From assembly GCA_020850535.1 (NCBI GenBank), contig JADZEM010000086.1, positions 1 to 60,669 of the forward strand: a DNA stretch of 60,669 nucleotides. Direction: 5' to 3'. This document shows, in pieces, positions 1 to 60,669 of the stretch (position 1 is the first letter of the stretch; each line of letters begins with the position of its first letter). The stretch is from Chloroflexota bacterium. GTDB taxonomy: Bacteria > Chloroflexota > UBA6077 > JACCZL01. The translations under genes were made by a program, and so were the position numbers. The notes below the pieces were generated by a model. That model worked only from the letters and a program-made list of their open reading frames with translations, did no database searches and was not told where the DNA came from.

Positions 1-289
1 CCCGGCACCCGCGAGCCAGCGCGCCACCGTGCGCTCGTCGGGCCCGAACGCCGCCACAATCGCTTGCGTTGGGCAGCCATGACTCAGCAGCGTCAGCACC
101 AGCACCGCCAGCTCGGCCGGCGTCTGCCGCCGAGAGAACGGCGTCCCGACCGTCTCAGCGAAAGGTCCGCCTGCACCGCCGACACTGATACCGTCGCGCT
201 GCCCGACTGTGGATCCGGATGTTCCCACCCCCGACGACACCCCGCTCCGGACAATCGACGTTGTGGCAGACTTGCGCTCGCGGGTCCAT
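1..289 (-). pseudogene. IS1-like transposase N-terminal fragment, frameshifted and cut by the window edge
   Basis: On the minus strand an ATG at 289 opens a zinc-ribbon-like stretch (Cys-X4-Cys, then QCRRCRRTF). The reading frame then hits a stop and must shift by one base near position 160. In the shifted frame it continues as AETVGTPFSRRQTPAEL and then a helix-turn-helix ending in FGPDERTVARWLAGAG. Zinc ribbon, GTPF-type linker and HTH is the N-terminal layout of IS1-like DDE transposases. The catalytic part would lie left of position 1. The frameshift could be decay, a sequencing error or programmed shifting; no slippery run is visible. The family assignment is tentative. Confidence 0.55.
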
Positions 290-349
290 CGGTGCCTCGA
301 GGTGATGGGATGTAGGAGTTGCATCACCTGCAATGCCCGATGGACCCGC
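280..349. repeat. 13-bp inverted repeat upstream of the transposase fragment
   Basis: GCGGGTCCATCGG (280-292) is exactly inverted as CCGATGGACCCGC (337-349). A smaller nested dyad (GGTGATG 301-307, CATCACC 322-328) lies in the loop. The left arm contains the transposase start codon. It may be part of an insertion-sequence end or its regulatory region. Confidence 0.45.
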
Positions 350-582
350 TTTTTGTCAAGCCCGCCCCCGTCCAGCGCGCGGTTCCACGGTTGACTGGGG
401 TGCTACCATCTGTTGCAAATTCACGCCAAAATGCTCTTGAGGAGCCGTTCGCAGATCGGCGTTCCTCATGAAGCGTCGGTCCTGCCGCCGTCATGTATTG
501 CAGACGTAGCGAAAAACCACCTCCCTGTGCGCCGCTCCGGGGGATCATGGTCTGAGCACGTTTCATGCGCCTGGGAGGTTCC
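290..582. other. intergenic region between IS fragment and thyX-like gene
   Basis: Apart from the inverted repeat at 280-349 no gene, tRNA or strong promoter was recognised. The open frames here lack ribosome-binding sites and family-like sequence. Confidence 0.5.
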
Positions 583-2157
583 GTGAAGGTCTATGCGGTC
601 ATCGGCGTGCCGCCAGAGGTCCAGGCGTACGCCATGGCGAAGTACAGCCGCTCGTCGCAGTCGATGCTGGAGAGCATCGGCGAGCTGTCGCTGCAGCGCG
701 CCGAGCAGTTCCTGAACACGTTCTACTTTCAGTACGGGCACCGCTCGATTGCCGACCTTGCCCACCTGGTCATGGGCGTGGAGCACGTCTCGATCCTGGC
801 CGCCATCAAGGTGGTTGACGAGCAGCTGTGGGACGGCCAGGAGCGCTCGACCCGGTACCAGCCCTTCAAGAAGACGGGGTACTACACGCCGCCTGGCCTG
901 ACCGGGGCGGCCCGCGAGACGTACACCCGCGCCGCCGACGCGCTCTTCGCCGCCTACGATGACCTGACGACGCGGCTCCTGGCGCTGCTGGTGCAGGAGG
1001 TCGAGCGGCCGGCCGACCTCGACCCGAAGGCGTTCGAGCGGACGCTGCGGGCGCGGGCGTTCGACGTGTCGCGCAGCGTCCTGCCGCTGGCGACGATCAC
1101 CAGCCTGGGGCAGGTGGTCAGCGCCCGGGTGCTCGAACGGCAGATCAGCCGCCTGCTCTCCGATCCTCTGGCCGAGGTCCGCGAGATCGGGGAGGAGCTG
1201 CGCGCAGCCTGCCTGCGGCCTGCCGAGCAGCCGCTGTCGGCCGAGGCGCGGGCGCTGGCCGGCACCCGCGCACATGGCAACGGGAACGGCAGCGGGGCTG
1301 CCAACGGCTCGGCCGGGCACGATCCTCATCAGACCGCCGATCTGGAGGTGCGGGCTGCGCCGACGCTCGTCAAATACACCGCGCCGAGCAGCTACCAGAT
1401 CGAGACGGCGCGGCTGATGGCCTCGCTGGCGCGCGATCTGCTGGCCCCACTCGGGGAGCCTGACCGCTCGATGGCCGTCGAGCTTGGCGACGCGGTGTCG
1501 GCCGAAGACGAGATCGTGGCGACGCTGCTGTACCGCTACGACGAGGCCGGCCACAGCTACCGGCAGATTCAGGCCCGCGTGCGGGAGTTGTCCCCCGAGC
1601 AGAAGTCGCTGGCCATAGCGGCTTCCGCCGAGCACCGGGGTCGGCACGACGACCTGCCGCGCGAGCTGCAGTCTGGCTACGGGTACGCCTTCGACCTGCT
1701 GATGGACGTCGGGTCGTTCAGAGACCTGCACCGGCACCGTCGGTGCGTCCAGATCGTGCAGGAGCCGACGGCGGCCCACGGCGCTGAGCCGGCCGCCGAG
1801 GTCTTTCCGCGCGCGTTCGGGTCGAAGATCGGGGCGGCGGCGCTGGCGGCCGGCCTCGGGGCCGCCTACGACCGCGCCCTGGATATCGGCCTGCAAGCCG
1901 CGCGGGATCTGGAGGCCGATGAGCTGCTGGCGGCTCCCTACCTGCTCCCAATGGCGACGCGCATCCGCGCTCTGTTCAAGATGGACGCCGCGCAGGCGGT
2001 CTACATCAGTGAGCTGCGGACCGGCGAGGGTGGCCACTTCTCGTACCGGCGCATCGCCTGGGAGATGTACGAGGTGTTGCAGGCGCACAGCCCGGCCGTC
2101 GCCGCGCTCGCCCGCCCGACCCCGATCCTCGATCCGCCGGACCTCCTGCGCCGCTAG
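583..2157 (+). CDS. ThyX-like protein with two tandem ThyX-type halves
   Basis: About 524 residues, roughly twice the length of a classical flavin-dependent thymidylate synthase. The N-terminal half carries a helical stretch with GHRSIADLAHLVMGVEHVS and QERSTRYQPF, which resembles the ThyX signature RHRxxSxNExSxRY. After a Gly/Asn/Ser-rich linker (about residues 225-245) a second half repeats the fold with FRDLHRHRR and QIVQEP. Neither half keeps a fully canonical signature, so activity in dTMP synthesis cannot be assumed; one half may be structural. The GTG at 583 is preferred because GGGAGG lies just upstream, although an in-frame ATG at 565 exists. The gene stands alone, convergent with ilvD. 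Confidence 0.8.
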   Translation: MKVYAVIGVPPEVQAYAMAKYSRSSQSMLESIGELSLQRAEQFLNTFYFQYGHRSIADLAHLVMGVEHVSILAAIKVVDEQLWDGQERSTRYQPFKKTGYYTPPGLTGAARETYTRAADALFAAYDDLTTRLLALLVQEVERPADLDPKAFERTLRARAFDVSRSVLPLATITSLGQVVSARVLERQISRLLSDPLAEVREIGEELRAACLRPAEQPLSAEARALAGTRAHGNGNGSGAANGSAGHDPHQTADLEVRAAPTLVKYTAPSSYQIETARLMASLARDLLAPLGEPDRSMAVELGDAVSAEDEIVATLLYRYDEAGHSYRQIQARVRELSPEQKSLAIAASAEHRGRHDDLPRELQSGYGYAFDLLMDVGSFRDLHRHRRCVQIVQEPTAAHGAEPAAEVFPRAFGSKIGAAALAAGLGAAYDRALDIGLQAARDLEADELLAAPYLLPMATRIRALFKMDAAQAVYISELRTGEGGHFSYRRIAWEMYEVLQAHSPAVAALARPTPILDPPDLLRR

Positions 2158-2533
2158 GAGGCGAGCCGGGAAGTGTCGAACCCGCCCCCACCCCCAATCG
2201 GGGTGGGGTGCAGGCTGCCAATGCTGCGCCCACTGGTCCGCGCCAACGAGAGTGGCTCGGCAGGCGTCAATCTCAGGGGCGCTCAGTGCCCGTCGTCATC
2301 CCGACTGGAGCGAGGAACGAGCGGAATAGAGGGATCTTCCTCGTGTAGCCACCAAGGGGAAGATCCCTTGACTGCGTTCGCAAGCTCACTCCGCTCGGGA
2401 TGACGGCGTGGGGAGTCGCAAGGCCTGCCCTGCGCCCGCCGAATGGACCTGCCCTGCGCCTGCCGAATGGGTCGCTTCGGTCGGGATGACAAACCCGTCA
2501 TATCCAGCATGGCGCGTTCTGGCCTGTGGTACG
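2158..2533. other. intergenic region between convergent genes
   Basis: It holds the palindromic element at 2294-2405 and short direct repeats after it. No coding gene was recognised. Confidence 0.6.
2294..2405. repeat. palindromic intergenic repeat / likely bidirectional terminator
   Basis: The outer arms CGTCATCCCGA (2294-2304) and TCGGGATGACG (2395-2405) are exact inverses. The inner arms GGGATCTTCC (2331-2340) and GGAAGATCCC (2358-2367) form a second hairpin. Between two convergent genes this could terminate both transcripts. The nested palindrome design is typical of dispersed intergenic repeats. Right of it, a short motif with GCCGAATGG is repeated in tandem at about 2425-2470. Confidence 0.6.
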
Positions 2534-4282
2534 TCAGTCGGTGACGGCCCCGAGGCTCGCGTTGGACACGGTCTTCGCGTACTTTGCGAGCGCGCCAGAC
2601 GTGTACCTTGGCGGGGGCGGCGTCCAGGCGGCCAGCCGCCGCTGGATCTCCTCGCCCGGCAGGTTCACGTTGATCTCGCGCTTGTTGATGTCCACCGTGA
2701 TCGTGTCGCCGTCTTCGAGGATCGCGATGGCGCCGCCCTCCAGCGCTTCGGGGACGACGTGTCCGATGCTGAACCCGCGGCTCGCGCCGCTGAAGCGCCC
2801 GTCGGTGATGAGTACGACGTCCTCGCTGTGGCCCTGCCCGGCCAGGGCGCTGGTCACGCCGAGCATCTCGCGCATGCCAGGGCCGCCCTTCGGACCCTCG
2901 TAGCGGATCACCACCACGTCGCCGGAGTTGATCTCGCCGCGCATCACCGCCTGCATGGCTGGCTCTTCCTGGTCGAAGACCTTGACCGGGCCGGTGAACG
3001 TCTCGGACTTGACGCCCGCCACCTTGACGACCGCGCCGCCCGGCGCGAGGTTCCCGCGCAGGATCGCCAATCCACCCTGCTGGTAGCGCGGATTCGAGAT
3101 CTCGCGGACCACATCCTGTCCCTCGGACTCGGGGAAGCGGTCGAGGTGGTGGGCCCAGATCCCGCCCGCGATGGTCTTCTGGTTGGTGTCGAACATGCCG
3201 GCCTCGGCCAGCCGCTTGATGACGATGGGCAGGCCGCCCGCTTCGCCGAGGTCGGGCATCGAGTAGCGGCCACCGGGCAGCATGTCGCCGATGACGGGCG
3301 TGCGCCGGCTCAGCACGTCGAAATCGTCGATGCTCAGCTCGATCTTCGCATCGTGGGCGATGGCCAGGAAGTGGAGCACGGCGTTCGTCGAGCCGCCCGT
3401 CGCCAGCACCACGGCGATGGCGTTCAGGAACGCCTCGCGGGTCATGATGTCGCGCGGGCGGATGTTCTGCGCCAGCAGCTCAACGACGCGCTTGCCGGCC
3501 TCGTGGGCCTCCTGCATCTTGCGGCCGTCGACGGCCGGCAGCGTCGAGCCGCCAGGCAGCATCATGCCGAGCGCCTCGATGGACGAGGACATCGTGTTGG
3601 CCGTGAAAAGGCCGCCGCACGCGCCCGCGCCCGGGCTGGCGACGTTCTCGATGTCGCGGACCTCGTCAAACGTCATGTCGCCCTTCGAGTACTGGCCGAC
3701 CGCCTCGAAGACTGCCTGAATGGTGACCTTCTTGCCGCGATAGGTGCCCGGCAGGATGCTGCCGCCGTAGATGAAGACGGACGGCAGGTTCAGGCGAGCA
3801 ATCGCCATCAGGCAGCCGGGCAGGGTCTTGTCGCAGCCGGCCAGCGTGACCAGCCCGTCCAGGCGATGCCCGAACACGGCCAGCTCGATGGAGTCGGCGA
3901 TGATGTCGCGGCTGATCAGCGAGGCCTTCATGCCCTCGGTGCCCATCGCGATGCCGTCCGTCACCGAGATCGTGGTGAACTCGATGGGGACGCCGCCGGC
4001 CTCGCGGATGCCCTGCTTGACGTGGTCGGCCACCTGTTTGAGGTTCGCCTGACACGGCGAGAATTCGTTCCAGGTGCTGGCGATGCCGATCAGCGGTTTG
4101 TTGTCAAGGTCGTCGTTGGTGATACCGACGGCGTGAAGGTAGGAGCGGGCGGGCGCGCGCGATGCGCCCTCGGTCAGCTCGCGGCTGACGATCTTCAAGT
4201 CGACGCGCTTGCCAGCGCCATTGCTGCCAGCGCCATTGCTGCCAGCGCCATTGCTGCCTGAGCCGTTGCCCGACTGCGTCAC
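2534..4282 (-). CDS. ilvD: dihydroxy-acid dehydratase
   Basis: Dehydrates 2,3-dihydroxy-isovalerate and 2,3-dihydroxy-3-methylvalerate to the 2-keto acids of valine and isoleucine synthesis in the cytoplasm. The Fe-S and active-site motifs are clear: [10 protein letters not shown] near the middle of the N-terminal half, [14 protein letters not shown], and the C-terminal region [15 protein letters not shown]. The GTG at 4282 (582 aa) is chosen because AAGGGGA lies about 9 nt upstream; a longer frame starting at 4366 has no such site and reads Arg-rich. The N-terminus carries a low-complexity SNGAG tail encoded by a 15-bp tandem repeat (about 4212-4257), absent from most IlvD proteins. No other ilv gene is adjacent. 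Confidence 0.95.
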
Positions 4283-4440
4283 GTGCGCGGTCCCCTTTCC
4301 CGATGCAAAGCCAGCCGCACGCGACGCGCAGGAGCGCGCGCCGCGCCTCGCAAGCATAGCGGGCAACAGCAGACCGAGGGAAGGCAGCGGCGACGCGGCG
4401 TCGGGGCGGCCTGCGGCCTGGGGGCCGCGCTTCAGGGCCG

Positions 4441-6978
4441 TCAGCGGCGACGTGGCGTCGGGGTGGCCTGCGGCTTGGGGGCCGGGGTCGGCTGCGGACG
4501 CGTGTTCGGCTGCTGCGGCTTCGAGGCGGCCGTCGGCTGCGCTGGCGCCGCGGTCGGTTGGAACCGGTTGGCCGGCGCGGTGTCGGCCGGGCGTGGCGTC
4601 GCCTGGGGCGGCGGCCCGGGCGTGCGCCGCGGCTGGAGGATCGGCAGCCCGGGGATCAGGCCCGGCGCTGTGGGTGTGGGCTGGGCGCCCTCGCCCGGCT
4701 CGCCCTCGGCGGCCTCAGCGGCCTCTGGAGTCGTCGTCGTGGATGGCGCCACCGTGACCGTCACCGCTGGAGCGGGCGCGGCCGGTGCGGGCGCCGGCGC
4801 GGCGGTCGAGGATGGCGTTGCGCCCGGCTGCACGACCCGGCCGCCGCGCGGCACCGACTCGGCGGGGTAGAGGTCGGTCACGCAGGCCGTGTTGTTGGTG
4901 CAGATCTGGACGTCGACCAGCCCCGGCGGGCGGGTGAACTCGTCCGGTGGTAGCTGCAAGTAGTCCAGCGACGTATCCATCGCCTCGCGCCAGATCTTGC
5001 CCGCGCTCATCGAGCTGAGGACTTCCTTCATCGGGCGGTTGTCGGTGTTGCCGACCCACACGCCCACCGTCAGATTCGGGGTATAGCCCATCGTCCAGGT
5101 GTCGCGGTAGCTGTCGGTGGTGCCCGTCTTGGCCGCGCCCGGACGGGTCAGCTTCAGCATGCTGTTCGGGCCGTAGGTGATGAGGCGGGCGTTGTTGTCC
5201 GAGAGAATGCTGGTGACCATGTAGGCGTAACGCGGATCGACGATCTGCTCGCCCTGGGGCACCTTGTACTCTTCGAGCGTGTTCCCCTCCGCGTCCACGA
5301 TCTTGGTGATCGAGACCTGGGGAATCCGCAGCCCGTTGTTGGCGAGGACGGTGTACGCCGCCGTCATGTCGAGCGGCCGGACCTCCGCGCCGCCCAGCGA
5401 CATCGCCAGCCCGAGGCGGCGATTGTCCGTCCAGGTCGTGATGCCCATGCGCCGCGCCAGCTCGGCCACGCTCTCGACGCCCGCGAACTGGATCGTCTTG
5501 ACGGCCGGGATGTTCAGCGAGTTGCCCAGGGCGATGCGGGCCGTCACGTTGCCGTGGAACCGCTTGTCGTAATTCTCAGGCTCCCAGGTCCGGCCCAGCT
5601 CGTCCTTGATGGACAGCTTCTCGTCCACGATCATCTGGCCTGGCGTCCAGCCCTTGGTGAACGCCGAGAGGTAGACCAGCGGCTTGATGGTGGACCCCGG
5701 CTGCCGCTCGGAGACGGCGACGTTCACCTGCCCCTCGATGTCGGTGTTCCAGTAGTCCATGCTGCCGACCATCGCCAGGACTTCGCCGGTCTTCGGGTTC
5801 ATCACCACGATGGACGTGTTCTCGGCGTCACGCTGGTCGAGGTTCGGCTTGTTCGCCAGGGCGACCTCTTCCATCCTGGTCTGCAGGTCGAAGTCGAGCG
5901 ATGTGTAGATCTTCAAGCCGCCCTGGTAGAGCATCCGCGTGCCGTACTTCTCCTCGATCTGGCTTCGGATGTAGACGGCCCAATGGGGGGCCAGGAACGG
6001 CTGCTTCTGCGGCTGGTACCGCAGCTCGGCCTGGCTGGCGGCGTTCGCCTCGGCCTCGGTGATGAAGCCGTGGCGGACCATCTGTTCCAGCACGTAGGCC
6101 TGCCGGGCCTTGGCCGCCACCGCGTTCCGAAGCGGGTTGTAGACGGCAGGCGACTGCGGCAGGCCCGCCAGCATCGACGCCTCGGCCAGCGTCAGGTCGC
6201 GAGCGTGCTTCCCGAAATACCCCTGGCTGGCGGCCTCGATGCCGTAGGTCTGGTTTCCGTAGAAGATCTCGTTCAGGTAGAGCGTCAGGATCTGGGACTT
6301 CGAGACCTTCTGGGTGAGCTGATACGCCAACAGCGCCTCGCGGATCTTCCGCATCGGCGTCTGCTGGTAGCGCTCGTCCTCGGGGATCAGCACGTTCTTG
6401 ACCAGCTGCTGGGTGATCGTGCTGGCCCCTGAGACGATGTCCTGCTCGGCCAGGTTCTGGTAGAAGGCGCGCGCGATGCCCTTCGGCTCGATGCCCGGGT
6501 TCGAGTAGAAGTTGGCGTCCTCGGCGGCGAGCGTCGCGTCGATCAGGTACTGCGAGATCTCGCTGATCGGGACCACGGTCCGGCGGCCGGCGTCAGGGTC
6601 GAAGAACTCCCACAGCAGCCGGCCCTTGCGATCGTACAACTGGGCCGTCTTGAAGGTCTCGCGGCCGGCGATCTGGTTCAGCGACGGCAGATCGCGGTTG
6701 ATGCTGGCGTAGGCCGACGACGCCATGTGCATGCCGCCGAGGATCGCCATGACGCCCAGGCCTGCGAACCCCAAGCCGATGACGATCATCGTCAGGAAAG
6801 CGGCGCGGAGTGCGCTGCGCGGCTTCTGGCGCTGGCGGCGGCTGCGCGAACGAGCGCGCTGCTGAAGGGCCTTCAACTCCTCGCGCCAGGAGTCGGAGCC
6901 GTTGACCGGCTGCGTGAAACGCTGAGCCGCCCGTGAGGAGCGCCCATTCCGACCGTTGCCGCCAGATCCGTAGGCCAT
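4441..6978 (-). CDS. class A penicillin-binding protein (bifunctional transglycosylase/transpeptidase)
   Basis: Polymerises and cross-links peptidoglycan outside the membrane. The 845 residues read in order: Arg-rich cytoplasmic tail, one membrane anchor (about 57-85), a GT51 transglycosylase domain with the catalytic-Glu region [15 protein letters not shown] and [13 protein letters not shown], then a transpeptidase domain with QPGSTIKP (Ser-X-X-Lys) and AKTGTTD. The C-terminal 130 or so residues are Pro/Ala/Thr-rich with repeated TP motifs, a disordered tail common in Chloroflexota envelope proteins. At the 3' end the DNA around 4442-4484 is nearly repeated at 4385-4427 just past the stop, suggesting that the tail was shortened or extended by duplication. 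Confidence 0.93.
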
Positions 6979-7052
6979 GCCGAAGGCATTGTGCCAGACC
7001 GGGCAGGCGGGCGGGCATTACGTCACCGTCGCAGTCCGTGGAGGCGTGCGCC

Positions 7053-8825
7053 TCACCCGGGTCCGCGCGGGGGCACGTCCACCGTCTGCTCGTTGATGTA
7101 CGAGACCAGCCCGGGCGGGCCGCCCCTGATCCGCCGCACGAACTTGCGAGGCGTCCAGTCCACCGCGACCCGGCTGTCCGTCCGACCCTGGCTGTAGAAC
7201 GCTGCCAGCTCGGCAGCGCGCTGGAGGACCCGCTCGGGCACCTTCTGCCCGGAGGTCCGCACGATCACGTGCGAGCCGGGGCGCTGCCGGGCGTGCAGCC
7301 AGAGATCGTCCTGGCCGGCCACGTCAAAGGTGATGTGCTCGTTGGCCTTCGCGCTGGTGCCGACGTACGCCAGGAAACCGTCTGGCAGCGGCACGGTGAT
7401 CGGGCGGGGGCCGTCATCGGCCGGCTTCGGCGCGAACTTCCCGCGCTTGCGGGCGGCCTGCGGCTCGCGGTCGCGCAGGATACCGGCCACCCGCAGCTCT
7501 TCGCGCAGCGCGCGGATGCGGCTCGGATCGTCCGCGATCCGTACCAGGGTGTCCATCTCGGCGAGGTGGCTCAGCTCGCGGTCGGCCTGGGCCACCAGCA
7601 GCGGCACGCGGCGGCTGGCGTCACGCGCCCGCTTGTAGTCGCGGAAGTAGCGCTGGGCGTTCTCGCTGGCCGACTCGCGCGGCTCGAGCTTGATCTCCAG
7701 CCCGTCGACGGCCAGAAGCTCCTGGCCCGGCCGGATCGCGTGGGCGTAGGCGAGAATGGTCTGCCCGATCTGGCGCAGGGCGTCAGGGTCGCCGGCCGCC
7801 TCCTGCGAGCGTGCCAGGGCGTTCCGCCGCCGCAGCACCACCTTCTCGCGGGCCGCGATGGCATCCAGGAGCGGGCGCGACATCTGGTTTGCCGTCTCGG
7901 GCTTGCTGCCGTTGGCCTCTGCCGCCTCGCGCCCAGCGTACGCCTCCTCGACCGCCTCGCCGATCGAGTCCACGCTGACGATCTCGCACTGATCCGCAAG
8001 GTGCGTCAGGTGGTACGGCGCGAACGCGACGATGTGGCCCTCGAAGCGGGCCACGCAGGGCGACCATCCGCCCTCGCCCCGGATTGGCCCGAGTAGCTCG
8101 ACAACCGCATCATGCACCCGATCCAGGTCGGCGTCGCCGGCCGGACTGGCGATGCTGCCCGTCGCCCGGTAGGCGGCCTCGCGGGCAACCAGCCGCGAGA
8201 ACCCGGCCAGCTCGCTCCCGAGCAGCTCCGCAACGTGACCCTGCGGATGCTGGCGGGCCAGCGTCCGCAGGTGATCCCAGGTGTCCAGTGCGAACGGCGA
8301 CCGCCGATCCTGGGCCGGCGGCGCGTCGTAGCGGCGACGCGGGAGGATCGGCCGGATCGGGTTCTTCTCGGCCGATGCGCGTCGCAGCGCGTCCATGATC
8401 GTGCCGTCCGGACTGACCAGCACCGCGTTGCTCCGCCGACCCATCACTTCTATAATCAGCCCAACTTCGCCGCGGCTCCCTTCGTCGTCTCGCTTGGAGA
8501 TCTGAAGCTCGAGCACGCGCTCCAGGGTGGGCTGGCTCAGGGTGTCGAGTCGGCCATCCCGGACGTACTTCCGAAGCAGGAGCAAGAACGGTGTTACCAA
8601 CTCGGCCGCCCGGTCATGTCGGCGTCGCGTCACCACAACGCGGGCGGCATGAGGGTCGGCCGAGATGAGCAGCGTGGCCCGCTCGCCGTTGCCGTACAGC
8701 TCCAGCGCCAACGTCCACTCGTCCAGCAGCCCGACCTTCTGGATGCGCGCACCCGCGAAGCCGGCGCGCAGCTCGTCCACCACGGCATGCAGGGTCAGGG
8801 CGTCGAAGCTCAGCGACGGTTTCAT
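7053..8825 (-). CDS. rqcH: RqcH / NFACT-family ribosome quality control protein
   Basis: Homologue of eukaryotic Rqc2/NEMF and Bacillus RqcH, which binds obstructed 50S subunits and adds C-terminal alanine tails to stalled peptides. The 590 residues start with the NFACT-N domain (SFDALTLHAVVDELR and ARIQKVGLLDEWTLAL), continue through a long helical coiled-coil middle (about 300-440), and end with the NFACT-R (DUF814) domain, seen in DDLWLHARQRPGSHVIV and SRVAVDWTPRKFVRRI. Length and order match the family. It is divergent from gmk with a short shared control region. Confidence 0.92.
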   Translation of the reverse strand: MKPSLSFDALTLHAVVDELRAGFAGARIQKVGLLDEWTLALELYGNGERATLLISADPHAARVVVTRRRHDRAAELVTPFLLLLRKYVRDGRLDTLSQPTLERVLELQISKRDDEGSRGEVGLIIEVMGRRSNAVLVSPDGTIMDALRRASAEKNPIRPILPRRRYDAPPAQDRRSPFALDTWDHLRTLARQHPQGHVAELLGSELAGFSRLVAREAAYRATGSIASPAGDADLDRVHDAVVELLGPIRGEGGWSPCVARFEGHIVAFAPYHLTHLADQCEIVSVDSIGEAVEEAYAGREAAEANGSKPETANQMSRPLLDAIAAREKVVLRRRNALARSQEAAGDPDALRQIGQTILAYAHAIRPGQELLAVDGLEIKLEPRESASENAQRYFRDYKRARDASRRVPLLVAQADRELSHLAEMDTLVRIADDPSRIRALREELRVAGILRDREPQAARKRGKFAPKPADDGPRPITVPLPDGFLAYVGTSAKANEHITFDVAGQDDLWLHARQRPGSHVIVRTSGQKVPERVLQRAAELAAFYSQGRTDSRVAVDWTPRKFVRRIRGGPPGLVSYINEQTVDVPPRGPG

Positions 8826-8881
8826 CGGCTCTCACGCAGAGACTCGGCGGCGCTCGACGCCATCGGTCCGGGTCTGATCTC

Positions 8882-9556
8882 GTGGCAAGTATACCGGTCG
8901 ATCCGGCCCCAGGAGACGATACCAATCCGCAGCGCAGCGTGCTGACGGCCGACGCCAAACGCGCGATGGGGCTGGTGTTCGTGGTGTCGGGGCCGAGCGG
9001 CGTCGGCAAGGACACGATCAAGAAGTGCCTCCAGGATTCTGACTTCCCCATCGGCTACTGCGTCACGGCGACCACTCGGCAGGCTCGTGATGGTGAGGTC
9101 GAAGGCGTTCACTACTTCTTCGTGAGCGACGCACGCTTTCAGGAGATGCTGTACCAGGGTGAGCTGATCGAGCATGCCGTGGTCCACGGGAAGCACTCCT
9201 ACGGCATCCCGATTGAGGGGTTGCGAGCCGGTATGCGCGGCGGCCACGACGTCCTGGTCACGCCGGACGTGCAGGGTGCGGCCACTCTCCGCGCCATCAT
9301 CCCCAACGCCATCTCGATCTTCGTCGCGCCGACCAGCCTCGAAGAGCTGAAGCTGCGGATCGCCGATCCGAAGTCCGGCCGGCTCGAGGAGATGGAGACG
9401 CGCCTCAAGACGGCGGCCATCGAGATGCGACGGATCGGCGAGTTCGACTACCTCGTCGTGAACGAGGAAGGGAAGCTCGACGAGACCATCGAGATGGTCA
9501 AATCCATCGTGATCGCCGAGCGGCTGCGCGTAAAGCCCCGCCGCGTGGTGCTGTAG
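8882..9556 (+). CDS. gmk: guanylate kinase
   Basis: Phosphorylates GMP to GDP with ATP. The P-loop GPSGVGKD, the GMP-binding TTRQARDGEVEGVHYFF and the lid region are all present. From the GTG at 8882 the protein would be 224 aa with a non-conserved N-terminal extension. The in-frame ATG at 8966 gives 196 aa and puts the P-loop at the usual distance from the start. Neither has a clear Shine-Dalgarno sequence, so the start is undecided. The ThrThrArg motif, the YGI motif (HSYGIP) and the C-terminal VVNEEGKLDETI segment fit the family. Confidence 0.93.
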   Translation: MASIPVDPAPGDDTNPQRSVLTADAKRAMGLVFVVSGPSGVGKDTIKKCLQDSDFPIGYCVTATTRQARDGEVEGVHYFFVSDARFQEMLYQGELIEHAVVHGKHSYGIPIEGLRAGMRGGHDVLVTPDVQGAATLRAIIPNAISIFVAPTSLEELKLRIADPKSGRLEEMETRLKTAAIEMRRIGEFDYLVVNEEGKLDETIEMVKSIVIAERLRVKPRRVVL

Positions 9557-9867
9557 CCGACCGCGCCCGGCCGCTCGACGTCGGCGGGCGGTCTGGCGGG
9601 ATCCCAGGGAAGCGGCATCTCGTCCAGGTCCGGGCGAACCTCGGCAGGCGCGTCCGCGAGTCCCACGGCGGCACGTTGGAACCGATACGCGATGTTCACG
9701 CGTGGTAACCAGACGAGCAACCTCCTCGGTGCACGCTGTGTTTGCGAAGGTGCATCGATCACTCCGAAACCCAAACCCTGCTGATGCCATGTTGACGTCC
9801 GCCGCCTGACACCGGCTCGCATTCGACGGGACGGCGACGGCCGCGGGCGCCGCCTGGAGGCTGTGCC
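9557..9867. other. intergenic region after gmk
   Basis: No gene or RNA recognised. The last 20 bases contain GGAGG, the ribosome-binding site of the next gene. Confidence 0.5.
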
Positions 9868-11007
9868 ATGCGGCGAGCACTCTCGGCGCTCTTGCTTGTG
9901 CTGCTCCTCAGCAGCGTGTGTCTCCCACCCGCGCAGGCCCGGGCCGACCGGCGGCGTGAGTACCTTGAGCGGACGCAGATCGCCTACGACGCGATGGATG
10001 CGGCGTTCTTCGACGGACGCCTGTACGTCGAGTACGACACCAGCCTCGGCACCGATGACTACGCCGACCTCTGGAACTACTCCCGCGCGATGTCGGCGGT
10101 TATGGACGTCTACGCGCTGGGGCTGATCGACATCGAGGAGGTGCGGAGCCGGATCGGCGTCATCCACGCCTATCATCGCCGCGACCGACCGATCTTCCAG
10201 GCGCTGGTGATGCCGCCGGACGGCCGGATGGACGACATCTACTACGACGACAACGCCTGGGTCGGGCTGAACCTGCTCCGCTACTACCAGCTCACCGGCG
10301 ACGAGTGGGCGCTGGCCGCGTCGATCGACATCTTCAATACCGACATCCAGCAGCGCGGCGACGCCTACGGCTGTCAGACCGGCGGCCTCTACTGGAAGGA
10401 GCAGAAGGACGGCGAGACGAACCACGACCGCGCCACCATCACCACGTCGGCTATCGCGCTGCTGGGCGTTCGCCTGTACGCGCAGACCGGCGATCCGCAC
10501 TTCTGGGAGTGGTCCAAGGGGGCGCGTACCTGGCTTGAGCTGTACATGACCGATCCAGAGAGCACGCTCCACTGGGACCGGATCGAGCACGACTGCACCG
10601 TGGACAAGACGATCTGGAGCTACAGCCAGGGCATGATGATCGGCACCTACGCCACGGTGTATAGCTTGACGACCGATCCGGCCTTCCTGGCGCGCGCCGA
10701 GCAGATGGCCGAGAAGATGCTGCGCGAGGATTGGTACTCGGACCAGTCCTTTGAGGGGAACGCGATCTACTTCAAGAACCTGCTGGTGCTGAAGTCGGTC
10801 TCGGACAACCAGCCGCTGAAGCGCAAGATCGACGGCGTCATCAGGCGGTACGCGCGCGACCTCTGGGAGAATCAGAACCGCCATCGCGTGCCCGGGCTGT
10901 TCTACGTGGACGAGGAGCACGAGTACGCGCTGCTGCTGCACGAGGCGTCCATCGTCGAGATCTTCGCGCTGGTGGCGCTCGACGAGTCGTGGTACTTCGA
11001 CCTGTAG
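9868..11007 (+). CDS. secreted GH76-like glycoside hydrolase
   Basis: 379 residues: signal peptide (about 1-28, with the hydrophobic run ALSALLLVLLLSSV), then an (alpha/alpha)6-type domain. GH76 enzymes cleave alpha-1,6-mannan using two adjacent aspartates; here D127-D128 in YYDDNAWVGLNLLRYY match that pair. Further family features are CQTGGLYWKEQKD and the repeated YxxTGDxxF helix caps. GGAGG sits 7 nt before the ATG. A second protein of this type lies at 18742-20124. Substrate is unknown; a cell-surface or environmental polysaccharide is likely. Confidence 0.75.
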   Translation: MRRALSALLLVLLLSSVCLPPAQARADRRREYLERTQIAYDAMDAAFFDGRLYVEYDTSLGTDDYADLWNYSRAMSAVMDVYALGLIDIEEVRSRIGVIHAYHRRDRPIFQALVMPPDGRMDDIYYDDNAWVGLNLLRYYQLTGDEWALAASIDIFNTDIQQRGDAYGCQTGGLYWKEQKDGETNHDRATITTSAIALLGVRLYAQTGDPHFWEWSKGARTWLELYMTDPESTLHWDRIEHDCTVDKTIWSYSQGMMIGTYATVYSLTTDPAFLARAEQMAEKMLREDWYSDQSFEGNAIYFKNLLVLKSVSDNQPLKRKIDGVIRRYARDLWENQNRHRVPGLFYVDEEHEYALLLHEASIVEIFALVALDESWYFDL

Positions 11008-11165
11008 CGGCCGGATTGCCCGATGGTTCTGTCTGCGAACGTGACTGTACAGAAGCAGGGCCGTGTTCGGATCGAGACGCAGGCGCCGCGCTGCCGGCCC
11101 ACCCGGCCGGCCACAATGACGCCCGAGGGCTGCCACAGTCAGGCTGGCAGCCGTGAGGGCAGGAC

Positions 11166-13196
11166 GTGCGGCATGCGGAAGTAGCGCTGAGTCTGGGCGG
11201 CACGCGCGGCGCCGGCAGCCTCACTTACCGCGTGCCCGACGAGATGCCGATCCGGCCTGGCGACCTGGTCCTGGTGCCGCTGCAGAGCAGGGTGTTGCCG
11301 GGGGTCGTCGTCAGCATCGTGGGGGAGACGCCGGGCTTCCCGACGAAGCCTGTCGAGGAGCGAGTGGCCGACGATGCGTTCGTCGGGCCGCTGCAACTGA
11401 CGCTGGCACGCTGGATGGCCGCGCACTACCGCGCGTCCCTGTTCGACTGTCTGGCGCTGTTTCTGCCGCCAGGGCTCGCGACGCGTCTCGCAACGGCCGC
11501 CAGGAATGGCAGCTGGAAGGCCCCAACCGCCGATCCGCTCCCCGCCGATCCGCCGAGCCTGCCGCCGACGCTGCCCGGCCCGCCGTTGACGATGCAGCAG
11601 GCCGGGGCCGCTCGGCGCATCGTGGCGGCCATCGAGGGCCGCCAGCCGAAGGCGTTCCTGCTGCACGGCGTCACCGGCAGCGGCAAGACGCACGTCTACC
11701 TGGAGGCTGTCGCGCGGACCGTCGAGCTGGGCCGGCAGGCGATTGTGCTGGTACCCGAGATCGGCCTCACGCCGGCCTTGCTGGCGCGCTTCGAGGAGCG
11801 CTTCCCTGGCCGCGTCTCGCTGCTGCACAGTCAGTTGTCGCCGGGCCAGCATCGTCGCAACTGGGAACGGGTCCGCACCGGCGACGCCGACATCGTGGTC
11901 GGGTCGCGGTCCGCGCTGTTCGCGCCGGTGCGCCGGCCCGGACTGGTGATCCTGGACGAGGAGCAGGAGCCGAGCTACCACCAGGATCACAGCCCACGGT
12001 ACCACGCCCGGGAGGTGGCCCTCTGGTGGGGACAGCTGGCGAAGGCGCCGGTGGTGCTGGGCAGCGCCACGCCCGATGTCGAGTCGCACTTTCGGGCCGA
12101 CCGAGGCCGGTACACGCTGCTGACGCTGCCGTCGCGGTTCCGTGAGGGCCTCCCTGCCACGCCGACTGGCCTGCCGCACGTCACCATCGTCGATCTGCGC
12201 GAGGAGCTGAAGGCTGGCAATACCGGACTCTTCAGCCGCGCGCTCGCGGCGGCGCTCGGGGAGGTTCTGGCGCGCGGCGAGCAGGCGCTCCTCTACCTGA
12301 ACCGGCGGGGCGCCGCGACCTGCGTCTCCTGCCGAGATTGCGGGCACGTGCTGCTCTGCCAGCGCTGCGACATCCCGGTGGTGCTGCACAAGGCGGCGAA
12401 CACCCTGGTCTGCCACCGCTGCAATCGGCGGCGCGCGATGCCAGATCGCTGCCCGAGCTGCACAGGCACACGGATTCGCTACTTCGGCGGCGGTACGCAG
12501 CGGGTCGAGCACGAGCTGGCGGCCAGATTTCCCGACGCACGCGTCGTGCGCTGGGATCGCGACTCGACCAGCCGGCGCGGCCAGGCCGAGGCGATCTGGA
12601 AGGCCTTTGGCGATGGCGAGGCTGACATCATGGTCGGCACCCAGATGATCGCCAAGGCCCTGGACTTTCCCCGCGTCACGCTGGTCGGCATGGTGCTGGC
12701 CGACGTCGGCCTGTTCCTGCCCGACTTCCGGGCCGGCGAGCGGGTCTTTCAGCTACTCTCGCAGATGGCCGGCCGCAGCGGTCGCGGGACGCTCGGCGGC
12801 CGGGCCATCGTTCAGACCTACGTCCCCGAGCACTACGTGATCCAGGCCGCCGCCGCCCACGACTACGCCGGTTTCTACGCCCAGGAGATCGAGTTTCGGC
12901 GGGCGCACGGTTATCCGCCGCTCGGCCGGCTGGTGCGGCTGCTCTTCAGCGCCTCACGTGAGGACAAGTGCCTGCGCGAGACGCGCCGGGTGCGTGAGCT
13001 GGTGGATGCGGAGATCGCCCGGCAGGGCATCGGCGACATCCAGGTGATCGGGCCGGCCCCCTGCTTTGCCGAGCGGGCGCGCGGCAAGTTCCGCTGGGCG
13101 CTGCTGTTGCGCGGCGACCGTTTCGCGCGGGTGCTCGACCGGCTGGAGCTGCCGCCCGGCTGGGCGGTGGACGTGGATCCGGTGAGCCTGCTGTGA
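11166..13196 (+). CDS. priA: primosomal protein N' (replication restart helicase)
   Basis: Restarts stalled forks as a 3'-5' helicase. 676 residues: N-terminal DNA-binding domain (RVPDEMPIRPGDLVLVPL), Walker A GVTGSGKTH, Walker B-type VILDEEQEPSYHQ (where many homologues have DEEH), then the zinc-binding insertion with Cys pairs in CRDCGHVLLCQRC and CHRCNRR...CPSC, and helicase motifs V/VI ending in QMAGRSGRG. It is somewhat shorter than the E. coli protein. Starts at GTG 11166. Its stop overlaps the cobU start by 4 bp (GTGA), so the two are translationally coupled. Confidence 0.95.
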   Translation: MRHAEVALSLGGTRGAGSLTYRVPDEMPIRPGDLVLVPLQSRVLPGVVVSIVGETPGFPTKPVEERVADDAFVGPLQLTLARWMAAHYRASLFDCLALFLPPGLATRLATAARNGSWKAPTADPLPADPPSLPPTLPGPPLTMQQAGAARRIVAAIEGRQPKAFLLHGVTGSGKTHVYLEAVARTVELGRQAIVLVPEIGLTPALLARFEERFPGRVSLLHSQLSPGQHRRNWERVRTGDADIVVGSRSALFAPVRRPGLVILDEEQEPSYHQDHSPRYHAREVALWWGQLAKAPVVLGSATPDVESHFRADRGRYTLLTLPSRFREGLPATPTGLPHVTIVDLREELKAGNTGLFSRALAAALGEVLARGEQALLYLNRRGAATCVSCRDCGHVLLCQRCDIPVVLHKAANTLVCHRCNRRRAMPDRCPSCTGTRIRYFGGGTQRVEHELAARFPDARVVRWDRDSTSRRGQAEAIWKAFGDGEADIMVGTQMIAKALDFPRVTLVGMVLADVGLFLPDFRAGERVFQLLSQMAGRSGRGTLGGRAIVQTYVPEHYVIQAAAAHDYAGFYAQEIEFRRAHGYPPLGRLVRLLFSASREDKCLRETRRVRELVDAEIARQGIGDIQVIGPAPCFAERARGKFRWALLLRGDRFARVLDRLELPPGWAVDVDPVSLL

Positions 13197-13822
13197 GTGA
13201 GACCGGCCGCGTCGTGCTGGTGCTGGGCGGCGCTCGCAGCGGCAAGAGCGCGTTTGGCGAAAAGCTGGCGGCGCGTGTGGCCGGGCCGGTCTGGTACGTG
13301 GCGACGGCCGGCCCGCCCCGCCCAGACGACCCGGCGATGCAGGCGAGGATCGCCGAGCACCGGCAGCGGCGGCCGGCCGGCTGGCACACGGTCGAGGTCG
13401 TGATGACCATCGCGACGGTTCTCGAAGAGCGGACAGCCGCCACCGGCGGCGCTCTCGGTGCGGTGCTGGTGGACGATCTGGGCCTGCTGGCGACGCATCA
13501 CCTGCTGGCGCTGTCCGGGGACGCCGACCCGACTCGCGAGACCGTCCGCCTGCTGGACGACATCCTCGCCGTCGAGATCGACGCCCTGATCGCGTCGCAG
13601 CGGCGCGGCGGCTGGCTGCTGATCGTCGTCTCGCCGGAGGTCGGGTCCGGCGTGATCCCGCCGACGCCGCTCGGGCGGGCATTTCAGGACGGCATCGGGC
13701 GGGCCAACCAGCGGCTCGCGGCGTACGCCGACGAGGCGTTTCTGGTGACGGCCGGGCTGCCGCTGCGCCTCAAGCCGCCCTGCGAACATCTTCGAGGACA
13801 GGATGGCTCGGCGACCCCGTAA
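13193..13822 (+). CDS. cobU: adenosylcobinamide kinase / adenosylcobinamide-phosphate guanylyltransferase
   Basis: Bifunctional enzyme of cobalamin nucleotide-loop assembly. 209 residues with the P-loop GGARSGKSAFGE at the N-terminus, WYVATAGPPRPDDPAM, the GTP/GMP-attachment region EHRQRRPAGWHTVE, and the aspartate-containing AVLVDDLGLL. Its GTG overlaps the priA stop. No other cob genes and no cobalamin riboswitch were seen nearby, so the pairing with priA is probably only transcriptional. Confidence 0.88.
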   Translation: MSETGRVVLVLGGARSGKSAFGEKLAARVAGPVWYVATAGPPRPDDPAMQARIAEHRQRRPAGWHTVEVVMTIATVLEERTAATGGALGAVLVDDLGLLATHHLLALSGDADPTRETVRLLDDILAVEIDALIASQRRGGWLLIVVSPEVGSGVIPPTPLGRAFQDGIGRANQRLAAYADEAFLVTAGLPLRLKPPCEHLRGQDGSATP

Positions 13823-13883
13823 CGTGGCCGGATCAGACGCCACCACGGTTGTTGTGCAATCGCTATCCACAGTGAAAAGGCTC

Positions 13884-13892
13884 TGCTACAAT
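13884..13892 (+). promoter_or_regulatory. extended -10 promoter for the HNH gene
   Basis: TGCTACAAT combines a TGn extension with the hexamer TACAAT, 102 bp upstream of the GTG at 13994. No convincing -35 lies 17 bp upstream, which suits an extended -10 promoter. Confidence 0.4.
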
Positions 13893-13993
13893 GCCGACGG
13901 TGGACAGCGCTGTACCACTGTGATGGTCATCAGGTCGACCCGCCGCCCTTGATGGGCTGGCGGGTCTCTACGTGGAGGCTGGCGGAGGGTCGA

Positions 13994-14512
13994 GTGAGCT
14001 CGGTCCTGGTTCTCAATCAGAACTACGAACCGCTGAACGTCTGCAATACCCGTCGCGCGCTGGTGCTGATCGACGGCGGGAAGGCAGAAGTGCTGGAGCA
14101 TGCGTTTGGCGATATTCGTACGCCGTCGCGCGCCATTCAGCGGCCGTCCGTCATCCGCCTGGTGTACATGATCAAGCGTCCGCGTCCGCGCGTGCGCCTG
14201 ACCCGCCGCGAGATCTTCATGCGGGATGGATACACCTGCCAGTACTGCGGCCTGAAGTCCCGCGAGCTGACGCTCGATCACGTGATCCCGCGTCACCGGG
14301 GCGGCGCGCACACCTGGGAGAACCTCGTCAGCGCGTGCCGGTCGTGCAACCACCGCAAGGGCGGGAAGGCCCTCGAAGAGGCCCGGATGCCACTCAAGCG
14401 CCCGCCCTTCGAGCCAAAGGCGAACGCCTCGTACCTGTTCGCGCAGTACCTGGATGTCCAACGGGACTGGCAGAAGTTCATCCCGGAATGGGAGCGCGAG
14501 AAGGTCGGCTGA
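13994..14512 (+). CDS. HNH endonuclease-family protein
   Basis: 172 residues from the GTG at 13994, which is preceded by GGCGGAGG; an upstream in-frame ATG at 13949 lacks a site. The N-terminal segment VLVLNQNYEPLNVCNTRRAL is typical of a widespread HNH family found in Actinobacteria, Chloroflexota and cyanobacteria. The HNH core is visible: DGYTCQYCGLKSRELTLDHV, IPRHRGGAHTWENLV and CRSCNHRKGG, giving the Cys2-Cys2 zinc site and the catalytic His. The biological substrate of this solitary, chromosomally encoded family is not established. No restriction or toxin partner is adjacent. Confidence 0.9.
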   Translation: MSSVLVLNQNYEPLNVCNTRRALVLIDGGKAEVLEHAFGDIRTPSRAIQRPSVIRLVYMIKRPRPRVRLTRREIFMRDGYTCQYCGLKSRELTLDHVIPRHRGGAHTWENLVSACRSCNHRKGGKALEEARMPLKRPPFEPKANASYLFAQYLDVQRDWQKFIPEWEREKVG

Positions 14513-14706
14513 CCTCGGGCGGCGGACGAGTCCTCGCGCCATGTCGTCGGCCTCTGGTGATGGCCTGAACATGGTGCACCGGGGACTCTACCGGGCGCTG
14601 TGTCGGTCCCAGGTGGCTCCCCGAGGCCGGCCTGACGTTGACGCGGCCGAGGCGCCGGGCTACCGTCTTCCTGGCGCGCTGATGCGTGCGGAAGGGGTGC
14701 CTGACG

Positions 14707-15840
14707 GTGAAGTCAACCAAGATCGAGAAGGTCGAGACGATCCTCTGGGATCGCTGGCTGCTGGTGCGGGTCTACTGCGAGGATGGGACGGTCGGGATCG
14801 GTGAGGGCGGCGTCCACGGCTGGCAGCGCCCGACTGAGACGATGGTGAAAACGTTCGAGCCGTACCTGCTCGGCAAGGATCCGTCCAAAATCGAGCACCA
14901 CTATCAGTACCTGTACCGGTCGTCCCACTTCATGGGATCGGTCGTGCAGGGGGCGCTCTCGGCCGTGGATATCGCCCTCTGGGACATCAAGGGCAAGCGG
15001 CTCGGCGTCCCGATCTACGACTTGATGGGCGGCAAGACGCGGGACCGCGTCCGCTGCTACATCCACGTCAACGGCGATACGCCAGAGGCGTTGGCGAAGG
15101 ACGCCAAGAAGCAGGCCGACGACGGCTTCACGGCGGTGCGGTTCGCCGCGTTCGGGCCGCGATTCTACCTGCACACGTCGTACTCGGAGTGGGCCAACAG
15201 CGCCGTCGAGCGGGTGGCCGCCGTGCGCGAGGCCGTCGGCCCGGATGTGGATATCTGCGTCGAGATTCACCGCCAGATGAACCCGGCTGAGTCCATCGCG
15301 CTGGGACGCCGGCTGGAGCAGTTCAACCCGTTCTTCTACGAAGATCCGATGCTGCCCGACAGTCCGGCCCGCATGGGCGACGTCCAGGCCCAGTGCAACA
15401 TCCCGATTGCGACCGGCGAGCGGTTCACCACGATCTTCGAGTATCAGCAGCTGCTGGAGAACAAGGGCTGCTCCTACGTGCGGCCGGACCTCTGCCTCTG
15501 TGGCGGGCTGTCAGGCTCGAAGAAGGTGGCCGCGATGGCCGAGGCCCAGCACGTCAAGGTGATCCCGCACAACCCGCTCTCGCCGGTCAGCACGGCGGCC
15601 TGCGTGCAGCTTGACGCCTGTATCCCAAACTTCGCCCTTCAGGAGTACACCGGCGAGTCTGAGCCGCCGAAGAGCGATCTCCTGGTGACGCCGCTCAAGC
15701 TGGAGCGCGGCTACCTCGTCGTGCCGGAGGGGCCGGGCCTCGGCATCGAGCTGAACGAGGCCGCGCTGACCTCGCATCCGGTCAAGGACAAGGTGCTAGA
15801 CACGCCCATCGGCTTCGACGGGTCGGTGCAGGACCGCTAG
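14707..15840 (+). CDS. enolase-superfamily dehydratase (D-galactonate dehydratase-like, MR/MLE family)
   Basis: 377 residues from the GTG at 14707, which has GAAGGGG about 9 nt upstream. Capping domain at the N-terminus, then the barrel: the acid/His motif VEIHRQMNP, metal ligands in FYEDPMLPD and ATGERFTT, and the C-terminal HNPLSPVSTAACVQLD, which closely follows galactonate dehydratases. The usual Lys-X-Lys of racemases is not seen (GFTAVRFAAF), which argues for dehydration of an acid sugar rather than racemisation. No sugar transporter is adjacent, so the exact substrate is open. Confidence 0.85.
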   Translation: MKSTKIEKVETILWDRWLLVRVYCEDGTVGIGEGGVHGWQRPTETMVKTFEPYLLGKDPSKIEHHYQYLYRSSHFMGSVVQGALSAVDIALWDIKGKRLGVPIYDLMGGKTRDRVRCYIHVNGDTPEALAKDAKKQADDGFTAVRFAAFGPRFYLHTSYSEWANSAVERVAAVREAVGPDVDICVEIHRQMNPAESIALGRRLEQFNPFFYEDPMLPDSPARMGDVQAQCNIPIATGERFTTIFEYQQLLENKGCSYVRPDLCLCGGLSGSKKVAAMAEAQHVKVIPHNPLSPVSTAACVQLDACIPNFALQEYTGESEPPKSDLLVTPLKLERGYLVVPEGPGLGIELNEAALTSHPVKDKVLDTPIGFDGSVQDR

Positions 15841-15847
15841 CTCGCAG

Positions 15848-16996
15848 CTACCGTGCGCCGCCGCTTCCGCGTGCCGGGAGCGGCGGCTGCGACACCGACG
15901 CCCGCACGGCCCGCACCGCCAGCGTCAGGCCGGCTGACGCCAGCTCGGCGGCGACGGATGCGAGCCGGTAGAGGACCGCGACGATGGCGGCGGCCGGGGC
16001 CGGCATCATCGTGGAGAGCAGCAGGGTCATCAGGCCCTCGCGCGCGCCCAGGCCAGCGGGTGCAAACGGTACGGCGAGGCCGGCGACGTAGCTGGCCGCC
16101 GCGATGCCGCCCATCGCCGGCAGCCAGGCGATGTCGAGGTCGTAGACGCTGCGGGCGGCCGCGTACAGCGCGCAGGCGCCGACGATCCAGACGAGCGCGT
16201 ACAGGGCGACCAGCCCCAGGATGCGGCGGTAGGTGGGCAACTGGTGCGCGAGCGGCCCGCCGCCAGCGGGAGCCTTGCGAGCTACGAGCTTCAAGACGAT
16301 GCCGAGCACCTTCGGGTGCAGCACCGTCAGCCCGACCGGCACCGAGAGCAGCGCGCCGACGCTCACCAGCGTCGCATACTGTTCGAGTCCCTGGCTTCGC
16401 AGGAGCAGCGGGATGCTCATGACGCTGACCAGCCCGGCCGCCAGCAGGGAGACCAGCAGCTCAAGCAGGATGCTGGTGACGCCGGCCGAGGTCGATTCGC
16501 CGCGCTCGCGCAGGAGCGCGACCCGTCCGGCCGCGTGCATCACCTTGCCCGGCAGATACTTGCCGAGATTGGTCAGCAAGTAGATGCGGAAGCCGTCGCT
16601 TGCGTCGATCGAGCCGCCCAGCCCCCAGAACAGGCCAAGCCAGACGAAGACCGTGAGGAGCGTCGCGGCGATTCGCAGCGCGATGCTGAGCGCCAGCGAC
16701 GCGGGATGGAGGTCCGAGGGCAGGCTGGTGACCGAGGCGTCCCGCCAGATGGTCCACAACGCGAACGCCGCGCCAACGCCGATCGCCAGCCAGAGGAGGG
16801 TGGTCAGCAGCCGCCGGGCAACGCTCCTGGGGCGTCCCGACGACGACGTGTGCGCGGGTGGGAGCTCAACGGTGGCGGCCAGTGGCCCATCCTCCAATCG
16901 CAGTGAAGCCCGAGGGAGCCTATGGGATTCGGTCCTGTCGGTGCAACTCTGCCTACAACCAGCGGTCTGTGTGGTGTTCGCCCGCCGACGTTGCAT
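15848..16996 (-). CDS. flippase-like integral membrane protein (YbhN/AglD, LPG-synthase TM family)
   Basis: About 382 residues with roughly eight hydrophobic helices. The family features are LLTNLGKYLPGKVMHAAGR in the first third and AVPFAPAGLGAREGLMTLLL near the end, both typical of the lysylphosphatidylglycerol synthase/flippase transmembrane family (UPF0104). Members move or modify lipid-linked substrates; which lipid is unknown. The start is uncertain: ATG 16996 is used, and the first 60 residues look non-conserved. Convergent with the dehydratase gene, 7 bp apart. Confidence 0.8.
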   Translation of the reverse strand: MQRRRANTTQTAGCRQSCTDRTESHRLPRASLRLEDGPLAATVELPPAHTSSSGRPRSVARRLLTTLLWLAIGVGAAFALWTIWRDASVTSLPSDLHPASLALSIALRIAATLLTVFVWLGLFWGLGGSIDASDGFRIYLLTNLGKYLPGKVMHAAGRVALLRERGESTSAGVTSILLELLVSLLAAGLVSVMSIPLLLRSQGLEQYATLVSVGALLSVPVGLTVLHPKVLGIVLKLVARKAPAGGGPLAHQLPTYRRILGLVALYALVWIVGACALYAAARSVYDLDIAWLPAMGGIAAASYVAGLAVPFAPAGLGAREGLMTLLLSTMMPAPAAAIVAVLYRLASVAAELASAGLTLAVRAVRASVSQPPLPARGSGGAR

Positions 16997-17065
16997 GTCC
17001 TCCGGCGGGCGTCGGGCTGTAAGATGTCTGGGACAGAATACACAGCGGGGCCGTAGGATCGACGT

Positions 17066-17614
17066 ATGACCGAACCGTCCGCTCCAGGCGCCGAGCATGC
17101 GCCGAACCGACCGGCGTTTCGTGCCCATCCGACGCATCGGATTCTGCCGGACGACTTGCGGCTGCGAGCGCTGTCGCTCCTTGAAGGTATCCCGCTGTTT
17201 CGCGAGGTGCCCGCGCACCATCTCCGTGAGTTGGCGCGCTTCGCGCGTTCCGAATCGTTCTCAGCCGGCGAGGTCATCGTCAAGATGGGTGACCCCGGCT
17301 CCACGCTGTACATCGTGCGGTCCGGCATGGTCAGCGTCGTGCGGGAGCAGCCCGGAGGCGGCGAGATGCCGCTGGCGAAGCTCGGGCCGGGCGAGTTCTT
17401 CGGCGAGCTCTCGATCTTCGACGGGCACACGCGCTCTGCCACCGTCACGGCTGTCGAGGAGACGGCCACCGTGACGCTTGGCCGCTACGACCTTGTACGG
17501 CTGGTGAGCGGGAACCCCCAGATCGCTCTCTCGCTGTTGAAGTCGCTGAGCATTCGCCTGCGCGACACTGACGACCGCCTGGCCCGGACCGAGGCCGTGC
17601 ACCCGGCCGTGTAG
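17066..17614 (+). CDS. cyclic-nucleotide-binding-domain protein without DNA-binding domain
   Basis: 182 residues. After about 40 variable residues comes a single cNMP-binding beta-roll: LLEGIPLFREVPAHHLREL, GDPGSTLYIVRSGMVSVV, and the phosphate-binding cassette LGPGEFFGELSIFDGHTRSATV, with the conserved Gly-Glu pair and Arg. The chain ends soon after the C-helix (LSIRLRDTDDRLA) with no helix-turn-helix, so it is not a Crp-type repressor or activator by itself. It may sense cAMP, possibly from the cyclase at 44399-45334, though this link is inference. Confidence 0.85.
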   Translation: MTEPSAPGAEHAPNRPAFRAHPTHRILPDDLRLRALSLLEGIPLFREVPAHHLRELARFARSESFSAGEVIVKMGDPGSTLYIVRSGMVSVVREQPGGGEMPLAKLGPGEFFGELSIFDGHTRSATVTAVEETATVTLGRYDLVRLVSGNPQIALSLLKSLSIRLRDTDDRLARTEAVHPAV

Positions 17615-17759
17615 GGGCACGACAAGCGCCCCCGTTCATAAAGATCGCTCCAGGACGGTCAGTGGCGATTGTTCGCCCATCAGCACCGGCCGCGACTGCG
17701 TGCGCTTCGCCGTAACCTCTCTGTGATGCTCACTGCACTGCGAACGCGGAGTTGACCTG

Positions 17760-18608
17760 ATGTGGCAGCCAGGCTACCGCACCGCTGTTCATCCATGCGG
17801 AGACTCGGTGGTGGGTGGCTACGCGCTCGGGGCCGCCGCGCCGCCGGCCACCCACCCGCTGTTCGCGATCCGCTCGCCGAGCTCGACACTCCGCTTTCTG
17901 TTGGCGAGCGCCGGCGTCTCGGACGTGGGCGTTGGCGGGGGAACTACCTTGATCGGCAGTGAGCCGTTCGCGGAAGAGGCCGAGCTGGCCGTCTACCCTG
18001 AGCGGCTCCAAACGATGTTTGACCAGCACATCATCCGCGACGGTGACACGCTGATGCTCGAAGACGCCGGTCCGCATGGCAGCGATCCATCGTGGTACCG
18101 CGAAGCGCTGCGAACACTGGTCGCCGTCGCGGCGACCCGACCAGCGCTGACGGTGCTGCTGCTGACCACGCCGAGCGTGCCGCCGGCTCCGCTCGGCTGC
18201 CAGTGGGATGCCGTCTTCGGGGGGCAGAGCCACAACGATGCCATCCGGGCCGTCGCGGCCGAGCCGTGGTCGTGTGACGTCGTGCTGGTCGATTGGGCGG
18301 TCGCCTTCACGCCACACCATGCCTACGCTCTGGGGCAGTGGGGCATCCCGCTCGTGCATGCGGATGGCATCCATCCCAACGTCTGGGGGCAACTCCTGAT
18401 GGTGCGACTGATCCTTGAGTACGGATCGTTGCTGCCTCGGATCACGACGACAGCGCCCCTCAGGGCGCTGCTCAAGGCCAACAAGCCGCTTGTCGCGTAT
18501 GGCTCGCCGAACTGTACAGACCAGTGCGTAGATGACCTCGTCACGCGGATCGTGGGGGTGCCAGCACGATCGACGACGCCAAGACGACATCGCTCGGCCT
18601 GTAGCTGA
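17760..18608 (+). CDS. SGNH/GDSL-like hydrolase
   Basis: 282 residues. Block I is seen as CGDSVVGGYALG at residues 13-24 and block V as HADGIHPNVWGQ near residue 210, giving the Ser and Asp-X-X-His of the catalytic set; GLY and ASN blocks are weaker (DVGVGGGTT, EDAGPH). The segment WCD-type VVLVDWAVAF precedes block V, as in acyl/acetyl esterases acting on glycans. No signal peptide is visible. It lies next to a secreted GH76-like gene, which hints at polysaccharide de-acetylation. The C-terminal 25 residues (Arg/Ser-rich) may be poorly conserved. Confidence 0.65.
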   Translation: MWQPGYRTAVHPCGDSVVGGYALGAAAPPATHPLFAIRSPSSTLRFLLASAGVSDVGVGGGTTLIGSEPFAEEAELAVYPERLQTMFDQHIIRDGDTLMLEDAGPHGSDPSWYREALRTLVAVAATRPALTVLLLTTPSVPPAPLGCQWDAVFGGQSHNDAIRAVAAEPWSCDVVLVDWAVAFTPHHAYALGQWGIPLVHADGIHPNVWGQLLMVRLILEYGSLLPRITTTAPLRALLKANKPLVAYGSPNCTDQCVDDLVTRIVGVPARSTTPRRHRSACS

Positions 18609-18741
18609 CGATCCAGCAACGGCCGCGCGACGCGCGCATCTGACAGCCCGTGAAACCGCTCCTATCTGGTCACAGAACCGCCGAGTGATGCCCACGTTAC
18701 AGAAACGAGGTCTCATCCGGGGCTGCGTGAGGGGGCATCAG

Positions 18742-20124
18742 ATGAACGCTCGACCGACGTCTTCGCAGGTTCTGGCGCTGGTTCTGGCGCTGCTGGTGCT
18801 TGCCGCCGGCACCGTACCGTTGGCGACGCCGGCTGCCGCCGCTGCGCCCGACGCGCAGGATGAGGCCGCCGATCTGCTCCGGGGGGCCCAGCGGGTGCAG
18901 CGCACCACCAGAGACACCCTCCGTGTGTTTGGCGGCGGCAACTCGTGCGACGGCGCGCGCTTCGTGGCGTACAAGCGCAGCAACCGCGAGCCGGACACCG
19001 TTGACCAGTGGTACGTCGTGTCGCAGCTGTGGGCGGATGCGACCCTGCTCTCGGCGGACCCGAGCCGGGTCAAGGGCGCCACCGTCCGCCAGAACAGCCG
19101 TGGCCAGCGCATCCCGGCCTGGGACGAGGACGACGCTCGCTGCCACGTGGACAAGGGCTTCGTCTTCCTGGATCGGCTGTGGGACCAGGACGATGGCGGC
19201 TACTATCCGCGCTCGAACGCCAGCGGCAACAAGGTCACGCGGCAGTCGCAGTTCGCCGACGACAACGCGCTGGCCGGGCTGGCGCTGCTGGCGGCTGCGG
19301 ACGCCGCCGACGACAACTTCTCCCGCGACTACTACGTCTACGCCGCGATCCAGGAAGCCGAGTACCTGACTGAGAGCGGCCTCTGGGACGACACCTTCGG
19401 CGGTGGCTTCTGGTGGAGCACCGGCCGTGGCGACTCGGATGAAGGGAAGCCGGCCCAGAGCAACGCCCTGGCGGCCCTGTTCTTCGCACGGCTGTACGCC
19501 GTGACGGGCGACCCGACCTATCGCGATCGGGCGTTCGTGACGATCACCTGGCTCGACGGCCACCTCTTCGACAACAGCCGCAACCTCTACCGCTGGAGCG
19601 TCCGCTACCAGCGGCCCTCTGAGCGGGCCGGCGGCGAGGTCCGCAGCGACCGCTACTTCAACTACGACCAGAGCATCGCCATCGAGGCGCAGTTGCTGAT
19701 CGGCACGATGGACGGCAACCCCGAGCGGGCGGCCCGCGCGAAGGCGATGGGCGAGGCGATCCACGCGGCGTTCTGGAATCGCGAGAAGGGTGGCTACAAC
19801 CTTGAGGCCGGCGTCGAGCAGGTGTACACCTCGTACGCGGCCTGGACGAGCTTCGGGCACCTGGCGCTGCACGCCGTCGATGGACAGAGCAAATGGCTCC
19901 AGATGGTGCGGGCGAACGGGCTGGCCCTGGCGACGACGGCGGTGGAGGCCGACGGCGGCTACGCGCTGCGCTACTTCCGCTGCCTGGACCCGAATCTGGC
20001 GGCCTGTGCCGGCGGGAATCGCGGCAAGACCGTCGTGGACCGCACCCGCGACACGGCGGCGCAGGCCTGGGCGCAGCATCTCCAGACGGCCCTGGCCCGG
20101 CGGCTGGTAGCGCGCCGCCCCTGA
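18742..20124 (+). CDS. secreted GH76-like protein, second copy
   Basis: 460 residues from ATG 18742, which has AGGGGG 6 nt upstream. Signal peptide (about 1-34: long LALVLALLVLAAG run, AAAA cleavage region). The domain shows FADDNALAGLALL with the adjacent Asp pair of GH76, DDTFGGGFWWSTGRG, SNALAALFFARLYAVTGDPT and FNYDQSIAIEAQLL. This order parallels the protein at 9868-11007 although overall similarity looks modest, so they are probably old paralogues. Expected to act on an extracellular alpha-mannan-like glycan. Confidence 0.7.
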   Translation: MNARPTSSQVLALVLALLVLAAGTVPLATPAAAAAPDAQDEAADLLRGAQRVQRTTRDTLRVFGGGNSCDGARFVAYKRSNREPDTVDQWYVVSQLWADATLLSADPSRVKGATVRQNSRGQRIPAWDEDDARCHVDKGFVFLDRLWDQDDGGYYPRSNASGNKVTRQSQFADDNALAGLALLAAADAADDNFSRDYYVYAAIQEAEYLTESGLWDDTFGGGFWWSTGRGDSDEGKPAQSNALAALFFARLYAVTGDPTYRDRAFVTITWLDGHLFDNSRNLYRWSVRYQRPSERAGGEVRSDRYFNYDQSIAIEAQLLIGTMDGNPERAARAKAMGEAIHAAFWNREKGGYNLEAGVEQVYTSYAAWTSFGHLALHAVDGQSKWLQMVRANGLALATTAVEADGGYALRYFRCLDPNLAACAGGNRGKTVVDRTRDTAAQAWAQHLQTALARRLVARRP

Positions 20125-20264
20125 CCCGGCCCGTTCCAGCCCACACACTCCTGCCGCCGTTCCCTCGCACGCCTGAGGGGTGAGCCGCCGCGAACCGCAT
20201 GCAGCGGGCGCGCCGAATGCCTCTTGCACATGGCGCCGATCCGTCGTAGACTGACGGAGGACTC

Positions 20265-20321
20265 ATGTTGCATAAGTGCGATGGAAAGGCGCGGTGCAGA
20301 CGATGCAAAGCGAGTCCGTGA
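20265..20321 (+). CDS. possible Cys-rich leader peptide overlapping the metal ATPase start
   Basis: ATG 20265 has GGAGG 4 nt upstream, the best ribosome-binding site before the ATPase. It encodes 18 residues, MLHKCDGKARCRRCKASP, with one His and three Cys, then stops at 20319-20321, inside the ATPase reading frame (ATG 20303). The overlap would couple translation of the ATPase to the leader. Chance cannot be excluded for so short a frame. Confidence 0.35.
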   Translation: MLHKCDGKARCRRCKASP

Positions 20322-22150
20322 GCCCAGGCTCACGCTGGTGGTTTGCCCTCGTTCGCGAGTTCTGGGTTCCTGGCACGGTCCTCCTGGGCATCGTCGCGTA
20401 CCTCGGGCTGGACTGGGCCGGGCAGCGCACGCCGGCCGTCGCCATCGCCGTGGCGGTGACCTTGCTCGGGAGCTGGGGGCTGGTCACCGAGACGGTCACG
20501 CTGCTGCTCAAGCGCCAGTACGCGCTCGACTACATCGCCATCCTGGCCATCGCCGTGGGCATCATTGCCGGCGAGTACGTGGTGTCGGCCATCATCGCGC
20601 TGATGGTCTCTAGCGGCCGAACGCTGGAGGAGTACGGCGTCTCGCGGGCGAAGCGCTCGCTGACGGCGCTGATCTCGCGTCTGCCAGCAGACGTGCTGCT
20701 CTGGGACGGTCCCTCGCCGGAGCAGGGTGAGCCGGGCGCATCCGTCCCGATCGCCGAGGTCCAGGTTGGGCGCCTGATCTACCTGCGGAAGGGCGAGGTC
20801 ATCCCGCTGGACGGCGTCCTGGAGTCGGCCTCGGGGTTGACCGACGAGTCGTCGTTGACGGGTGAGCCGTATGAGATCGAGAAGGTGGACGGCGATCCGG
20901 TCCGCAGCGGCACCGTGAACATCGGCGATCCGATCGTGGTGCGGGTGACGCGGCCTGCGGGCGACTCCATCTATGCCAGGATCGTCGAGATGGTGCAGGC
21001 GGCGCAGGACGAGAAAGCGCCGATGGTCCGGCTTGCGGATCGGTACAGCGGCGCGTTCACGGTGGTGAGCCTGTTGATCGCCGCCTTCGCTTACGTCTTT
21101 GCCGAGCAGGTCCGAGGCGTGGACGGCGTCCATGCCATGCTCTCGGTGCTGGTGGTCGCGACGCCCTGCCCGCTGATCCTGGCGACGCCCATCGCGTTGC
21201 TCGGCGGGGTCAACGCCGCCGCCCGCCGCAAGATCATCGTCAAGAACCTGAGCGCCCTGGAGACGCTGTCGAGGATCGACGCGATCATCTTCGACAAGAC
21301 CGGCACCATCACGCTCGGTCGGCCACAGGTCAGCGAGGTCGTCAACCTGTCGGACCAGCCGATGCCGCGCCTGCTCGGCATCGTCGAGGCCATCGAGCGC
21401 AGCTCGCTGCATCCACTGGCGAAGGCGCTGGTGCAGTATGCGCGCGACCACGACGCGACGCCCGTCCACGCCGCCGAGGTCCGCGAGGTGATCGGGCAGG
21501 GCATCGGCGGGGTGGTCGACGGTCGCCGCTACACGATCAGCCGGGTGGTCGATCGCGGCGGCATGGCGGTCGAGTTGACGTCCGATGGCGAACGGCTGGC
21601 AGCCTTCGCCTTCGAAGATCAGTTGAAGGGCGATTCGGGCGTCACCATCGCGCGCCTGCGGCAACTCGGCATGCAGCTGCACATCTTCACGGGTGACCGT
21701 CGTGAGGCCGCCATGAAGGTGGCCGGCCAGCTTGGCAGCGACGTCGTCGTCAAGGCCGAGTGCTCGCCGGCCGACAAGCAGGCCGGTATCGAGGCGTTGC
21801 GCCGGCAGGGCAAGGTCACCGCGATGGTGGGCGACGGCATCAACGACGCGCCAGCGCTGGCGCTGGCGGATGTCGGCCTCGTGTTCAGCAATGAGGAGCA
21901 GACGGCGGCGTCGGAGGCGGCCGACATCGTCTTCCTGGGCGGCGACTTCGGCCTGGTTGGCGAGGCCGTCGCCGTCTCGAAGCGGACCGTGCACATCGCC
22001 GTACAGAGCATCCTGTGGGGTATCGGCCTGTCCATCGTCGGCATGGGGTTCGCGGCGTTCGGCTTCGTGCCGCCGATCTTCGGCGCGGCGCTGCAGGAGG
22101 CCATCGATGTCGGCGTGATCGTCAACGCCCTGCGCGCGAGTCAGGAGTAG
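20303..22150 (+). CDS. P1B-type heavy-metal-transporting P-type ATPase
   Basis: 615 residues from ATG 20303 (an in-frame GTG at 20276 is possible). Order: membrane helices without an N-terminal metal-binding domain, actuator domain with SSLTGEP, membrane motif VVATPCPLILATPIALLGG, phosphorylation site DKTGTITLGRP, HP motif SSLHPLAKAL, and hinge GDGINDAPALALADVG. These place it among metal-exporting P1B ATPases. The TPCP core in the transport helix differs from the CPC of Cu/Zn pumps, so the ion cannot be named. No own ribosome-binding site is clear, which fits coupling to the leader ORF at 20265. Confidence 0.92.
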   Translation: MQSESVSPGSRWWFALVREFWVPGTVLLGIVAYLGLDWAGQRTPAVAIAVAVTLLGSWGLVTETVTLLLKRQYALDYIAILAIAVGIIAGEYVVSAIIALMVSSGRTLEEYGVSRAKRSLTALISRLPADVLLWDGPSPEQGEPGASVPIAEVQVGRLIYLRKGEVIPLDGVLESASGLTDESSLTGEPYEIEKVDGDPVRSGTVNIGDPIVVRVTRPAGDSIYARIVEMVQAAQDEKAPMVRLADRYSGAFTVVSLLIAAFAYVFAEQVRGVDGVHAMLSVLVVATPCPLILATPIALLGGVNAAARRKIIVKNLSALETLSRIDAIIFDKTGTITLGRPQVSEVVNLSDQPMPRLLGIVEAIERSSLHPLAKALVQYARDHDATPVHAAEVREVIGQGIGGVVDGRRYTISRVVDRGGMAVELTSDGERLAAFAFEDQLKGDSGVTIARLRQLGMQLHIFTGDRREAAMKVAGQLGSDVVVKAECSPADKQAGIEALRRQGKVTAMVGDGINDAPALALADVGLVFSNEEQTAASEAADIVFLGGDFGLVGEAVAVSKRTVHIAVQSILWGIGLSIVGMGFAAFGFVPPIFGAALQEAIDVGVIVNALRASQE

Positions 22151-22182
22151 TCCTCAACAGCCTGGACGGCGGCAGATCGGAC

Positions 22183-22204
22183 CGGTGTTCGCAGGCGAAC
22201 ACCG
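22183..22204 (+). terminator. hairpin after the P-type ATPase
   Basis: CGGTGTTCG (22183-22191) and CGAACACCG (22196-22204) form a perfect 9-bp stem with a CAGG loop, 32 bp after the ATPase stop. A short run of T follows only weakly (GATTTCGG). Confidence 0.55.
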
Positions 22205-22310
22205 ATTTCGGTTCCGCGCTGACATTCAGGTCTGATTTACTTTTCGTGGCCAGACTGGTCTCAGCGGCGGCGTTGCAGCACGCGGCGTCGCCAGTCAGAG
22301 GGAGCAGTCC

Positions 22311-23228
22311 ATGTCACAGCGTGCGGCCCTGCTGATCTCGCTCGCCTTGACCGTCGTGGCGCTGCTGGGCGCCGTCGGCGTGGTCGTGCGGGTCATGGGA
22401 GCCGATCCGGCAGCGGTCGAGTCGGCGGCAATGGACAATGGCGATGGCGCGGATGGCGATCTGGGGGCGCTCGTCGCCGAGGAGCTGGAGCAGCTTCAGC
22501 TCTCCAACTCAGCCCTGGCGGTGAGCTACGAGCGGATCGCCTCGCTGCTCCAGATGGTCGAGCAGCTCCAGGGGCAGAACGCCGAGCTGCGCGAGCGCGA
22601 GCGGGTCTACCAGGAACGGCTGGCCGAGGCGAATCGCCGGCTGTCCGAGGGTGGGCAGGTGGCGGTGGCCGTGCCCGCGACATCCGAGACGGCGGCCGCC
22701 GCCCCCGTCACGTCCGAAGCAGCGGTCGCCGTTGCGCCCGCCGACACTGCTCCCGCCGTTGAGGATGCAGCGGCCGGCATCAGTGCTGATGCCGAGGCCG
22801 CTGCGCCTGTGCGGGAAGCTCCGAGCGTCGTGGCGGAGCTTCCCGCGCCTCAGGTCATCGGCCCGGCCGCCCAGCCTGCGCCGTCCCGACCGGTGGTCGT
22901 GGCATCTCAGCCGCAGCCACGGCCTCAGTCACAGCCCACTGCTGCCCAGCCAGCGCCGTTCTTCGTCGCGGCAGTCGCAGCCACCGCCATGCCGGCGCCG
23001 GCTGTCCCACGGAACGTAGCCCCGACGGCCACGCCAACGCCCCGTGGCCTGACGTCCCAGGCCCGCCCGCCAGCTCAGCCCCAGCCGACCCCGCGCCCGC
23101 GCCAGAGCATCCAGTCGCTCGCGACGCAGACGACGGCCATCGTGCAGTCGGCGATCCAGTCTCGGAACAGCCGCGAGTCCTCGGAAGGACGGCGAAAGGG
23201 ACGCGATGGCGACCGGGATCGCGACTAG
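22311..23228 (+). CDS. membrane-anchored coiled-coil protein with proline/alanine-rich tail
   Basis: 305 residues, family not recognised. An N-terminal membrane segment (about 5-30) is followed by a coiled coil (about 50-115: EELEQLQLSNSALAVSYERI, LQMVEQLQGQNAELRERE) and a long Ala/Pro/Gln-rich region with TPTPRG-type repeats. It ends in a charged tail (GRRKGRDGDRDRD). The topology suggests one helix with the rest outside the membrane. It is the first of four tightly packed genes ending in ApbE and a ferric-reductase-like protein, so a structural or anchoring role in that complex is likely. Confidence 0.7.
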   Translation: MSQRAALLISLALTVVALLGAVGVVVRVMGADPAAVESAAMDNGDGADGDLGALVAEELEQLQLSNSALAVSYERIASLLQMVEQLQGQNAELRERERVYQERLAEANRRLSEGGQVAVAVPATSETAAAAPVTSEAAVAVAPADTAPAVEDAAAGISADAEAAAPVREAPSVVAELPAPQVIGPAAQPAPSRPVVVASQPQPRPQSQPTAAQPAPFFVAAVAATAMPAPAVPRNVAPTATPTPRGLTSQARPPAQPQPTPRPRQSIQSLATQTTAIVQSAIQSRNSRESSEGRRKGRDGDRDRD

Positions 23229-23904
23229 GCCCCCACAGGCCCCACGTCGGCCTCGCCGTGCGGACGTTGCCTCGAAAGCGCTGATGCTGGCCGTCGCCGT
23301 CTCGTCCACGCTCGGCGGATGGGCGCTGCTGGCGGTGCGCGAGCGGCCTGCGCCGCCAATTGACCTCGTGACGGCTGCGCCGACGCGGGTACTGCTGCCG
23401 ACCCTGGTACCGGAACCGTCGTCGCTCCTGGCGGCGTCGGTGGCGGCCGCCGAGCAGGCCCCGTCCACGCTCGACCTGCCGGCGATCCCTGAGGTTGTCG
23501 ACCCGCCGACGCCCACCCTGATCCCTGAGGCCACGGCGACTCCCACGCCGACGCTCGTCCCGACCCTCGCACCGACGCAGGCTGTGCAGCCCACGGCGGC
23601 CCGTCAGGCTGCCAGCAGCGCGCCCGTCCCAAAGCCAGTGCAGCGGGCGCCGGCCACTCCGCGCGAGGCTGCCAGGCCATCAGCGCCGGTTCAGGCAGCG
23701 CCGCCGCCACTGCCGCCGGCTCCGGCTGCGCCACCACCAGCCCCGGCTGCGCCCCCGCCAACTCCGAAGCCAGCTCCACCGCCGCCCCCGCCGCCACCGC
23801 CGCCCACGCCGGTTCCGCCACCGCCAAAGCCGGCGGTAGCGCCGCCTGCGCCGAAACCCGCCCCGACGCCGAAGCCGGCCGGTCGATCGCGGTCGTCGCG
23901 CTGA
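23206..23904 (+). CDS. membrane-anchored Thr/Pro-rich protein
   Basis: 232 residues, family not recognised. It overlaps the preceding gene by 23 bp. A basic N-terminus and one membrane helix (about 24-45: ALMLAVAVSSTLGGWALLAV) precede a chain made almost wholly of Pro, Thr, Ala and Val, including a run of nine prolines and repeated PTPTLVP/PKPA units. Such stalks often span the wall or hold other proteins away from the membrane. It has no FMN-binding domain that could be the target of the ApbE enzyme next door. Confidence 0.7.
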   Translation: MATGIATRPPQAPRRPRRADVASKALMLAVAVSSTLGGWALLAVRERPAPPIDLVTAAPTRVLLPTLVPEPSSLLAASVAAAEQAPSTLDLPAIPEVVDPPTPTLIPEATATPTPTLVPTLAPTQAVQPTAARQAASSAPVPKPVQRAPATPREAARPSAPVQAAPPPLPPAPAAPPPAPAAPPPTPKPAPPPPPPPPPPTPVPPPPKPAVAPPAPKPAPTPKPAGRSRSSR

Positions 23905-23911
23905 GGCCGCG

Positions 23912-25030
23912 ATGGTCAGCACCGAACGGCGCCCACTGGTGACGGCCTCGTCGGCTGGGGCGGACAGCCTCCAGGCCGAGCAACCGCCCGCCCCGATGGT
24001 CTCGGCGTTCCGCGCGATGGGCTGCGGGATGCAGCTCACCCTCGAAGCCGTAGACCAGGATCTCGGGCGGCTGCTGCTGGCCCTCGGGCGCGAGACCGTC
24101 GAGGAGATCGAGCAGTGCCTGAGCCGCTTCCGCCCCGACAGTGAGCTCTGCCGCATGAACGCGGGGGCCGGCCGCTGGCAGTCGGTCTCGCCGACGATGG
24201 CGACTATCCTGTTGGTGGCGCTCAAGGCGGCGCGGCGTACCGATGGCCTGTGTACGCCGACCGTTCTGTCAGCGCTCGAAGCGGCCGGCTACGACCGGGA
24301 TTTCGCGCGGGTCAAGACCAACACAGGGCCACGGTCGGCTGGGGCAGCCGGCGATCTGGATACGGGCGATCGTGTAGGCCAGCCCGCGCCGAACAGCGCG
24401 CCCGGTCGCTCTCCGCGACCACGCGTCGTGGCGCAGCGCCGTCTGCGGCCGTCGCCGCAATGGCGAGCCAGCCGCGACTGGCAGTCAGTCCGAACTGCCG
24501 GCTTCGGTCGGCAAGTCTGGCTGCCGGCTGGCCTCCGTCTCGACCTTGCTGGCGTCGCCAAGGGCTGGACTGCCGACCGGCTTGCCGACCTCCTGGCGCT
24601 CGGCGGGCCGTGCCTTGTCGATGTGGGTGGAGACCTCGCAGCACGCGGCAGGCCGTCCGGGCAGGATGGCTGGGTGGTGGCCGTCGCGAGCCCGCACGAC
24701 CCCGACGCCGACCTCGCCCTCGTCTCGCTGCGGGACGCCGGCATCGCGACCTCGGGGACGGACTACCGTCGCTGGACCCATCACGGCCGGTCACAGCACC
24801 ATCTGATCGATCCGCGCACCGGCCGTCCCGCGCAAACGGACGTCGTCTCCGTCACAGTCATCGCGCCGACCACCACCGAGGCGGACGTCGAGGCGAAGGC
24901 GGCGTTGCTCCTGGGCGTTGGCGGTGGGCTGGCACGGCTGCGCGCGCAGGATCTGGCGGGCCTCGTCGTGCGGGCCGATGGGGCCGTGCTCACGACTCCC
25001 CGCTGGAGTGACTATGTCATCCCATACTGA
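23912..25030 (+). CDS. apbE: FAD:protein FMN transferase
   Basis: Attaches FMN to Ser/Thr of partner proteins outside the membrane, using FAD and Mg2+. 372 residues with AMGCGMQLTLEA near the N-terminus, LDLAGVAKGWTADRLADLL, LVDVGGDLAARGRP, GIATSGTDYRRW, HHLIDPRTGRPAQTDVVSVTVI and the C-terminal Mg site region TTTEADVEAKAALLLG. No clear signal peptide is seen at the ATG used. About residues 135-190 hold an Arg/Pro-rich insertion not usual in the family. The 3' end overlaps the next gene by 17 bp. Confidence 0.9.
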   Translation: MVSTERRPLVTASSAGADSLQAEQPPAPMVSAFRAMGCGMQLTLEAVDQDLGRLLLALGRETVEEIEQCLSRFRPDSELCRMNAGAGRWQSVSPTMATILLVALKAARRTDGLCTPTVLSALEAAGYDRDFARVKTNTGPRSAGAAGDLDTGDRVGQPAPNSAPGRSPRPRVVAQRRLRPSPQWRASRDWQSVRTAGFGRQVWLPAGLRLDLAGVAKGWTADRLADLLALGGPCLVDVGGDLAARGRPSGQDGWVVAVASPHDPDADLALVSLRDAGIATSGTDYRRWTHHGRSQHHLIDPRTGRPAQTDVVSVTVIAPTTTEADVEAKAALLLGVGGGLARLRAQDLAGLVVRADGAVLTTPRWSDYVIPY

Positions 25031-25847
25031 CCCAGGCCGGGTGGCGGCGTGGCCAGTCCGCGTTCCCCGCCCGTCGCTGACGCCTCGTCCTCCGCTGGCG
25101 CCACGCCCGCCATTGGCGCCACGTCCGCCGCTGGCGCCGGTCACCGATCTGGAGACGCTGGAGCCTGCCGTCACGCTCGATGCGGTGCTGCTCCTGCTCG
25201 GAGGCGCGGCGCTCGGTGGCATCCTCGCGGCGTTCATCCTGCCGGCGCTGCTGCCCGATCTCGCCGCTTCGCTGCTGGGCGAGCAGCCGAAGGCGTACTG
25301 GTATCTCAGCCGGGCGTCTGGAGTGGTGGCCTACCTGCTGCTCTGGCTGTCGTGCGTCCTCGGGCTGTCACTCACCAACCGGTTTGCGCGGCTGTGGGCG
25401 GGCGGGCCAGCCGTGGCCGATCTGCACCAGTTCGCGAGCCTCCTGGGGCTGACGCTGCTGGTGTTCCACATCGTGATCTTGCTCGGCGACCGCTACGCCA
25501 GCTACCGCGTCGATCAATTGCTCGTGCCGTTCACGGCCGTTCAGCACGAGCCGGCCTGGGTCGGTCTGGGGCAGGTGGCGGCGTACATCCTGTTCCCGCT
25601 GACGTTCAGCTTCTACGTCCGGCGGCAGATCGGCCTGCGAACCTGGCGTCTCCTGCACTTCAGCAGCTTCGCCGTGTACTGGCTGAGCGTGGCCCACGGG
25701 ATCGGGGCTGGCACGGACACCGGCACGGGCGTGATGCTCGCCCTCTACATCGTGACGGCCAGCAGCATCGTGTTCCTGACTTGCTACCGGGTGCTGGTGG
25801 CGGTCGGTGGTCGGCGCGCGCAGCGGGCCGACCACCCGGCACGCTAG
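25014..25847 (+). CDS. ferric-reductase-like transmembrane protein
   Basis: 277 residues from ATG 25014 inside the end of apbE. After a Pro-rich cytoplasmic tail with three PRPPLA units (a 15-bp DNA tandem repeat) come six hydrophobic helices. Histidines in DLHQFASLLGLTLLVFHIVI and RTWRLLHFSSFAVYWLSVAHG are placed as the bis-haem ligands of the ferric reductase/MsrQ/NOX membrane domain. There is no FAD/NAD(P)H domain, so electrons must come from or go to a partner, plausibly a flavinylated protein made by ApbE. Its stop overlaps that of the convergent haem-binding gene through a shared CTAG. Confidence 0.85.
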   Translation: MSSHTDPGRVAAWPVRVPRPSLTPRPPLAPRPPLAPRPPLAPVTDLETLEPAVTLDAVLLLLGGAALGGILAAFILPALLPDLAASLLGEQPKAYWYLSRASGVVAYLLLWLSCVLGLSLTNRFARLWAGGPAVADLHQFASLLGLTLLVFHIVILLGDRYASYRVDQLLVPFTAVQHEPAWVGLGQVAAYILFPLTFSFYVRRQIGLRTWRLLHFSSFAVYWLSVAHGIGAGTDTGTGVMLALYIVTASSIVFLTCYRVLVAVGGRRAQRADHPAR

Positions 25848-26302
25848 CGGCGGCGCGGCCGGTCGGCGGAGACGGTCGCCTGAAGTCCCCGGATCAGCGC
25901 CCGCTTCTCGTCGTCGGCAAGGCCGGCCTCGGGGTGGGTGGGGAGGTAGATCGGCATCGGCATCTTGCCCTTTTGCAGCTCCTTGGCGGCCTCGCCGGCC
26001 TCTCGCTGCGGCAGATCCCACTCCGAGAAGTTCAGCTTGGCGCGGCCCTCCGTGACGTCCCGCGCCACCAGCCAGGAGACCGGCGCAACGTAGCTATACC
26101 AGGGGTAGGTTGTCTCGTTACTATGACAGTCGAAGCAGGCCCGCGCGGCCAGTTGCCGCGTGGTTGGCGAGTCCCAGCGCGGCTCGACGCGCACGGGCGG
26201 GTTCGGCCCCGGCCGCCCGTACGGTACAAGTTGGATGGCAAGAAACACGGTGCCGAGCACGGCGATGCCGGCCAGCGACAGACGGCGAATCAGACGACCC
26301 AC
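25844..26302 (-). CDS. membrane-anchored haem-binding (cytochrome c-like) protein
   Basis: 152 residues from GTG 26302, with GGGGAG 10 nt upstream; a longer frame opens at 26344. One N-terminal helix (SLAGIAVLGTVFLAIQLV) anchors a periplasmic domain with the c-type haem site CFDCH followed by SNETTYPWYSYVAPVSWLVA and KLNFSEWDLP, the hallmark of the Haem_bd domain. The last part (KMPMPIYLPTHPEAGLADDE) supplies the probable axial Met. Its position end-to-end with the ferric-reductase-like gene suggests they share an electron path. Confidence 0.88.
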   Translation of the reverse strand: MGRLIRRLSLAGIAVLGTVFLAIQLVPYGRPGPNPPVRVEPRWDSPTTRQLAARACFDCHSNETTYPWYSYVAPVSWLVARDVTEGRAKLNFSEWDLPQREAGEAAKELQKGKMPMPIYLPTHPEAGLADDEKRALIRGLQATVSADRPRRR

Positions 26303-26465
26303 GTACGGAGCACTCCCCGACGGGCGGCAGTGTTGAGGAGCCACGTGGCCCCTGCCCGTCGCACGTCGCGGCGAACGGCCTGGCGTGCACCCGTCAGTCC
26401 GACCGTACGCATGCAGGCTGAATCAGACATGAATGTCGTGACGCACAGGCGGAACAGGAGCAGCC

Positions 26466-27134
26466 ATGCGCGTGCTGGTTGCTGAGGACGAAGAGCGGCT
26501 GGCCGAGTCGCTGGGCCAGGGACTGCGGGAGCAGGGATACGCCGTGGACGTGGCGCTCACGGGCGACGATGCGCTGGCTTTTGCCGAGCTCAACCCGTAC
26601 GACGCCGTGGTGCTGGACATTCAGCTGCCGGGCGTGGATGGCCTGACCATCTGCCGGCGGCTTCGTGCGCGCGGCGGGACTGCGCCCATCCTGCTGCTGA
26701 CGGCTCGTGATACCACCGCCGACAAAGTGGCTGGCCTGGACAGCGGGGCCGATGACTACCTGACCAAGCCGTTCGACTTCGAGGAGCTGCTGGCCCGTAT
26801 CCGGGCGCTGCTCCGGCGCGGCACGCCAGCGAAGGAGGCGCTGCTGCGGGCCGGCGACCTGACGCTCGATCCTGCCGCGCGCCTGGTTGCCCGCGCTGGC
26901 ATCCCGGTCTCGGTGACACTGCGTGAGTACGCCATCCTCGAGACGCTGCTGCGGCGGCCAGGGTGGATCGTGCCACGCGATGCGATCGTCGAGAGCGTCT
27001 GGGGATACGACTTCCCGGATGAGTCGAACCTGGTCGAGGTGTACATCGGGCGGCTGCGCCGAAAGCTCGGGACGCCTTCGCCGATTCAGACGGTGCGCGG
27101 CATCGGCTACAAGATCGAGGCGAGCGGCGAATGA
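26466..27134 (+). CDS. OmpR-family response regulator
   Basis: 222 residues. The receiver domain has the acidic pair in LVAEDEERLAE, the phospho-acceptor Asp in DAVVLDIQLPGVDGL (about residue 51), the switch Thr in LLLTARD and Lys in DDYLTKPFDF. The C-terminal winged helix has LTLREYAILETLLRRPGWIV and IQTVRGIGYKIEA. The stop overlaps the kinase start by 4 bp. It lies downstream of, and opposite in strand to, the haem-binding gene and probably controls genes of this neighbourhood. Confidence 0.95.
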   Translation: MRVLVAEDEERLAESLGQGLREQGYAVDVALTGDDALAFAELNPYDAVVLDIQLPGVDGLTICRRLRARGGTAPILLLTARDTTADKVAGLDSGADDYLTKPFDFEELLARIRALLRRGTPAKEALLRAGDLTLDPAARLVARAGIPVSVTLREYAILETLLRRPGWIVPRDAIVESVWGYDFPDESNLVEVYIGRLRRKLGTPSPIQTVRGIGYKIEASGE

Positions 27135-28690
27135 CCTCGACTGCCGTGCCAAGACACCGGCTGCCTCGCTGGCAGCTCCATGCGCGCGCACGTCTGGCCC
27201 TCTGGTACATCGGGCTGCTGGCGGCGACGCTGCTCGGGCTGGGGCTGCTGGCGATGGTCCTGGTGGATCGGACGCTGACGGCGGCGCTGGATGCATCGTT
27301 GAATGCGCGTACGCGAACCGTCGAGCAGGCGGTTCTGCACGAGCTGGAGGAGGAGGGTCGCGAGAACGAGCGTCGGGGCAGCCACCTGATCGACGAGCTG
27401 GCGTCGCAGGCGATCGGGCTGGACGTTCTGCGCATCTGGGACGCACGCGGACGCCTGCTCGGCGGCTGGGAGGACGGCGCGCGCATCGACGCGTCTGCCG
27501 CGCGGTCACTGTCCGCGCCGACTGTCACCGGCAGCGGAGACGAGCGGCTCACGTCGGGCATGAGGGTCCGGTTGATGACGCGCCAGCTGACCTATCGGGG
27601 GCGCGCCTCGGGAACAGTACAGGTTGGCCGTTCGACAGCCGAGAACGAGCGGGTGCTTGGACAGCTCCAACTGTACGGCGTCGCTGGCACGCTCCTGGCG
27701 TTGGCGCTGGCTGGGATTGGCGGAATCTTCCTGGCGGGGCGAGCGCTCGCGCCCATCGCGCGGATGACCCGAGAGGCCGAGGCCATCGGCGCGGATGACC
27801 TCTCGCGCCGACTCGCGTTGAATCTGCCAGACGACGAGATCGGGCGGCTGGCGCGAGCATTCGACAGCATGATCGCGCGGTTGGAGGTGGCGTTTGAGCG
27901 GCAGCGTCAGTTCACGGCCGACGCATCGCACGAGCTGCGCTCGCCGCTCGGCATCATCCGCACCCAGCTCGACGTGGCGCTCTCCCGGCCGCGTACCCCG
28001 GACGAGTATGCCGATGTCCTCCGGGGTGTGCGGACCGAGCATGAGCGGCTGGCCCACCTGCTCGACCGCCTCCTGACGCTCGCCCGTGCAGATGGCCCGG
28101 GCGCGGTGACGCTGGTCCCGACTGACGTGCAGGAGCTGGTTGCCGACCTGGGCGTGAGCGTCGCACCGCAGGCCCGGGTACAGGGCGTGCGGCTCGAGGT
28201 CACCCTGGACGACGTGCCCGAGGTCAACGGCGACCCGATCTGGCTGACTCAGCTGCTGCTGAATCTGCTGGAGAACGCCCTGCGGTACACGCCGGCCGGC
28301 GGGAGCATCAGGCTGCGACTGGGCTGCGCCGGCGACGGCGTTGCGATCGAGGTTGCCGACTCCGGCGTCGGGATCTCACCGGAGCACCTGCCGCGCCTGT
28401 TCGAGCGGTTCTACCGGGCAGCGTCGTCGCGAGAGCGGGCCAGCGGTGGGGCTGGCCTCGGGCTGGCCATCTGCGCCTGGGTGGCGCGGGTCCACGGCGG
28501 CCGGCTGACAGCCGAGAGCACGGTCGGCAAGGGAACCACGATGCGGTTGTGGCTACCTGCCGCTGCCGCGCCGCGAGGCGCGCATCAGAACGCCGAGCTG
28601 CCGCCTCCGACGAGGGTGGGCCACTCGCCGCAGGCGTCGGTTGCCACCAGGCTGACGGTCGCTGGCCCGCCGCCGGACCGGCGCACGTAG
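27131..28690 (+). CDS. sensor histidine kinase
   Basis: 519 residues, translationally coupled to the response regulator. Membrane helix at about 20-45, extracytoplasmic sensor of about 140 residues, second helix (VAGTLLALALAGIGGIFLAG), HAMP linker (REAEAIGADDLSRRLAL), HisKA with phospho-acceptor in ADASHELRSPLGIIRTQLDV, and HATPase with NLLENALRYTPAGG, DSGVGISPEHLPRLFERFYR and GAGLGLAICAWVA. The sensor shows no recognised domain. The last 35 codons overlap the convergent secreted-protein gene by 106 bp and are not part of the kinase core. Confidence 0.93.
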   Translation: MTSTAVPRHRLPRWQLHARARLALWYIGLLAATLLGLGLLAMVLVDRTLTAALDASLNARTRTVEQAVLHELEEEGRENERRGSHLIDELASQAIGLDVLRIWDARGRLLGGWEDGARIDASAARSLSAPTVTGSGDERLTSGMRVRLMTRQLTYRGRASGTVQVGRSTAENERVLGQLQLYGVAGTLLALALAGIGGIFLAGRALAPIARMTREAEAIGADDLSRRLALNLPDDEIGRLARAFDSMIARLEVAFERQRQFTADASHELRSPLGIIRTQLDVALSRPRTPDEYADVLRGVRTEHERLAHLLDRLLTLARADGPGAVTLVPTDVQELVADLGVSVAPQARVQGVRLEVTLDDVPEVNGDPIWLTQLLLNLLENALRYTPAGGSIRLRLGCAGDGVAIEVADSGVGISPEHLPRLFERFYRAASSRERASGGAGLGLAICAWVARVHGGRLTAESTVGKGTTMRLWLPAAAAPRGAHQNAELPPPTRVGHSPQASVATRLTVAGPPPDRRT

Positions 28691-30825
28691 AATGACGCAC
28701 TGGTTGCGCCAGCGGATACGCTGACAGTGAACTGGCCGCTGCGTCCGGTCAGCCCGGTGGCGTCCACCAGCGCGTTCTGGGTCTGCGACACGCGCAGCCC
28801 GAGCAGCCGGTTGCCGGGTCCGCTGACCGAGATCGTCGCGAGGAGCCGCCCGCCGGATGCGAGGCTGGTCTGCACCTGAACCGGCGGCCTGGGCGAGCAG
28901 GACATCGGAGGAGGCGTCGGCGTCAGGGTGGAGGTGGGCAGCGGCGTCTGGCTCACGAGCGGCGTCCGGGTAGCGGTGGCCGTGCGCGTCAGGGTCGCCG
29001 TCGGCGTGGAGGTGGCGGCACTCGTCGTCGGGCTGGCAATCACCGTGCCGGTTGGCGTCGCGGTAGCGGTCGGGACGGACACGCCGAGCTGTGCCAGCAC
29101 CATGTCGTCGATCCAGGCCGAGCCACCGGAGATGTCCCAGATCACGTCGAGTCGCCCGTTGACGTAATCGGCCGGGACGGTGAACGTGGTGACGACGCTG
29201 GTCCAGCCGGTCGTGCCGGTGACGTGCGGCGGCAGCTTCAGAATGGCCGTTGACGGGTTGAGCTGGGCGTAGCGCATCGTCACGCCCTGCCCCGTGACGC
29301 TGTCGGTCTTGATCCAGTACTTGAGGAGATAGGTTGCGCCGGGCGTCAGGGTGATCGCCTGCTGCGAGTAGGAGCTGCTGCTGCCGCTGACCTTGAACGA
29401 GCCGGCTCCGTCGTGGCCGGTCGTGGCGTCCCACGAGGCGTTCGGGCGGGTCTGCCAACTGGCGATGTTGCTGTCGAAGCTGTTGTTGACCACCAGGTTC
29501 GGGCCGAGGCCGGCCGGCGTCGGCGTCGGGCCGGGGACGACGGGCAGCGGCACCAGCTCGAAGATGCGGCCGTCGCCGGGGCCGAACGGGATCGGTGCGC
29601 CCAGGTCGAACAGCTCGTTGGATTCAACGTCCTTCAGGCGGCCGGAGAGCAGCGGTGAGAGCACCGAGATGTTCGTGGTGCCCGTGCAGCTTGCCGTGTT
29701 CACGACGGTTACGAACTTCCGCGAGCTGTCCGCCGAGGCCAGCGTGCTGACATATGCGCCGGCCGCGCCGGACAGGATGAACTGATCGTCGATGCGGTGC
29801 AGGCCGAGCAGGAGCGAGCGCAGCGGCGCGGTCCGTTGTGCCTGCACGCCGATCTCGTTGAACAGGGTCGGATTGTCCTTCAGGCCCGTCCAGCCCTGCT
29901 GGCTGCTGTAGATGTACCAGAAGATGCCTGTCGCGCCCTCGCCGATGGCCATCCAGTGCTGGGCGCGGACCTCGGCGGCGGTGGGCTGGCGCAGTGAATA
30001 GGCGCCGCCGCTGCCGACATTGTGGGTCTGGAGGATCAGCCAGAGCGGCTTGTTGGCCGGCCGGCTCTGGCTGAAGCGCCGAACGTAGTCCGCGAATGTG
30101 AACGTCGGGTAGCCGAAGCCGCTCATCAAGAAGTTACAGGACGGGTTGTCCGCCCCCACGGGGTAGACGTCGGAGATCATCATGTCGGGGTTGGCGGCGT
30201 CGAAGATCTGATCGCCGCGATTGATGCCGATGAGGACAGGGGCGACCGCGCGCGATGGGTCTCGCTCCTTGAACGCCTGCGTGGCGAGGGTGACCTTATC
30301 GGTATCTGCCAGGTGCGGCTCGTCCGCCGTGTTGTAGCCGACGATGCTCGAATGGGCCTTGACGGCGTCCACCAGCGGGTACACCACTGACCGCGCCTGC
30401 TCGATGGTGACGGGGACCGAGGCCGCGTACCAGTCGTCGTGCAGTTCGTGGTGCGGACCGAAGACGACCTGGAACCCCAGGCGGTCGGACACGTCGAGCA
30501 TCGCGACATCGCGGATGGCCGAGTTGTTGTTGAAGAGCACCGTGTCGAGGCCGCGTGCCTGCGCCGCCAGGATCATGGTCTCGAAGGCGGTGGAGTTCCC
30601 AAAGATCATGTTGCCGTCTTCGAAGATGCCGAGCGGGAACGACGACGTGACGCTCCCGAGCGGCGCGGCCAGCGAGGCATCGCTCGGGGCCGCGAGCGCG
30701 GTGTCGGGACGGATCGGCTCGGGGGCGGCGACCGCCTGCCAGATCAGGAGGACCACCAGGAGCGCCGGCATCAGCCTGAGGGCGGCGCGACGCGCGCGGG
30801 ACCACGCAGCAGTCTGACGACACAT
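28585..30825 (-). CDS. secreted multidomain glycosidase-like protein with carbohydrate-binding module
   Basis: 746 residues from ATG 30825, with CAGGAG 9 nt upstream. Signal peptide (about 10-38), then a TIM-barrel-like domain: FPLGIFEDGNMIFGN at its start, GYNTADEPHLAD as a candidate acid motif, and MAIGEGATGIFWYIYSS. A CBM4/9-like module follows (LVVNNSFDSNIASWQTRPNA to the VLAQLGVS region), then a Thr/Pro-rich linker with PTATATPT repeats, and a C-terminal Cys-containing beta domain. It resembles GH42-like glycosidases but no family is certain. A c-di-GMP-I riboswitch in its leader ties it to the biofilm/motility switch. Confidence 0.75.
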   Translation of the reverse strand: MCRQTAAWSRARRAALRLMPALLVVLLIWQAVAAPEPIRPDTALAAPSDASLAAPLGSVTSSFPLGIFEDGNMIFGNSTAFETMILAAQARGLDTVLFNNNSAIRDVAMLDVSDRLGFQVVFGPHHELHDDWYAASVPVTIEQARSVVYPLVDAVKAHSSIVGYNTADEPHLADTDKVTLATQAFKERDPSRAVAPVLIGINRGDQIFDAANPDMMISDVYPVGADNPSCNFLMSGFGYPTFTFADYVRRFSQSRPANKPLWLILQTHNVGSGGAYSLRQPTAAEVRAQHWMAIGEGATGIFWYIYSSQQGWTGLKDNPTLFNEIGVQAQRTAPLRSLLLGLHRIDDQFILSGAAGAYVSTLASADSSRKFVTVVNTASCTGTTNISVLSPLLSGRLKDVESNELFDLGAPIPFGPGDGRIFELVPLPVVPGPTPTPAGLGPNLVVNNSFDSNIASWQTRPNASWDATTGHDGAGSFKVSGSSSSYSQQAITLTPGATYLLKYWIKTDSVTGQGVTMRYAQLNPSTAILKLPPHVTGTTGWTSVVTTFTVPADYVNGRLDVIWDISGGSAWIDDMVLAQLGVSVPTATATPTGTVIASPTTSAATSTPTATLTRTATATRTPLVSQTPLPTSTLTPTPPPMSCSPRPPVQVQTSLASGGRLLATISVSGPGNRLLGLRVSQTQNALVDATGLTGRSGQFTVSVSAGATSASFYVRRSGGGPATVSLVATDACGEWPTLVGGGSSAF

Positions 30826-31457
30826 GGTGCTCTGGCTCCTGTTCGAGGACAGGCAGCGGCTACCGTGGTGGGTCGGCTGCGGCGTTGAGGCGACCACGTC
30901 GGTAGCCCGGCTGTCGTGCCCTTGCGGGGGTAGACCCGTGGCTTTGCGTCCCAGTCTTTCGGCTGGTTTGCCCTTGTCGGATGGCGTACGGGTGTGCGAT
31001 GCCTGGCGAGCGGTGGAGCGTGCGTATGCTGAATAGTCGACTGGCGTGCGCCCGCACGGACAGCGATCGGCGCGCCACGAGCGGGGTCGTCGGGCCGTCG
31101 ATGGAAGCGCCCGACACTAGCAACAACGCCAGGTGTGGGGTGAGAGTGACGCGCATTCTTCGAACATCAGCGCGTATGTCTGCCGAGGGCGCTTCCAAGC
31201 GTACCGTCAAACCGATCTGACGACGCTCATCGTATATCTGTACTCATCGATATGGTGATACGAGTTTATTCGGGCTACTATATATTGAGTAGTGTTCTAA
31301 CTATGCCCGAGAGCAGCTCGACCCTTCGACCGACTGCCCACGCTGTGAGCCGTGCCCCGCCCGTGCCGCCCGAGGACATGGAACAGTCCCACCGAAGCGC
31401 GGTCGTGGGCAGCGCGACAGGGAGCCATCGTCGGCCATCGTCGGCGAGGGCGGCGCC
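30826..31457. other. long leader and intergenic region
   Basis: It holds the riboswitch at 30890-30985 and the promoter region of the secreted-protein gene to its right. An unusually AT-rich island lies at about 31220-31310. No other gene was recognised. Confidence 0.6.
30890..30985 (-). ncRNA. c-di-GMP-I (GEMM) riboswitch
   Basis: Read on the minus strand the RNA contains GGGCAAACC, then a stem capped by GCCGAAAG (a GNRA tetraloop), then GGGACGCAAAGCC, a second hairpin GGGUCUACC...GGCACGAC, and the closing GGGCUACCGACG. The GACGCAAAGCC core with the GNRA-capped P1b stem and tetraloop receptor side is diagnostic of the GEMM-I class. It lies 65-160 nt upstream of the ATG of the secreted glycosidase-like gene. 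Whether it acts as an on or off switch cannot be told from sequence. Confidence 0.88.
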
Positions 31458-31769
31458 TCAACTGTACGGGCCGTCTCCCAGCGTTGCTTCGATCATCGCG
31501 ATGTCACGGGCGGCGTCGGCCAACGCATCAACCAACCGCATGACATCCTGGGGCAGCCGCGCCCGCAGCTCCGCGTCGATGGTCTGGTACTTCGTGATCA
31601 AGGCGAGCACGTCATGCTGGAGGTCGAGCGCCTCGGCGGGCGGGAGCGCCCGCGCGTGTGACGACGGCGAACTGGAAGACCGGCCTCCTTCGAGGAGGAC
31701 GAGGCGGCGACCGGTCCGACCGTCGCTCCTGCGTCGAGCTGAGGAGCCGCCAGCGGCGTGGCTCACCAT
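31458..31769 (-). CDS. small helical protein of unknown function
   Basis: 103 residues from ATG 31769, preceded by AAGGAAAGGGA at good spacing. The first 45 residues are Arg/Ser-rich. The rest is a predicted amphipathic helix pair (ALDLQHDVLALITKYQTIDA, RLPQDVMRLVDALADAARDI). No family is recognised. The strong ribosome-binding site and the regular heptad-like hydrophobic pattern favour a real gene; the opposite-strand frame over the same region has neither. Confidence 0.5.
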   Translation of the reverse strand: MVSHAAGGSSARRRSDGRTGRRLVLLEGGRSSSSPSSHARALPPAEALDLQHDVLALITKYQTIDAELRARLPQDVMRLVDALADAARDIAMIEATLGDGPYS

Positions 31770-32285
31770 GATAGTCCCTTTCCTTGCTGCCAGGAGACGG
31801 AGTTAGCCCACGGCATTGTGGGACCGAGCCGATTGTACGATGGACGTGCGTCGGCGTCGATAGGAAAAGTCACCGGCAGAGATCGCGTTTGATGTTGCAA
31901 AACGATGTGCGTCGGCGGCACGTGATGCCGTCCGCGAGATTGATACGTTTGTGGCAGCAGGAATTCGCAGAGGTAGGGGATCTCGACCGTTCAGGTTGCG
32001 TACCCTGACGGACTACGATGTCCAATGAGCGCGCCACGGCGATGTGAGGCGAGGGCATCATGCAGCATGCCCGAGTAGAGGATACATGGTACCGGCGCGA
32101 AGACAACAGGAGTGCTCAGCCGCCCGGGCAGTTTGGATGCTGGTCGAGCCTTGCGAGATCGTCCATTGCGGACCGGGCACGCGAACAGCGCCCGCGCCGG
32201 TCAAGATGGCGCAACAGCAGCGGGGCGAGGCCGAAGCCCCGCCCCGCTGAAAGCCGAAACCGGCAACGCTGGTCTTACGCCTGGG
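31770..32285. other. intergenic region
   Basis: Apart from the terminator-like hairpin at 32219-32248 nothing was recognised. Short open frames here look random. Confidence 0.5.
32219..32248 (-). terminator. hairpin after the molybdenum hydroxylase gene
   Basis: AGCGGGGCGAGGC (32219-32231) pairs with GCCCCGCCCCGCT (32236-32248) at 12 of 13 positions, 37 bp beyond the stop of the minus-strand gene. There is no T-tract, so it may be a barrier hairpin rather than a full intrinsic terminator. Confidence 0.5.
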
Positions 32286-34622
32286 CTATGCCTGGGCCTC
32301 CTGGATCGCGCGCCAGACTCGTGCCGAGGATGCGGGCATGTCGAAGCTCTTGACGCCGACCTGCTTGAGGGCGTCCATCACGGCGCTGCGGACGGCCGGG
32401 GTGCTGCCGATGGTTCCGGCCTCACCGATACCCTTGGCGCCGATCGGGTTGCGCGGTGAGAGCGTCTCGGTGCGGTCCAGCTCGAACATTGGCAGGGAGT
32501 GCGCCGTCGGGATGGCGTAGTCGCCAAAGGTGCTGGTGATCAACTGGCCGTCGTCGTCGTAGACGACCTCCTCGCAGAGCGCCTGCGCGGCCCCCTGTGC
32601 GATGCCGCCGTGCCGCTGGCCGTCGAGTAGGAGCGGGTTGACGACCGTGCCGCAGTCGTCCACGCAGATCATGCGGCGGAGCGTCGTGCGGCCCGTCTCC
32701 TTGTCGATGTCCACGACGGCGATGTGGACGCCGAACGGGAACGTCTCGCCGGGGGCGGTGAAGAAGCGGGTTGCCTCCAGGCCCGGCTCGTCGCCGGCCG
32801 GCACGTTGCCGCCGTAGGCTGCCGACGCAATCTCGCCGATGGTCTTCTTGCGATCCTCAGCGCCCTTGACGGCGTACCCGCCGCCAACCACTTCGATGTC
32901 GTCCGGGGAGACCTCCATCAGGTGCGCGGCGATGCGAACAGCTTTGTCGCGCACCTGATTCGACGCCAGCAACATGGCGCTGCCGCCTTGCACGACGCCA
33001 CGGCTGCCACCGGTGCCGTTGCCCGCTGCGACCTGCGCGGTGTCGCCATGGATCACGATGATGTCGTCGATGTCGACGCCCATATCCTCGGAGATGATCT
33101 GCGCGAGGGTGGTCGCCGTGCCCTGGCCGTGCGGCGAGGTGCCGGTATACGCCCGGATCTTGCCGCTCGGGTCGACCCGGACGGTCGCCTGCTCCCACGG
33201 GCCAAACCCGCAGATCTCGACGTACGCCGACAGGCCGACGCCCATCAGCTTGCCCTCAGCCGCGGCCTGCTTCTGCTCGGCGCGGAGGGCCTTGTACCCA
33301 CCGAACTCCAGCGCCCGGTCGAGCGCCAGCTCGTAGTCGCCGGTGTCGTAGTTTGTGCCGAACGGGGTCTTGTGAGGGAAGGCGTCCTTGCTGATGAAGT
33401 TCTTGCGGCGCACTTCGGCCGGGTCCAGTCCCAGTTGGAACGCGATCTCGTCCATCGCGCACTCGAGCAGGTAGGTCGCCTCGGGGCGGCCCGCTCCGCG
33501 ATACGCACCGACGGGAGTCTTGTTGGTGTAGACGCCCTTCAGATGGTAGTAGAGGTTCGGGATGTCGTAGTTGCCGGGGATCATCACACCGGTCAGCATG
33601 CCCATGATCGGCGAGAGAAACTGGTTGTAGGCCCCGATGTCGCAGATCGCCGTGACCTTGAGTCCGAGCACCTTGCCGTCGTTCTTGACGGCCGCCTCGA
33701 CGATGTCGAGCTGACCGCGGCCATGCATGGCGGCCTGGTTGCTTTCGGTTCTGGTCTCCTGGTACTTGACCGGGCGGTTGAGCTTCTTCGCCGCGATACA
33801 GGTCAGGACGGTCTCGGGCGCGCAGTCCGAGCGGTTGCCGAAGCCGCCGCCCATGTCGGGCACGATGACGCGGACCTTGTTCTCGGGGTAGCCGAGCAGC
33901 GGGGCGAGCGCACGCCGCAGACCGTGCACGCCCTGGGTGGTCTCGTAGACGGTCAGCTCGCCGGGCGTGTCTGCGCCGTCTGGACGCCAGAGCGCGATGG
34001 TGCCGCGCATCTCCATCGGCGCGGGGATCACGCGCTGGTTGTTGACGCGGATCGTCACGATCTTGTCAGCCTGGGCGAACGCCGTGTCCACATCGCCGGC
34101 GGTCTTGGTCTGGGTGTGGCCGAGGTTGGTGCCCGACGCCTCGAAGAGGAGCGGCGCGCCTGCCTCCAGGGCCTTCTCGGGGTCCACGATGGCCGGCAGC
34201 GGCTCGTAGTCGACCTCGACCAGCGCGGCAGCATCCTTGGCGGCGTAGCGCGTCTCGGCGACGACGACGGCGACGGGATCGCCGACGTAGCGAACCTTGT
34301 CGGTTGCCAGCGGGCCTCGTGCGAAATCGTTGACGTCTTCGAAAGGCTGCCAGCCGAACTCGTACGGCATCGGGCCGGTCGTCGCGCCCTCGATGTCCCT
34401 GGCCGTCAGGACGGCAACCACGCCGGGGAGCTTCAGCGCCTCGGAGGCATCGATGCCGTTGACGCGGGCATGGCCGTACGGGCTGCGCACCGCGACCATG
34501 TGCAGCATGCCAGGGAACGAGAGGTCGTCGAGGTACTGGCCGGCGCCGGTGATGAGCCGGGGATCTTCGCGCCGCTTGATTGGCTGGCCGAGCATCCGTG
34601 GGGTCTTGATCGACGTCGCCAT
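32286..34622 (-). CDS. xanthine dehydrogenase-family molybdopterin-binding (large) subunit
   Basis: 778 residues from ATG 34622, which has GGAGGAAGG upstream. N-terminal ald_Xan_dh domain (RREDPRLITGAGQYLDDL, VRSPYGHARVNGID), then Mo-cofactor domains with MGGGFGNRSDCAPE, GAYRGAGRPEATYLLE, GTSPHGQGTATTLAQI and the terminal NPIGAKGIGEAGTIGSTPAV with the catalytic Glu. The active loop lacks the AYRCSFR of true CO dehydrogenase, so aerobic CO oxidation is not supported. The FAD and Fe-S subunits normally encoded next to it are absent, leaving an orphan whose electron acceptor must be elsewhere. Confidence 0.9.
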   Translation of the reverse strand: MATSIKTPRMLGQPIKRREDPRLITGAGQYLDDLSFPGMLHMVAVRSPYGHARVNGIDASEALKLPGVVAVLTARDIEGATTGPMPYEFGWQPFEDVNDFARGPLATDKVRYVGDPVAVVVAETRYAAKDAAALVEVDYEPLPAIVDPEKALEAGAPLLFEASGTNLGHTQTKTAGDVDTAFAQADKIVTIRVNNQRVIPAPMEMRGTIALWRPDGADTPGELTVYETTQGVHGLRRALAPLLGYPENKVRVIVPDMGGGFGNRSDCAPETVLTCIAAKKLNRPVKYQETRTESNQAAMHGRGQLDIVEAAVKNDGKVLGLKVTAICDIGAYNQFLSPIMGMLTGVMIPGNYDIPNLYYHLKGVYTNKTPVGAYRGAGRPEATYLLECAMDEIAFQLGLDPAEVRRKNFISKDAFPHKTPFGTNYDTGDYELALDRALEFGGYKALRAEQKQAAAEGKLMGVGLSAYVEICGFGPWEQATVRVDPSGKIRAYTGTSPHGQGTATTLAQIISEDMGVDIDDIIVIHGDTAQVAAGNGTGGSRGVVQGGSAMLLASNQVRDKAVRIAAHLMEVSPDDIEVVGGGYAVKGAEDRKKTIGEIASAAYGGNVPAGDEPGLEATRFFTAPGETFPFGVHIAVVDIDKETGRTTLRRMICVDDCGTVVNPLLLDGQRHGGIAQGAAQALCEEVVYDDDGQLITSTFGDYAIPTAHSLPMFELDRTETLSPRNPIGAKGIGEAGTIGSTPAVRSAVMDALKQVGVKSFDMPASSARVWRAIQEAQA

Positions 34623-35020
34623 TGAGGTTCCTTCCTCCACAGGTACGAGCCGGTCTCCGGGGGCGTGGTCAGCACGCGCGCACGGGGCAGCGGCTGAATC
34701 GGGGCGCCACACGCGAAGAGGCGGATCGGACTGGGATCGTAGCACAGCGCGGCGGGCGCGCTCGAAAGTCGTGTGACAAGTAAGCAGGAGGCCAGAAATG
34801 GCGGTGTGGCGCGCGGGGGATACCCCCTCCGACAGCATTGGCAATCTGACACAATGGGGCTTGTCGGGGCTTGAAAGCCCAATGCCGTTCAGATAGGACG
34901 CCATCCGTACCACGAGTGTCAGCGAGTTGGGCTCTGACTTCCTGACGCACGAGTCCGGCTCGCCGACGCTCGCGGTACGGAGGCGCGCTCGCCCACGCCG
35001 GGCAGGTATGTGGACGGGCG
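34623..35020. other. intergenic region
   Basis: Leader of the molybdenum hydroxylase gene. No further gene or RNA was recognised. Confidence 0.5.
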
Positions 35021-36007
35021 TCAGGCGAGCTTCGTCATCCGCTCCCAGTAGGAGGGGTGGCCGGGGTCGTCGAGAAAGGGCTGTGACGGGTCGTACATGC
35101 CCTCGTGGAAGCCGGTCTTCTTCGAGTCCAGCGTGATGACAAGGTCCGGCTCGCGGCTTGGGACGAAGCGACCAGCCACCAGATCGCGCAGGCGGCCCTT
35201 GCCGGCGTCGTGCGCCCAGAGGCGGCCGTCGAAGATGGCAAGCTGCCCCGACTCGACGATGATCTGCTCGACCGGCTCGTCATAACGGGCGCGGAACGTC
35301 TCAAGAATGGTGCGGATCTTCGTGGTCCGCGCGGCCTCGCGGGCGAGGTGCCCGTCCTGCACCAGCCGCTCGATCATCTCGGGCAGCGTGACTGGCAGGA
35401 TGCGGAACTGGCGCGGGAGCGTCGCCACGTTCGCGAAGTACTGGTGGATGACGCCGCTCCACTGATCGAGCGTCGCCTCCTGGGCGTCGAAGTGGTAGTT
35501 CTCGCCGCCGAGGTTGTCGGTCTGGTGCGTCGACGAGTACCGCGCGTCGTCGTACTTGACGGTGCGCAGGAAGAGGTCTCCGTCGACCAGCGCCGCCTCG
35601 ATCCGCCGGATCACGTCGATCAGATTCGGGGCGTGTGTGCGCACGTGGGCACGCTGCTCAGGCGAGAGCGGGCGGGCGAGATCGGTGCGCCGACCGCCGC
35701 GCAGCACGGTCAGCACCTCAGCCTGCCGCAGCGCCGCCATCTCGCGGATCACAGCCTGGCTGAGCGCACGCGGGATGCGCAGCGGCAGCGGCACGACCTT
35801 GACCATGTGGTCAAGTCCGTCCGCGTTGGCGTGCGCCAGGAACGCCGACCGATCCACCGCCCCGAGCCCCCTGTTGAGGCGTCGCCGCATTCCGGTCGCC
35901 GCGTCGTCCTCCGTCGGGAGCGCGAAGCGCTCCCCGTTCAGCTTCCGGTAGTACGGCGGGGGCTGCTCGCCCAGGTAGGCGGCGCGAGGCCGCCGCTTGT
36001 CAGTCAT
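35021..36007 (-). CDS. putative Fe(II)/2-oxoglutarate-type oxygenase
   Basis: 328 residues, not matched to a named family. The second half contains ENYHFDAQEATLDQW (His-X-Asp) and, about 95 residues later, LAIFDGRLWAHDAGKGRLRD, a His followed by an Arg, spaced as in the facial triad of jelly-roll Fe(II) oxygenases. SGVIHQYFANVA and ESGQLAIFDG fit the strands around such a site. The first 100 residues are basic and variable. There is no signal peptide. Neighbours give no pathway clue. Treat the oxygenase assignment as a hypothesis. Confidence 0.4.
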   Translation of the reverse strand: MTDKRRPRAAYLGEQPPPYYRKLNGERFALPTEDDAATGMRRRLNRGLGAVDRSAFLAHANADGLDHMVKVVPLPLRIPRALSQAVIREMAALRQAEVLTVLRGGRRTDLARPLSPEQRAHVRTHAPNLIDVIRRIEAALVDGDLFLRTVKYDDARYSSTHQTDNLGGENYHFDAQEATLDQWSGVIHQYFANVATLPRQFRILPVTLPEMIERLVQDGHLAREAARTTKIRTILETFRARYDEPVEQIIVESGQLAIFDGRLWAHDAGKGRLRDLVAGRFVPSREPDLVITLDSKKTGFHEGMYDPSQPFLDDPGHPSYWERMTKLA

Positions 36008-36150
36008 TCCTGTTCGTCCACGACATCACCTGGGACCAAGTGTGCCGCATAACGGGATGCTCCGGCACCCGCTGAGGGTCGAGCATCGAGACAGCACACT
36101 GCGCGTCACTCGTCGGGCGTTATCTGCAGACGTGACCCCTCCGGCCGCGG

Positions 36151-37101
36151 TCACGGCACGACCTCTTCGGATGCCGAACCACCAGTTTTGGCGCTGTCCT
36201 GGAGATCCATCTCCGGCGAGATGTCCCGCTGTGGGCTGGGCCGCACCAGGAGGAGGGGGACGCGGGCCTGCCTCAGTGTCTCGGTTGTGACGCTCCCCAG
36301 GAGGACTCGCCGAAGGCCTCCACGACCACGGGTCGCCATCGCGATCATGTCGACTTCACGGTCATCTGCGACTCTGACGATTATTGACGCCGGCGGGCCG
36401 AGATGCGTCTCGACCTCGACGTTCATCCCAGCCGCCCGAAGATCGCTGGCTCTGCTTTCCAGGTAGCGCTTGAGCCTGACCGGCTCGATGTCCGGCTCCG
36501 TACCGCGTGCGCGAGCTGCCCGGCAGGCGTCGCATTCATCCCCATGCGGCTTGATGAAGTCGATTGCCTCGGCTACCCGCAGCATTGTCAACTCCGGTCG
36601 GGCTGCTCCCAGCAGCTCGCGAAGTGGCTGGAGGACTTCCTCCGACAGTTCGGAGCCATCAAGCGTGACGAGCACGCGCAGGGGACGGTCGCTTGACCAC
36701 GAGCGCTCGCAGAGCGGCGACATCACGATCACGGGCAACGTCGAATGGCGAAGGATGTAGTCGGTTACGCTGCCGTACAGCAGCCGCCCCAGTCCCCCAC
36801 GACCGTGCGTTGCCATGATGACGGCGTCGGCCCCCTGGTCGGCGGCGGCTTCGAGGATGGTCCGGCCGGTCTCACCCGGGCTCGGGAGATGGCATCGGCG
36901 AGCATCGACGGCGATGCCCTCGTTCCTCAGTCGCGCGGCGATGCCGTCGAGGTCAGGGCTGTCGCTCTCAGGGACGACGGGCCACCGGGCGTAGAGCAAG
37001 GTCAACCGAGCGCCGAGTGCGCGCGCCAACGCAGCAGCGTACGGGAGGGCGTGCTCGGCGAGCGGCGAGCCGTCGAGTGGAACGAGCAGGTGCTTGAGCA
37101 T
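36151..37101 (-). CDS. tandem universal stress protein (two UspA domains)
   Basis: 316 residues from ATG 37101 (AGAGGAAG upstream). Domain 1 begins LKHLLVPLDGSPLAEHALPY and ends in the ATP-binding signature ATHGRGGLGRLLYGSVTDYI; domain 2 begins LRVLVTLDGSELSEE and ends TRGRGGLRRVLLGSVTTETL. Both keep the G-X2-G-X9-G(S/T) nucleotide loop. It is the last gene of the minus-strand USP-kinase-regulator-USP-Dps-USP run, 34 bp after Dps. Tandem USPs are common in low-oxygen and starvation regulons. Confidence 0.92.
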   Translation of the reverse strand: MLKHLLVPLDGSPLAEHALPYAAALARALGARLTLLYARWPVVPESDSPDLDGIAARLRNEGIAVDARRCHLPSPGETGRTILEAAADQGADAVIMATHGRGGLGRLLYGSVTDYILRHSTLPVIVMSPLCERSWSSDRPLRVLVTLDGSELSEEVLQPLRELLGAARPELTMLRVAEAIDFIKPHGDECDACRAARARGTEPDIEPVRLKRYLESRASDLRAAGMNVEVETHLGPPASIIVRVADDREVDMIAMATRGRGGLRRVLLGSVTTETLRQARVPLLLVRPSPQRDISPEMDLQDSAKTGGSASEEVVP

Positions 37102-37135
37102 AGTGTCTTCCTCTCGAACCGGAGCGGCTGCCGAT

Positions 37136-37621
37136 CTACGCGAGATGTTCCCGCAAGATCCAGTGCTGCTTCTCGATGCCGCGCAGCACTTCGATGAAGA
37201 CATCCTCGGTGGCGGCCTCGTCGGCGCTGGCGTCCATCGCCTGGCGGAGCTCGGCGCCAACATGCTCCAGACGATGGACGAGTTCCTCGACCAACCGCCA
37301 CTGGCTCCGCTCGGCCACTGGAAAAGCGGTCAGATGGCTGCCCTCGGCCGCCGCCTGGATCGTTCCGTGAGCGGCGCCGCCCAGCGTCACGGCCCGTTCG
37401 GCGACCATGTCCATGTACTCGCGGGTCTGGCTGGCGAAGCGGTCGAACAGCTCGTGGAGCTGGGAGAAGTTGGCGCCCGTCACGTTCCAGTGAGCCTGGT
37501 CGTACGCCGAGGCGAGATCGGTCAGATTCGCCAGGCTCTGGTTCAAGCGCACCACGAGGTGGTCCCGAAGGTCGTCGTCGAGCCCGAGCAGGCCCGAACG
37601 CATCGCGATTCCTGTGCACAT
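37136..37621 (-). CDS. dps: Dps-family DNA-protection / mini-ferritin protein
   Basis: 161 residues. Oxidises and stores Fe(II) with H2O2 as a dodecamer and can coat DNA. The inter-subunit ferroxidase ligands are visible in AHWNVTGANFSQLHELFDRF and the following EYMDMVAERAVTLGG. The C-terminal helix IEVLRGIEKQHWILREHL is complete; there is no long Lys-rich tail. It sits 26 bp after one tandem USP gene and 34 bp before another, so the three are probably co-transcribed. Confidence 0.93.
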   Translation of the reverse strand: MCTGIAMRSGLLGLDDDLRDHLVVRLNQSLANLTDLASAYDQAHWNVTGANFSQLHELFDRFASQTREYMDMVAERAVTLGGAAHGTIQAAAEGSHLTAFPVAERSQWRLVEELVHRLEHVGAELRQAMDASADEAATEDVFIEVLRGIEKQHWILREHLA

Positions 37622-37647
37622 GAGAGGTTCCTCCTACGTCGTCGAGC

Positions 37648-38808
37648 TCACTGCTTCGACGTGAGCGCGGGCGCCCGCGCCGGCTCGGCCGTCTCCAGAC
37701 CGTGACCGGCGCCTTCCAGGCGACCGACGAGCTCGCGTATCCTCGGAGCCAGGTGGTAGTCGTACCCGGGCGTGTATGCCAGCGTCCTGAGGCCACGCTC
37801 GATCAGCTCAAGGTCAGTCAGGCTCAGCGCGACGTCAACCCGTGGGCAGGAGCGCGCGGTCGCCGTGGCGACCGTCGCCGCGCCGTCTGGCCGCTCGTGG
37901 GCATCGCTCGGCGCCTCGTCGGACCGTGGCAGCGCGCCCGGCCGCACCAGCAGGACCGGTACGTCGACCTGTTGCAGGACCGAGGTGGCGACACTCCCCA
38001 GGACCAGTCGGACGAGGCCGCTGCGTCCGTGCGTGGCCATCATGACGATGTCAGGCTCGACGTCGCGCACGACCTGGGCGACCACCCACGTTGGCTTGCC
38101 GGTCGCGGCCTGGGCGCTGACCATGATGCCCTGTGCCTGCAGACGATCGACGTGCGCCTGGAGATACTGTCGGGCCGACGAGAGTTCGGCGTCCTGGTCC
38201 CACGGCACGTAGGCGTAGCCCTCGCCGTGGAGTGGATAGTCGGGCGGCTCGACGACGTGCAGCAAGGTCAACTCCGCGTCGAGCAACTGAGCCAGCAGTT
38301 CGGCGGTGGCAATCGCCTCTTCCGCCCGCTCTGAGCCATCGAGGGGCACGAGCAGACGAAGGCGTCGATCCGCTGGCAGTGACCGCTCGGCGCGGGGCGG
38401 CACCAGCAGCACGGGGGTCGGCGACTGGCGTAGGACGCTGTCGGCCACGCTGCCGTAGACCCAGCGCCCGAGCCCGCCTCGTCCGTGCGTCGACATGACG
38501 ATCAGCCCGGCCCGTTGCTCGTCCGCGAATCTGGAGATCGTACGCGCCACGTCCTGAGCCTGGACGGGTCGGATGCGGCGCACGATGGCGTCTACCTGCA
38601 GGCCGTCGGCTCGCGCGGTGTTGGCATCCATCTCCAGCGTCGCCTGGATGGCCTGCAACTCGTCGACAGCGTTGCCGGGGGCACGATGCGGCAAGACGCG
38701 CAGGAAGGCCAGCTTCGCACCCGCCGACCTCGCCAGCCCGGTGGCGTAGGGGATGGCACGTGCTGAGAAGTCGGATCCATCCAGCGGGACCACGATGGTA
38801 GCGAGCAT
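37648..38808 (-). CDS. tandem universal stress protein with C-terminal extension
   Basis: 386 residues. Two UspA domains with nucleotide loops STHGRGGLGRWVYGSVADSV and ATHGRSGLVRLVLGSVATSV. A C-terminal segment of about 90 residues follows (VALSLTDLELIERGLRTLAY and a helical end), absent from the other USPs here and of unknown role. It is the first of three genes USP-Dps-USP, 97 bp after the response regulator gene. Confidence 0.92.
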   Translation of the reverse strand: MLATIVVPLDGSDFSARAIPYATGLARSAGAKLAFLRVLPHRAPGNAVDELQAIQATLEMDANTARADGLQVDAIVRRIRPVQAQDVARTISRFADEQRAGLIVMSTHGRGGLGRWVYGSVADSVLRQSPTPVLLVPPRAERSLPADRRLRLLVPLDGSERAEEAIATAELLAQLLDAELTLLHVVEPPDYPLHGEGYAYVPWDQDAELSSARQYLQAHVDRLQAQGIMVSAQAATGKPTWVVAQVVRDVEPDIVMMATHGRSGLVRLVLGSVATSVLQQVDVPVLLVRPGALPRSDEAPSDAHERPDGAATVATATARSCPRVDVALSLTDLELIERGLRTLAYTPGYDYHLAPRIRELVGRLEGAGHGLETAEPARAPALTSKQ

Positions 38809-38905
38809 CGTCGGCGTCTCCTCGGAAATCGGGTGTCGTCCGCGTGCGCATCACCATCGTGGCATCAGATCCTTGCTCCGGTCGTCGCCGCGCATCAATG
38901 CCGTG

Positions 38906-39613
38906 TCAACGGCGCGGCGCCGGCTCGGTCGGGCGCTCGAAACGATAGCCGCGACCGCGCTCGGTCTGGATGTAGCGCGGGCCGCCCGGTCGCTCGATCT
39001 TGGCGCGGAGCCGGCTGATGAACACTCGGAGGTAGTGCTCGGTGGCGCCGTAGTCGCCGCCCCAGACGCGGTCCAGCAGTGCCTGGTGTGGCATGAGCCG
39101 ATTCACGTTGCGCACGAGGTGGTACAGCAGCTTGTACTCCACCGGCGTCAGCTCGACGGGCACGCCGCCCACCGCCACCTGCTGGCCCTCGAAGTTGACG
39201 GTCAGGTCGCCGGCCACGAAGTCCGGCACGGCCCGCGTGGGCGGCGGCAGCTCGGCTCGCCGCAACACCGCCTTGATGTGCGCCATCAGCGCGATCCGGC
39301 TGAACGGCTTGACGAGGTAGTCGTCCGCGCCAAGCTCGAGGCCGCGCACGTGATCCATCTCGTCGGCGGCCGCGGTCAGCATGACGACCGGCACGTCGGA
39401 GGTCTGCCGGATCCTGCGCAGCACCTCGAAGCCGCTGATGCCCGGCAGGCCGACGTCCAGCACCACGACGTCGGGACTGTGCTCGAAGAACAACTCCAGG
39501 CCCTGCTCGCCGTCGGGGGCCGCCAGGACCGTGGCATCTTGCCATTGGAACTGGAAGCCGACCGTCAAGGCGTCCAGCAGGCGCTGCTCGTCGTCCACGA
39601 CCAGGATCTTCAT
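38906..39613 (-). CDS. OmpR/KdpE-type response regulator
   Basis: 235 residues. Receiver with acidic pair in VVDDEQRLLDA, Asp in DVVVLDVGLPGISGF (about residue 53), VMLTAAADE and DDYLVKPFSR. Winged helix with LTPVEYKLLYHLVRNVNRLM and YIQTERGRGYRFERP. Its start overlaps the kinase stop by 4 bp. The very similar regulator at 46736-47476 suggests the two systems arose by duplication and may bind similar sites. Confidence 0.94.
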   Translation of the reverse strand: MKILVVDDEQRLLDALTVGFQFQWQDATVLAAPDGEQGLELFFEHSPDVVVLDVGLPGISGFEVLRRIRQTSDVPVVMLTAAADEMDHVRGLELGADDYLVKPFSRIALMAHIKAVLRRAELPPPTRAVPDFVAGDLTVNFEGQQVAVGGVPVELTPVEYKLLYHLVRNVNRLMPHQALLDRVWGGDYGATEHYLRVFISRLRAKIERPGGPRYIQTERGRGYRFERPTEPAPRR

Positions 39614-42279
39614 GGCGTTGCCTCCGGAGCCCCGCCCGTCGGCAGAGCGATGTGGAACGCGGCGCCCTCGCCGGGCCGGCTCTCCAGCCAGATGCGCCCG
39701 CCGTGCAACTCGACCATCGCCCTGGCAATCGGCAGACCCAGGCCGCTGCCCTGGCTGCGGCGGGCAGCCTCCGTCTTCGGGCGGTAGAACCGCTCGAAGA
39801 TGCGGGGCTGGTCCTCCTCGGCGATGCCCGGCCCGTCATCGGCGACCGTGACCAGGATCTCGCGGCGTCGCCGCTTCAGGGCCAGCCGGATCATCCCGCC
39901 ATCCCGCCCGTACCGATGAGCGTTGATGAGCAGGTTGAGCAGCGCCCGCTCGAGTCGCTCGGCATCGACCGTCGCCACGACCGCGCGCCTGGGCAGCTCG
40001 ACGACCAGCCGCTGGCCGCGCCGCCCGGCGAGCGGCTCGATGGTGCGCGCCAGCCGCCCGACCAGCGCTCGGAGGTCGGTCTGAGCGGCCCTGAGGCGCA
40101 GGCGGCCGGCCTGCAGCCGCGTCAAATCCAGCAGGTCGTCGACCAGCGTCGTCATCCGCTCGGATTCGCGGTGGATGTTCTCCAGCAGGCGATGGAACGG
40201 CTCGGCCAGCTCGGGCGGCTCGTTTTCGAGCACGACCTCGATCGAGGCCTTGATCGTCGCAATCGGCGTCCGCAGGTCGTGGGAGACGTTGGCGAACAGC
40301 TCCTCCTTGAGGCGATCCAGCTCGCGGCGGGCGGTCACATCGCGAATGGTGAGGACGGCCCCGATGCGGGAGCCGTCCTCGGCCAGCACCGGCGTCGCGC
40401 TGCCCTCAGCCAGGGCAGTCGTGCCGTCTGGTCGCAGCACCCGCAGCTCGACGTTGTCGATGCGCTCGCCCAGGAGGGCGGCCCGCGCCAGCGGCATCAG
40501 CTCGGGGCGGTCCGACTGGCCGGCCCGATCCTTCACGCCGGTGAGGCGGCCCAGGTCGACGCCGACCAGCGCTTCGTCCGCGCGGCCGAGCAGCGTACAG
40601 GCGGCCACGTTCGCGAAGGCGATCCGCCCGCCCTGGTCGGCAACCACCACGCCGTCCGCGACCTGGCTGAGCATCGCGGCCCGCTCCGCCGCGAGCTGTT
40701 CGGCGCGCGCATGGGCACGCTGCTCGGCCTCGTACAGACGCGCCCGCTCGATCGCCTCGGAGCACTCCTCAGCCAGCGTTCGGGCGAACGAACGGTCGTC
40801 GTCGTCCAGCACGCGATCCCTCGGGAACCGGAACGCCAGCCCGCCTATCGGCCGTGCGCCGGCCAGCAGCGGCAGCGCGGCGAACCCCCCGGCGGCCTGG
40901 GCCGACGCGAGTGAAGGGAACCGGACCGGGGCGTCATCTGCGTCCACCCAGATGTCCTGGCCGGTTCGGACCGCCTCGGCCAACGGGAGCGGTTCGGTGA
41001 TGGCGAACCGCTGCCACTGTTCTCGAACAGCCGGCGTGAGACCGGAGCTGTGGACGAGGTCCAGGTCGAGACCATCCTCGGTCAGGAGGGCGATGGCGCC
41101 GGCCTGTGCGCCGAGCGCCGCCACGCCCTGATCCAGGATGACCTCGGCCACCTGATCGTGGGTGAGCGCCCCGGACAGCGCGGCGGTGGCGGCCTGGAGG
41201 TGCGCCATCCGGTCGGCGGCTCGCTCGGCGGCGGCACGAGCGGCCTGCTCGGCGGCGTACAGGCGGGCATTCTCCACCGCCACGGCACAGTGGCGGGCCA
41301 GCTCCTCGGCCAGGAGGATCTCGCCCCGCGCGAAGCGGCGCTCGGCGCTGGCGCGGATGAGCGTCATGGCGCCGAGGATGCGGCCGCGGGTCGCCAGCGG
41401 TACGACCAGCATCGCGCCGACCCCCAGACTGCGGAGCCGGCGCACGTGCTCCTCGTCGTGAGCGATCATCGATACGAGCGCATCCCCGGTCTCGATCGTC
41501 GACGTGCCTGTTCGCAGCGCCCGCCAGACCGGGTGCGGCCGGGCAGGATGCGGCGGATACCGCCGGGCAAGCTCCTGCACCTCGGCCTCGTGGTAAGGAT
41601 CAGCATGCGCTGCAGCGACGCGCCGGATCCCCCCTGACGGATTGACGAGATCGACGGCGCACCAGTCCGCCAGCCAGGTGGTGGCGAGATGCGCCACCCG
41701 GCCGAGCGTGGCCTCGAGATCGAGCGAGAAGGCGAGGGCAGCTCCGGCTTCCGCGAGGAAGGCCAACCGCTGTTCTTTCTCCTTGAGGTCGGCGATGTCG
41801 GCCAGGACGCCGACGTACCGCGCGGTCCCGTCGCCGTCGCCCGCCGCGAGTGTGGCCCGCCCTTCGACCCACCCGGCTTCGCCCGTGGGCAACACGATCC
41901 GGTACTCGGCCCTGAATCGCTCGTCCGAGCGGACCAGCCGGCTCCAGGCTGTGACAACCCGCTCACGATCGTCCGGATGGATCGCGGCTATCCAGCCATT
42001 GCCGAGCGCCTGGTCTGGAGCCAGGCCAGACATGTCAGACCAGCGCCGGTTTACGTAGGTGTACCGTCCCCGGGCATCGGCCTCGAACAGGCCGACCGGA
42101 GCGGCATCAGCCAGTCGCTCGGAGCACGGCTGGCGTGTCCAGGACGCCTCGCCACGCTCGCCGGCGACCGGACTTGCCGCCACGCCAACCGCCACGTCAG
42201 GACCCTCGCCGCCGGCAACGATGTCCGCTGTTGGCGCGCGTCGTTCCGCCTGACTCTTGAGGCCGGCTGTCTCGTCCAT
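39610..42279 (-). CDS. large PAS/GAF sensor histidine kinase
   Basis: 889 residues from ATG 42279; ATG 42300 is an alternative. No membrane helices, so soluble. Order: PAS (RYTYVNRRWSDMSGLAPDQA), two GAF domains (about 170-350 and 370-530), a second PAS (QVADGVVVADQGGRIAF), HisKA with FANVSHDLRTPIATIKASIE, and HATPase with VADDGPGIAEEDQPRIFERF and GSGLGLPIARAMVELHGGRI. PAS/GAF stacks can hold haem or other small ligands, as in DosS/DosT, but no diagnostic ligand residue can be named here. Coupled to the response regulator by a 4-bp overlap. Confidence 0.9.
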   Translation of the reverse strand: MDETAGLKSQAERRAPTADIVAGGEGPDVAVGVAASPVAGERGEASWTRQPCSERLADAAPVGLFEADARGRYTYVNRRWSDMSGLAPDQALGNGWIAAIHPDDRERVVTAWSRLVRSDERFRAEYRIVLPTGEAGWVEGRATLAAGDGDGTARYVGVLADIADLKEKEQRLAFLAEAGAALAFSLDLEATLGRVAHLATTWLADWCAVDLVNPSGGIRRVAAAHADPYHEAEVQELARRYPPHPARPHPVWRALRTGTSTIETGDALVSMIAHDEEHVRRLRSLGVGAMLVVPLATRGRILGAMTLIRASAERRFARGEILLAEELARHCAVAVENARLYAAEQAARAAAERAADRMAHLQAATAALSGALTHDQVAEVILDQGVAALGAQAGAIALLTEDGLDLDLVHSSGLTPAVREQWQRFAITEPLPLAEAVRTGQDIWVDADDAPVRFPSLASAQAAGGFAALPLLAGARPIGGLAFRFPRDRVLDDDDRSFARTLAEECSEAIERARLYEAEQRAHARAEQLAAERAAMLSQVADGVVVADQGGRIAFANVAACTLLGRADEALVGVDLGRLTGVKDRAGQSDRPELMPLARAALLGERIDNVELRVLRPDGTTALAEGSATPVLAEDGSRIGAVLTIRDVTARRELDRLKEELFANVSHDLRTPIATIKASIEVVLENEPPELAEPFHRLLENIHRESERMTTLVDDLLDLTRLQAGRLRLRAAQTDLRALVGRLARTIEPLAGRRGQRLVVELPRRAVVATVDAERLERALLNLLINAHRYGRDGGMIRLALKRRRREILVTVADDGPGIAEEDQPRIFERFYRPKTEAARRSQGSGLGLPIARAMVELHGGRIWLESRPGEGAAFHIALPTGGAPEATP

Positions 42280-42428
42280 GAGCTCCGGGATCCTCTCCAT
42301 CCGTGGGTACCATACCGCTCTGAACCCGTCGATATCACACGTCGCGGTCGGATATCCGGACGTGGCGGATGATCCCTCGCCGTGCGGATGCGCGAAGTCT
42401 CCCACATTCCCCGACCGCGAGGCACCGC

Positions 42429-43298
42429 TCACCCGTTCGAGACAGAGGCCCGTGGCCGAGCCGCCCGCTCGACGGGGACATCGGGTGGGACGAGCAGAAG
42501 TGGCAGCGTCGCCGACCGGAGACTGCTCGCGGCGATGCCGCCCAGCTCGGAGGAGCTGAGCGGGGCCTTCCCGCGCGTGGTCATGGCGAGCAGGCTCGCT
42601 CGCTGCGTCCGGCTCACCGCCGCGATCATCGTGCCGGGCTCGCCGACCACGGCAAGCGCGGAGACCCACATCTGGGCGGTCTGCAGCCCTCTGGCGAGCT
42701 TCTCTACGTACCGACGCGCGGCGGCCAGATCGAGGACATCACGGGGCGCCTGTCCGTTGAATCCGCCCACCTTCGGAGTCACGACTCGGAGGAGCAGCAT
42801 GTCGGCGTCGAGCGCTTCGGCGAGCATCCTGGCCAGTGTCAGCGCCTGCTCAGCCTGCTCTGACCCGTCGAGGGCAACCAGAACACGTCGTACGTCGAAG
42901 TCGCGACGCGGTGACGCCACGCCGGTCGGTATCACGAGGATGGGCGACGAGGAGCGGCGCGCGACGTGATGCGTGACATCGACGCTGAGGCCGCCCGGCG
43001 ACCAGCACTCGGATGCGATCACGACGAGGTCAGGGCGGCGACGTTCGATCGCGTCGAGGATGAGCGCCGCCGGATCGCTGAGGTCCGCGCCAGGGTCGGC
43101 CCTGGACCATTCGTGCCAGTTGCGTGCGTCCCCGATTGACACCTCGGGCTGTGCTCGCGCCTCGGGTACGACGTCAGGCGCCATGCTGAGCACGTCCAGC
43201 CGGGCTCCGGTCGCGCCTTGCAGGATCGTGGCGTAGTCCAGGGCGCAATCGGCCATCCACGAGCCGTCGTGTGGAACGAGCAGTGTGGTGATCTGCAC
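42429..43298 (-). CDS. universal stress protein, divergent tandem form
   Basis: 289 residues from GTG 43298 (GAGG 5 nt upstream). Two UspA-like halves: ITTLLVPHDGSWMADCALDY, with a degenerate nucleotide loop, and VRRVLVALDGSEQAEQALTL, which ends TRGKAPLSSSELGGIAASSL where the usual Gly loop is altered. ATP binding is therefore doubtful. It lies 149 bp upstream of the large kinase on the same strand and may begin the 7-kb stress run. Confidence 0.85.
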   Translation of the reverse strand: MQITTLLVPHDGSWMADCALDYATILQGATGARLDVLSMAPDVVPEARAQPEVSIGDARNWHEWSRADPGADLSDPAALILDAIERRRPDLVVIASECWSPGGLSVDVTHHVARRSSSPILVIPTGVASPRRDFDVRRVLVALDGSEQAEQALTLARMLAEALDADMLLLRVVTPKVGGFNGQAPRDVLDLAAARRYVEKLARGLQTAQMWVSALAVVGEPGTMIAAVSRTQRASLLAMTTRGKAPLSSSELGGIAASSLRSATLPLLLVPPDVPVERAARPRASVSNG

Positions 43299-43935
43299 CC
43301 TTACCTCACATGGCGACTGCCAGCCAGTCATCCCGATCCACGCGTGATGACACACCGGGCCGGCGATTCGTCGCGCCAGGACGAGCGGCCGATGGGATCG
43401 TACCCAGGGTGTGTCTCGGTTCCACTCACGCTCCGTCAACAGCGCGTCAACGGGCGCCGAGCAGGCCGAGCCGAGGCGATGAGCGCCGCCTGCTTTCCGG
43501 CTGTTTGCCGGCTGTTGATGGAGCGTTGATGCGCCGAGACACCACGGGCAACAGGCGCGCCCGATCATCCGCCCTGCATCGGCATCGGCATCGGCATCGG
43601 CATCGGCATCGGCATCGGCAGCGGATCGGGAATGCCGCGTCAGACCATCTCGCTCGTGAGGAGGGACCGAAGGATGACGGGCGCAACCATCCACAAGCCC
43701 AGGCCCACGCAGATCCAAGAGGCCAGCGAGGCACGCACGGCGGGCGGCGTCCGGGCGCCCGTTGCGGGAGACGTCCTTCCACCTCGAGCTTCCACTCGCC
43801 GACGACTACACGGGAGAGGCTGATGTCCAGGACCACCATGCCGCCGCCATGATGGCGGGCATCCCGCCCGTGAGCTCGCCGTGGTGACGTTGGGCAGGGA
43901 GGTGCGCCGCCGAAGGGCATTGTCGGAGTAGGGCG
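43299..43935. other. intergenic region with hexanucleotide repeat
   Basis: It contains the CATCGG tandem repeat at 43577-43618. A short open frame with good ribosome-binding site (ATG 43674, 49 codons) starts sensibly (MTGATIHKPRPTQIQEASEA) but turns Arg-rich. The next frame then reads HLELPLADDYTGEADVQDHH to a stop at about 43887, so a small frameshifted gene is possible but unproven. Confidence 0.4.
43577..43618. repeat. CATCGG hexanucleotide tandem repeat, seven copies
   Basis: Seven perfect CATCGG units followed by one degenerate unit (CAGCGG). It is a simple-sequence tract likely to vary in copy number. Confidence 0.9.
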
Positions 43936-44526
43936 ATGAAGTGTACGCAGGCCATCGTCGGACTGACGCTCGTCGTGCTTGGAGGAGTGTTCCTGGTCGG
44001 GGGGCACGGGGACGTGTGGGCCCAGGAGCTGATCCGAACCGTCTGGCCGCTGTTGATTCTCGTCGTCGGCACCGGCATCGTCGTGCTCGTGACCGAGCGT
44101 CGAACCATCGGCGGCGCGGTCCTGGTGGTGGCTGGCGTCGTCGTGCTTCTGGCAAGGCGACTCGACGTCGTGCCCGAGACGGTATTTGCCGCCCTCTGGC
44201 CCTGGGGCGCGATCGCCGTTGGCATCTGGATCATGCTCCAGGTGCGGGACGCGAAGACGGCGCCGGGTCACTACACCTGGGAACGCTCACAATCGGCCGT
44301 CTCGCGTGAACGGTTGCGCCGCTGGTGGCGAGATCCCCCTGGCAGGCCCAGGAGCATCACGGCCGGGCGGTCCACGTCGACGACGCACTCCGACAGCATC
44401 AGCAAGCGCCGCGCAGGTCCGGAGCGAACACGGCAAGCCTGCCCTTCCGCCCACGGATCTGAACCGTCCGAGCATCAGTTGCCGGACGAAGCTCGTCGCA
44501 CACGCGGGACCAGACATCGTCGCTGA
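43936..44526 (+). CDS. small membrane protein with LiaI/LiaF-like transmembrane region
   Basis: 196 residues. The first 100 form four hydrophobic helices with AIVGLTLVVLGGVFLVGG, LIRTVWPLLILVVGTGIVVL and LDVVPETVFAALWPWGAIAV, matching the LiaI-LiaF-like (DUF5668) transmembrane layout linked to envelope stress sensing. From about residue 115 the chain is Arg/Ser-rich and overlaps the convergent cyclase gene by 128 bp, so the real gene may have been longer or shorter before a frameshift. Confidence 0.65.
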   Translation: MKCTQAIVGLTLVVLGGVFLVGGHGDVWAQELIRTVWPLLILVVGTGIVVLVTERRTIGGAVLVVAGVVVLLARRLDVVPETVFAALWPWGAIAVGIWIMLQVRDAKTAPGHYTWERSQSAVSRERLRRWWRDPPGRPRSITAGRSTSTTHSDSISKRRAGPERTRQACPSAHGSEPSEHQLPDEARRTRGTRHRR

Positions 44527-45334
44527 CCAGGATCGGCGCCCTCAGCCGCTTCGTCAGCGATTCCAGGCGGGCAGCGGTGTTGACGACATCTCCAATCGCC
44601 GTGAGCGATTGACGGTCGTCGACGCCGATTCGCCCGACGATGGTCGTTCCGTAGTGAATGCCAACGCCGATCCGAAACGCCACGCCGAAGTTTGGACGGA
44701 GGTACTGATTGAAGGCAGCCAGGTTTCGGTGCATCTGGATCGCCGCGCGCACCGCGTCGAGGCAGGCCTGACGGCCGTCGTCCGAGGACGCCGCCTCAAG
44801 CCCGAAGAGCGCCATCAGCCCGTCGCCCATGATCTTGTCGACGTAGCCGCCCTGCTCGACGACCGCGCCGCCCACGCTCTCGTAGTAGCGGTTGAGGACG
44901 TGGACGACGTCATAGGCCAGTCGGGTGTGCGTGAAGCGCGTGAAGTCACGGATGTCGGCGAAGAGCACGGCGAGCGCCCGCTCGTCGCCAACGGTGCCGA
45001 GCGACCCGGGCCGGATCTGGCTCAGTGCGAGGCGTAGATCGTCCTCGTCGCGGACCAGGCGTCTGACCCGGATCGTCCCGTCGCCGACGAGCCGGGTCTG
45101 GCAGGCCAGCCGGATCGTGCGCGGGAAGTGCCGGGTGGTCGTCAAGGCCTGTTCGGCCGGGGTCGGCTGCGCCAGAAGGTTCTGGCCGTCCAGGACGGCC
45201 ACGCGGCAGGTGCTGCATCGGGCGTTGCCGCCGCAGGCGTGGGCATGCGCGATGCCATGCCGGAGTGAGGCGCTCAGCAGCGTCTCGCCCGGGTCTGCGT
45301 CGACCGGGCCATCACCCTCGAACAGAACGCGCAT
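44399..45334 (-). CDS. [2Fe-2S] ferredoxin - class III adenylate/guanylate cyclase fusion
   Basis: 311 residues. Residues 1-95 are a plant-type ferredoxin with cluster ligands C34, C40, C43 and C78 (CGGNARCSTC). Residues 115-300 are a class III cyclase: first metal Asp D127 in LFADIRDFTRF, second D171 in DKIMGDGLMALFG, then GVGIHYGTTIVGRIG and AIGDVVNTAARLE with the transition-state Asn/Arg. All catalytic positions are present, so cyclic nucleotide production gated by the redox state of the cluster is plausible. The Lys and Asp pattern suggests ATP rather than GTP, but this is not certain. Its start overlaps the upstream regulator gene by 23 bp. Confidence 0.92.
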   Translation of the reverse strand: MRVLFEGDGPVDADPGETLLSASLRHGIAHAHACGGNARCSTCRVAVLDGQNLLAQPTPAEQALTTTRHFPRTIRLACQTRLVGDGTIRVRRLVRDEDDLRLALSQIRPGSLGTVGDERALAVLFADIRDFTRFTHTRLAYDVVHVLNRYYESVGGAVVEQGGYVDKIMGDGLMALFGLEAASSDDGRQACLDAVRAAIQMHRNLAAFNQYLRPNFGVAFRIGVGIHYGTTIVGRIGVDDRQSLTAIGDVVNTAARLESLTKRLRAPILVSDDVWSRVCDELRPATDARTVQIRGRKGRLAVFAPDLRGAC

Positions 45335-45953
45335 CGTGCGGCACCTCGAAGCAGCAGCGGGGTGGGGCGCCCCGCTCGCACCGTTCTCGAACGGCCGCTC
45401 CGATGACGCGACTCAACAGCAGCTCGGCGAGGTGACAGGCTCCGGGGCTCCGGGACACGACAGCGCCGACCGGGCAACTGTAGCCCCGAATCAGGAACGC
45501 GTCGTCGCGCTCCTCGACCTCCGGCAGGCCGCCCATGTCCCGCAGGACCGCCGCCCCGCACGCCACGCGGCTCCGCAGGTCGCCGGGTGGCGCGACGCGG
45601 CCGCTCGACAGGCGGTCGCTCAGGTCGTCGAGAACCTGAGCCAACTGCTCCGGCGCCAGGCGCTCGGCGAGGGTCTCCAGGAGCGCGGCCAGGATCTCGT
45701 CGTACGCCTTCGGGAAGAGGGTGTCTGCCTCCGGGGTGAGTTCGTAGGTGTAGGCGGGCTTGCCAACCCCGCGCCGCGTGCCGTGCTGGCGAACCAGGCC
45801 GTCCCGTTCGAGCGTCGCCAGGTGGCTCCGGACGCCGTTGTCGGTGAGCCCAAGGGCCTGGGCGAGCTCGTCGACGGTGCGACCGGCCCGGCGGAGCAGC
45901 ACGACGATCTGGCCGCGGGTCGTGGCGAAGAATCGGGTGGTCCAGCCGCTCAT
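45312..45953 (-). CDS. SufR/ArsR-like winged-helix regulator with C-terminal cysteine cluster
   Basis: 213 residues from ATG 45953 (GGGAG 5 nt upstream). The N-terminal winged helix (RAGRTVDELAQALGLTDNGV, VRSHLATLERDGLVRQHGTR) resembles SufR and related regulators. The C-terminal half carries C132, C160, C173, C192, C200 and C201 in the order expected for a [4Fe-4S]- or [2Fe-2S]-binding sensor (RGYSCPVGAVV, SPGACHLAELLLSRVIG, RCERGAPPRCCFEV). It overlaps the ferredoxin-cyclase gene and is divergent from the DoxX gene, which it may control from the shared 240-bp intergenic region. Confidence 0.85.
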   Translation of the reverse strand: MSGWTTRFFATTRGQIVVLLRRAGRTVDELAQALGLTDNGVRSHLATLERDGLVRQHGTRRGVGKPAYTYELTPEADTLFPKAYDEILAALLETLAERLAPEQLAQVLDDLSDRLSSGRVAPPGDLRSRVACGAAVLRDMGGLPEVEERDDAFLIRGYSCPVGAVVSRSPGACHLAELLLSRVIGAAVRERCERGAPPRCCFEVPHDARSVRG

Positions 45954-45975
45954 GACGTCTCCCAACATTGCGTTC

Positions 45976-46003
45976 ACCATAGCAGAAACTGTGCGGAAAA
46001 CAA
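45976..46003 (-). promoter_or_regulatory. promoter of the regulator-cyclase operon
   Basis: On the minus strand TTGTTT (46003-45998) and TATGGT (45981-45976) are 16 bp apart, about 22 bp before the regulator ATG. Two copies of AGTTTCTG flank the -35 region and could be operator half-sites. Confidence 0.45.
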
Positions 46004-46021
46004 AGAAAGTCCAGAAACTCA

Positions 46022-46050
46022 TTGACATACTGGCTGTGTGGAGCTATGCT
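46022..46050 (+). promoter_or_regulatory. sigma-70-type promoter of the DoxX gene
   Basis: TTGACA (46022-46027), a 17-bp spacer and TATGCT (46045-46050). A perfect -35 with ideal spacing is rare in this GC-rich window. The start site would be near 46057, giving a leader of about 135 nt. Confidence 0.6.
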
Positions 46051-46191
46051 GGCTCTAGCGACCGGTTGTCCTCGGCATGTCGCGGCGCGGCGCCGTGCTC
46101 CGGAGCTTGGCGGCTGGTCACAGCCGGCCGTGCCTCCTGAGCTGAGCGTTCGCATCGCGCCTCTCACGGTCAGCACTATGGAGGTGAGCAC

Positions 46192-46629
46192 ATGGCTCGC
46201 GCAGTGGCCCCCGGCACCATCGACGCCGCCGGACAGGCGGAGATCCACGACCGGAGCGACCCGACCTATCAGGCGTGGCAGATCCTGCACGTCGGGTTCA
46301 CGGTCACCCCTATTGTGGCCGGACTCGACAAGTTCTTTGGCCTCCTCGTGAACTGGGACCAGTACCTCGCCCCGGCAATCGCCAACCTCGCACCGCTCGG
46401 GACGTACCTGATGGTCGTGGTCGGCGTGGTCGAGGTCGTGGCTGGTGTGGTGGTCTTCCTGCGCCCCCGCTTCGGCGGCTACCTGGTCGCCGCCTGGCTC
46501 TTGGGGATCATCGTGAACCTGCTCTTGATTCCCGGCTACTACGACGTCGCCCTGCGCGACTTCGGCCTCCTGCTTGGGGCGCTCGCGCTCGGGCGGCTCA
46601 GCGAGCGCTTCGCCCCACGTCTCTGGTAG
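46192..46629 (+). CDS. DoxX-like membrane protein
   Basis: 145 residues from ATG 46192 with GGAGGTG 6 nt upstream. Four membrane helices follow a 30-residue soluble start: HVGFTVTPIVAGLDKFFG, GTYLMVVVGVVEVVAGVVVF, GYLVAAWLLGIIVNLLLI and FGLLLGALALGRLSE, the usual DoxX/SURF4-like layout. Members act in quinone or thiol-linked redox reactions and oxidative-stress complexes; the exact role here is unknown. It is divergent from the Cys-cluster regulator. Confidence 0.85.
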   Translation: MARAVAPGTIDAAGQAEIHDRSDPTYQAWQILHVGFTVTPIVAGLDKFFGLLVNWDQYLAPAIANLAPLGTYLMVVVGVVEVVAGVVVFLRPRFGGYLVAAWLLGIIVNLLLIPGYYDVALRDFGLLLGALALGRLSERFAPRLW

Positions 46630-46643
46630 CCCGTCGTGTGGCC

Positions 46644-46683
46644 GGCGCCTCGGCATCGCCGCCGCTGTCGATGCCGAGGCGCC
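46644..46683. terminator. strong bidirectional hairpin terminator
   Basis: A perfect 15-bp stem (46644-46658 with 46669-46683; GGCGCCTCGGCATCG and its inverse) and a 10-nt loop lies between the stops of the convergent DoxX and response-regulator genes. Confidence 0.75.
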
Positions 46684-46735
46684 AGCCTCCCGGGCATCGC
46701 CGACCGGCCATCGTTCGCCGTGCGGGTCGAGCGCG

Positions 46736-47476
46736 CTACCGGGGCGTTGAGTCGCCGCCCGGGCGCGGGGGCTGAGGAAGCTGGTCCGTGGGGCGGATGA
46801 AGCGGTAGCCGAGGCCCCGCTCAGTGCGGATGTAGCGGGGCCGCTCCGGGTCGTCGCCCAGCTTGTCACGTAGGCGCCGGACGTAGACGCGGATGTAGTC
46901 CACCTCGTCGACGTATTCGCGGCCCCAGACCTTGGCGAGCAGCGTGCCGTGGGGCAGGACGCGGCCGGCGTTGCGGACCAGGTGGTAGAGCAGCTTGTAC
47001 TCGGTCGGCGTCAGCTCGATCCGCTCGCCGCGCAGGCGCGCCTCCTGGGCCGCGAAGTCCACCTCCAGCTCGCCGGACTGGAAGGACGAGGCGCGGCTCG
47101 TCGGCGCCGGCATGTCGAGCCGGCGCAGGACCGCCCTGACTCGGGCCAGCAGCTCCAGGTGGTCGAACGGCTTGGTGACGTAGTCGTCGGCGCCGAGCTC
47201 GAGGCCCCGGACCTTGTCGATGGTGTCGTCGCGGGCGGTCAGCATCACAATCGGCACGTCGGAGAACTCGCGGATCCGCTGGAGCACCCGGTAGCCGTCC
47301 AGGTCGGGCAGGCCGACATCCAGCAGCACCAGGTCGGGGCTCTCCTCCTCGACGAGGTCGATGGCGCGCTCACCTTCGCCGGTCCCGAGCACGTCTACGT
47401 CGCGCCACTGCAGCGTGAAGCCGAGGCGGACCGACTCGACCACGTCCGGGTCGTCGTCCACGATCAGGATCTTCAC
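46736..47476 (-). CDS. OmpR/KdpE-type response regulator
   Basis: 246 residues from GTG 47476, overlapping the kinase stop. Receiver: VDDDPDVVESVRLGF, phospho-acceptor in DLVLLDVGLPDLDGY, VMLTARDDT and DDYVTKPFDH. Winged helix: LTPTEYKLLYHLVRNAGRVL and YIRTERGLGYRFIRP. Closely similar to the regulator at 38906-39613. A short Pro-rich tail (PQPPRPGGDSTPR) ends the chain. Confidence 0.94.
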   Translation of the reverse strand: MKILIVDDDPDVVESVRLGFTLQWRDVDVLGTGEGERAIDLVEEESPDLVLLDVGLPDLDGYRVLQRIREFSDVPIVMLTARDDTIDKVRGLELGADDYVTKPFDHLELLARVRAVLRRLDMPAPTSRASSFQSGELEVDFAAQEARLRGERIELTPTEYKLLYHLVRNAGRVLPHGTLLAKVWGREYVDEVDYIRVYVRRLRDKLGDDPERPRYIRTERGLGYRFIRPTDQLPQPPRPGGDSTPR

Positions 47477-48477
47477 AGCTCTCCCAGCTCGGCGGGGCCA
47501 TGGGCCGGCACGCGCAGCGCGAACGAGCTGCCCCGAGCCACCTCGGTTTCGACCTGTATGGTGCCGCCGTGGGCCTCGGCGATTGCCAGCGAGATCGGGA
47601 GCCCGAGCCCCGCGCCGGGACCGCTGGAGTCGCTCGCCGAGGTGAAGAAGCGTTCGAAGAGACGCGCCCGGTGCTCGGGCGCGATGCCCGGCCCTCGGTC
47701 TTCGACGGTCCAGATGACGTCGCCGCCGTCCACGGCCACGCTCAGTCCGATCGTGGCGCCCGGCGGTGAGAACTTCTGCGCGTTCGACAACAGGTTCAGC
47801 AAGGCCTGTTCGAGGCGTCGGCGGTCGCCGTACACCCAGACCGGACCGTCGGGCAGGTGAAGGTCGACGTGCTGATCCGCAGCCTGGAGCAGGCTTGCCA
47901 GCGCCGTGCCGGCCTCGCACGCCAGGGCGACCGCGTCGAAGCGGCGTGCCTGGAGCGTCAACGTTCCGGACCGGAAGCGGGCGAGGTCCAACACGTCGGA
48001 CACCAGCCGCTGCATCCGCTCGGCGCTCCGCGCGATCCGGTCGAGGAGCTGGGCCTGCGCGGCCTCGTCGGGCCTGACGCGCGGGTCGCGCAGGAGACCG
48101 ACCGAGGCCCGGACCGCCGTCAGCGGCGTCCGCAACTCGTGGGCGATGGTCGAGAGCAGGTCGGTCCGGAGCCGCTCTAGCGCCTCCAGCTGGGTCACCA
48201 CGTCGGTCTGCCCGCCGATGGCGTCGCCGGCGTATTCCTGGCCGAGTGGTGTGAGCACGTAGCTGGTCCGATCACCCTCGCCGGACGCCACCCGGACCAG
48301 ACCGAGGCTCGCCAGACGGGCCATGAGCGCGGCGGCCCCGTCCGCCCGCCCGGCCGCCGCGAGCGCGCCGAAGCGCTCGGCAAGCTGCGCCGGCGTGGCG
48401 CCCTCGCCGACCAGGATCAGCGCGGCGGTGTCCAGGGTGTGCGCGGGCGCGGTGAACGAGCCGGATGACGACGCCAT
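47473..48477 (-). CDS. histidine kinase with N-terminal winged-helix-like domain
   Basis: 334 residues from ATG 48477. Residues 15-86 read like a winged helix-turn-helix (AALILVGEGATPAQLAERFG, ALMARLASLGLVRVASGEGD, SYVLTPLGQEYAGD) rather than any usual sensor. It joins directly to HisKA (STIAHELRTPLTAVRASVGL, His113) and HATPase (NLLSNAQKFSPPGATIGLSV, VEDRGPGIAPEHRARLFERF, GAGLGLPISLAIAEAHGGTI). There are no membrane helices. The domain could bind DNA, a protein or a small ligand. It forms a pair with the regulator at 46736-47476. Confidence 0.88.
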   Translation of the reverse strand: MASSSGSFTAPAHTLDTAALILVGEGATPAQLAERFGALAAAGRADGAAALMARLASLGLVRVASGEGDRTSYVLTPLGQEYAGDAIGGQTDVVTQLEALERLRTDLLSTIAHELRTPLTAVRASVGLLRDPRVRPDEAAQAQLLDRIARSAERMQRLVSDVLDLARFRSGTLTLQARRFDAVALACEAGTALASLLQAADQHVDLHLPDGPVWVYGDRRRLEQALLNLLSNAQKFSPPGATIGLSVAVDGGDVIWTVEDRGPGIAPEHRARLFERFFTSASDSSGPGAGLGLPISLAIAEAHGGTIQVETEVARGSSFALRVPAHGPAELGEL

Positions 48478-48689
48478 AGCAGAAGGATACTCAACAACGA
48501 GGATCTCACCCGTGGCGCGGCCGACCCCGCCGGCCGCGTGCCACAACGGCGACCGCCGGATCGGCCCGCTCCAGGCGCCTGACCGGCGAGGAGCTCAGCG
48601 CGACATCCGCGACTCCCCTCGCTCCGGGCATCATCGACGGTTCCTCCAGACGGCCATCTGTGCCCTGTGACCTGGGCGTCAGTAGTCAG

Positions 48690-49331
48690 TCAGTCGACCG
48701 TCAGGATCGTCGCGCGCCAGGCGCCGGCCGGCGCCTCGACGCTCACGGCGTCGCCCGCGCGGCGTCCCAGCAGCGCCAGGCCCAGCGGCGACTCCGGCGA
48801 GATCCGACCGGACCGGGGATCGCCGGTGCCGGGTGGAACGACGACGTAGCTGTCCGTGTCGCCCTCGGGGTCACGAACGGTGACCCGGCTGCCAACCACG
48901 ACCGTGCCGTCGTCGTCGGCCACCACAGCCGCGCCGAGCGCGGCACGCAGGGCGTCCCGCCGCTGGGTCAGGACGTGAATCTCCCCCGACACCGCGAAGG
49001 TCGGGGCTTTCTGGTCGCCCCCGCTCGTCGCTTCGAGCGCCGCGGTGCGCGCAGCAAACAGGCTCGCGGTAAGCTGGGTGATCTCGGCTTCCAGCTCGCG
49101 GTACGCCGCGATTGTCATCGGGATGCGCCCGGCGGGCGTCGCGGTACCACTCCTGGGGGACAGTTGTACGGGCATGACAGGCTCCGAATCGGTGATTTCA
49201 TCGTAGGTGCACGTGCAGGGGCCACCGGCGGCGCAGCCATCGCAACAGAATCGGTGCTGGCCCTGCGTGACGGGTGGCCACCTGATCTCCAGCTCGCACG
49301 TGGCGCACGAGATGGGACTGGCAACTGACAT
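48690..49331 (-). CDS. GreA/GreB-type protein fused to a cysteine-rich metal-binding domain
   Basis: 213 residues from ATG 49331 (GGAGAG 6 nt upstream). Residues 1-46 carry seven cysteines, C9, C12, C29, C30, C33, C39 and C41, in CATCELEI and FCCDGCAAGGPCTCTYDE, a small metal-binding module otherwise seen as a separate protein. Residues 65-140 form a helical hairpin (AYRELEAEITQLTASLFAAR), and 140-213 the C-terminal Gre/Rnk FKBP-like domain (GSRVTVRDPEGDTDSYVVV, ISPESPLGLALLGRRAGDAV). It probably binds RNA polymerase. A second start at 49175 (GGAG upstream) could produce the Gre part alone. Confidence 0.85.
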   Translation of the reverse strand: MSVASPISCATCELEIRWPPVTQGQHRFCCDGCAAGGPCTCTYDEITDSEPVMPVQLSPRSGTATPAGRIPMTIAAYRELEAEITQLTASLFAARTAALEATSGGDQKAPTFAVSGEIHVLTQRRDALRAALGAAVVADDDGTVVVGSRVTVRDPEGDTDSYVVVPPGTGDPRSGRISPESPLGLALLGRRAGDAVSVEAPAGAWRATILTVD

Positions 49332-49667
49332 AGGTGGGCTCTCCAACGACCGATGCGATAGACGGCGGCCAGCCGTCCTCGCTCCAACCGTAAGCTCCGA
49401 CCATGGCAAAGCCGCCGGAAACGGCGTGAACGTTGCATGAACACGTGCGGCCGGCCGCCTCGTCGTGATCCGGCCTCGCTGCCGGCCGAGACCATCCGGC
49501 TGTGCCACGACCGCGAAGGGCCGGGCTTGGAGCCTTGCCGGCCGGCCGGCGCAGGCATCGTTCACGTGACGTTTATGCGCGTTCCTCCGATTCTTTCGCC
49601 TGGCGGGCGATGCTGAGATCGGGCGGGCGACAGGCCGGCCCCGAGCATCGCCGTTTGGAGGAGTAGC
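49332..49667. other. divergent control region between the Gre-like and gdh genes
   Basis: No gene or RNA was recognised. It must hold promoters for both flanking genes. Confidence 0.5.
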
Positions 49668-50954
49668 GTGTCCCAAAGACGTGTCACGCCTACGATCGAC
49701 CTGTCGCCAACGCCGTCATCCCCGCTGGCGGCGGCCCTCGAACAGTTCGAGCGCGCGGCCGAGTACCTGCATCTCGAGCCGGCGCTCCGCGAGCTGCTGC
49801 GCGTGCCGCAACGCGAGTGGACGGTCCGGTTTCCGGTCGAGCTGGACGACGGCTCGACCGAAATGTTCACTGGCTACCGGGTCCACCACAACGTCAGTCG
49901 TGGACCGGCCAAGGGCGGCATCCGGTACTTCCCGTCCACCGACCTGGACGAGGTCCGCGCCCTGGCGATGCTGATGACCTGGAAGTGTGCCCTGCTGAAC
50001 CTCCCGTTCGGGGGCGCCAAGGGCGGCGTCGCCTGCGACCCTCGGACCCTCAGCACCCGCGAGCTGGAGCGCCTGACGCGCCGGTTCACCGTCGAGCTGG
50101 CGGGGGTGATCGGCCCGGATCGCGACATCCCGGCCCCGGACGTCGGCACCAACGCCCGGGTGATGGCCTGGATGATGGACACGTACTCGACCCTGGTCGG
50201 CCACTCGGTGCCGGGCGTGGTCACCGGCAAGCCGGTCCTGATGGGCGGGTCCGAAGGCCGAGCCGAGGCGACCGGGCGGGGTGCCGGGCACTGCGTCGAG
50301 GAGGCCGCCCGGCGGATCGGGCTGGATCTGGAGGGGGCGCGGGTGGCGATCCAGGGCTTCGGCAACGTCGGCGGCGCTACGGCCCGCTACCTCCACAGCC
50401 GGGGCGCCCGAATCGTGGCCGTCGCCGATATCGACGGCGGCGTATTCCGTGGCGAGGGGCTGGACCTCGACCATCTCGTGCGCTACGCCCAGGAAACCGG
50501 GTCCGTGGCCGGTGCGCCGCGCACCGAGCCGATCGCGAATCAGGAGCTGTTCCGCCTGGACTGTGATGTGCTGGCGCCAGCGGCGCTGGAGGGCCAGATC
50601 ACGGCGGCGAACGCGGGCGAGATCCGAGCGAAGATCCTGGCCGAGGCGGCCAACGGGCCGACGCTGCCCGACGCCGACCCGATCCTGCGTGAACGGGGCG
50701 TCACGGTCATCCCTGACATCCTCTGCAACGCCGGCGGGGTGACGGTCAGCTACTTCGAGTGGGCCCAGAATCGGGGGGCGCTGGCGTGGACCGCGGAGGA
50801 GGTCAACGTCCGCTTGCGCCAGGTGATGGCCAGGGCGTTCGACGAGGTGTGGCGTCTCGCGGGCGAGCAGATGATCGAGCCCCGCCTGGCGGCGCACACC
50901 CTGGCAATCGACCGGGTCGCCGAGGCGATCCGCACACGCGGGCGCTTTCCCTGA
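49668..50954 (+). CDS. gdhA: Glu/Leu/Phe/Val dehydrogenase (glutamate dehydrogenase-like)
   Basis: 428 residues from GTG 49668 with GGAGGAG upstream. Catalyses reversible oxidative deamination of glutamate with NAD(P). Substrate and catalytic residues are seen in RVHHNVSRGPAKGGIRYFPS, MTWKCALLNLPFGGAKGGV and DIPAPDVGTNARVMAWMMD; the nucleotide fold in VAIQGFGNVGGATARYL with an acidic residue after the second strand (VAVADIDGG), which favours NAD. It stands beside redox-stress genes and may supply ammonium or 2-oxoglutarate under low oxygen. Confidence 0.93.
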   Translation: MSQRRVTPTIDLSPTPSSPLAAALEQFERAAEYLHLEPALRELLRVPQREWTVRFPVELDDGSTEMFTGYRVHHNVSRGPAKGGIRYFPSTDLDEVRALAMLMTWKCALLNLPFGGAKGGVACDPRTLSTRELERLTRRFTVELAGVIGPDRDIPAPDVGTNARVMAWMMDTYSTLVGHSVPGVVTGKPVLMGGSEGRAEATGRGAGHCVEEAARRIGLDLEGARVAIQGFGNVGGATARYLHSRGARIVAVADIDGGVFRGEGLDLDHLVRYAQETGSVAGAPRTEPIANQELFRLDCDVLAPAALEGQITAANAGEIRAKILAEAANGPTLPDADPILRERGVTVIPDILCNAGGVTVSYFEWAQNRGALAWTAEEVNVRLRQVMARAFDEVWRLAGEQMIEPRLAAHTLAIDRVAEAIRTRGRFP

Positions 50955-51035
50955 CGGGCCGTCGCCGCACCCGGGTCGCGGCACGCGGTCTGCAGCGGCG
51001 CACTGCGCGAGCTGAGATTGGCCGACGAGGATGAG

Positions 51036-51482
51036 ATGCAAGGCGTACCGGCCGGGCGGGAGCGCCCGGCCGGGCAGACGAGCGGGACCGAGCAGCGCCC
51101 ACCCCACGAACTCCAGGAGCCGACCACCGTCCTGGACCTCCTTGACGAGGCTGCCACGCCGCGGCGGGAGCCGGCCTGGCTGCAGGGCGACCGCAACGCC
51201 AAGACGTTCGTCAAGGCCGGCGACCTGCGGCTGGTCTTGACAACGCTGAAGCAGGGTGCCATCGTCAAGCAGCACCGCGCGCCCGGCAGCGCTGTCGTCC
51301 AGACGCTCAGCGGGCGCATCCGTCTCAGGCTGTCCGAACGGCAGGCCGTGGATCTGCCGGCGGGACGGCTCGTGGCGCTGGAGGCGAACCTGTTGCACGA
51401 TGTCGAGGCCCTGGATGAGAGCGCGTTCACCATCACCATCGCCTGGCCCCCGGGCGCACGAGCCGACGAGAGCCGAGGATAG
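51036..51482 (+). CDS. small cupin-domain protein
   Basis: 148 residues from ATG 51036 (GAGG 6 nt upstream). After about 60 variable residues a single cupin barrel appears: VLTTLKQGAIVKQHRAPGSA, VQTLSGRIRLRLSERQAVDL, PAGRLVALEANLLHDVEAL. The metal-site His in KQHRAPG and LLHDV are kept, others are not. Cupins of this kind lie near NnrS and FNR-type genes in several denitrifiers. It ends 14 bp before the NnrS gene and is probably co-transcribed with it. Confidence 0.82.
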   Translation: MQGVPAGRERPAGQTSGTEQRPPHELQEPTTVLDLLDEAATPRREPAWLQGDRNAKTFVKAGDLRLVLTTLKQGAIVKQHRAPGSAVVQTLSGRIRLRLSERQAVDLPAGRLVALEANLLHDVEALDESAFTITIAWPPGARADESRG

Positions 51483-51496
51483 GACGTACATCGAGA

Positions 51497-52960
51497 ATGC
51501 GCGAGGCCGCCGGTCGGATGATGACGCTCGACGTGGTGCAGCCGGTCACGACGTCGAGTCGCGGGCTGCGAGAGCGGTTCCCATCGCTCCCCTTCCTCTG
51601 GTGGGCGATCGGCCTGGCCCTGACGGCCGGCTTCGGCCTGGGGATGCTTCTGTTCCTCCACCTGGCGGCCGGCCAGCCGTCCGGGCCCTGGTGGCTCGCG
51701 GCCGTCCAGGCGCACGGTCACGTCCAGCTCTTCGGCTGGGGCGGGATGTTCGCCCTGGGCATCGGGCTGTACTTTCTGCCACGCTTGCGGGGTTGCCCGG
51801 ACCCTTCGCCCTCGGCGATTGGCCTGGCAGCCTGGCTGCTCGGCGGCGGGCTGGCGCTGCGCGCCCTCACTCAGCCGGCGGTCGCCGCGCTGGAGCCGGG
51901 CGGACTCCGTGTGGCCGTGGGTGGGGCGCTGGCTCTGTCGGGAGTGTTGGAGCTGACAGGCGCTGCCCTGGCCGTCGGGGCGCTCGTCGTCGCGGCGCGA
52001 CGGGGACCGCCGCTCGCCAGCCGGACCGGCCTCGTGGCCGTGATCCCGTTCGCGCTCACCTTCTTCGTGTCCCTGCTGCTGGCGCTCGCCGTCAACGCGG
52101 TCGTCCTCGCGACCGACGCCCGGTCGACCGGACTGGTCCCCGGCGCGGCGGAGTGGACGATCGTCCACCTGGGCCTGGTTGGGATGCTGGTGGCGATCTC
52201 GGGGGCGGTCTCGGCGCGCACATTCCCGCTCTACCTCCGGTTGCGCGTGCCACCGCGCCGCGAGCTCCACGCCGTATTCGGCCTCTTCGCGATCGGACTC
52301 GTGCTGCGCGCGGCCACACCGTTCGATCTGCCGCCGGCTCTCCAGTCTCTGCCGTCTCTCGGCGCGGTCTTCCTCGGGCTGGCGCTCGTCGGGCTGGTGG
52401 TGGTTGTGGACGTGCCGTTCAGGCGCACGCTGCGGACGCGGGCGGGCCAGGCGTGGCCGTCGATCTCGGAGTACCGTGCCTCGGACTGTCTGATCGTGGC
52501 GGCCTACAGCTGGCTCGGCGCGGCGGGCGTGCTGATGCTCCTGGAGGGGCTGGCCGGGTGGGGACTCGCGCCGAGCCCGCCGCTCGACGCCGAGCGTCAC
52601 GCTCTGGGCGCCGGCCTGGTGACGTTGTTGATCCTCGGGATGGCGATCAGGATGGTGCCGGGCTTCACCGGTCGGAAGCTATACTCGGCCCGCCTGGTCT
52701 GGGCCACCGTCTGGCTCGGCAACGCGGCGGCGCTGCTGCGCGTCGTACCCCTCTTCCTCCCAGCCGGCCGGCTGACTATGACCCTGCTCGGCCTGGCCGG
52801 GCTGCTCGGCCTGGTGGCCGTCGCCTGCCTGGGCTGGAACCTCTGGCGAACGGTCCGTGGGCCGGCCGGGGCCGGAGGGGATGCCGGGGCCGAGCGTGCA
52901 CCCCGCTGTGCGCGTGCGCGCTCCCGATCCGGTGGCACGTCCCGGGAGTTGCAGGAATGA
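51497..52960 (+). CDS. nnrS: NnrS-family haem-copper membrane protein
   Basis: 487 residues with about twelve membrane helices. NnrS lowers nitrosative stress during NO exposure. Family features are the His-rich helix AVQAHGHVQLFGWGGMFALG with GIGLYFLPRL, the central LVGMLVAISGAVSARTFPLY, and HALGAGLVTLLILGMAIRMV with PGFTGRKL. The ends are charged and variable. It follows the cupin by 14 bp. Its position with an FNR-like regulator and a DUF1858-like gene supports a nitric-oxide or low-oxygen role. Confidence 0.85.
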   Translation: MREAAGRMMTLDVVQPVTTSSRGLRERFPSLPFLWWAIGLALTAGFGLGMLLFLHLAAGQPSGPWWLAAVQAHGHVQLFGWGGMFALGIGLYFLPRLRGCPDPSPSAIGLAAWLLGGGLALRALTQPAVAALEPGGLRVAVGGALALSGVLELTGAALAVGALVVAARRGPPLASRTGLVAVIPFALTFFVSLLLALAVNAVVLATDARSTGLVPGAAEWTIVHLGLVGMLVAISGAVSARTFPLYLRLRVPPRRELHAVFGLFAIGLVLRAATPFDLPPALQSLPSLGAVFLGLALVGLVVVVDVPFRRTLRTRAGQAWPSISEYRASDCLIVAAYSWLGAAGVLMLLEGLAGWGLAPSPPLDAERHALGAGLVTLLILGMAIRMVPGFTGRKLYSARLVWATVWLGNAAALLRVVPLFLPAGRLTMTLLGLAGLLGLVAVACLGWNLWRTVRGPAGAGGDAGAERAPRCARARSRSGGTSRELQE

Positions 52961-53119
52961 GAGCATGACCGCGCGCCCGACGGTCGTCCATCACGACCGT
53001 GCTGCTGCACGACGCCTTCTGGTACGGCGGAGCGGTCTCCTCCGTGTGCCTGGGCTTCGTGTGCTCGACGGTGCTCGGGCACGCGTCGACGCTCGCGGCT
53101 GGCCGTGCGAGTGACGCGA

Positions 53120-53617
53120 TCAGCGGAGGCGAGCGCGGGCGATCTGCTCGCCGGTGTTGCTGCCCGGCTCGGCCGTCAACTCCAGGTGGGTCACCCACTT
53201 CACGCCCATGAAGCACTGTGCGCCAGACAGCACCAGGCGCCAGGGGGCGCCGTGTTCGAGCCGCAGCGGCTCACCGTTGAGCCAGTCGGCGAGCAGGCCA
53301 TGCGCTGCCTGGTCGAGCGGGACGGGTACGGTGTACTCGCCCGAGCGGACGCGCACGTAGCGCGCGTTCGGCAGGGGGGCGGCGAGCGCCAGAACCGCCG
53401 ACAGCCGCACGCCCTGCCAGCGCAGCCCGGGCACCGACCAGCCCTCCTCGCAGGCAAAGGGCTCGGCCAGGTCGGCGCGGGCCAGCGCGGCCAGGTCGGC
53501 GGGCGTCAGCGTGCGCGGCTGGGCCACGAGGCCGTCGATCTGGAGCGTGGGTTGCGCCACCTGCTCTGCCGCCGCCGGGGGCACTGGAAACACAGGGAGC
53601 CGTTCGCGGGTCTCCAT
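53120..53617 (-). CDS. minimal molybdopterin-dependent oxidoreductase (sulfite-oxidase fold)
   Basis: 165 residues from ATG 53617 with AGGAGG 5-6 nt upstream. Only the Oxidored_molyb domain is present: LQIDGLVAQPRTLTPADLAA, the Mo-ligand Cys in ACEEGWSVPGLRWQGVRLSA, and GAPWRLVLSGAQCFMGVKWV. There is no Tat signal, no dimerisation domain and no haem domain, so this is a stand-alone cytoplasmic version. The substrate is unknown. It lies between nnrS and the FNR-like gene, on the opposite strand. Confidence 0.85.
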   Translation of the reverse strand: METRERLPVFPVPPAAAEQVAQPTLQIDGLVAQPRTLTPADLAALARADLAEPFACEEGWSVPGLRWQGVRLSAVLALAAPLPNARYVRVRSGEYTVPVPLDQAAHGLLADWLNGEPLRLEHGAPWRLVLSGAQCFMGVKWVTHLELTAEPGSNTGEQIARARLR

Positions 53618-53889
53618 CGTGACCTCCTGCTGTTGTGCCGTGCTCACCTGGCCCCGGCTGACGTGCACTCCGCCGCCAGCCCAACCCGCGCGCCGACCAG
53701 GCAGTGCGTGGTTCGGCGGATGAGGTGTTCCGCGCTCGTGCAAGACGTCGCCAGAGGATGGCGTCAGGCTGGGCGGCCGAAACCGTCGACGCGGGAATGG
53801 TACCACGGGCGGTCGGCTGCTATCCGTTGGTGGGGCAAGTGGTGGGCAAGCCGACGGGCGGTCCGATGCTCGCGGCGTGAGGCGATAGG

Positions 53890-54576
53890 GTGGTAGACGT
53901 CCCTGCCTGCGCGGCCGGCGTCCCATTCTTGCGTGCGCTCCCGGACGATGCACTGGCGGAGCTGGGACGGTCGATGCGCCATCGCCACGTGGCGAGCGGT
54001 CAGGCGCTGGCCCTGGCCGGTGAGCCGGTCGAGCACCTGATCGTCGTGGCTCAGGGGCGGCTCCGACTGGCGCAGGCAACGCCTGGCGGGCGCGAGCAAG
54101 TTCTGCGCACGCTCGGACCCGGCGAGTTTCTGGGAGAGCTGGCGCTGTTCTCGCCGGTCGTGCACGAAGGCGATCTGACGGCGATTGAGCCATCCGACGT
54201 GTGTCTCGTCAGCCGTCAGGCCGTTCAGGATCTGATGCGGCAGCATCCTGAGGTCGCCGTGCGGCTCGTGGAGACGCTCGCGCGCCGCCTGATCCAGGCC
54301 GAGCGCGCCATCGCCGATCTCGGGCTGCATGATGTCGGTCAGCGGCTGGCCGGAGAGCTCCTGCGGGAAGCGGCGAGCGGCGGACCGGTGCGCGAGGGGA
54401 CACGCGTTCGAGTCACGGTTCCGTGGCTCGAGATCGCCATGCGCATCGGCACGACGCCTGAGACGCTGAGCCGTCGGCTTCGCGCCCTGGAGACAGCCGG
54501 CATCGTCCGTCAAGAACGCGCTCGGACGGTGGTCATCCTTGATCCCGTGCGTCTGCACGAGCTGGCCGACGGCTGA
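53890..54576 (+). CDS. Crp/Fnr-family transcriptional regulator
   Basis: 228 residues from GTG 53890 (weak ribosome-binding site). cNMP-type sensor barrel (FLRALPDDALAELGRSM, LGPGEFLGELALFSP), long dimer helix, and a Crp-type HTH with VPWLEIAMRIGTTPETLSRR and LRALETAGIVRQERARTVVI. The E-S/T-x-S-R-like recognition helix fits TTGA/C-type half-sites. Only one Cys (C7) is seen, so an oxygen-sensing Fe-S cluster like that of Fnr is not supported. A matching dyad lies right after the gene at 54617. Confidence 0.93.
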   Translation: MVDVPACAAGVPFLRALPDDALAELGRSMRHRHVASGQALALAGEPVEHLIVVAQGRLRLAQATPGGREQVLRTLGPGEFLGELALFSPVVHEGDLTAIEPSDVCLVSRQAVQDLMRQHPEVAVRLVETLARRLIQAERAIADLGLHDVGQRLAGELLREAASGGPVREGTRVRVTVPWLEIAMRIGTTPETLSRRLRALETAGIVRQERARTVVILDPVRLHELADG

Positions 54577-54616
54577 CCTGCCGTTCCGTCGGCTGTCCTC
54601 TCACGCCGCACTGGAA

Positions 54617-54632
54617 CTTGACGCACGTCAAG
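54617..54632 (+). promoter_or_regulatory. FNR/CRP-type dyad in class II position
   Basis: CTTGACGCACGTCAAG has perfect 6-bp arms around a 4-bp centre, the TTGAC-N4-GTCAA form of the FNR family. A -10-like hexamer GACAAT lies at 54655-54660. With a start site near 54667 the dyad would centre at about -42, the class II activator position. Confidence 0.65.
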
Positions 54633-54691
54633 GCGCACGGTCATACGACCGCCGGACAATGGTGGCGAACCATGCTCGACAGGAGGCTGTG

Positions 54692-54961
54692 ATGGATGAG
54701 AGCGCTGAGGAGCGGTACCAGGTCAGGCTGGAGACCACGGTCGGCGAGGCGTTGTTCGTGGTTCTCGGCGCGGCGGACATCTTCGAGCGGCACGGCTGCG
54801 CGCCGACGATCGAGTGTACCGAGGAGCATCACGCCGAGTACATGCTCGGCGACCTCGAGCTTGTCTGTCATATCGACGACAGCGTAGCGCTCGTCGCCGA
54901 CCTCAACGCGGAGCTCGACGCGGAAGAAGCTGCCCGCGAGGCCGCGGCAACGGCAGCGTGA
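54692..54961 (+). CDS. DUF1858-like small protein
   Basis: 89 residues from ATG 54692 with AGGAGG 5 nt upstream. TTVGEALFVVLGAADIFERHG with the following Cys resembles the start of the DUF1858/ScdA-N domain; a second Cys follows in IECTEEHH and a third in ELVCHIDD. The C-terminal DSVALVADLNAELDAEEAA completes the usual ending. Such proteins accompany NO-stress and Fe-S repair genes. The FNR-type dyad upstream implies control by the regulator encoded before it. Confidence 0.7.
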   Translation: MDESAEERYQVRLETTVGEALFVVLGAADIFERHGCAPTIECTEEHHAEYMLGDLELVCHIDDSVALVADLNAELDAEEAAREAAATAA

Positions 54962-55340
54962 GCGCGCACGGCGCACCAGTCTGAGGCCCGAAAGCAGGTG
55001 TCCCGCTACGCGCCGCTCTGGACGTGAGCCGAGATCGAAAGAAGAACTCCTGACCAGGGGCTTTCAGCCCTGACCGGGAGTGACGGTGGCGAGGGGGAGA
55101 TTCGAACTCCCGACCAAGGGCTTATGAGTCCCGGTCCGAACCTCCGGCCCCTTGCGATTGCCGGTGGTCTCCTCTGGTAGCGTGTGGTCCGATTGCGGTC
55201 GTGGGTGGTCCCTTCTGGCCAATATCGGATGCCGTTCCCCCACTGGTTCCCCCACCTCTACCAGGAGTAAGTGGCGTCCAATTCCCCATCGAGACTGAAT
55301 TGCTCAGCGTCTTCTGGACGGCGGCGTGATGGTGATCCAG
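54962..55340. other. boundary region with att site and integrase-type short repeats
   Basis: It holds the 44-bp tRNA-Met-derived repeat at 55085-55128. A degenerate version (ACTCCTGACCAGGGGCTTTC) lies at about 55048. To the right are short GGTCTCC/GGTCCC and TTCCCCCAC repeats at 55170-55260. No gene was recognised. Confidence 0.5.
55085..55128 (-). repeat. att site: 3' half of tRNA-Met (copy 1)
   Basis: Exact 44-bp match to 59447-59490. On the minus strand it reads CTCATAA (CAU anticodon loop), the 3' anticodon stem, the variable loop, a T-arm around GTTCGAATC, and the acceptor strand CCTCGCC with ACC. The sequence further 5' does not pair as a tRNA, so this is a half-gene left by integration, not a working tRNA. 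Confidence 0.85.
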
Positions 55341-55898
55341 TCACTGGCTAGAGCCACTCGCAGCCTTGATGCGCGCGTTGATGAACGGGGAGAAGTGGCC
55401 CTGGTACCGCGCCTGCAGCTCCGGGAGTCGCCAATCTCGGCCAGTGTGCGTCCGCCGGCACAGTGGGGAGCCGCAGTTGCATTCCCACGGCCTCACATAG
55501 GCCTCGTCGGCCTCCCACATGACGTAGTCGCCGGTCAGCTCCTCTCCTGGCCGGATGTCGCGCCGGGCGACCAGGGTCACCTCGTCCTGCATCCAGCAGT
55601 TCGGGTCGCACGAATGGTTCATGAAATCCCCGAGATCGTCCCGCTCGCGATCGTACTGGCCCACCGGGCTCCCCAGATAGCGCCCCTCGCCGATCGCGAC
55701 CGTACTGCGCTCAGCGGCATTTCCAGCATCCACCTCGGCCTGAGTAAAGACCACCCCACCCCAGATCACGACGATCTCGCCCGCCCGGATAAATGAGCAG
55801 GAAAACATGCCTCGCCCGCCGATCGGGGAAGCGCGGATCTCGATGCGCGGATCGATCCATTCGTGCGAGCGGTATGCCGTTCGTACTTGATCAGCCAT
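55341..55898 (-). CDS. SET-domain protein methyltransferase
   Basis: 185 residues from ATG 55898. SET proteins transfer a methyl group from S-adenosylmethionine to lysine side chains. The core is complete: EIRASPIGGRGMFSCSFIRA, the pseudoknot motif DFMNHSCDPNCWMQDE and GEELTGDYVMWEA, followed by a post-SET zinc-like segment CNCGSPLCRRTHTG. The bacterial target is unknown. Its start overlaps the end of the upstream gene by 8 bp. Both are cargo of the tRNA-bounded islet. Confidence 0.9.
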   Translation of the reverse strand: MADQVRTAYRSHEWIDPRIEIRASPIGGRGMFSCSFIRAGEIVVIWGGVVFTQAEVDAGNAAERSTVAIGEGRYLGSPVGQYDRERDDLGDFMNHSCDPNCWMQDEVTLVARRDIRPGEELTGDYVMWEADEAYVRPWECNCGSPLCRRTHTGRDWRLPELQARYQGHFSPFINARIKAASGSSQ

Positions 55899-56556
55899 CG
55901 GCAAACGACTCCCGCATCCGCATGTCGAACAGGTTTGGCGTGTATTGCCCAGACTGGCGCGACCGGTGGGTCACTTGGCATGAACGAAGCCATTGGTCGA
56001 GCGCAGTAGGTGGGCGGCGGACCAAACGACGAGTGCAGGCACCGGCTTGTTTGGCGGCGCGGACTGCCCTCTCGCCTCGCGCCATGTTCACAGACACGAT
56101 GGGCGCCCCGCGTCGTGCCACCGGCCGGTTCAAGAACGACCACGCTCGATCGAATGCCTCGGCGCTGGAGGCGCGTGACGCGGCATGCGCAGTTGACGGC
56201 GGCGTGGTTTCCTCCGGCCAGACGCCGACAAGCTCCGCGTCCCCAAGCGCGTCCTCCAGAAGCCGTCGCTGTGCCCAGGTGAGGGCGCCGCGAATCGTGC
56301 GTTCTCCGCCCGGCCGCCACTCCTGTCCCAACAATGCGAGCGCCTGCGGTAACGGTAGGTGACCCCACTTGCGCGCCAGCCGATCGGACTCGCGCTCTTC
56401 GGATGGGCGTAGCACCGCGATGGGCTCGGCCCGCCACGTGGCGAGCCATTCTCCGAGCGTCGCTCCGGAAGCGTCGGACGGTAGCGCCTGGAGGGACGGC
56501 GCAGGGAGCGCACTACGCCGAACTCGGGGTGGCCGTGATGGGGGTATGCCGTCCAT
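55891..56556 (-). CDS. unknown protein, partner of the SET methyltransferase
   Basis: 221 residues, no family recognised. Features: a Pro/Arg-rich start, LGEWLATWRAEPIAVLRPSE, a basic/helical middle with LTWAQRRLLEDALGDAELVG, VSVNMARGERAVRAAKQAGA and a conserved-looking end QYTPNLFDMRMRESFADG. No signal peptide or membrane helix. The overlap with the SET gene indicates co-expression, so it could be the methylation substrate or a subunit. Confidence 0.6.
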   Translation of the reverse strand: MDGIPPSRPPRVRRSALPAPSLQALPSDASGATLGEWLATWRAEPIAVLRPSEERESDRLARKWGHLPLPQALALLGQEWRPGGERTIRGALTWAQRRLLEDALGDAELVGVWPEETTPPSTAHAASRASSAEAFDRAWSFLNRPVARRGAPIVSVNMARGERAVRAAKQAGACTRRLVRRPPTALDQWLRSCQVTHRSRQSGQYTPNLFDMRMRESFADG

Positions 56557-56775
56557 GTGGGTCGGCTCTCCTAACCGTGGGCGAATCTTGCCGATGGGCT
56601 AGCGCAACCCGCCACGTCCGGGGCAACATTGCTTTTCGGGGACCAGCCATCTCTTGTGGGATCCGCTCTCAGCGGGCATCCTGATTCGGCGAACCTGGAA
56701 TAGACAAGCATTCCCATCGCCTCATCGGGAGTCGGGGGAGGGATGCCGCCAGAATTCAGGGGCTCTCCAGCATGC

Positions 56776-57027
56776 TTAAAGCCAGAGCAACTCGGCATCA
56801 TCCAGGATCAATTCGGTCTGCCTACCGTCGATGACCTCCACAGGCTCCCAGTCGTTGTCTCCGTGGTACAACGTCGCGGCAGCGTCGCCGCGGTCGTAGA
56901 CGAACACAAGTTGTTCGCCATGACGATTCTCGAAGTAGCCTACATAGCGACCAGAACGGGTCTCCACCTCTGGTCCGCATTGTTTGTGGTGGTTCGGCAC
57001 GCGGAGCAGTTCGTCAGCGCCTGCCAT
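56776..57027 (-). CDS. small unknown protein
   Basis: 83 residues from ATG 57027, which has TAGGGGGT upstream. Acidic, with beta-like pattern: SGRYVGYFENRHGEQLVFVY, AATLYHGDNDWEPVEVIDGR and the end ELILDDAELLWL. No family recognised, but composition and ribosome-binding site are those of a real gene. It lies between the unknown/SET pair and the AbiE-type pair. Confidence 0.65.
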   Translation of the reverse strand: MAGADELLRVPNHHKQCGPEVETRSGRYVGYFENRHGEQLVFVYDRGDAAATLYHGDNDWEPVEVIDGRQTELILDDAELLWL

Positions 57028-57153
57028 GTCAGACCCCCTATGGAAAAACTGGCGACATCCGGCTCATGACTATAGCACAATTGTTCTACGGCATGATCCG
57101 AGCACTCGCCGGCCCCATTCGCGCACCAGCCATCCCGCCCATCCGCCTGGCTC

Positions 57154-58078
57154 TTACGATTCGTCCTCTACGGGATGCGCAGATCGCTGTGCGTCGATGG
57201 ATTGCAGAAAGACGTCGATCACCGCTGCGGCGTCCTGCCTGTGGCGTGCATCCATGTCGCGCCGGCCCGGATCGGCCAGGAAGCGGGCGTAGCTGATCGG
57301 CCCGTCCTTGCGTGCGCCGGGCGTGCGCTCGTCGGAGGCGAAGCGGGCACGCAGGATCTCCAAAGCGCGGCTCAAGAGTGGCTCGTCTGACCAACGCGCG
57401 AGACGTTCGGCGAACCGCGCGGCGACGTCCGTGGGGCCGTCATCGTAGTGCATCAGGCAGTAGATGAGATCGTAGGCGTCCTTCTCCTCGAACCGATCCT
57501 CGTAGGCCAGTGCCTTGAGGACCACGAACGGGACCACGTTCGCGACGCGAATGGTCTCAGTCGCGATCCCGCGCTCGTCCAGCAGTGCGACGGTGATGTC
57601 CACTGTGACATGATCTCTCGCCACAAGGTGGGCCCGGGATCTTGACCGCCGACAATCGTCGCTCACCGGGTAGTGGAGCCACGCGTCCGCCTTCGGACGG
57701 ATCGGCGTCACAGAGAAGATCGACTACCACCGTGACGCCTCCGCCCACCGGCTTCCGCCACGAGAAGTGCTGGGTCTGTCCCTCGTCGTTGCTGCCCCGA
57801 ACGAAGCCGAGCGACCTCAGGTTCTGCTCGAGGCGTCGGTAGGCCTCGACAGTGACGAGCACGTCGAGATCCAGGATCAAGTCGACGTCGGTCGTGCCGG
57901 CGTGCGGGGGAGGCGCCTGGTCGTCACCCGACCGTTGGATCAGGTAGCGAGGTACGAGACCGCCGGTCAGGTAGATCCCAGCTTTCCACGGTCCAAGTCC
58001 GCGCAAGAGGGTGACGAGCGTCCGCTCGCACAGCTCGGCGTGCAGCGCCGTGTATCCGCCTTGATGCTTCGGTTTCAT
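57154..58078 (-). pseudogene. AbiEii-type nucleotidyltransferase toxin, frameshifted
   Basis: Start ATG 58078. The first frame gives YLTGGLVPRYLIQRSGDD, GTTDVDLILDLDVLVTVEAY and TVVVDLLCDADPSEGG, the nucleotidyltransferase core with its Asp pair. Near 57630, at a GGGCCC-containing run, a one-base shift is needed to reach the frame with AHLVARDHVTVDITVALLDE, PFVVLKALAYEDRFEEKDAYDLIY and the C-terminal helices, ending at 57154. Both parts fit one DUF1814-like protein. It is either inactivated, a sequencing error, or shifted on the ribosome. The start is 16 bp from the AbiEi stop. Confidence 0.8.
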
Positions 58079-58094
58079 CGTCGATTCCGCACAC

Positions 58095-59189
58095 TCAGAA
58101 TCCTAGCCGCTCGGCACGCAGGTGACGCGCTTGCTCCTTGCCGCGCTGAGGCCAGGCGTAGAGGTCTAAGTAGAGCTGGATGTCGCTCGCGACCCAGGTG
58201 TCGTCGATGCGGCGGCGGAAGAGAAGCGGTGTGCGCTCGCGGGTGACGAGGAACGTGACGGTCTCACCCTCGTCGACGGGGCTGAGACCGGCCTGCCGTG
58301 TCACTGTGTCCAAGATCGTCAGAGGCGGCACGAGGAGCGTGAGCCGGCCGCTATCCGTCGCGAACGGTGCCACAAAGCTCGCTCCGGCTGCGAGCGTCAG
58401 AGCGTACTCGACGCCGTGCGTCTCAAGGACGAACGTGACTATTCGCCGGACTTCTGACGGATCACGTGCCCACCGGTGGAAGCGATGCGCGCTGTATGCC
58501 GCAAGTGTGTGATGCTCCGACCAGGCATCGAGCAGCGCGCCGGGTTCGTGCAGGATGCGCACCACTTGCGGGCCGGCGCCACGCTTTTCGACCCAGAGGT
58601 GCTCTTCGAGGAAGGTGAAGACCTGATGTACCGTTGAGGGGGCGACCTCAGCTCGCTCCGCGAGTTCATGGACATGCCAGGCCCGCTCAGGTGCTGTGAG
58701 GAGTGCGTGGAGAACCTGGGCGGCACGGCCCCGAAAGACGTTACGAGCTCGGCGCACGCTGCGCTCGGGGACGGGCCGATCGATCCAATAGAGTGCATGG
58801 GGAAGATCCAGGTACAGACTGCCACCGGAATCCCAGTAGCCGACGCCGCGTTCTCTGAGCAGTTCACGACTGGTCGGGGGAATTGCCGGCGCGACGAGCA
58901 TGAGGCTGAGTGGCCGCATCCCGTCCTGTTGCCTGTTGCGGTCTCGCAAGGCAAGGAGTTGATCGGCGGCAGCGCGGACATCACGCGGGTAGGCGTTCGC
59001 CTTCACGTCGATGAGGATGTCAGCCGGTTGCCCTTTAATATCTGCCGTGATAACTAGATCAACTCGCCGGTCGAGTAGACATCGATGGCGGCGTTCAGTG
59101 TGCAGCCTGATGCCAGGAAGCGCGGCGAGAGCCTCTCTGACCTCGCCCAATAGCTCGACGGCTTCAAGGTTCTTCGATGATTGTGGCAT
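58095..59189 (-). CDS. AbiEi-type antitoxin / transcriptional regulator
   Basis: 364 residues from ATG 59189 (a TTG at 59216 is less likely). N-terminal restriction-endonuclease-like part (LVITADIKGQPADILIDVKA, NAYPRDVRAAADQLLALRDR), a winged helix in the middle (AWHVHELAERAEVAPSTVHQ, VFTFLEEHLWVEKRGAGPQV), and the C-terminal AbiEi hallmark DIQLYLDLYAWPQRGKEQAR. In type IV systems AbiEi represses its own operon by binding inverted repeats; a perfect 24-bp inverted repeat covers this start codon. No ribosome-binding site is evident. Confidence 0.85.
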   Translation of the reverse strand: MPQSSKNLEAVELLGEVREALAALPGIRLHTERRHRCLLDRRVDLVITADIKGQPADILIDVKANAYPRDVRAAADQLLALRDRNRQQDGMRPLSLMLVAPAIPPTSRELLRERGVGYWDSGGSLYLDLPHALYWIDRPVPERSVRRARNVFRGRAAQVLHALLTAPERAWHVHELAERAEVAPSTVHQVFTFLEEHLWVEKRGAGPQVVRILHEPGALLDAWSEHHTLAAYSAHRFHRWARDPSEVRRIVTFVLETHGVEYALTLAAGASFVAPFATDSGRLTLLVPPLTILDTVTRQAGLSPVDEGETVTFLVTRERTPLLFRRRIDDTWVASDIQLYLDLYAWPQRGKEQARHLRAERLGF

Positions 59190-59227
59190 ATTCGCTGCAC
59201 AGAGAATATGCCACAATCATCGAAGAA
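59170..59227. repeat. perfect 24-bp inverted repeat over the AbiEi start
   Basis: The left arm 59170-59193 and right arm 59204-59227 are exact inverses with a 10-nt spacer. The left arm encodes the first AbiEi codons (MPQSSKN) on the minus strand; the right arm would encode the same start on the plus strand (MPQSSKK, stopping after 17 codons). It can act as operator, as mRNA hairpin blocking the start, or both. Confidence 0.9.
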
Positions 59228-59604
59228 GCCGCAAGAGGGCACGCAACGGCGGTCAACGTGATTCGAGCATCAGCCGGAATCGTGCCGCTCGACCATACAC
59301 ACCGGCAGTCCCCTGGTCGGCATCCGAGTCCCTTGGCTTCTGCTGCCACGAACCCTTGGTCGCGGCCACAAGGGACTCGAAAACAAACACCGTCCCCTGC
59401 TCATGCCATCGGCGTGACCAGGGGACTGACAGGCTGACCAGATAGAGGTGGCGAGGGGGAGATTCGAACTCCCGACCAAGGGCTTATGAGGCTTTTGGTC
59501 ACGCGACCAAGGGAATCACCATGTATCCGCCAATCTCCTGGTCAGAACCGCCCGGTTTCACTGACCACTCCCCTGGTCACCGTCCCTTGGTCAAAGTCCC
59601 CTGG
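59190..59604. other. element junction region
   Basis: It contains half of the 24-bp inverted repeat, the second att copy and the array of TCCCYTGGTC motifs. No coding gene was recognised. Confidence 0.6.
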
Positions 59605-59606
59605 TC
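59309..59606. repeat. array of short att-core-like repeats
   Basis: About eleven copies of TCCCYTGGTC or its inverse lie in 300 bp: near 59309, 59329, 59352, 59369, 59393, 59416, 59474 (in the att copy), 59505, 59534, 59569, 59583 and 59597. TTGGTCACGCGACCAA (59495-59510) is a dyad of the motif. The motif equals the anticodon-stem/variable-loop part of the tRNA-Met att core, so these may be integrase binding sites. Confidence 0.7.
59447..59490 (-). repeat. att site: 3' half of tRNA-Met (copy 2)
   Basis: Identical to 55085-55128 over 44 bp, with different flanks on both sides. It marks the right border of the 4.36-kb islet and the left border of the element that continues to the right. Confidence 0.85.
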
Positions 59607-60660
59607 ACCTCGGGATCGGGCGGCCTGACTCGACTTGCCCTGTGACACCAATGGAGTTGACCCCGCCCGACGGCCAGGGGCATCGATCGCTGAGGCACTC
59701 GAACGGCGTGCGCCATATCGGCCCCAGTAACCCGAGCTGATTCGCCGGGTCATGTGTGATCCGCCACTCGCTCGTCAGTAGGATCGGCAGTGTGGGCGAG
59801 CGGCCGACCGAGACAGCGCGTACAGTCCGAGCGATACGCTCCTCCACCGCGTTGCTGGTTGTGACGACCAGGATCGTGGGGAAGCCATCGTAGTCATGTT
59901 CGAAGGCGCGACTGTCGCGATAGTCGTAGTAGGCACCCCACTTCTCGCCGTAGTCGCGGGCGCTCATTGTCCCGCGGTCGTATTCCAGAAAGAAGCCGTG
60001 TGGTTGCCCATGGAGGCGAACCATGCCGTAGCCGTCCGGCTTCACTCGTCCACGGATGCAGGCCGCGGCGTTCCGCCACTCCAGAACCCCGTCGTCGTCG
60101 GCCGACGTACCTATCGTGCGGACGATCCGATGGAGCCCGACAAAGATCCCGTCAGCGCCAACTGTGTGATTCAGGTTTCTTGTGAGCAGTTCGCGGGTAC
60201 CAAATGGGCGTGCGGAACTGCCACCAGCAAGACCGTTGAATCGGATGGCGCCCGTCAGACTGAGACCATGCTGAGCAGCGACCAACCTGAGGCCGGCTTC
60301 AGTGAGCTCAGTCAGGTCGTCGGCCGGAATGCTCTTGATCTCTTCGGCACCAAGAAGTCTGACGAGGCCGAACTGGATGAGGTGTTGCCGACGCTGTCGG
60401 ACCCGTCGCACCTCCCAGCCGAGGACGGTCGCCAGACTCTCGGCTGGCAAGAACGGGTGTCGCCCGACAAGGTCAAGGAGCGTCCGTTCCTGAGGCGTCA
60501 CTTCGAGCGCGACCGCCCATATCCCTTCCGCCGACTCCCCACGCCGAAGTGCAAGGCCAACTGGTTGCGGGATCCGGCCGCTAGGACGTTTCGCCAGACC
60601 AGCCCGGAGCCCCAGGTATCGGACGCAAAAGGATGGTGACGATCTCGGGGCGAAAGCCAC
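59605..60660 (-). CDS. replication-relaxation family protein, probably cut by the window edge
   Basis: At least 351 residues; the frame has no stop between GTG 60660 and the window end. Winged helix (ERTLLDLVGRHPFLPAESLA, VRRVRQRRQHLIQFGLVRLL), then the conserved core KPDGYGMVRLHGQPHGFFLE, YDRGTMSARDYGEKWGAYYD and FPTILVVTTSNAVEERIART of the Replic_Relax family, found on integrative and conjugative elements and plasmids near replication and transfer genes. The stop falls in the att-repeat array, so the gene is the terminal gene of the right-hand element. Confidence 0.8.
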   Translation of the reverse strand: MAFAPRSSPSFCVRYLGLRAGLAKRPSGRIPQPVGLALRRGESAEGIWAVALEVTPQERTLLDLVGRHPFLPAESLATVLGWEVRRVRQRRQHLIQFGLVRLLGAEEIKSIPADDLTELTEAGLRLVAAQHGLSLTGAIRFNGLAGGSSARPFGTRELLTRNLNHTVGADGIFVGLHRIVRTIGTSADDDGVLEWRNAAACIRGRVKPDGYGMVRLHGQPHGFFLEYDRGTMSARDYGEKWGAYYDYRDSRAFEHDYDGFPTILVVTTSNAVEERIARTVRAVSVGRSPTLPILLTSEWRITHDPANQLGLLGPIWRTPFECLSDRCPWPSGGVNSIGVTGQVESGRPIPR

Positions 60661-60669
60661 GTTCCTGAG

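Follow-up and report, generated by a model that had tools for sequence, protein, structure and literature searches.

The locus lies in a 60,669-nucleotide stretch of DNA from a Chloroflexota bacterium, referred to here as the window, and consists of a gene for a ferredoxin-cyclase fusion protein, a gene for a SufR-like regulator, and a divergent DoxX-like gene with a promoter and a putative operator in front of it (Table 1). In the fusion protein, the Fer2 domain (PF00111) covers residues 11-82 (43.4 bits, cut-off 21) and the Guanylate_cyc domain (PF00211) residues 121-297 (68.8 bits, cut-off 21.9). All four cluster cysteines of the ferredoxin domain are present (C34-x5-C40-x2-C43-x34-C78), and the cyclase keeps every catalytic residue, namely the metal-binding aspartates D127 and D171 and the transition-state pair N252/R256, together with an intact ATP-type base-recognition pair, K167/T245. 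The roles of the metal Asp, Asn/Arg and Lys/Thr positions are established for class III cyclases. These scores and residues bear out the original prediction of a ferredoxin fused to a catalytically complete class III cyclase. A sequence search for solved relatives led from the cyclase part to class III cyclases and from residues 10-86 to the ferredoxin 1i7h, while an AlphaFold model built on 36 aligned sequences reached a mean pLDDT of 88.1, its cyclase part having the Spirulina adenylyl cyclase CyaC (1wc1) as top Foldseek match. By its residues the protein is a complete class IIIb enzyme, and it is predicted to produce cAMP from ATP. Upstream of the cyclase start the open frame extends for 26 codons only, in DNA that also encodes the regulator, so that there is no 6TM anchor with the tetra-His heme signature.

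Table 1. Position and basis of assignment of the features at the locus (window coordinates)
Feature	Position	Strand	Basis
Soluble [2Fe-2S] ferredoxin - class IIIb nucleotide cyclase fusion, 311 aa	44399..45334	(-)	Pfam domains, residues, AlphaFold model
SufR-like ArsR-family regulator, C160-x12-C173-x18-C192-x7-C200	45312..45953	(-)	HTH_5, TIGR02702, Cys alignment
Predicted operator of the regulator, AAGTCCA-GAAACTCA-TTGACAT	46007..46028	(.)	Dyad AAGTCAA-N8-TTGACTT, 2 mismatches
Sigma-70-type promoter TTGACA-17-TATGCT of the DoxX-like gene, -35 within the operator	46022..46050	(+)	Promoter match
DoxX-like 4TM membrane protein, 145 aa, divergent	46192..46629	(+)	PF07681 via relatives

Two further elements were observed near the cyclase gene. 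A LiaF-like membrane ORF (43936-44526, + strand) is convergent with it and covers its 3' end by 128 bases, with a C-terminal tail that looks unlike protein. A GCATCG hexanucleotide repeat of 9.2 copies (43576-43629), possibly a length-variable tract, lies on the start side of a universal-stress-protein ORF. The two cNMP-binding proteins of the window (17066-17614 and 53890-54576) were confirmed by domain search, the former with no recognised DNA-binding domain. Their proposed role as dedicated readers was set aside: the genome holds 20 CNB domains and 12 class III cyclases, nothing links these two specifically to the locus, and although two domains are slightly above the 0.16 expected per 60 kb, they had been chosen after the fact.

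Regulator, putative operator and divergent gene

The regulator combines an ArsR-type winged helix (HTH_5, 30 bits over cut-off) with a C terminus rich in Cys. Homologue alignment and a GGGAG ribosome site favored ATG 45953 as its start over the longest ORF, which begins at 46028. Its gene shares 23 nt (45312-45334) with that of the cyclase, which suggests a single transcript for both. Of the initial description as a SufR-like protein with six cysteines overlapping the cyclase, the six cysteines (132, 160, 173, 192, 200 and 201) and the overlap stood, but only four of the residues are conserved and the score with the SufR model TIGR02702 (65.7 bits) was far under its cut-off of 178.8. Specifically, C160, C173, C192 and C200 were found in 25-26 of the 26 aligned sequences, while C132 is peculiar to the window regulator and C201 occurs in nine. 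No suf genes were found near the regulator, and the SUFBD_core profile (PF01458), which matched in 14 of 14 control genomes, was unmatched in this 7.65-Mb, 96% complete assembly, so that the regulator is unlikely to act here as a classical suf repressor.

It is known that the function of Rv1460, the SufR of Mycobacterium tuberculosis, requires C203-x12-C216-x27-C244 (PMC6034842). In the window regulator, C160-x12-C173 is followed by x26 up to the conserved C200 or by x27 up to C201, and this closeness in spacing makes it plausible that the protein carries an Fe-S cluster with ligands among C160, C173, C192 and C200. The same four cysteines might instead sense thiol oxidation or a metal such as zinc or copper, an explanation that we regard as possible but rather less than probable. 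The ArsR fold, the missed SufR cut-off and the presence next to regulator relatives of a cupredoxin gene and of a member of the PpoB2 'copper chaperone' family speak for it, but the Rv1460-like ligand spacing argues against it, and relatives of the regulator adjoin Rieske genes too.

We scanned the regions upstream of regulator genes for dyads of any kind, with no pattern set beforehand. Of 26 such regions, 13 contained a TCAA-N8-TTGA dyad, whereas no dyad was shared by more than 3 regions in any of 50 shuffled sets; these shuffles were mononucleotide ones, and some of the loci are related. The extended pattern AAGTCAA-N8-TTGACTT, allowing up to 3 mismatches, was found upstream of 18 of the 28 regulator genes, in most cases at 46-84 bases from the start codon side, the pattern having been learned from these same loci. 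At this stringency 0.23 sites are expected by chance in the whole 60 kb window. The window copy falls inside 45976-46050, the region that had been proposed for footprinting of the regulator, and its right half includes TTGACA, the -35 box of the single promoter match in front of the DoxX-like gene (0.1 expected in shuffles). The near-consensus promoter of the divergent gene was thus as predicted, while its DoxX identity is supported only through relatives: of six family members, PF07681 matched five (best E 1.1e-4), the window protein itself being the one without a match to it. The position of the operator supports a direct control of both the doxX-like gene and the regulator-cyclase operon by a regulator that would bind there. 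Genome-wide, the pattern at 2 mismatches occurred in 5 places versus 2 in a reversed control, suggesting that the regulator acts locally; only the window site was convincing, and we discarded the idea of a wider regulon.

Relatives of the regulator were present in 145 of 301 genomes of the same phylum. In 25 neighbourhoods compared, they were often divergent from or adjoining redox genes (a DUF2231-Rieske fusion, DUF2231, cupredoxin), and genes for GTP cyclohydrolase I and RibD-type proteins also recurred. Relatives of the DoxX-like gene were confined to five other genomes of the sample, two of which (G097 and G145) show the same divergent arrangement with the regulator. None of the neighbourhoods examined held a cyclase next to a regulator relative, and no such regulator was found beside the soluble ferredoxin-cyclases of other genomes that were searched for it. 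By these comparisons the coupling of regulator and cyclase is specific to the window lineage and, since the pairing is absent from all other sampled genomes, a functional coupling rests on one genome. The main rival to a concerted action of the whole locus is therefore that the regulator acts on its own gene and on the DoxX-like one, with the cyclase as a co-transcribed passenger that follows a signal of its own. The regulator-DoxX pair kept without a cyclase in G097 and G145, the cyclase-free neighbourhoods of the other regulators and the unrelated contexts of soluble ferredoxin-cyclases elsewhere are all consistent with this explanation. We nevertheless consider it unlikely, because the 23-nt overlap, with its good ribosome site, ties the expression of the two genes, and because another soluble member (G317) is divergent to a redoxin gene and thus again in a redox setting.

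Other neighbours of the regulator were also seen. An OmpR-type response regulator lies close to it in the window (46736-48546, - strand) and in three other loci (L126, L164 and L177), and both the window and L126 have a histidine kinase with it; the arrangement may be a conserved neighbourhood or chance. In G145, a gene for an NnrS/DUF1858 protein (L189, 823-2853, + strand) is upstream of the regulator-DoxX pair, which hints at nitrosative stress.

The soluble ferredoxin-cyclases

Anchorless ferredoxin-cyclases were also found in an Actinomycetota MAG (L039), a gammaproteobacterial MAG (L040), a Chloroflexi MAG (L046), a Hymenobacter plasmid (L187), two Rhizobium plasmids (L194 and L195) and two more genomes of the same phylum as the window (G317 and G328), whereas a search of phages yielded only cyclase-domain matches without ferredoxin. 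The genome of the window itself carries, in addition, a 6TM ferredoxin-cyclase (G000:C131). In a tree of the cyclase part only, rooted on cyclases that lack the ferredoxin, the ferredoxin-cyclases formed one clade (support 100/99), within which the 6TM proteins made up a clade (97/98), seven scattered soluble proteins another (100/98) and the window protein a third, deep branch. A single soluble clade that includes the window protein was not rejected by the data (AU p 0.286), and full-length unrooted trees split the soluble forms, the window protein included, from the 6TM forms (100/99). These positions indicate that the window protein did not arise by recent truncation of CyaC. The idea that a CyaC gene had lost its anchor in recent times was accordingly rejected, the 6TM proteins with the own-genome copy being a separate clade and no remnant of an anchor being present in front of the gene.

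None of the other seven soluble proteins in the tree (L039, L040, L046, L187, L194, L212 and L213) retains the base-recognition lysine, which is replaced by Asn in five and by Ser and Asp in the remaining ones; its Thr partner is replaced in three. Among the soluble proteins of the tree, the Lys/Thr pair is thus found in the window protein alone, while the catalytic Asp, Asn and Arg are kept in all seven others. The replaced lysine, together with the retained catalytic residues, suggests that the substrate of those seven may differ. Moreover, three members (those of R. gallicum, R. etli 8C-3 and G328) have a C-terminal Rieske [2Fe-2S] fusion, PF00355 scoring 38.4 bits in L194 and 55.3 bits in L213, with R. 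etli 8C-3 assigned by its near-identical sequence. We tentatively propose, with rather less than even confidence, that the anchorless ferredoxin-cyclases are a distinct multi-phylum family of soluble redox-sensing nucleotide cyclases, some with a Rieske domain and most with a changed base-recognition residue and possibly another product, of which the window protein would be a deep ATP-type branch placed under an Fe-S regulator.

The Fer2-cyclase-Rieske proteins (L194, 3983-5362, + strand; L195; L213, 1523-2989, - strand) unite two types of Fe-S domain with a class III cyclase in a single polypeptide; a literature search on cyclases combined with Rieske, ferredoxin and redox sensing gave no match, a weak result given that most subscription journals were outside its coverage. 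In L212, the soluble ferredoxin-cyclase (2747-3655, - strand) is divergent from a redoxin/AhpC-TSA gene (3890-4528, + strand) and is flanked on its other side by putative genes for a Ser/Thr kinase and a PP2C phosphatase.

A proposed redox-response locus

Redox gating of an anchorless ferredoxin-cyclase is, to our knowledge, not known for any member. The ferredoxin domain could be there for structural or docking reasons, or its Fe-S cluster could be destroyed in sensing O2 or NO; assays are not known for any of the soluble proteins and no obvious electron donor gene adjoins the cyclase, but we find it rather unlikely that reversible gating is lacking, as the four cluster cysteines were invariant across every soluble and 6TM member compared.

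On balance we favor, by a modest degree of confidence, a small autoregulated redox-response locus in which regulator, operator, DoxX-like gene and soluble ferredoxin-cyclase work together. The regulator would bind the dyad upstream of its own gene, thereby covering the -35 box of the DoxX-like promoter, and by analogy with SufR it would repress in both directions as long as its Cys-cluster (probably Fe-S) is intact. Once the cluster is oxidised or lost, the regulator would be expected to release the DNA, as SufR does, leading to more cyclase and more DoxX-like protein. The ferredoxin domain, in turn, may exchange electrons with cytoplasmic partners and in this way switch cAMP synthesis, much as Sinorhizobium CyaC does from the quinone pool. 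Since there is no heme anchor, the electron partner should be cytoplasmic, and the enzyme would monitor pools of soluble reductant without sensing quinones directly. A same stress could thus set both the amounts of the cyclase and the DoxX-like protein and the activity of the cyclase.

CyaC provides a precedent for cAMP levels being set by the respiratory quinone pool, by way of a cyclase bearing heme and [2Fe-2S] centers. The anchorless enzyme, small, soluble and cleanly testable, would reveal if a ferredoxin alone can gate a cyclase, and the predicted operator offers a direct handle on the targets of the regulator. In addition, the Rieske-bearing fusions, and the changed substrate residue in the soluble clade, raise the question of which nucleotide is made.

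Comparison with known systems

Ferredoxin-cyclases are already known, and the window protein is an anchorless form of a known redox-sensing type of cyclase. The view that Fe-S control of cAMP is unusual was consequently only half right, its novelty being lost to the 6TM-ferredoxin-cyclases and the redox-regulated CyaC that are described in two papers (PMC4821796, PMC10463352). As summarized in the latter, which cites Wissig 2019, the CyaC of Sinorhizobium meliloti has a 6TM diheme anchor, contains two hemes b plus a [2Fe-2S] cluster and responds to the redox state of quinones, which controls its cyclase activity. The window protein likewise has the ferredoxin directly before a class IIIb cyclase, and its cluster cysteines and catalytic residues are the same as those of a record annotated as CyaC; it differs in lacking the membrane quinone-sensing anchor and in branching outside the 6TM clade. 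The same domain order is found in the ferredoxin-associated class IIIb adenylyl cyclase cluster (PMC4821796), in which the ferredoxin follows a 6TM anchor with two predicted hemes and precedes the catalytic domain, although that cluster was defined by its 6TM anchors and in alpha- and beta-proteobacteria, whereas the window protein is anchorless.

With the SufR proteins of cyanobacteria and of M. tuberculosis (Rv1460), the window regulator shares the winged helix, a C-terminal Cys set of closely similar spacing and an expected autoregulation, but it falls far under the SufR cut-off, is not beside suf genes and belongs to an assembly in which SufBD was not found. Finally, the photoactivated adenylate cyclases, which are among the Foldseek neighbours of the window protein, also combine a soluble sensor domain with a class III cyclase, but what they sense is light, while the sensor of the window protein would be its Fe-S domain.

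Follow-up and report, generated by a model that had tools for sequence, protein, structure and literature searches.

A cargo-only islet between two half tRNA-Met copies in a Chloroflexota genome, best read as an integrated element in an accretion array

Exact half-copies of a tRNA gene are a footprint of site-specific DNA integration, and the locus studied here raises the question of how a stretch without an integrase came to lie between two such copies, and whether it can still move. The window, meaning the whole stretch of DNA that was analysed, is the entire contig C86 (60,669 bp) of a 7.65-Mb Chloroflexota genome in 227 contigs (here G000). The islet is best read as a cargo-only integrated element with two attachment sites, lying in an accretion array at the 3' half of tRNA-Met. 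We consider its origin by site-specific integration highly probable.

A preliminary description of this DNA had reported two identical 44-bp half tRNA-Met repeats, both without a 5' half, and we locate both exactly there: the left core at 55085-55128 and the right core at 59447-59490, the latter at the junction between the islet and a neighbouring stretch that we call element A. The two 44-bp sequences are identical, their starts lie 4,362 bp apart, and both, read on the minus strand, cover tRNA-Met from the anticodon loop onward to its 3' end. Agreement with the tRNA covers 44 bp for the right core (tRNA positions 31-74) and 48 bp for the left core (tRNA positions 27-74), where it reaches 55132. 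ARAGORN reports no tRNA in the window, therefore the 5' half is missing from both cores, and no Rfam family matches at either of them. Chance is ruled out as the cause of an exact 44-bp repeat within 60 kb.

Where, then, is the rest of the tRNA? Searching the whole genome with up to three mismatches returns a single further copy of the core, inside an intact tRNA-Met (C3:54596-54669), so that the core is not scattered over unrelated places. Because this sole further copy is the 3' half of the intact gene, we place the window cores in a tandem array downstream of that tRNA, which is what the preliminary description had proposed, expecting the intact tRNA further away. The intact gene ends its contig, C3 (54,669 bp), whose final base is the last base common to tRNA-Met and the cores. 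Since C3 stops at the last shared base, and the base after the core differs between the two window copies, the assembler probably faced more than one continuation here; either collapse of the repeat or a mixture of integration states could have produced the break. The downstream order should be intact tRNA-Met (end of C3), gap, element A, core, islet, core, chromosome, C86 being placed after C3 by inference. On the chromosome side, left of the left core, the genes look ordinary (for example a Crp-type regulator). A CitE gene upstream of tRNA-Met in the two other members of the family confirms the locus; apart from that gene they have no order in common near tRNA-Met, and no empty site was found in these two genomes by synteny.

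A contig that ends exactly at the repeat implies an ambiguous assembly graph at that point, and it is conceivable that the wrong partners were joined through the 44-bp sequence. Swapping partners among the three cores would alter the order or make circles, but two half-copies with different flanks and their arm-like motifs (below) would remain, and the same kind of array is found unbroken in a relative (contig C12 of G007). An assembly artefact is therefore quite improbable.

Just left of the left core, there is a core-like sequence (55025-55068, minus strand) in which a 20-mer at 55044-55063 agrees with the core at 18 of 20 positions, a match reached by none of 400 random 100-bp stretches. 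It is possibly a decayed older attachment site.

Integrase attachment sites are more than a core, and we now consider what surrounds the two half-copies. The motif CCCYTGGTC occurs 11 times in the window (1.1 times in shuffled sequence), with two occurrences within the cores and seven no more than 300 bp from the right core, on both of its sides. At the right end of the islet (59306-59428) it lies at 59310, 59353 and 59416, with TGACCAGGGGACT at 59415-59427; at the start of element A (59505-59608) it lies at 59505, 59570, 59584 and 59598, with TGACCAGGGGACT on the minus strand at 59595-59607. The 13-mer TGACCARGGGACT is found exactly twice in the 7.65-Mb genome, at 59415 and 59595, flanking the right core. 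In 29 genomes of the class it turns up, as an exact match, 13 times. Eight of these occurrences lie beside tRNA-Met-derived cores, some of which are decayed (two in G000, four on contig C75 of G028, two on contig C497 of G020), while the remaining five are isolated and probably within genes. Two other families of the order thus also have the motif at tRNA-Met-derived cores, in one case near a split tyrosine recombinase. From position and repetition only, we infer that a recombinase may bind these arms. On the islet side of the left core such arms are absent; that end instead carries two imperfect 26-nt direct repeats (55152-55177 and 55193-55218), possibly arm sites of another type. As a separate observation, TGACCARGGGACT looks like the tRNA's own CCCTTGGTC, a likeness that is unexplained.

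The islet body itself (55129-59446; 4,318 bp) has a G+C content of 63.9% against 69.3% in the flank, lower than all 254 flank windows of equal length (the lowest of these reaches 66.1%). Its genes all lie on the minus strand. The first encodes a 187-aa SET-domain protein (55341-55904; PF00856, E=2.2e-15), with homologues in 38 of 301 sampled Chloroflexi genomes; its start overlaps by 14 bp a 221-aa ORF (55891-56556), which, like the following 83-aa ORF (56776-57027), has no family match. Next comes a nucleotidyltransferase-like gene (57154-58078) in two frames, 57557-58078 and 57154-57711, which meet near 57632. The counterpart in a relative (G020) is a single intact 306-aa gene in which the matching halves abut, and therefore the islet copy is interrupted, either by a frameshift near 57632 or by an error of assembly.

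The last gene (58095-59216) encodes a 373-aa protein with a PD-(D/E)XK-like N-terminal part and an IclR-type HTH (PF09339). A counterpart with 57-58% identity is encoded next to the nucleotidyltransferase gene in G020, the only match when genome contigs were scanned with this protein. Its N-terminal part is predicted to resemble PD-(D/E)XK proteins (EndoMS/NucS, XisH family), with Foldseek E-values of about 1e-4 to 1e-3 at a pLDDT of about 70 there; the mean pLDDT of the model is 43, for which reason only this part was used. The model of the nucleotidyltransferase homologue (mean pLDDT 39) was unusable, and a PDB sequence search gave no match. A repeat search finds a near-perfect 28-bp inverted repeat (59170-59227) spanning the start of the 373-aa gene, which is possibly an operator.

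The preliminary description had called the last two genes an AbiE-type pair. Two neighbouring genes they are, but little speaks for the AbiE identity: PADLOC reports AbiEii with E=2e-4 across 43 residues of the nucleotidyltransferase-like protein, the intact homologue in G020 gives no AbiEii match, and the 373-aa protein shows only the IclR-type HTH and the PD-(D/E)XK-like part. With no match to the AbiEi antitoxin family, and with the nucleotidyltransferase gene broken into two frames, we set aside AbiE (a type IV toxin-antitoxin) as an identification.

In contrast, the earlier view of the islet as cargo without an integrase agrees with our searches: Pfam, NCBIfam and PADLOC recognise no integrase, relaxase or phage gene among its proteins. 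A phage satellite of the PICI or P4-like kind was likewise rejected, since the same three resources yield no phage-related replication, packaging or capsid-interfering gene. We found no relative of the islet as a whole; its genes occur separately elsewhere, and the same gene order between tRNA halves was not seen in any relative searched.

If the islet has no integrase of its own, the neighbouring element is a natural place to look. Element A spans 59491-60669 and runs off the contig; the contig end cuts its Replic_Relax gene, leaving the C-terminal half of the protein (59605-60669, minus strand; PF13814, E=9e-21). In an alignment with a 659-aa homologue on another contig (C125) this half covers residues 332-641, at 48% identity. 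The window holds no tyrosine integrase, all 11 PF00589 matches of the genome being on other contigs. Neither the last 200 bp of C86 nor the missing N-terminal half of Replic_Relax leads to a continuation of element A in the genome, and no integrase for it was recovered in its visible part or through that search. Contig-edge integrases on C198, C152, C12 and C4 were considered as its missing end and rejected, the stretches extracted there having neither arm motif nor core. On C125 an intact 405-aa integrase lies beside a tRNA-Lys and the Replic_Relax gene, and because the anticodon-loop sequence of this tRNA-Lys differs, the C125 integrase is unlikely as a direct helper.

We now turn to relatives of the host. 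Half-copies of tRNA-Met occur in three other genomes of the class (G028, G007 and G001), and each best matches the tRNA-Met of its own host, at 42-44 of 44 positions; therefore recombination with the tRNA of the same genome has produced these halves or maintains them. G028 carries them on two contigs. On one of these (C75) five arm-like motifs about 22 bp apart precede the half tRNA-Met. About 140 bp beyond it lies a gene for a tyrosine recombinase (PF00589), split in two frames and 51-53% identical in its product to the intact 405-aa integrase of C125. In G007 a single contig holds the intact tRNA-Met and, about 6.9, 11 and 19 kb beyond it, three half-copies, the most distant of which is decayed; the first two segments hold transposases and cargo, and these two, which were scanned with Pfam, show no tyrosine integrase. 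G001 has one half-copy, and in a further genome (G005) a related C-terminal integrase piece directly follows tRNA-Met. A contig end falls within 300 bp 3' of tRNA-Met in 6 of 19 genomes against 0.33 expected (and in one on the 5' side), a difference whose significance is rough as contig numbers were rounded in the source. Arrays of this kind may explain assembly breaks just 3' of tRNA-Met in the class.

Viral contigs contain 15 core matches, 13 of which are halves starting at the anticodon loop, and the site is therefore a common target. This boundary, shared with the relatives, also bears on the notion that a tRNA fragment was duplicated by homologous or replication-slippage events with no integrase involved. 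Only the existence of the repeat speaks for such a duplication, which was already disfavoured by halves that begin at the anticodon loop and are accompanied by arm-like motifs, as integrase attachment sites are; we regard it as extremely improbable. On one viral contig, two core copies 7 kb apart enclose a segment of viral appearance, and an integrase lies directly outside it.

Drawing these observations into a mechanism, a tyrosine recombinase most probably recombines the core in the tRNA-Met anticodon loop and would bind the TGACCARGGGACT arms. Each new element would restore the 3' half of the tRNA and shift older copies outward. The islet would be one such unit, its own recombinase gene lost or never present, and it could exit through recombination between its cores, either by itself or with element A included. 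Any movement at present would take place with the neighbouring element or with an integrase acting in trans, the latter being what the preliminary description had envisaged in likening the islet to a satellite. This is the behaviour of a cis-mobilizable element (CIME), and as a whole we think the CIME-type reading probable; that the islet is still able to excise is a separate matter and somewhat doubtful. Several results weigh against the reading: no integrase turned up for element A, relatives gave no empty site, the islet shows no recognised ICE or IME remnant, the left core lacks the TGACCARGGGACT arms towards the islet, and the assembly does not itself join C3 to C86.

Decay is also ongoing at the tRNA-Met site, witness the frameshift, the degraded core-like copy and the integrases found broken in relatives, and for this reason the main rival is a fixed remnant: a once complete element whose integrase and mobility genes were deleted while the cores persisted, with no movement now. 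In its favour we count the frameshifted nucleotidyltransferase gene, the decayed copy next to the left core, the split or cut tRNA-Met integrases of relatives, and a contig without an integrase. Against it, the two cores have kept all 44 bp free of differences, both between themselves and relative to the tRNA, and the break of C3 at the last shared base is what several continuations would produce, although neither is proof of activity. We rate the fixed remnant as a real possibility, somewhat short of an even chance. It overlaps with the CIME-type reading: the two have a common origin and differ only in present activity.

A further alternative sees in the islet one of a lineage of blocks, satellites or cassettes, that have no integrase and regularly use that of other elements at the same site. 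The integrase-free blocks of G007, with other cargo between half tRNA-Met copies, point this way, as do the arm-like motifs common to the islet locus, G028 and G020. Yet no relative of the entire islet was found, and no tRNA-Met-specific integrase was identified in the genome, the nearest being that of C125 beside tRNA-Lys; we consider it unlikely. It would be a speculative step, and one we think improbable, to regard the tRNA-Met 3' half in this class of Chloroflexi as the site of a cassette-like, integron-like array. Its integrase-free cargo blocks, some with defence-like genes, would bear cores and arms, and tyrosine recombinases of one common family, encoded elsewhere, would rearrange them in trans.

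What is gained is that a bare repeat can be tied to an integration system, with the tRNA-Met anticodon loop as target, a candidate family of recombinases, and a 13-bp arm-like motif that three families within a single order have in common. Integrase-less tandem islands are known as a kind; worth following are this motif and the repeated choice of tRNA-Met as a target within the class.

How does the islet compare with known systems? Tandem islands have been described in Dehalococcoides, where they lie downstream of one RNA gene, ssrA, and are bounded by repeats of its 3' end; 15 of them have no integration module and were proposed to be cis-mobilizable (PMC3146451). The phylum is common to both cases. 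The Dehalococcoides islands use a tmRNA target, a 20-bp repeat and a serine (CcrB-like) recombinase (PMC3146451), whereas here the target is tRNA-Met, the repeat 44 bp and the enzyme, by inference, a tyrosine recombinase. Our locus adds a tRNA target to the ssrA site of Dehalococcoides as a place of integrase-less tandem accretion in Chloroflexi. Within the same genome, the tRNA-targeting element of C125 (Replic_Relax plus tyrosine integrase) resembles element A in its Replic_Relax gene; its integrase, however, sits between Replic_Relax and the tRNA 3' end, whereas in element A Replic_Relax ends 115 bp from the 5' side of the core with no integrase between. CALINs are integron cassette arrays that lack an integrase (PMC11389934); they too are made up of recombination sites with cargo and rely on an integrase from another place. 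They differ in that islet-type sites are tRNA halves with separate arm-like motifs, the blocks span 4-8 kb with several genes, and use in trans at tRNA-Met arrays is hypothetical.

The CIME concept comes from ICESt1-related elements (definition in PMC5704250). Like a CIME, the islet is flanked by attL/attR-type repeats (the two identical cores), lacks integration and transfer genes, and stands next to a second element in a tandem arrangement at the 3' end of a tRNA gene. Unlike the textbook case, the neighbouring element is cut by the contig end, with Replic_Relax present and its integrase not seen; no ICE or IME remnant was recognised in the islet by Pfam, NCBIfam or PADLOC; and the host belongs to an environmental Chloroflexi lineage. 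That the islet is a CIME is thus not proven; it likely works like one, and CIME, rather than phage satellite, is the closest precise category for it.

On the chromosome side of the islet's left core (55085-55128), a core-like sequence lies at 55025-55068 and matches at 18 of 20 positions over 55044-55063; it may be an older attachment site that has since decayed. Decayed tRNA-Met-like cores stand beside TGACCAAGGGACT motifs, the arm-like motif that flanks the right core, in two other genomes of the same class, G028 (L155, G028:C75:214142) and G020 (L147, G020:C497:19460), and the G028 core of this pair adjoins a second integrase that differs from the first.

Within the islet, a near-perfect 28-bp inverted repeat (59170-59227) covers the start of the 373-aa gene, and the homologue of this gene in G020 seems to have a similar palindromic stretch at its own start. 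Elsewhere in the window, a c-di-GMP-I-GGC riboswitch aptamer is found on the minus strand at 30897-30981 (74.2 bits). The window's own genome carries a second element on contig C125 (L023, 5069-8725), in which an intact tyrosine integrase lies between a tRNA-Lys and a 659-aa Replic_Relax protein, the three in direct succession.

Half tRNA-Met copies adjoin cargo at two G028 loci, L074 (G028:C70, 6917-12360) and L075 (G028:C75, 7508-12646). This cargo, which includes an AbiJ N-terminal domain, DUF2321 and a 1,385-aa protein with an AAA/NACHT-like ATPase domain, looks defence-like.

Viral contigs carry such copies too. On one with 41% G+C (L128), half tRNA-Met copies at 2461 and 9538, with 7 kb between them, bracket an intein-bearing ThyX gene, and an integrase sits just beyond the segment that they bound. 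The 39-kb IMG/VR contig 3300043445_000139 (L126, L131) holds an intact tRNA-Met together with a half-copy whose 3' half is identical to it, the pattern that an integrated element bearing both attachment sites would show.
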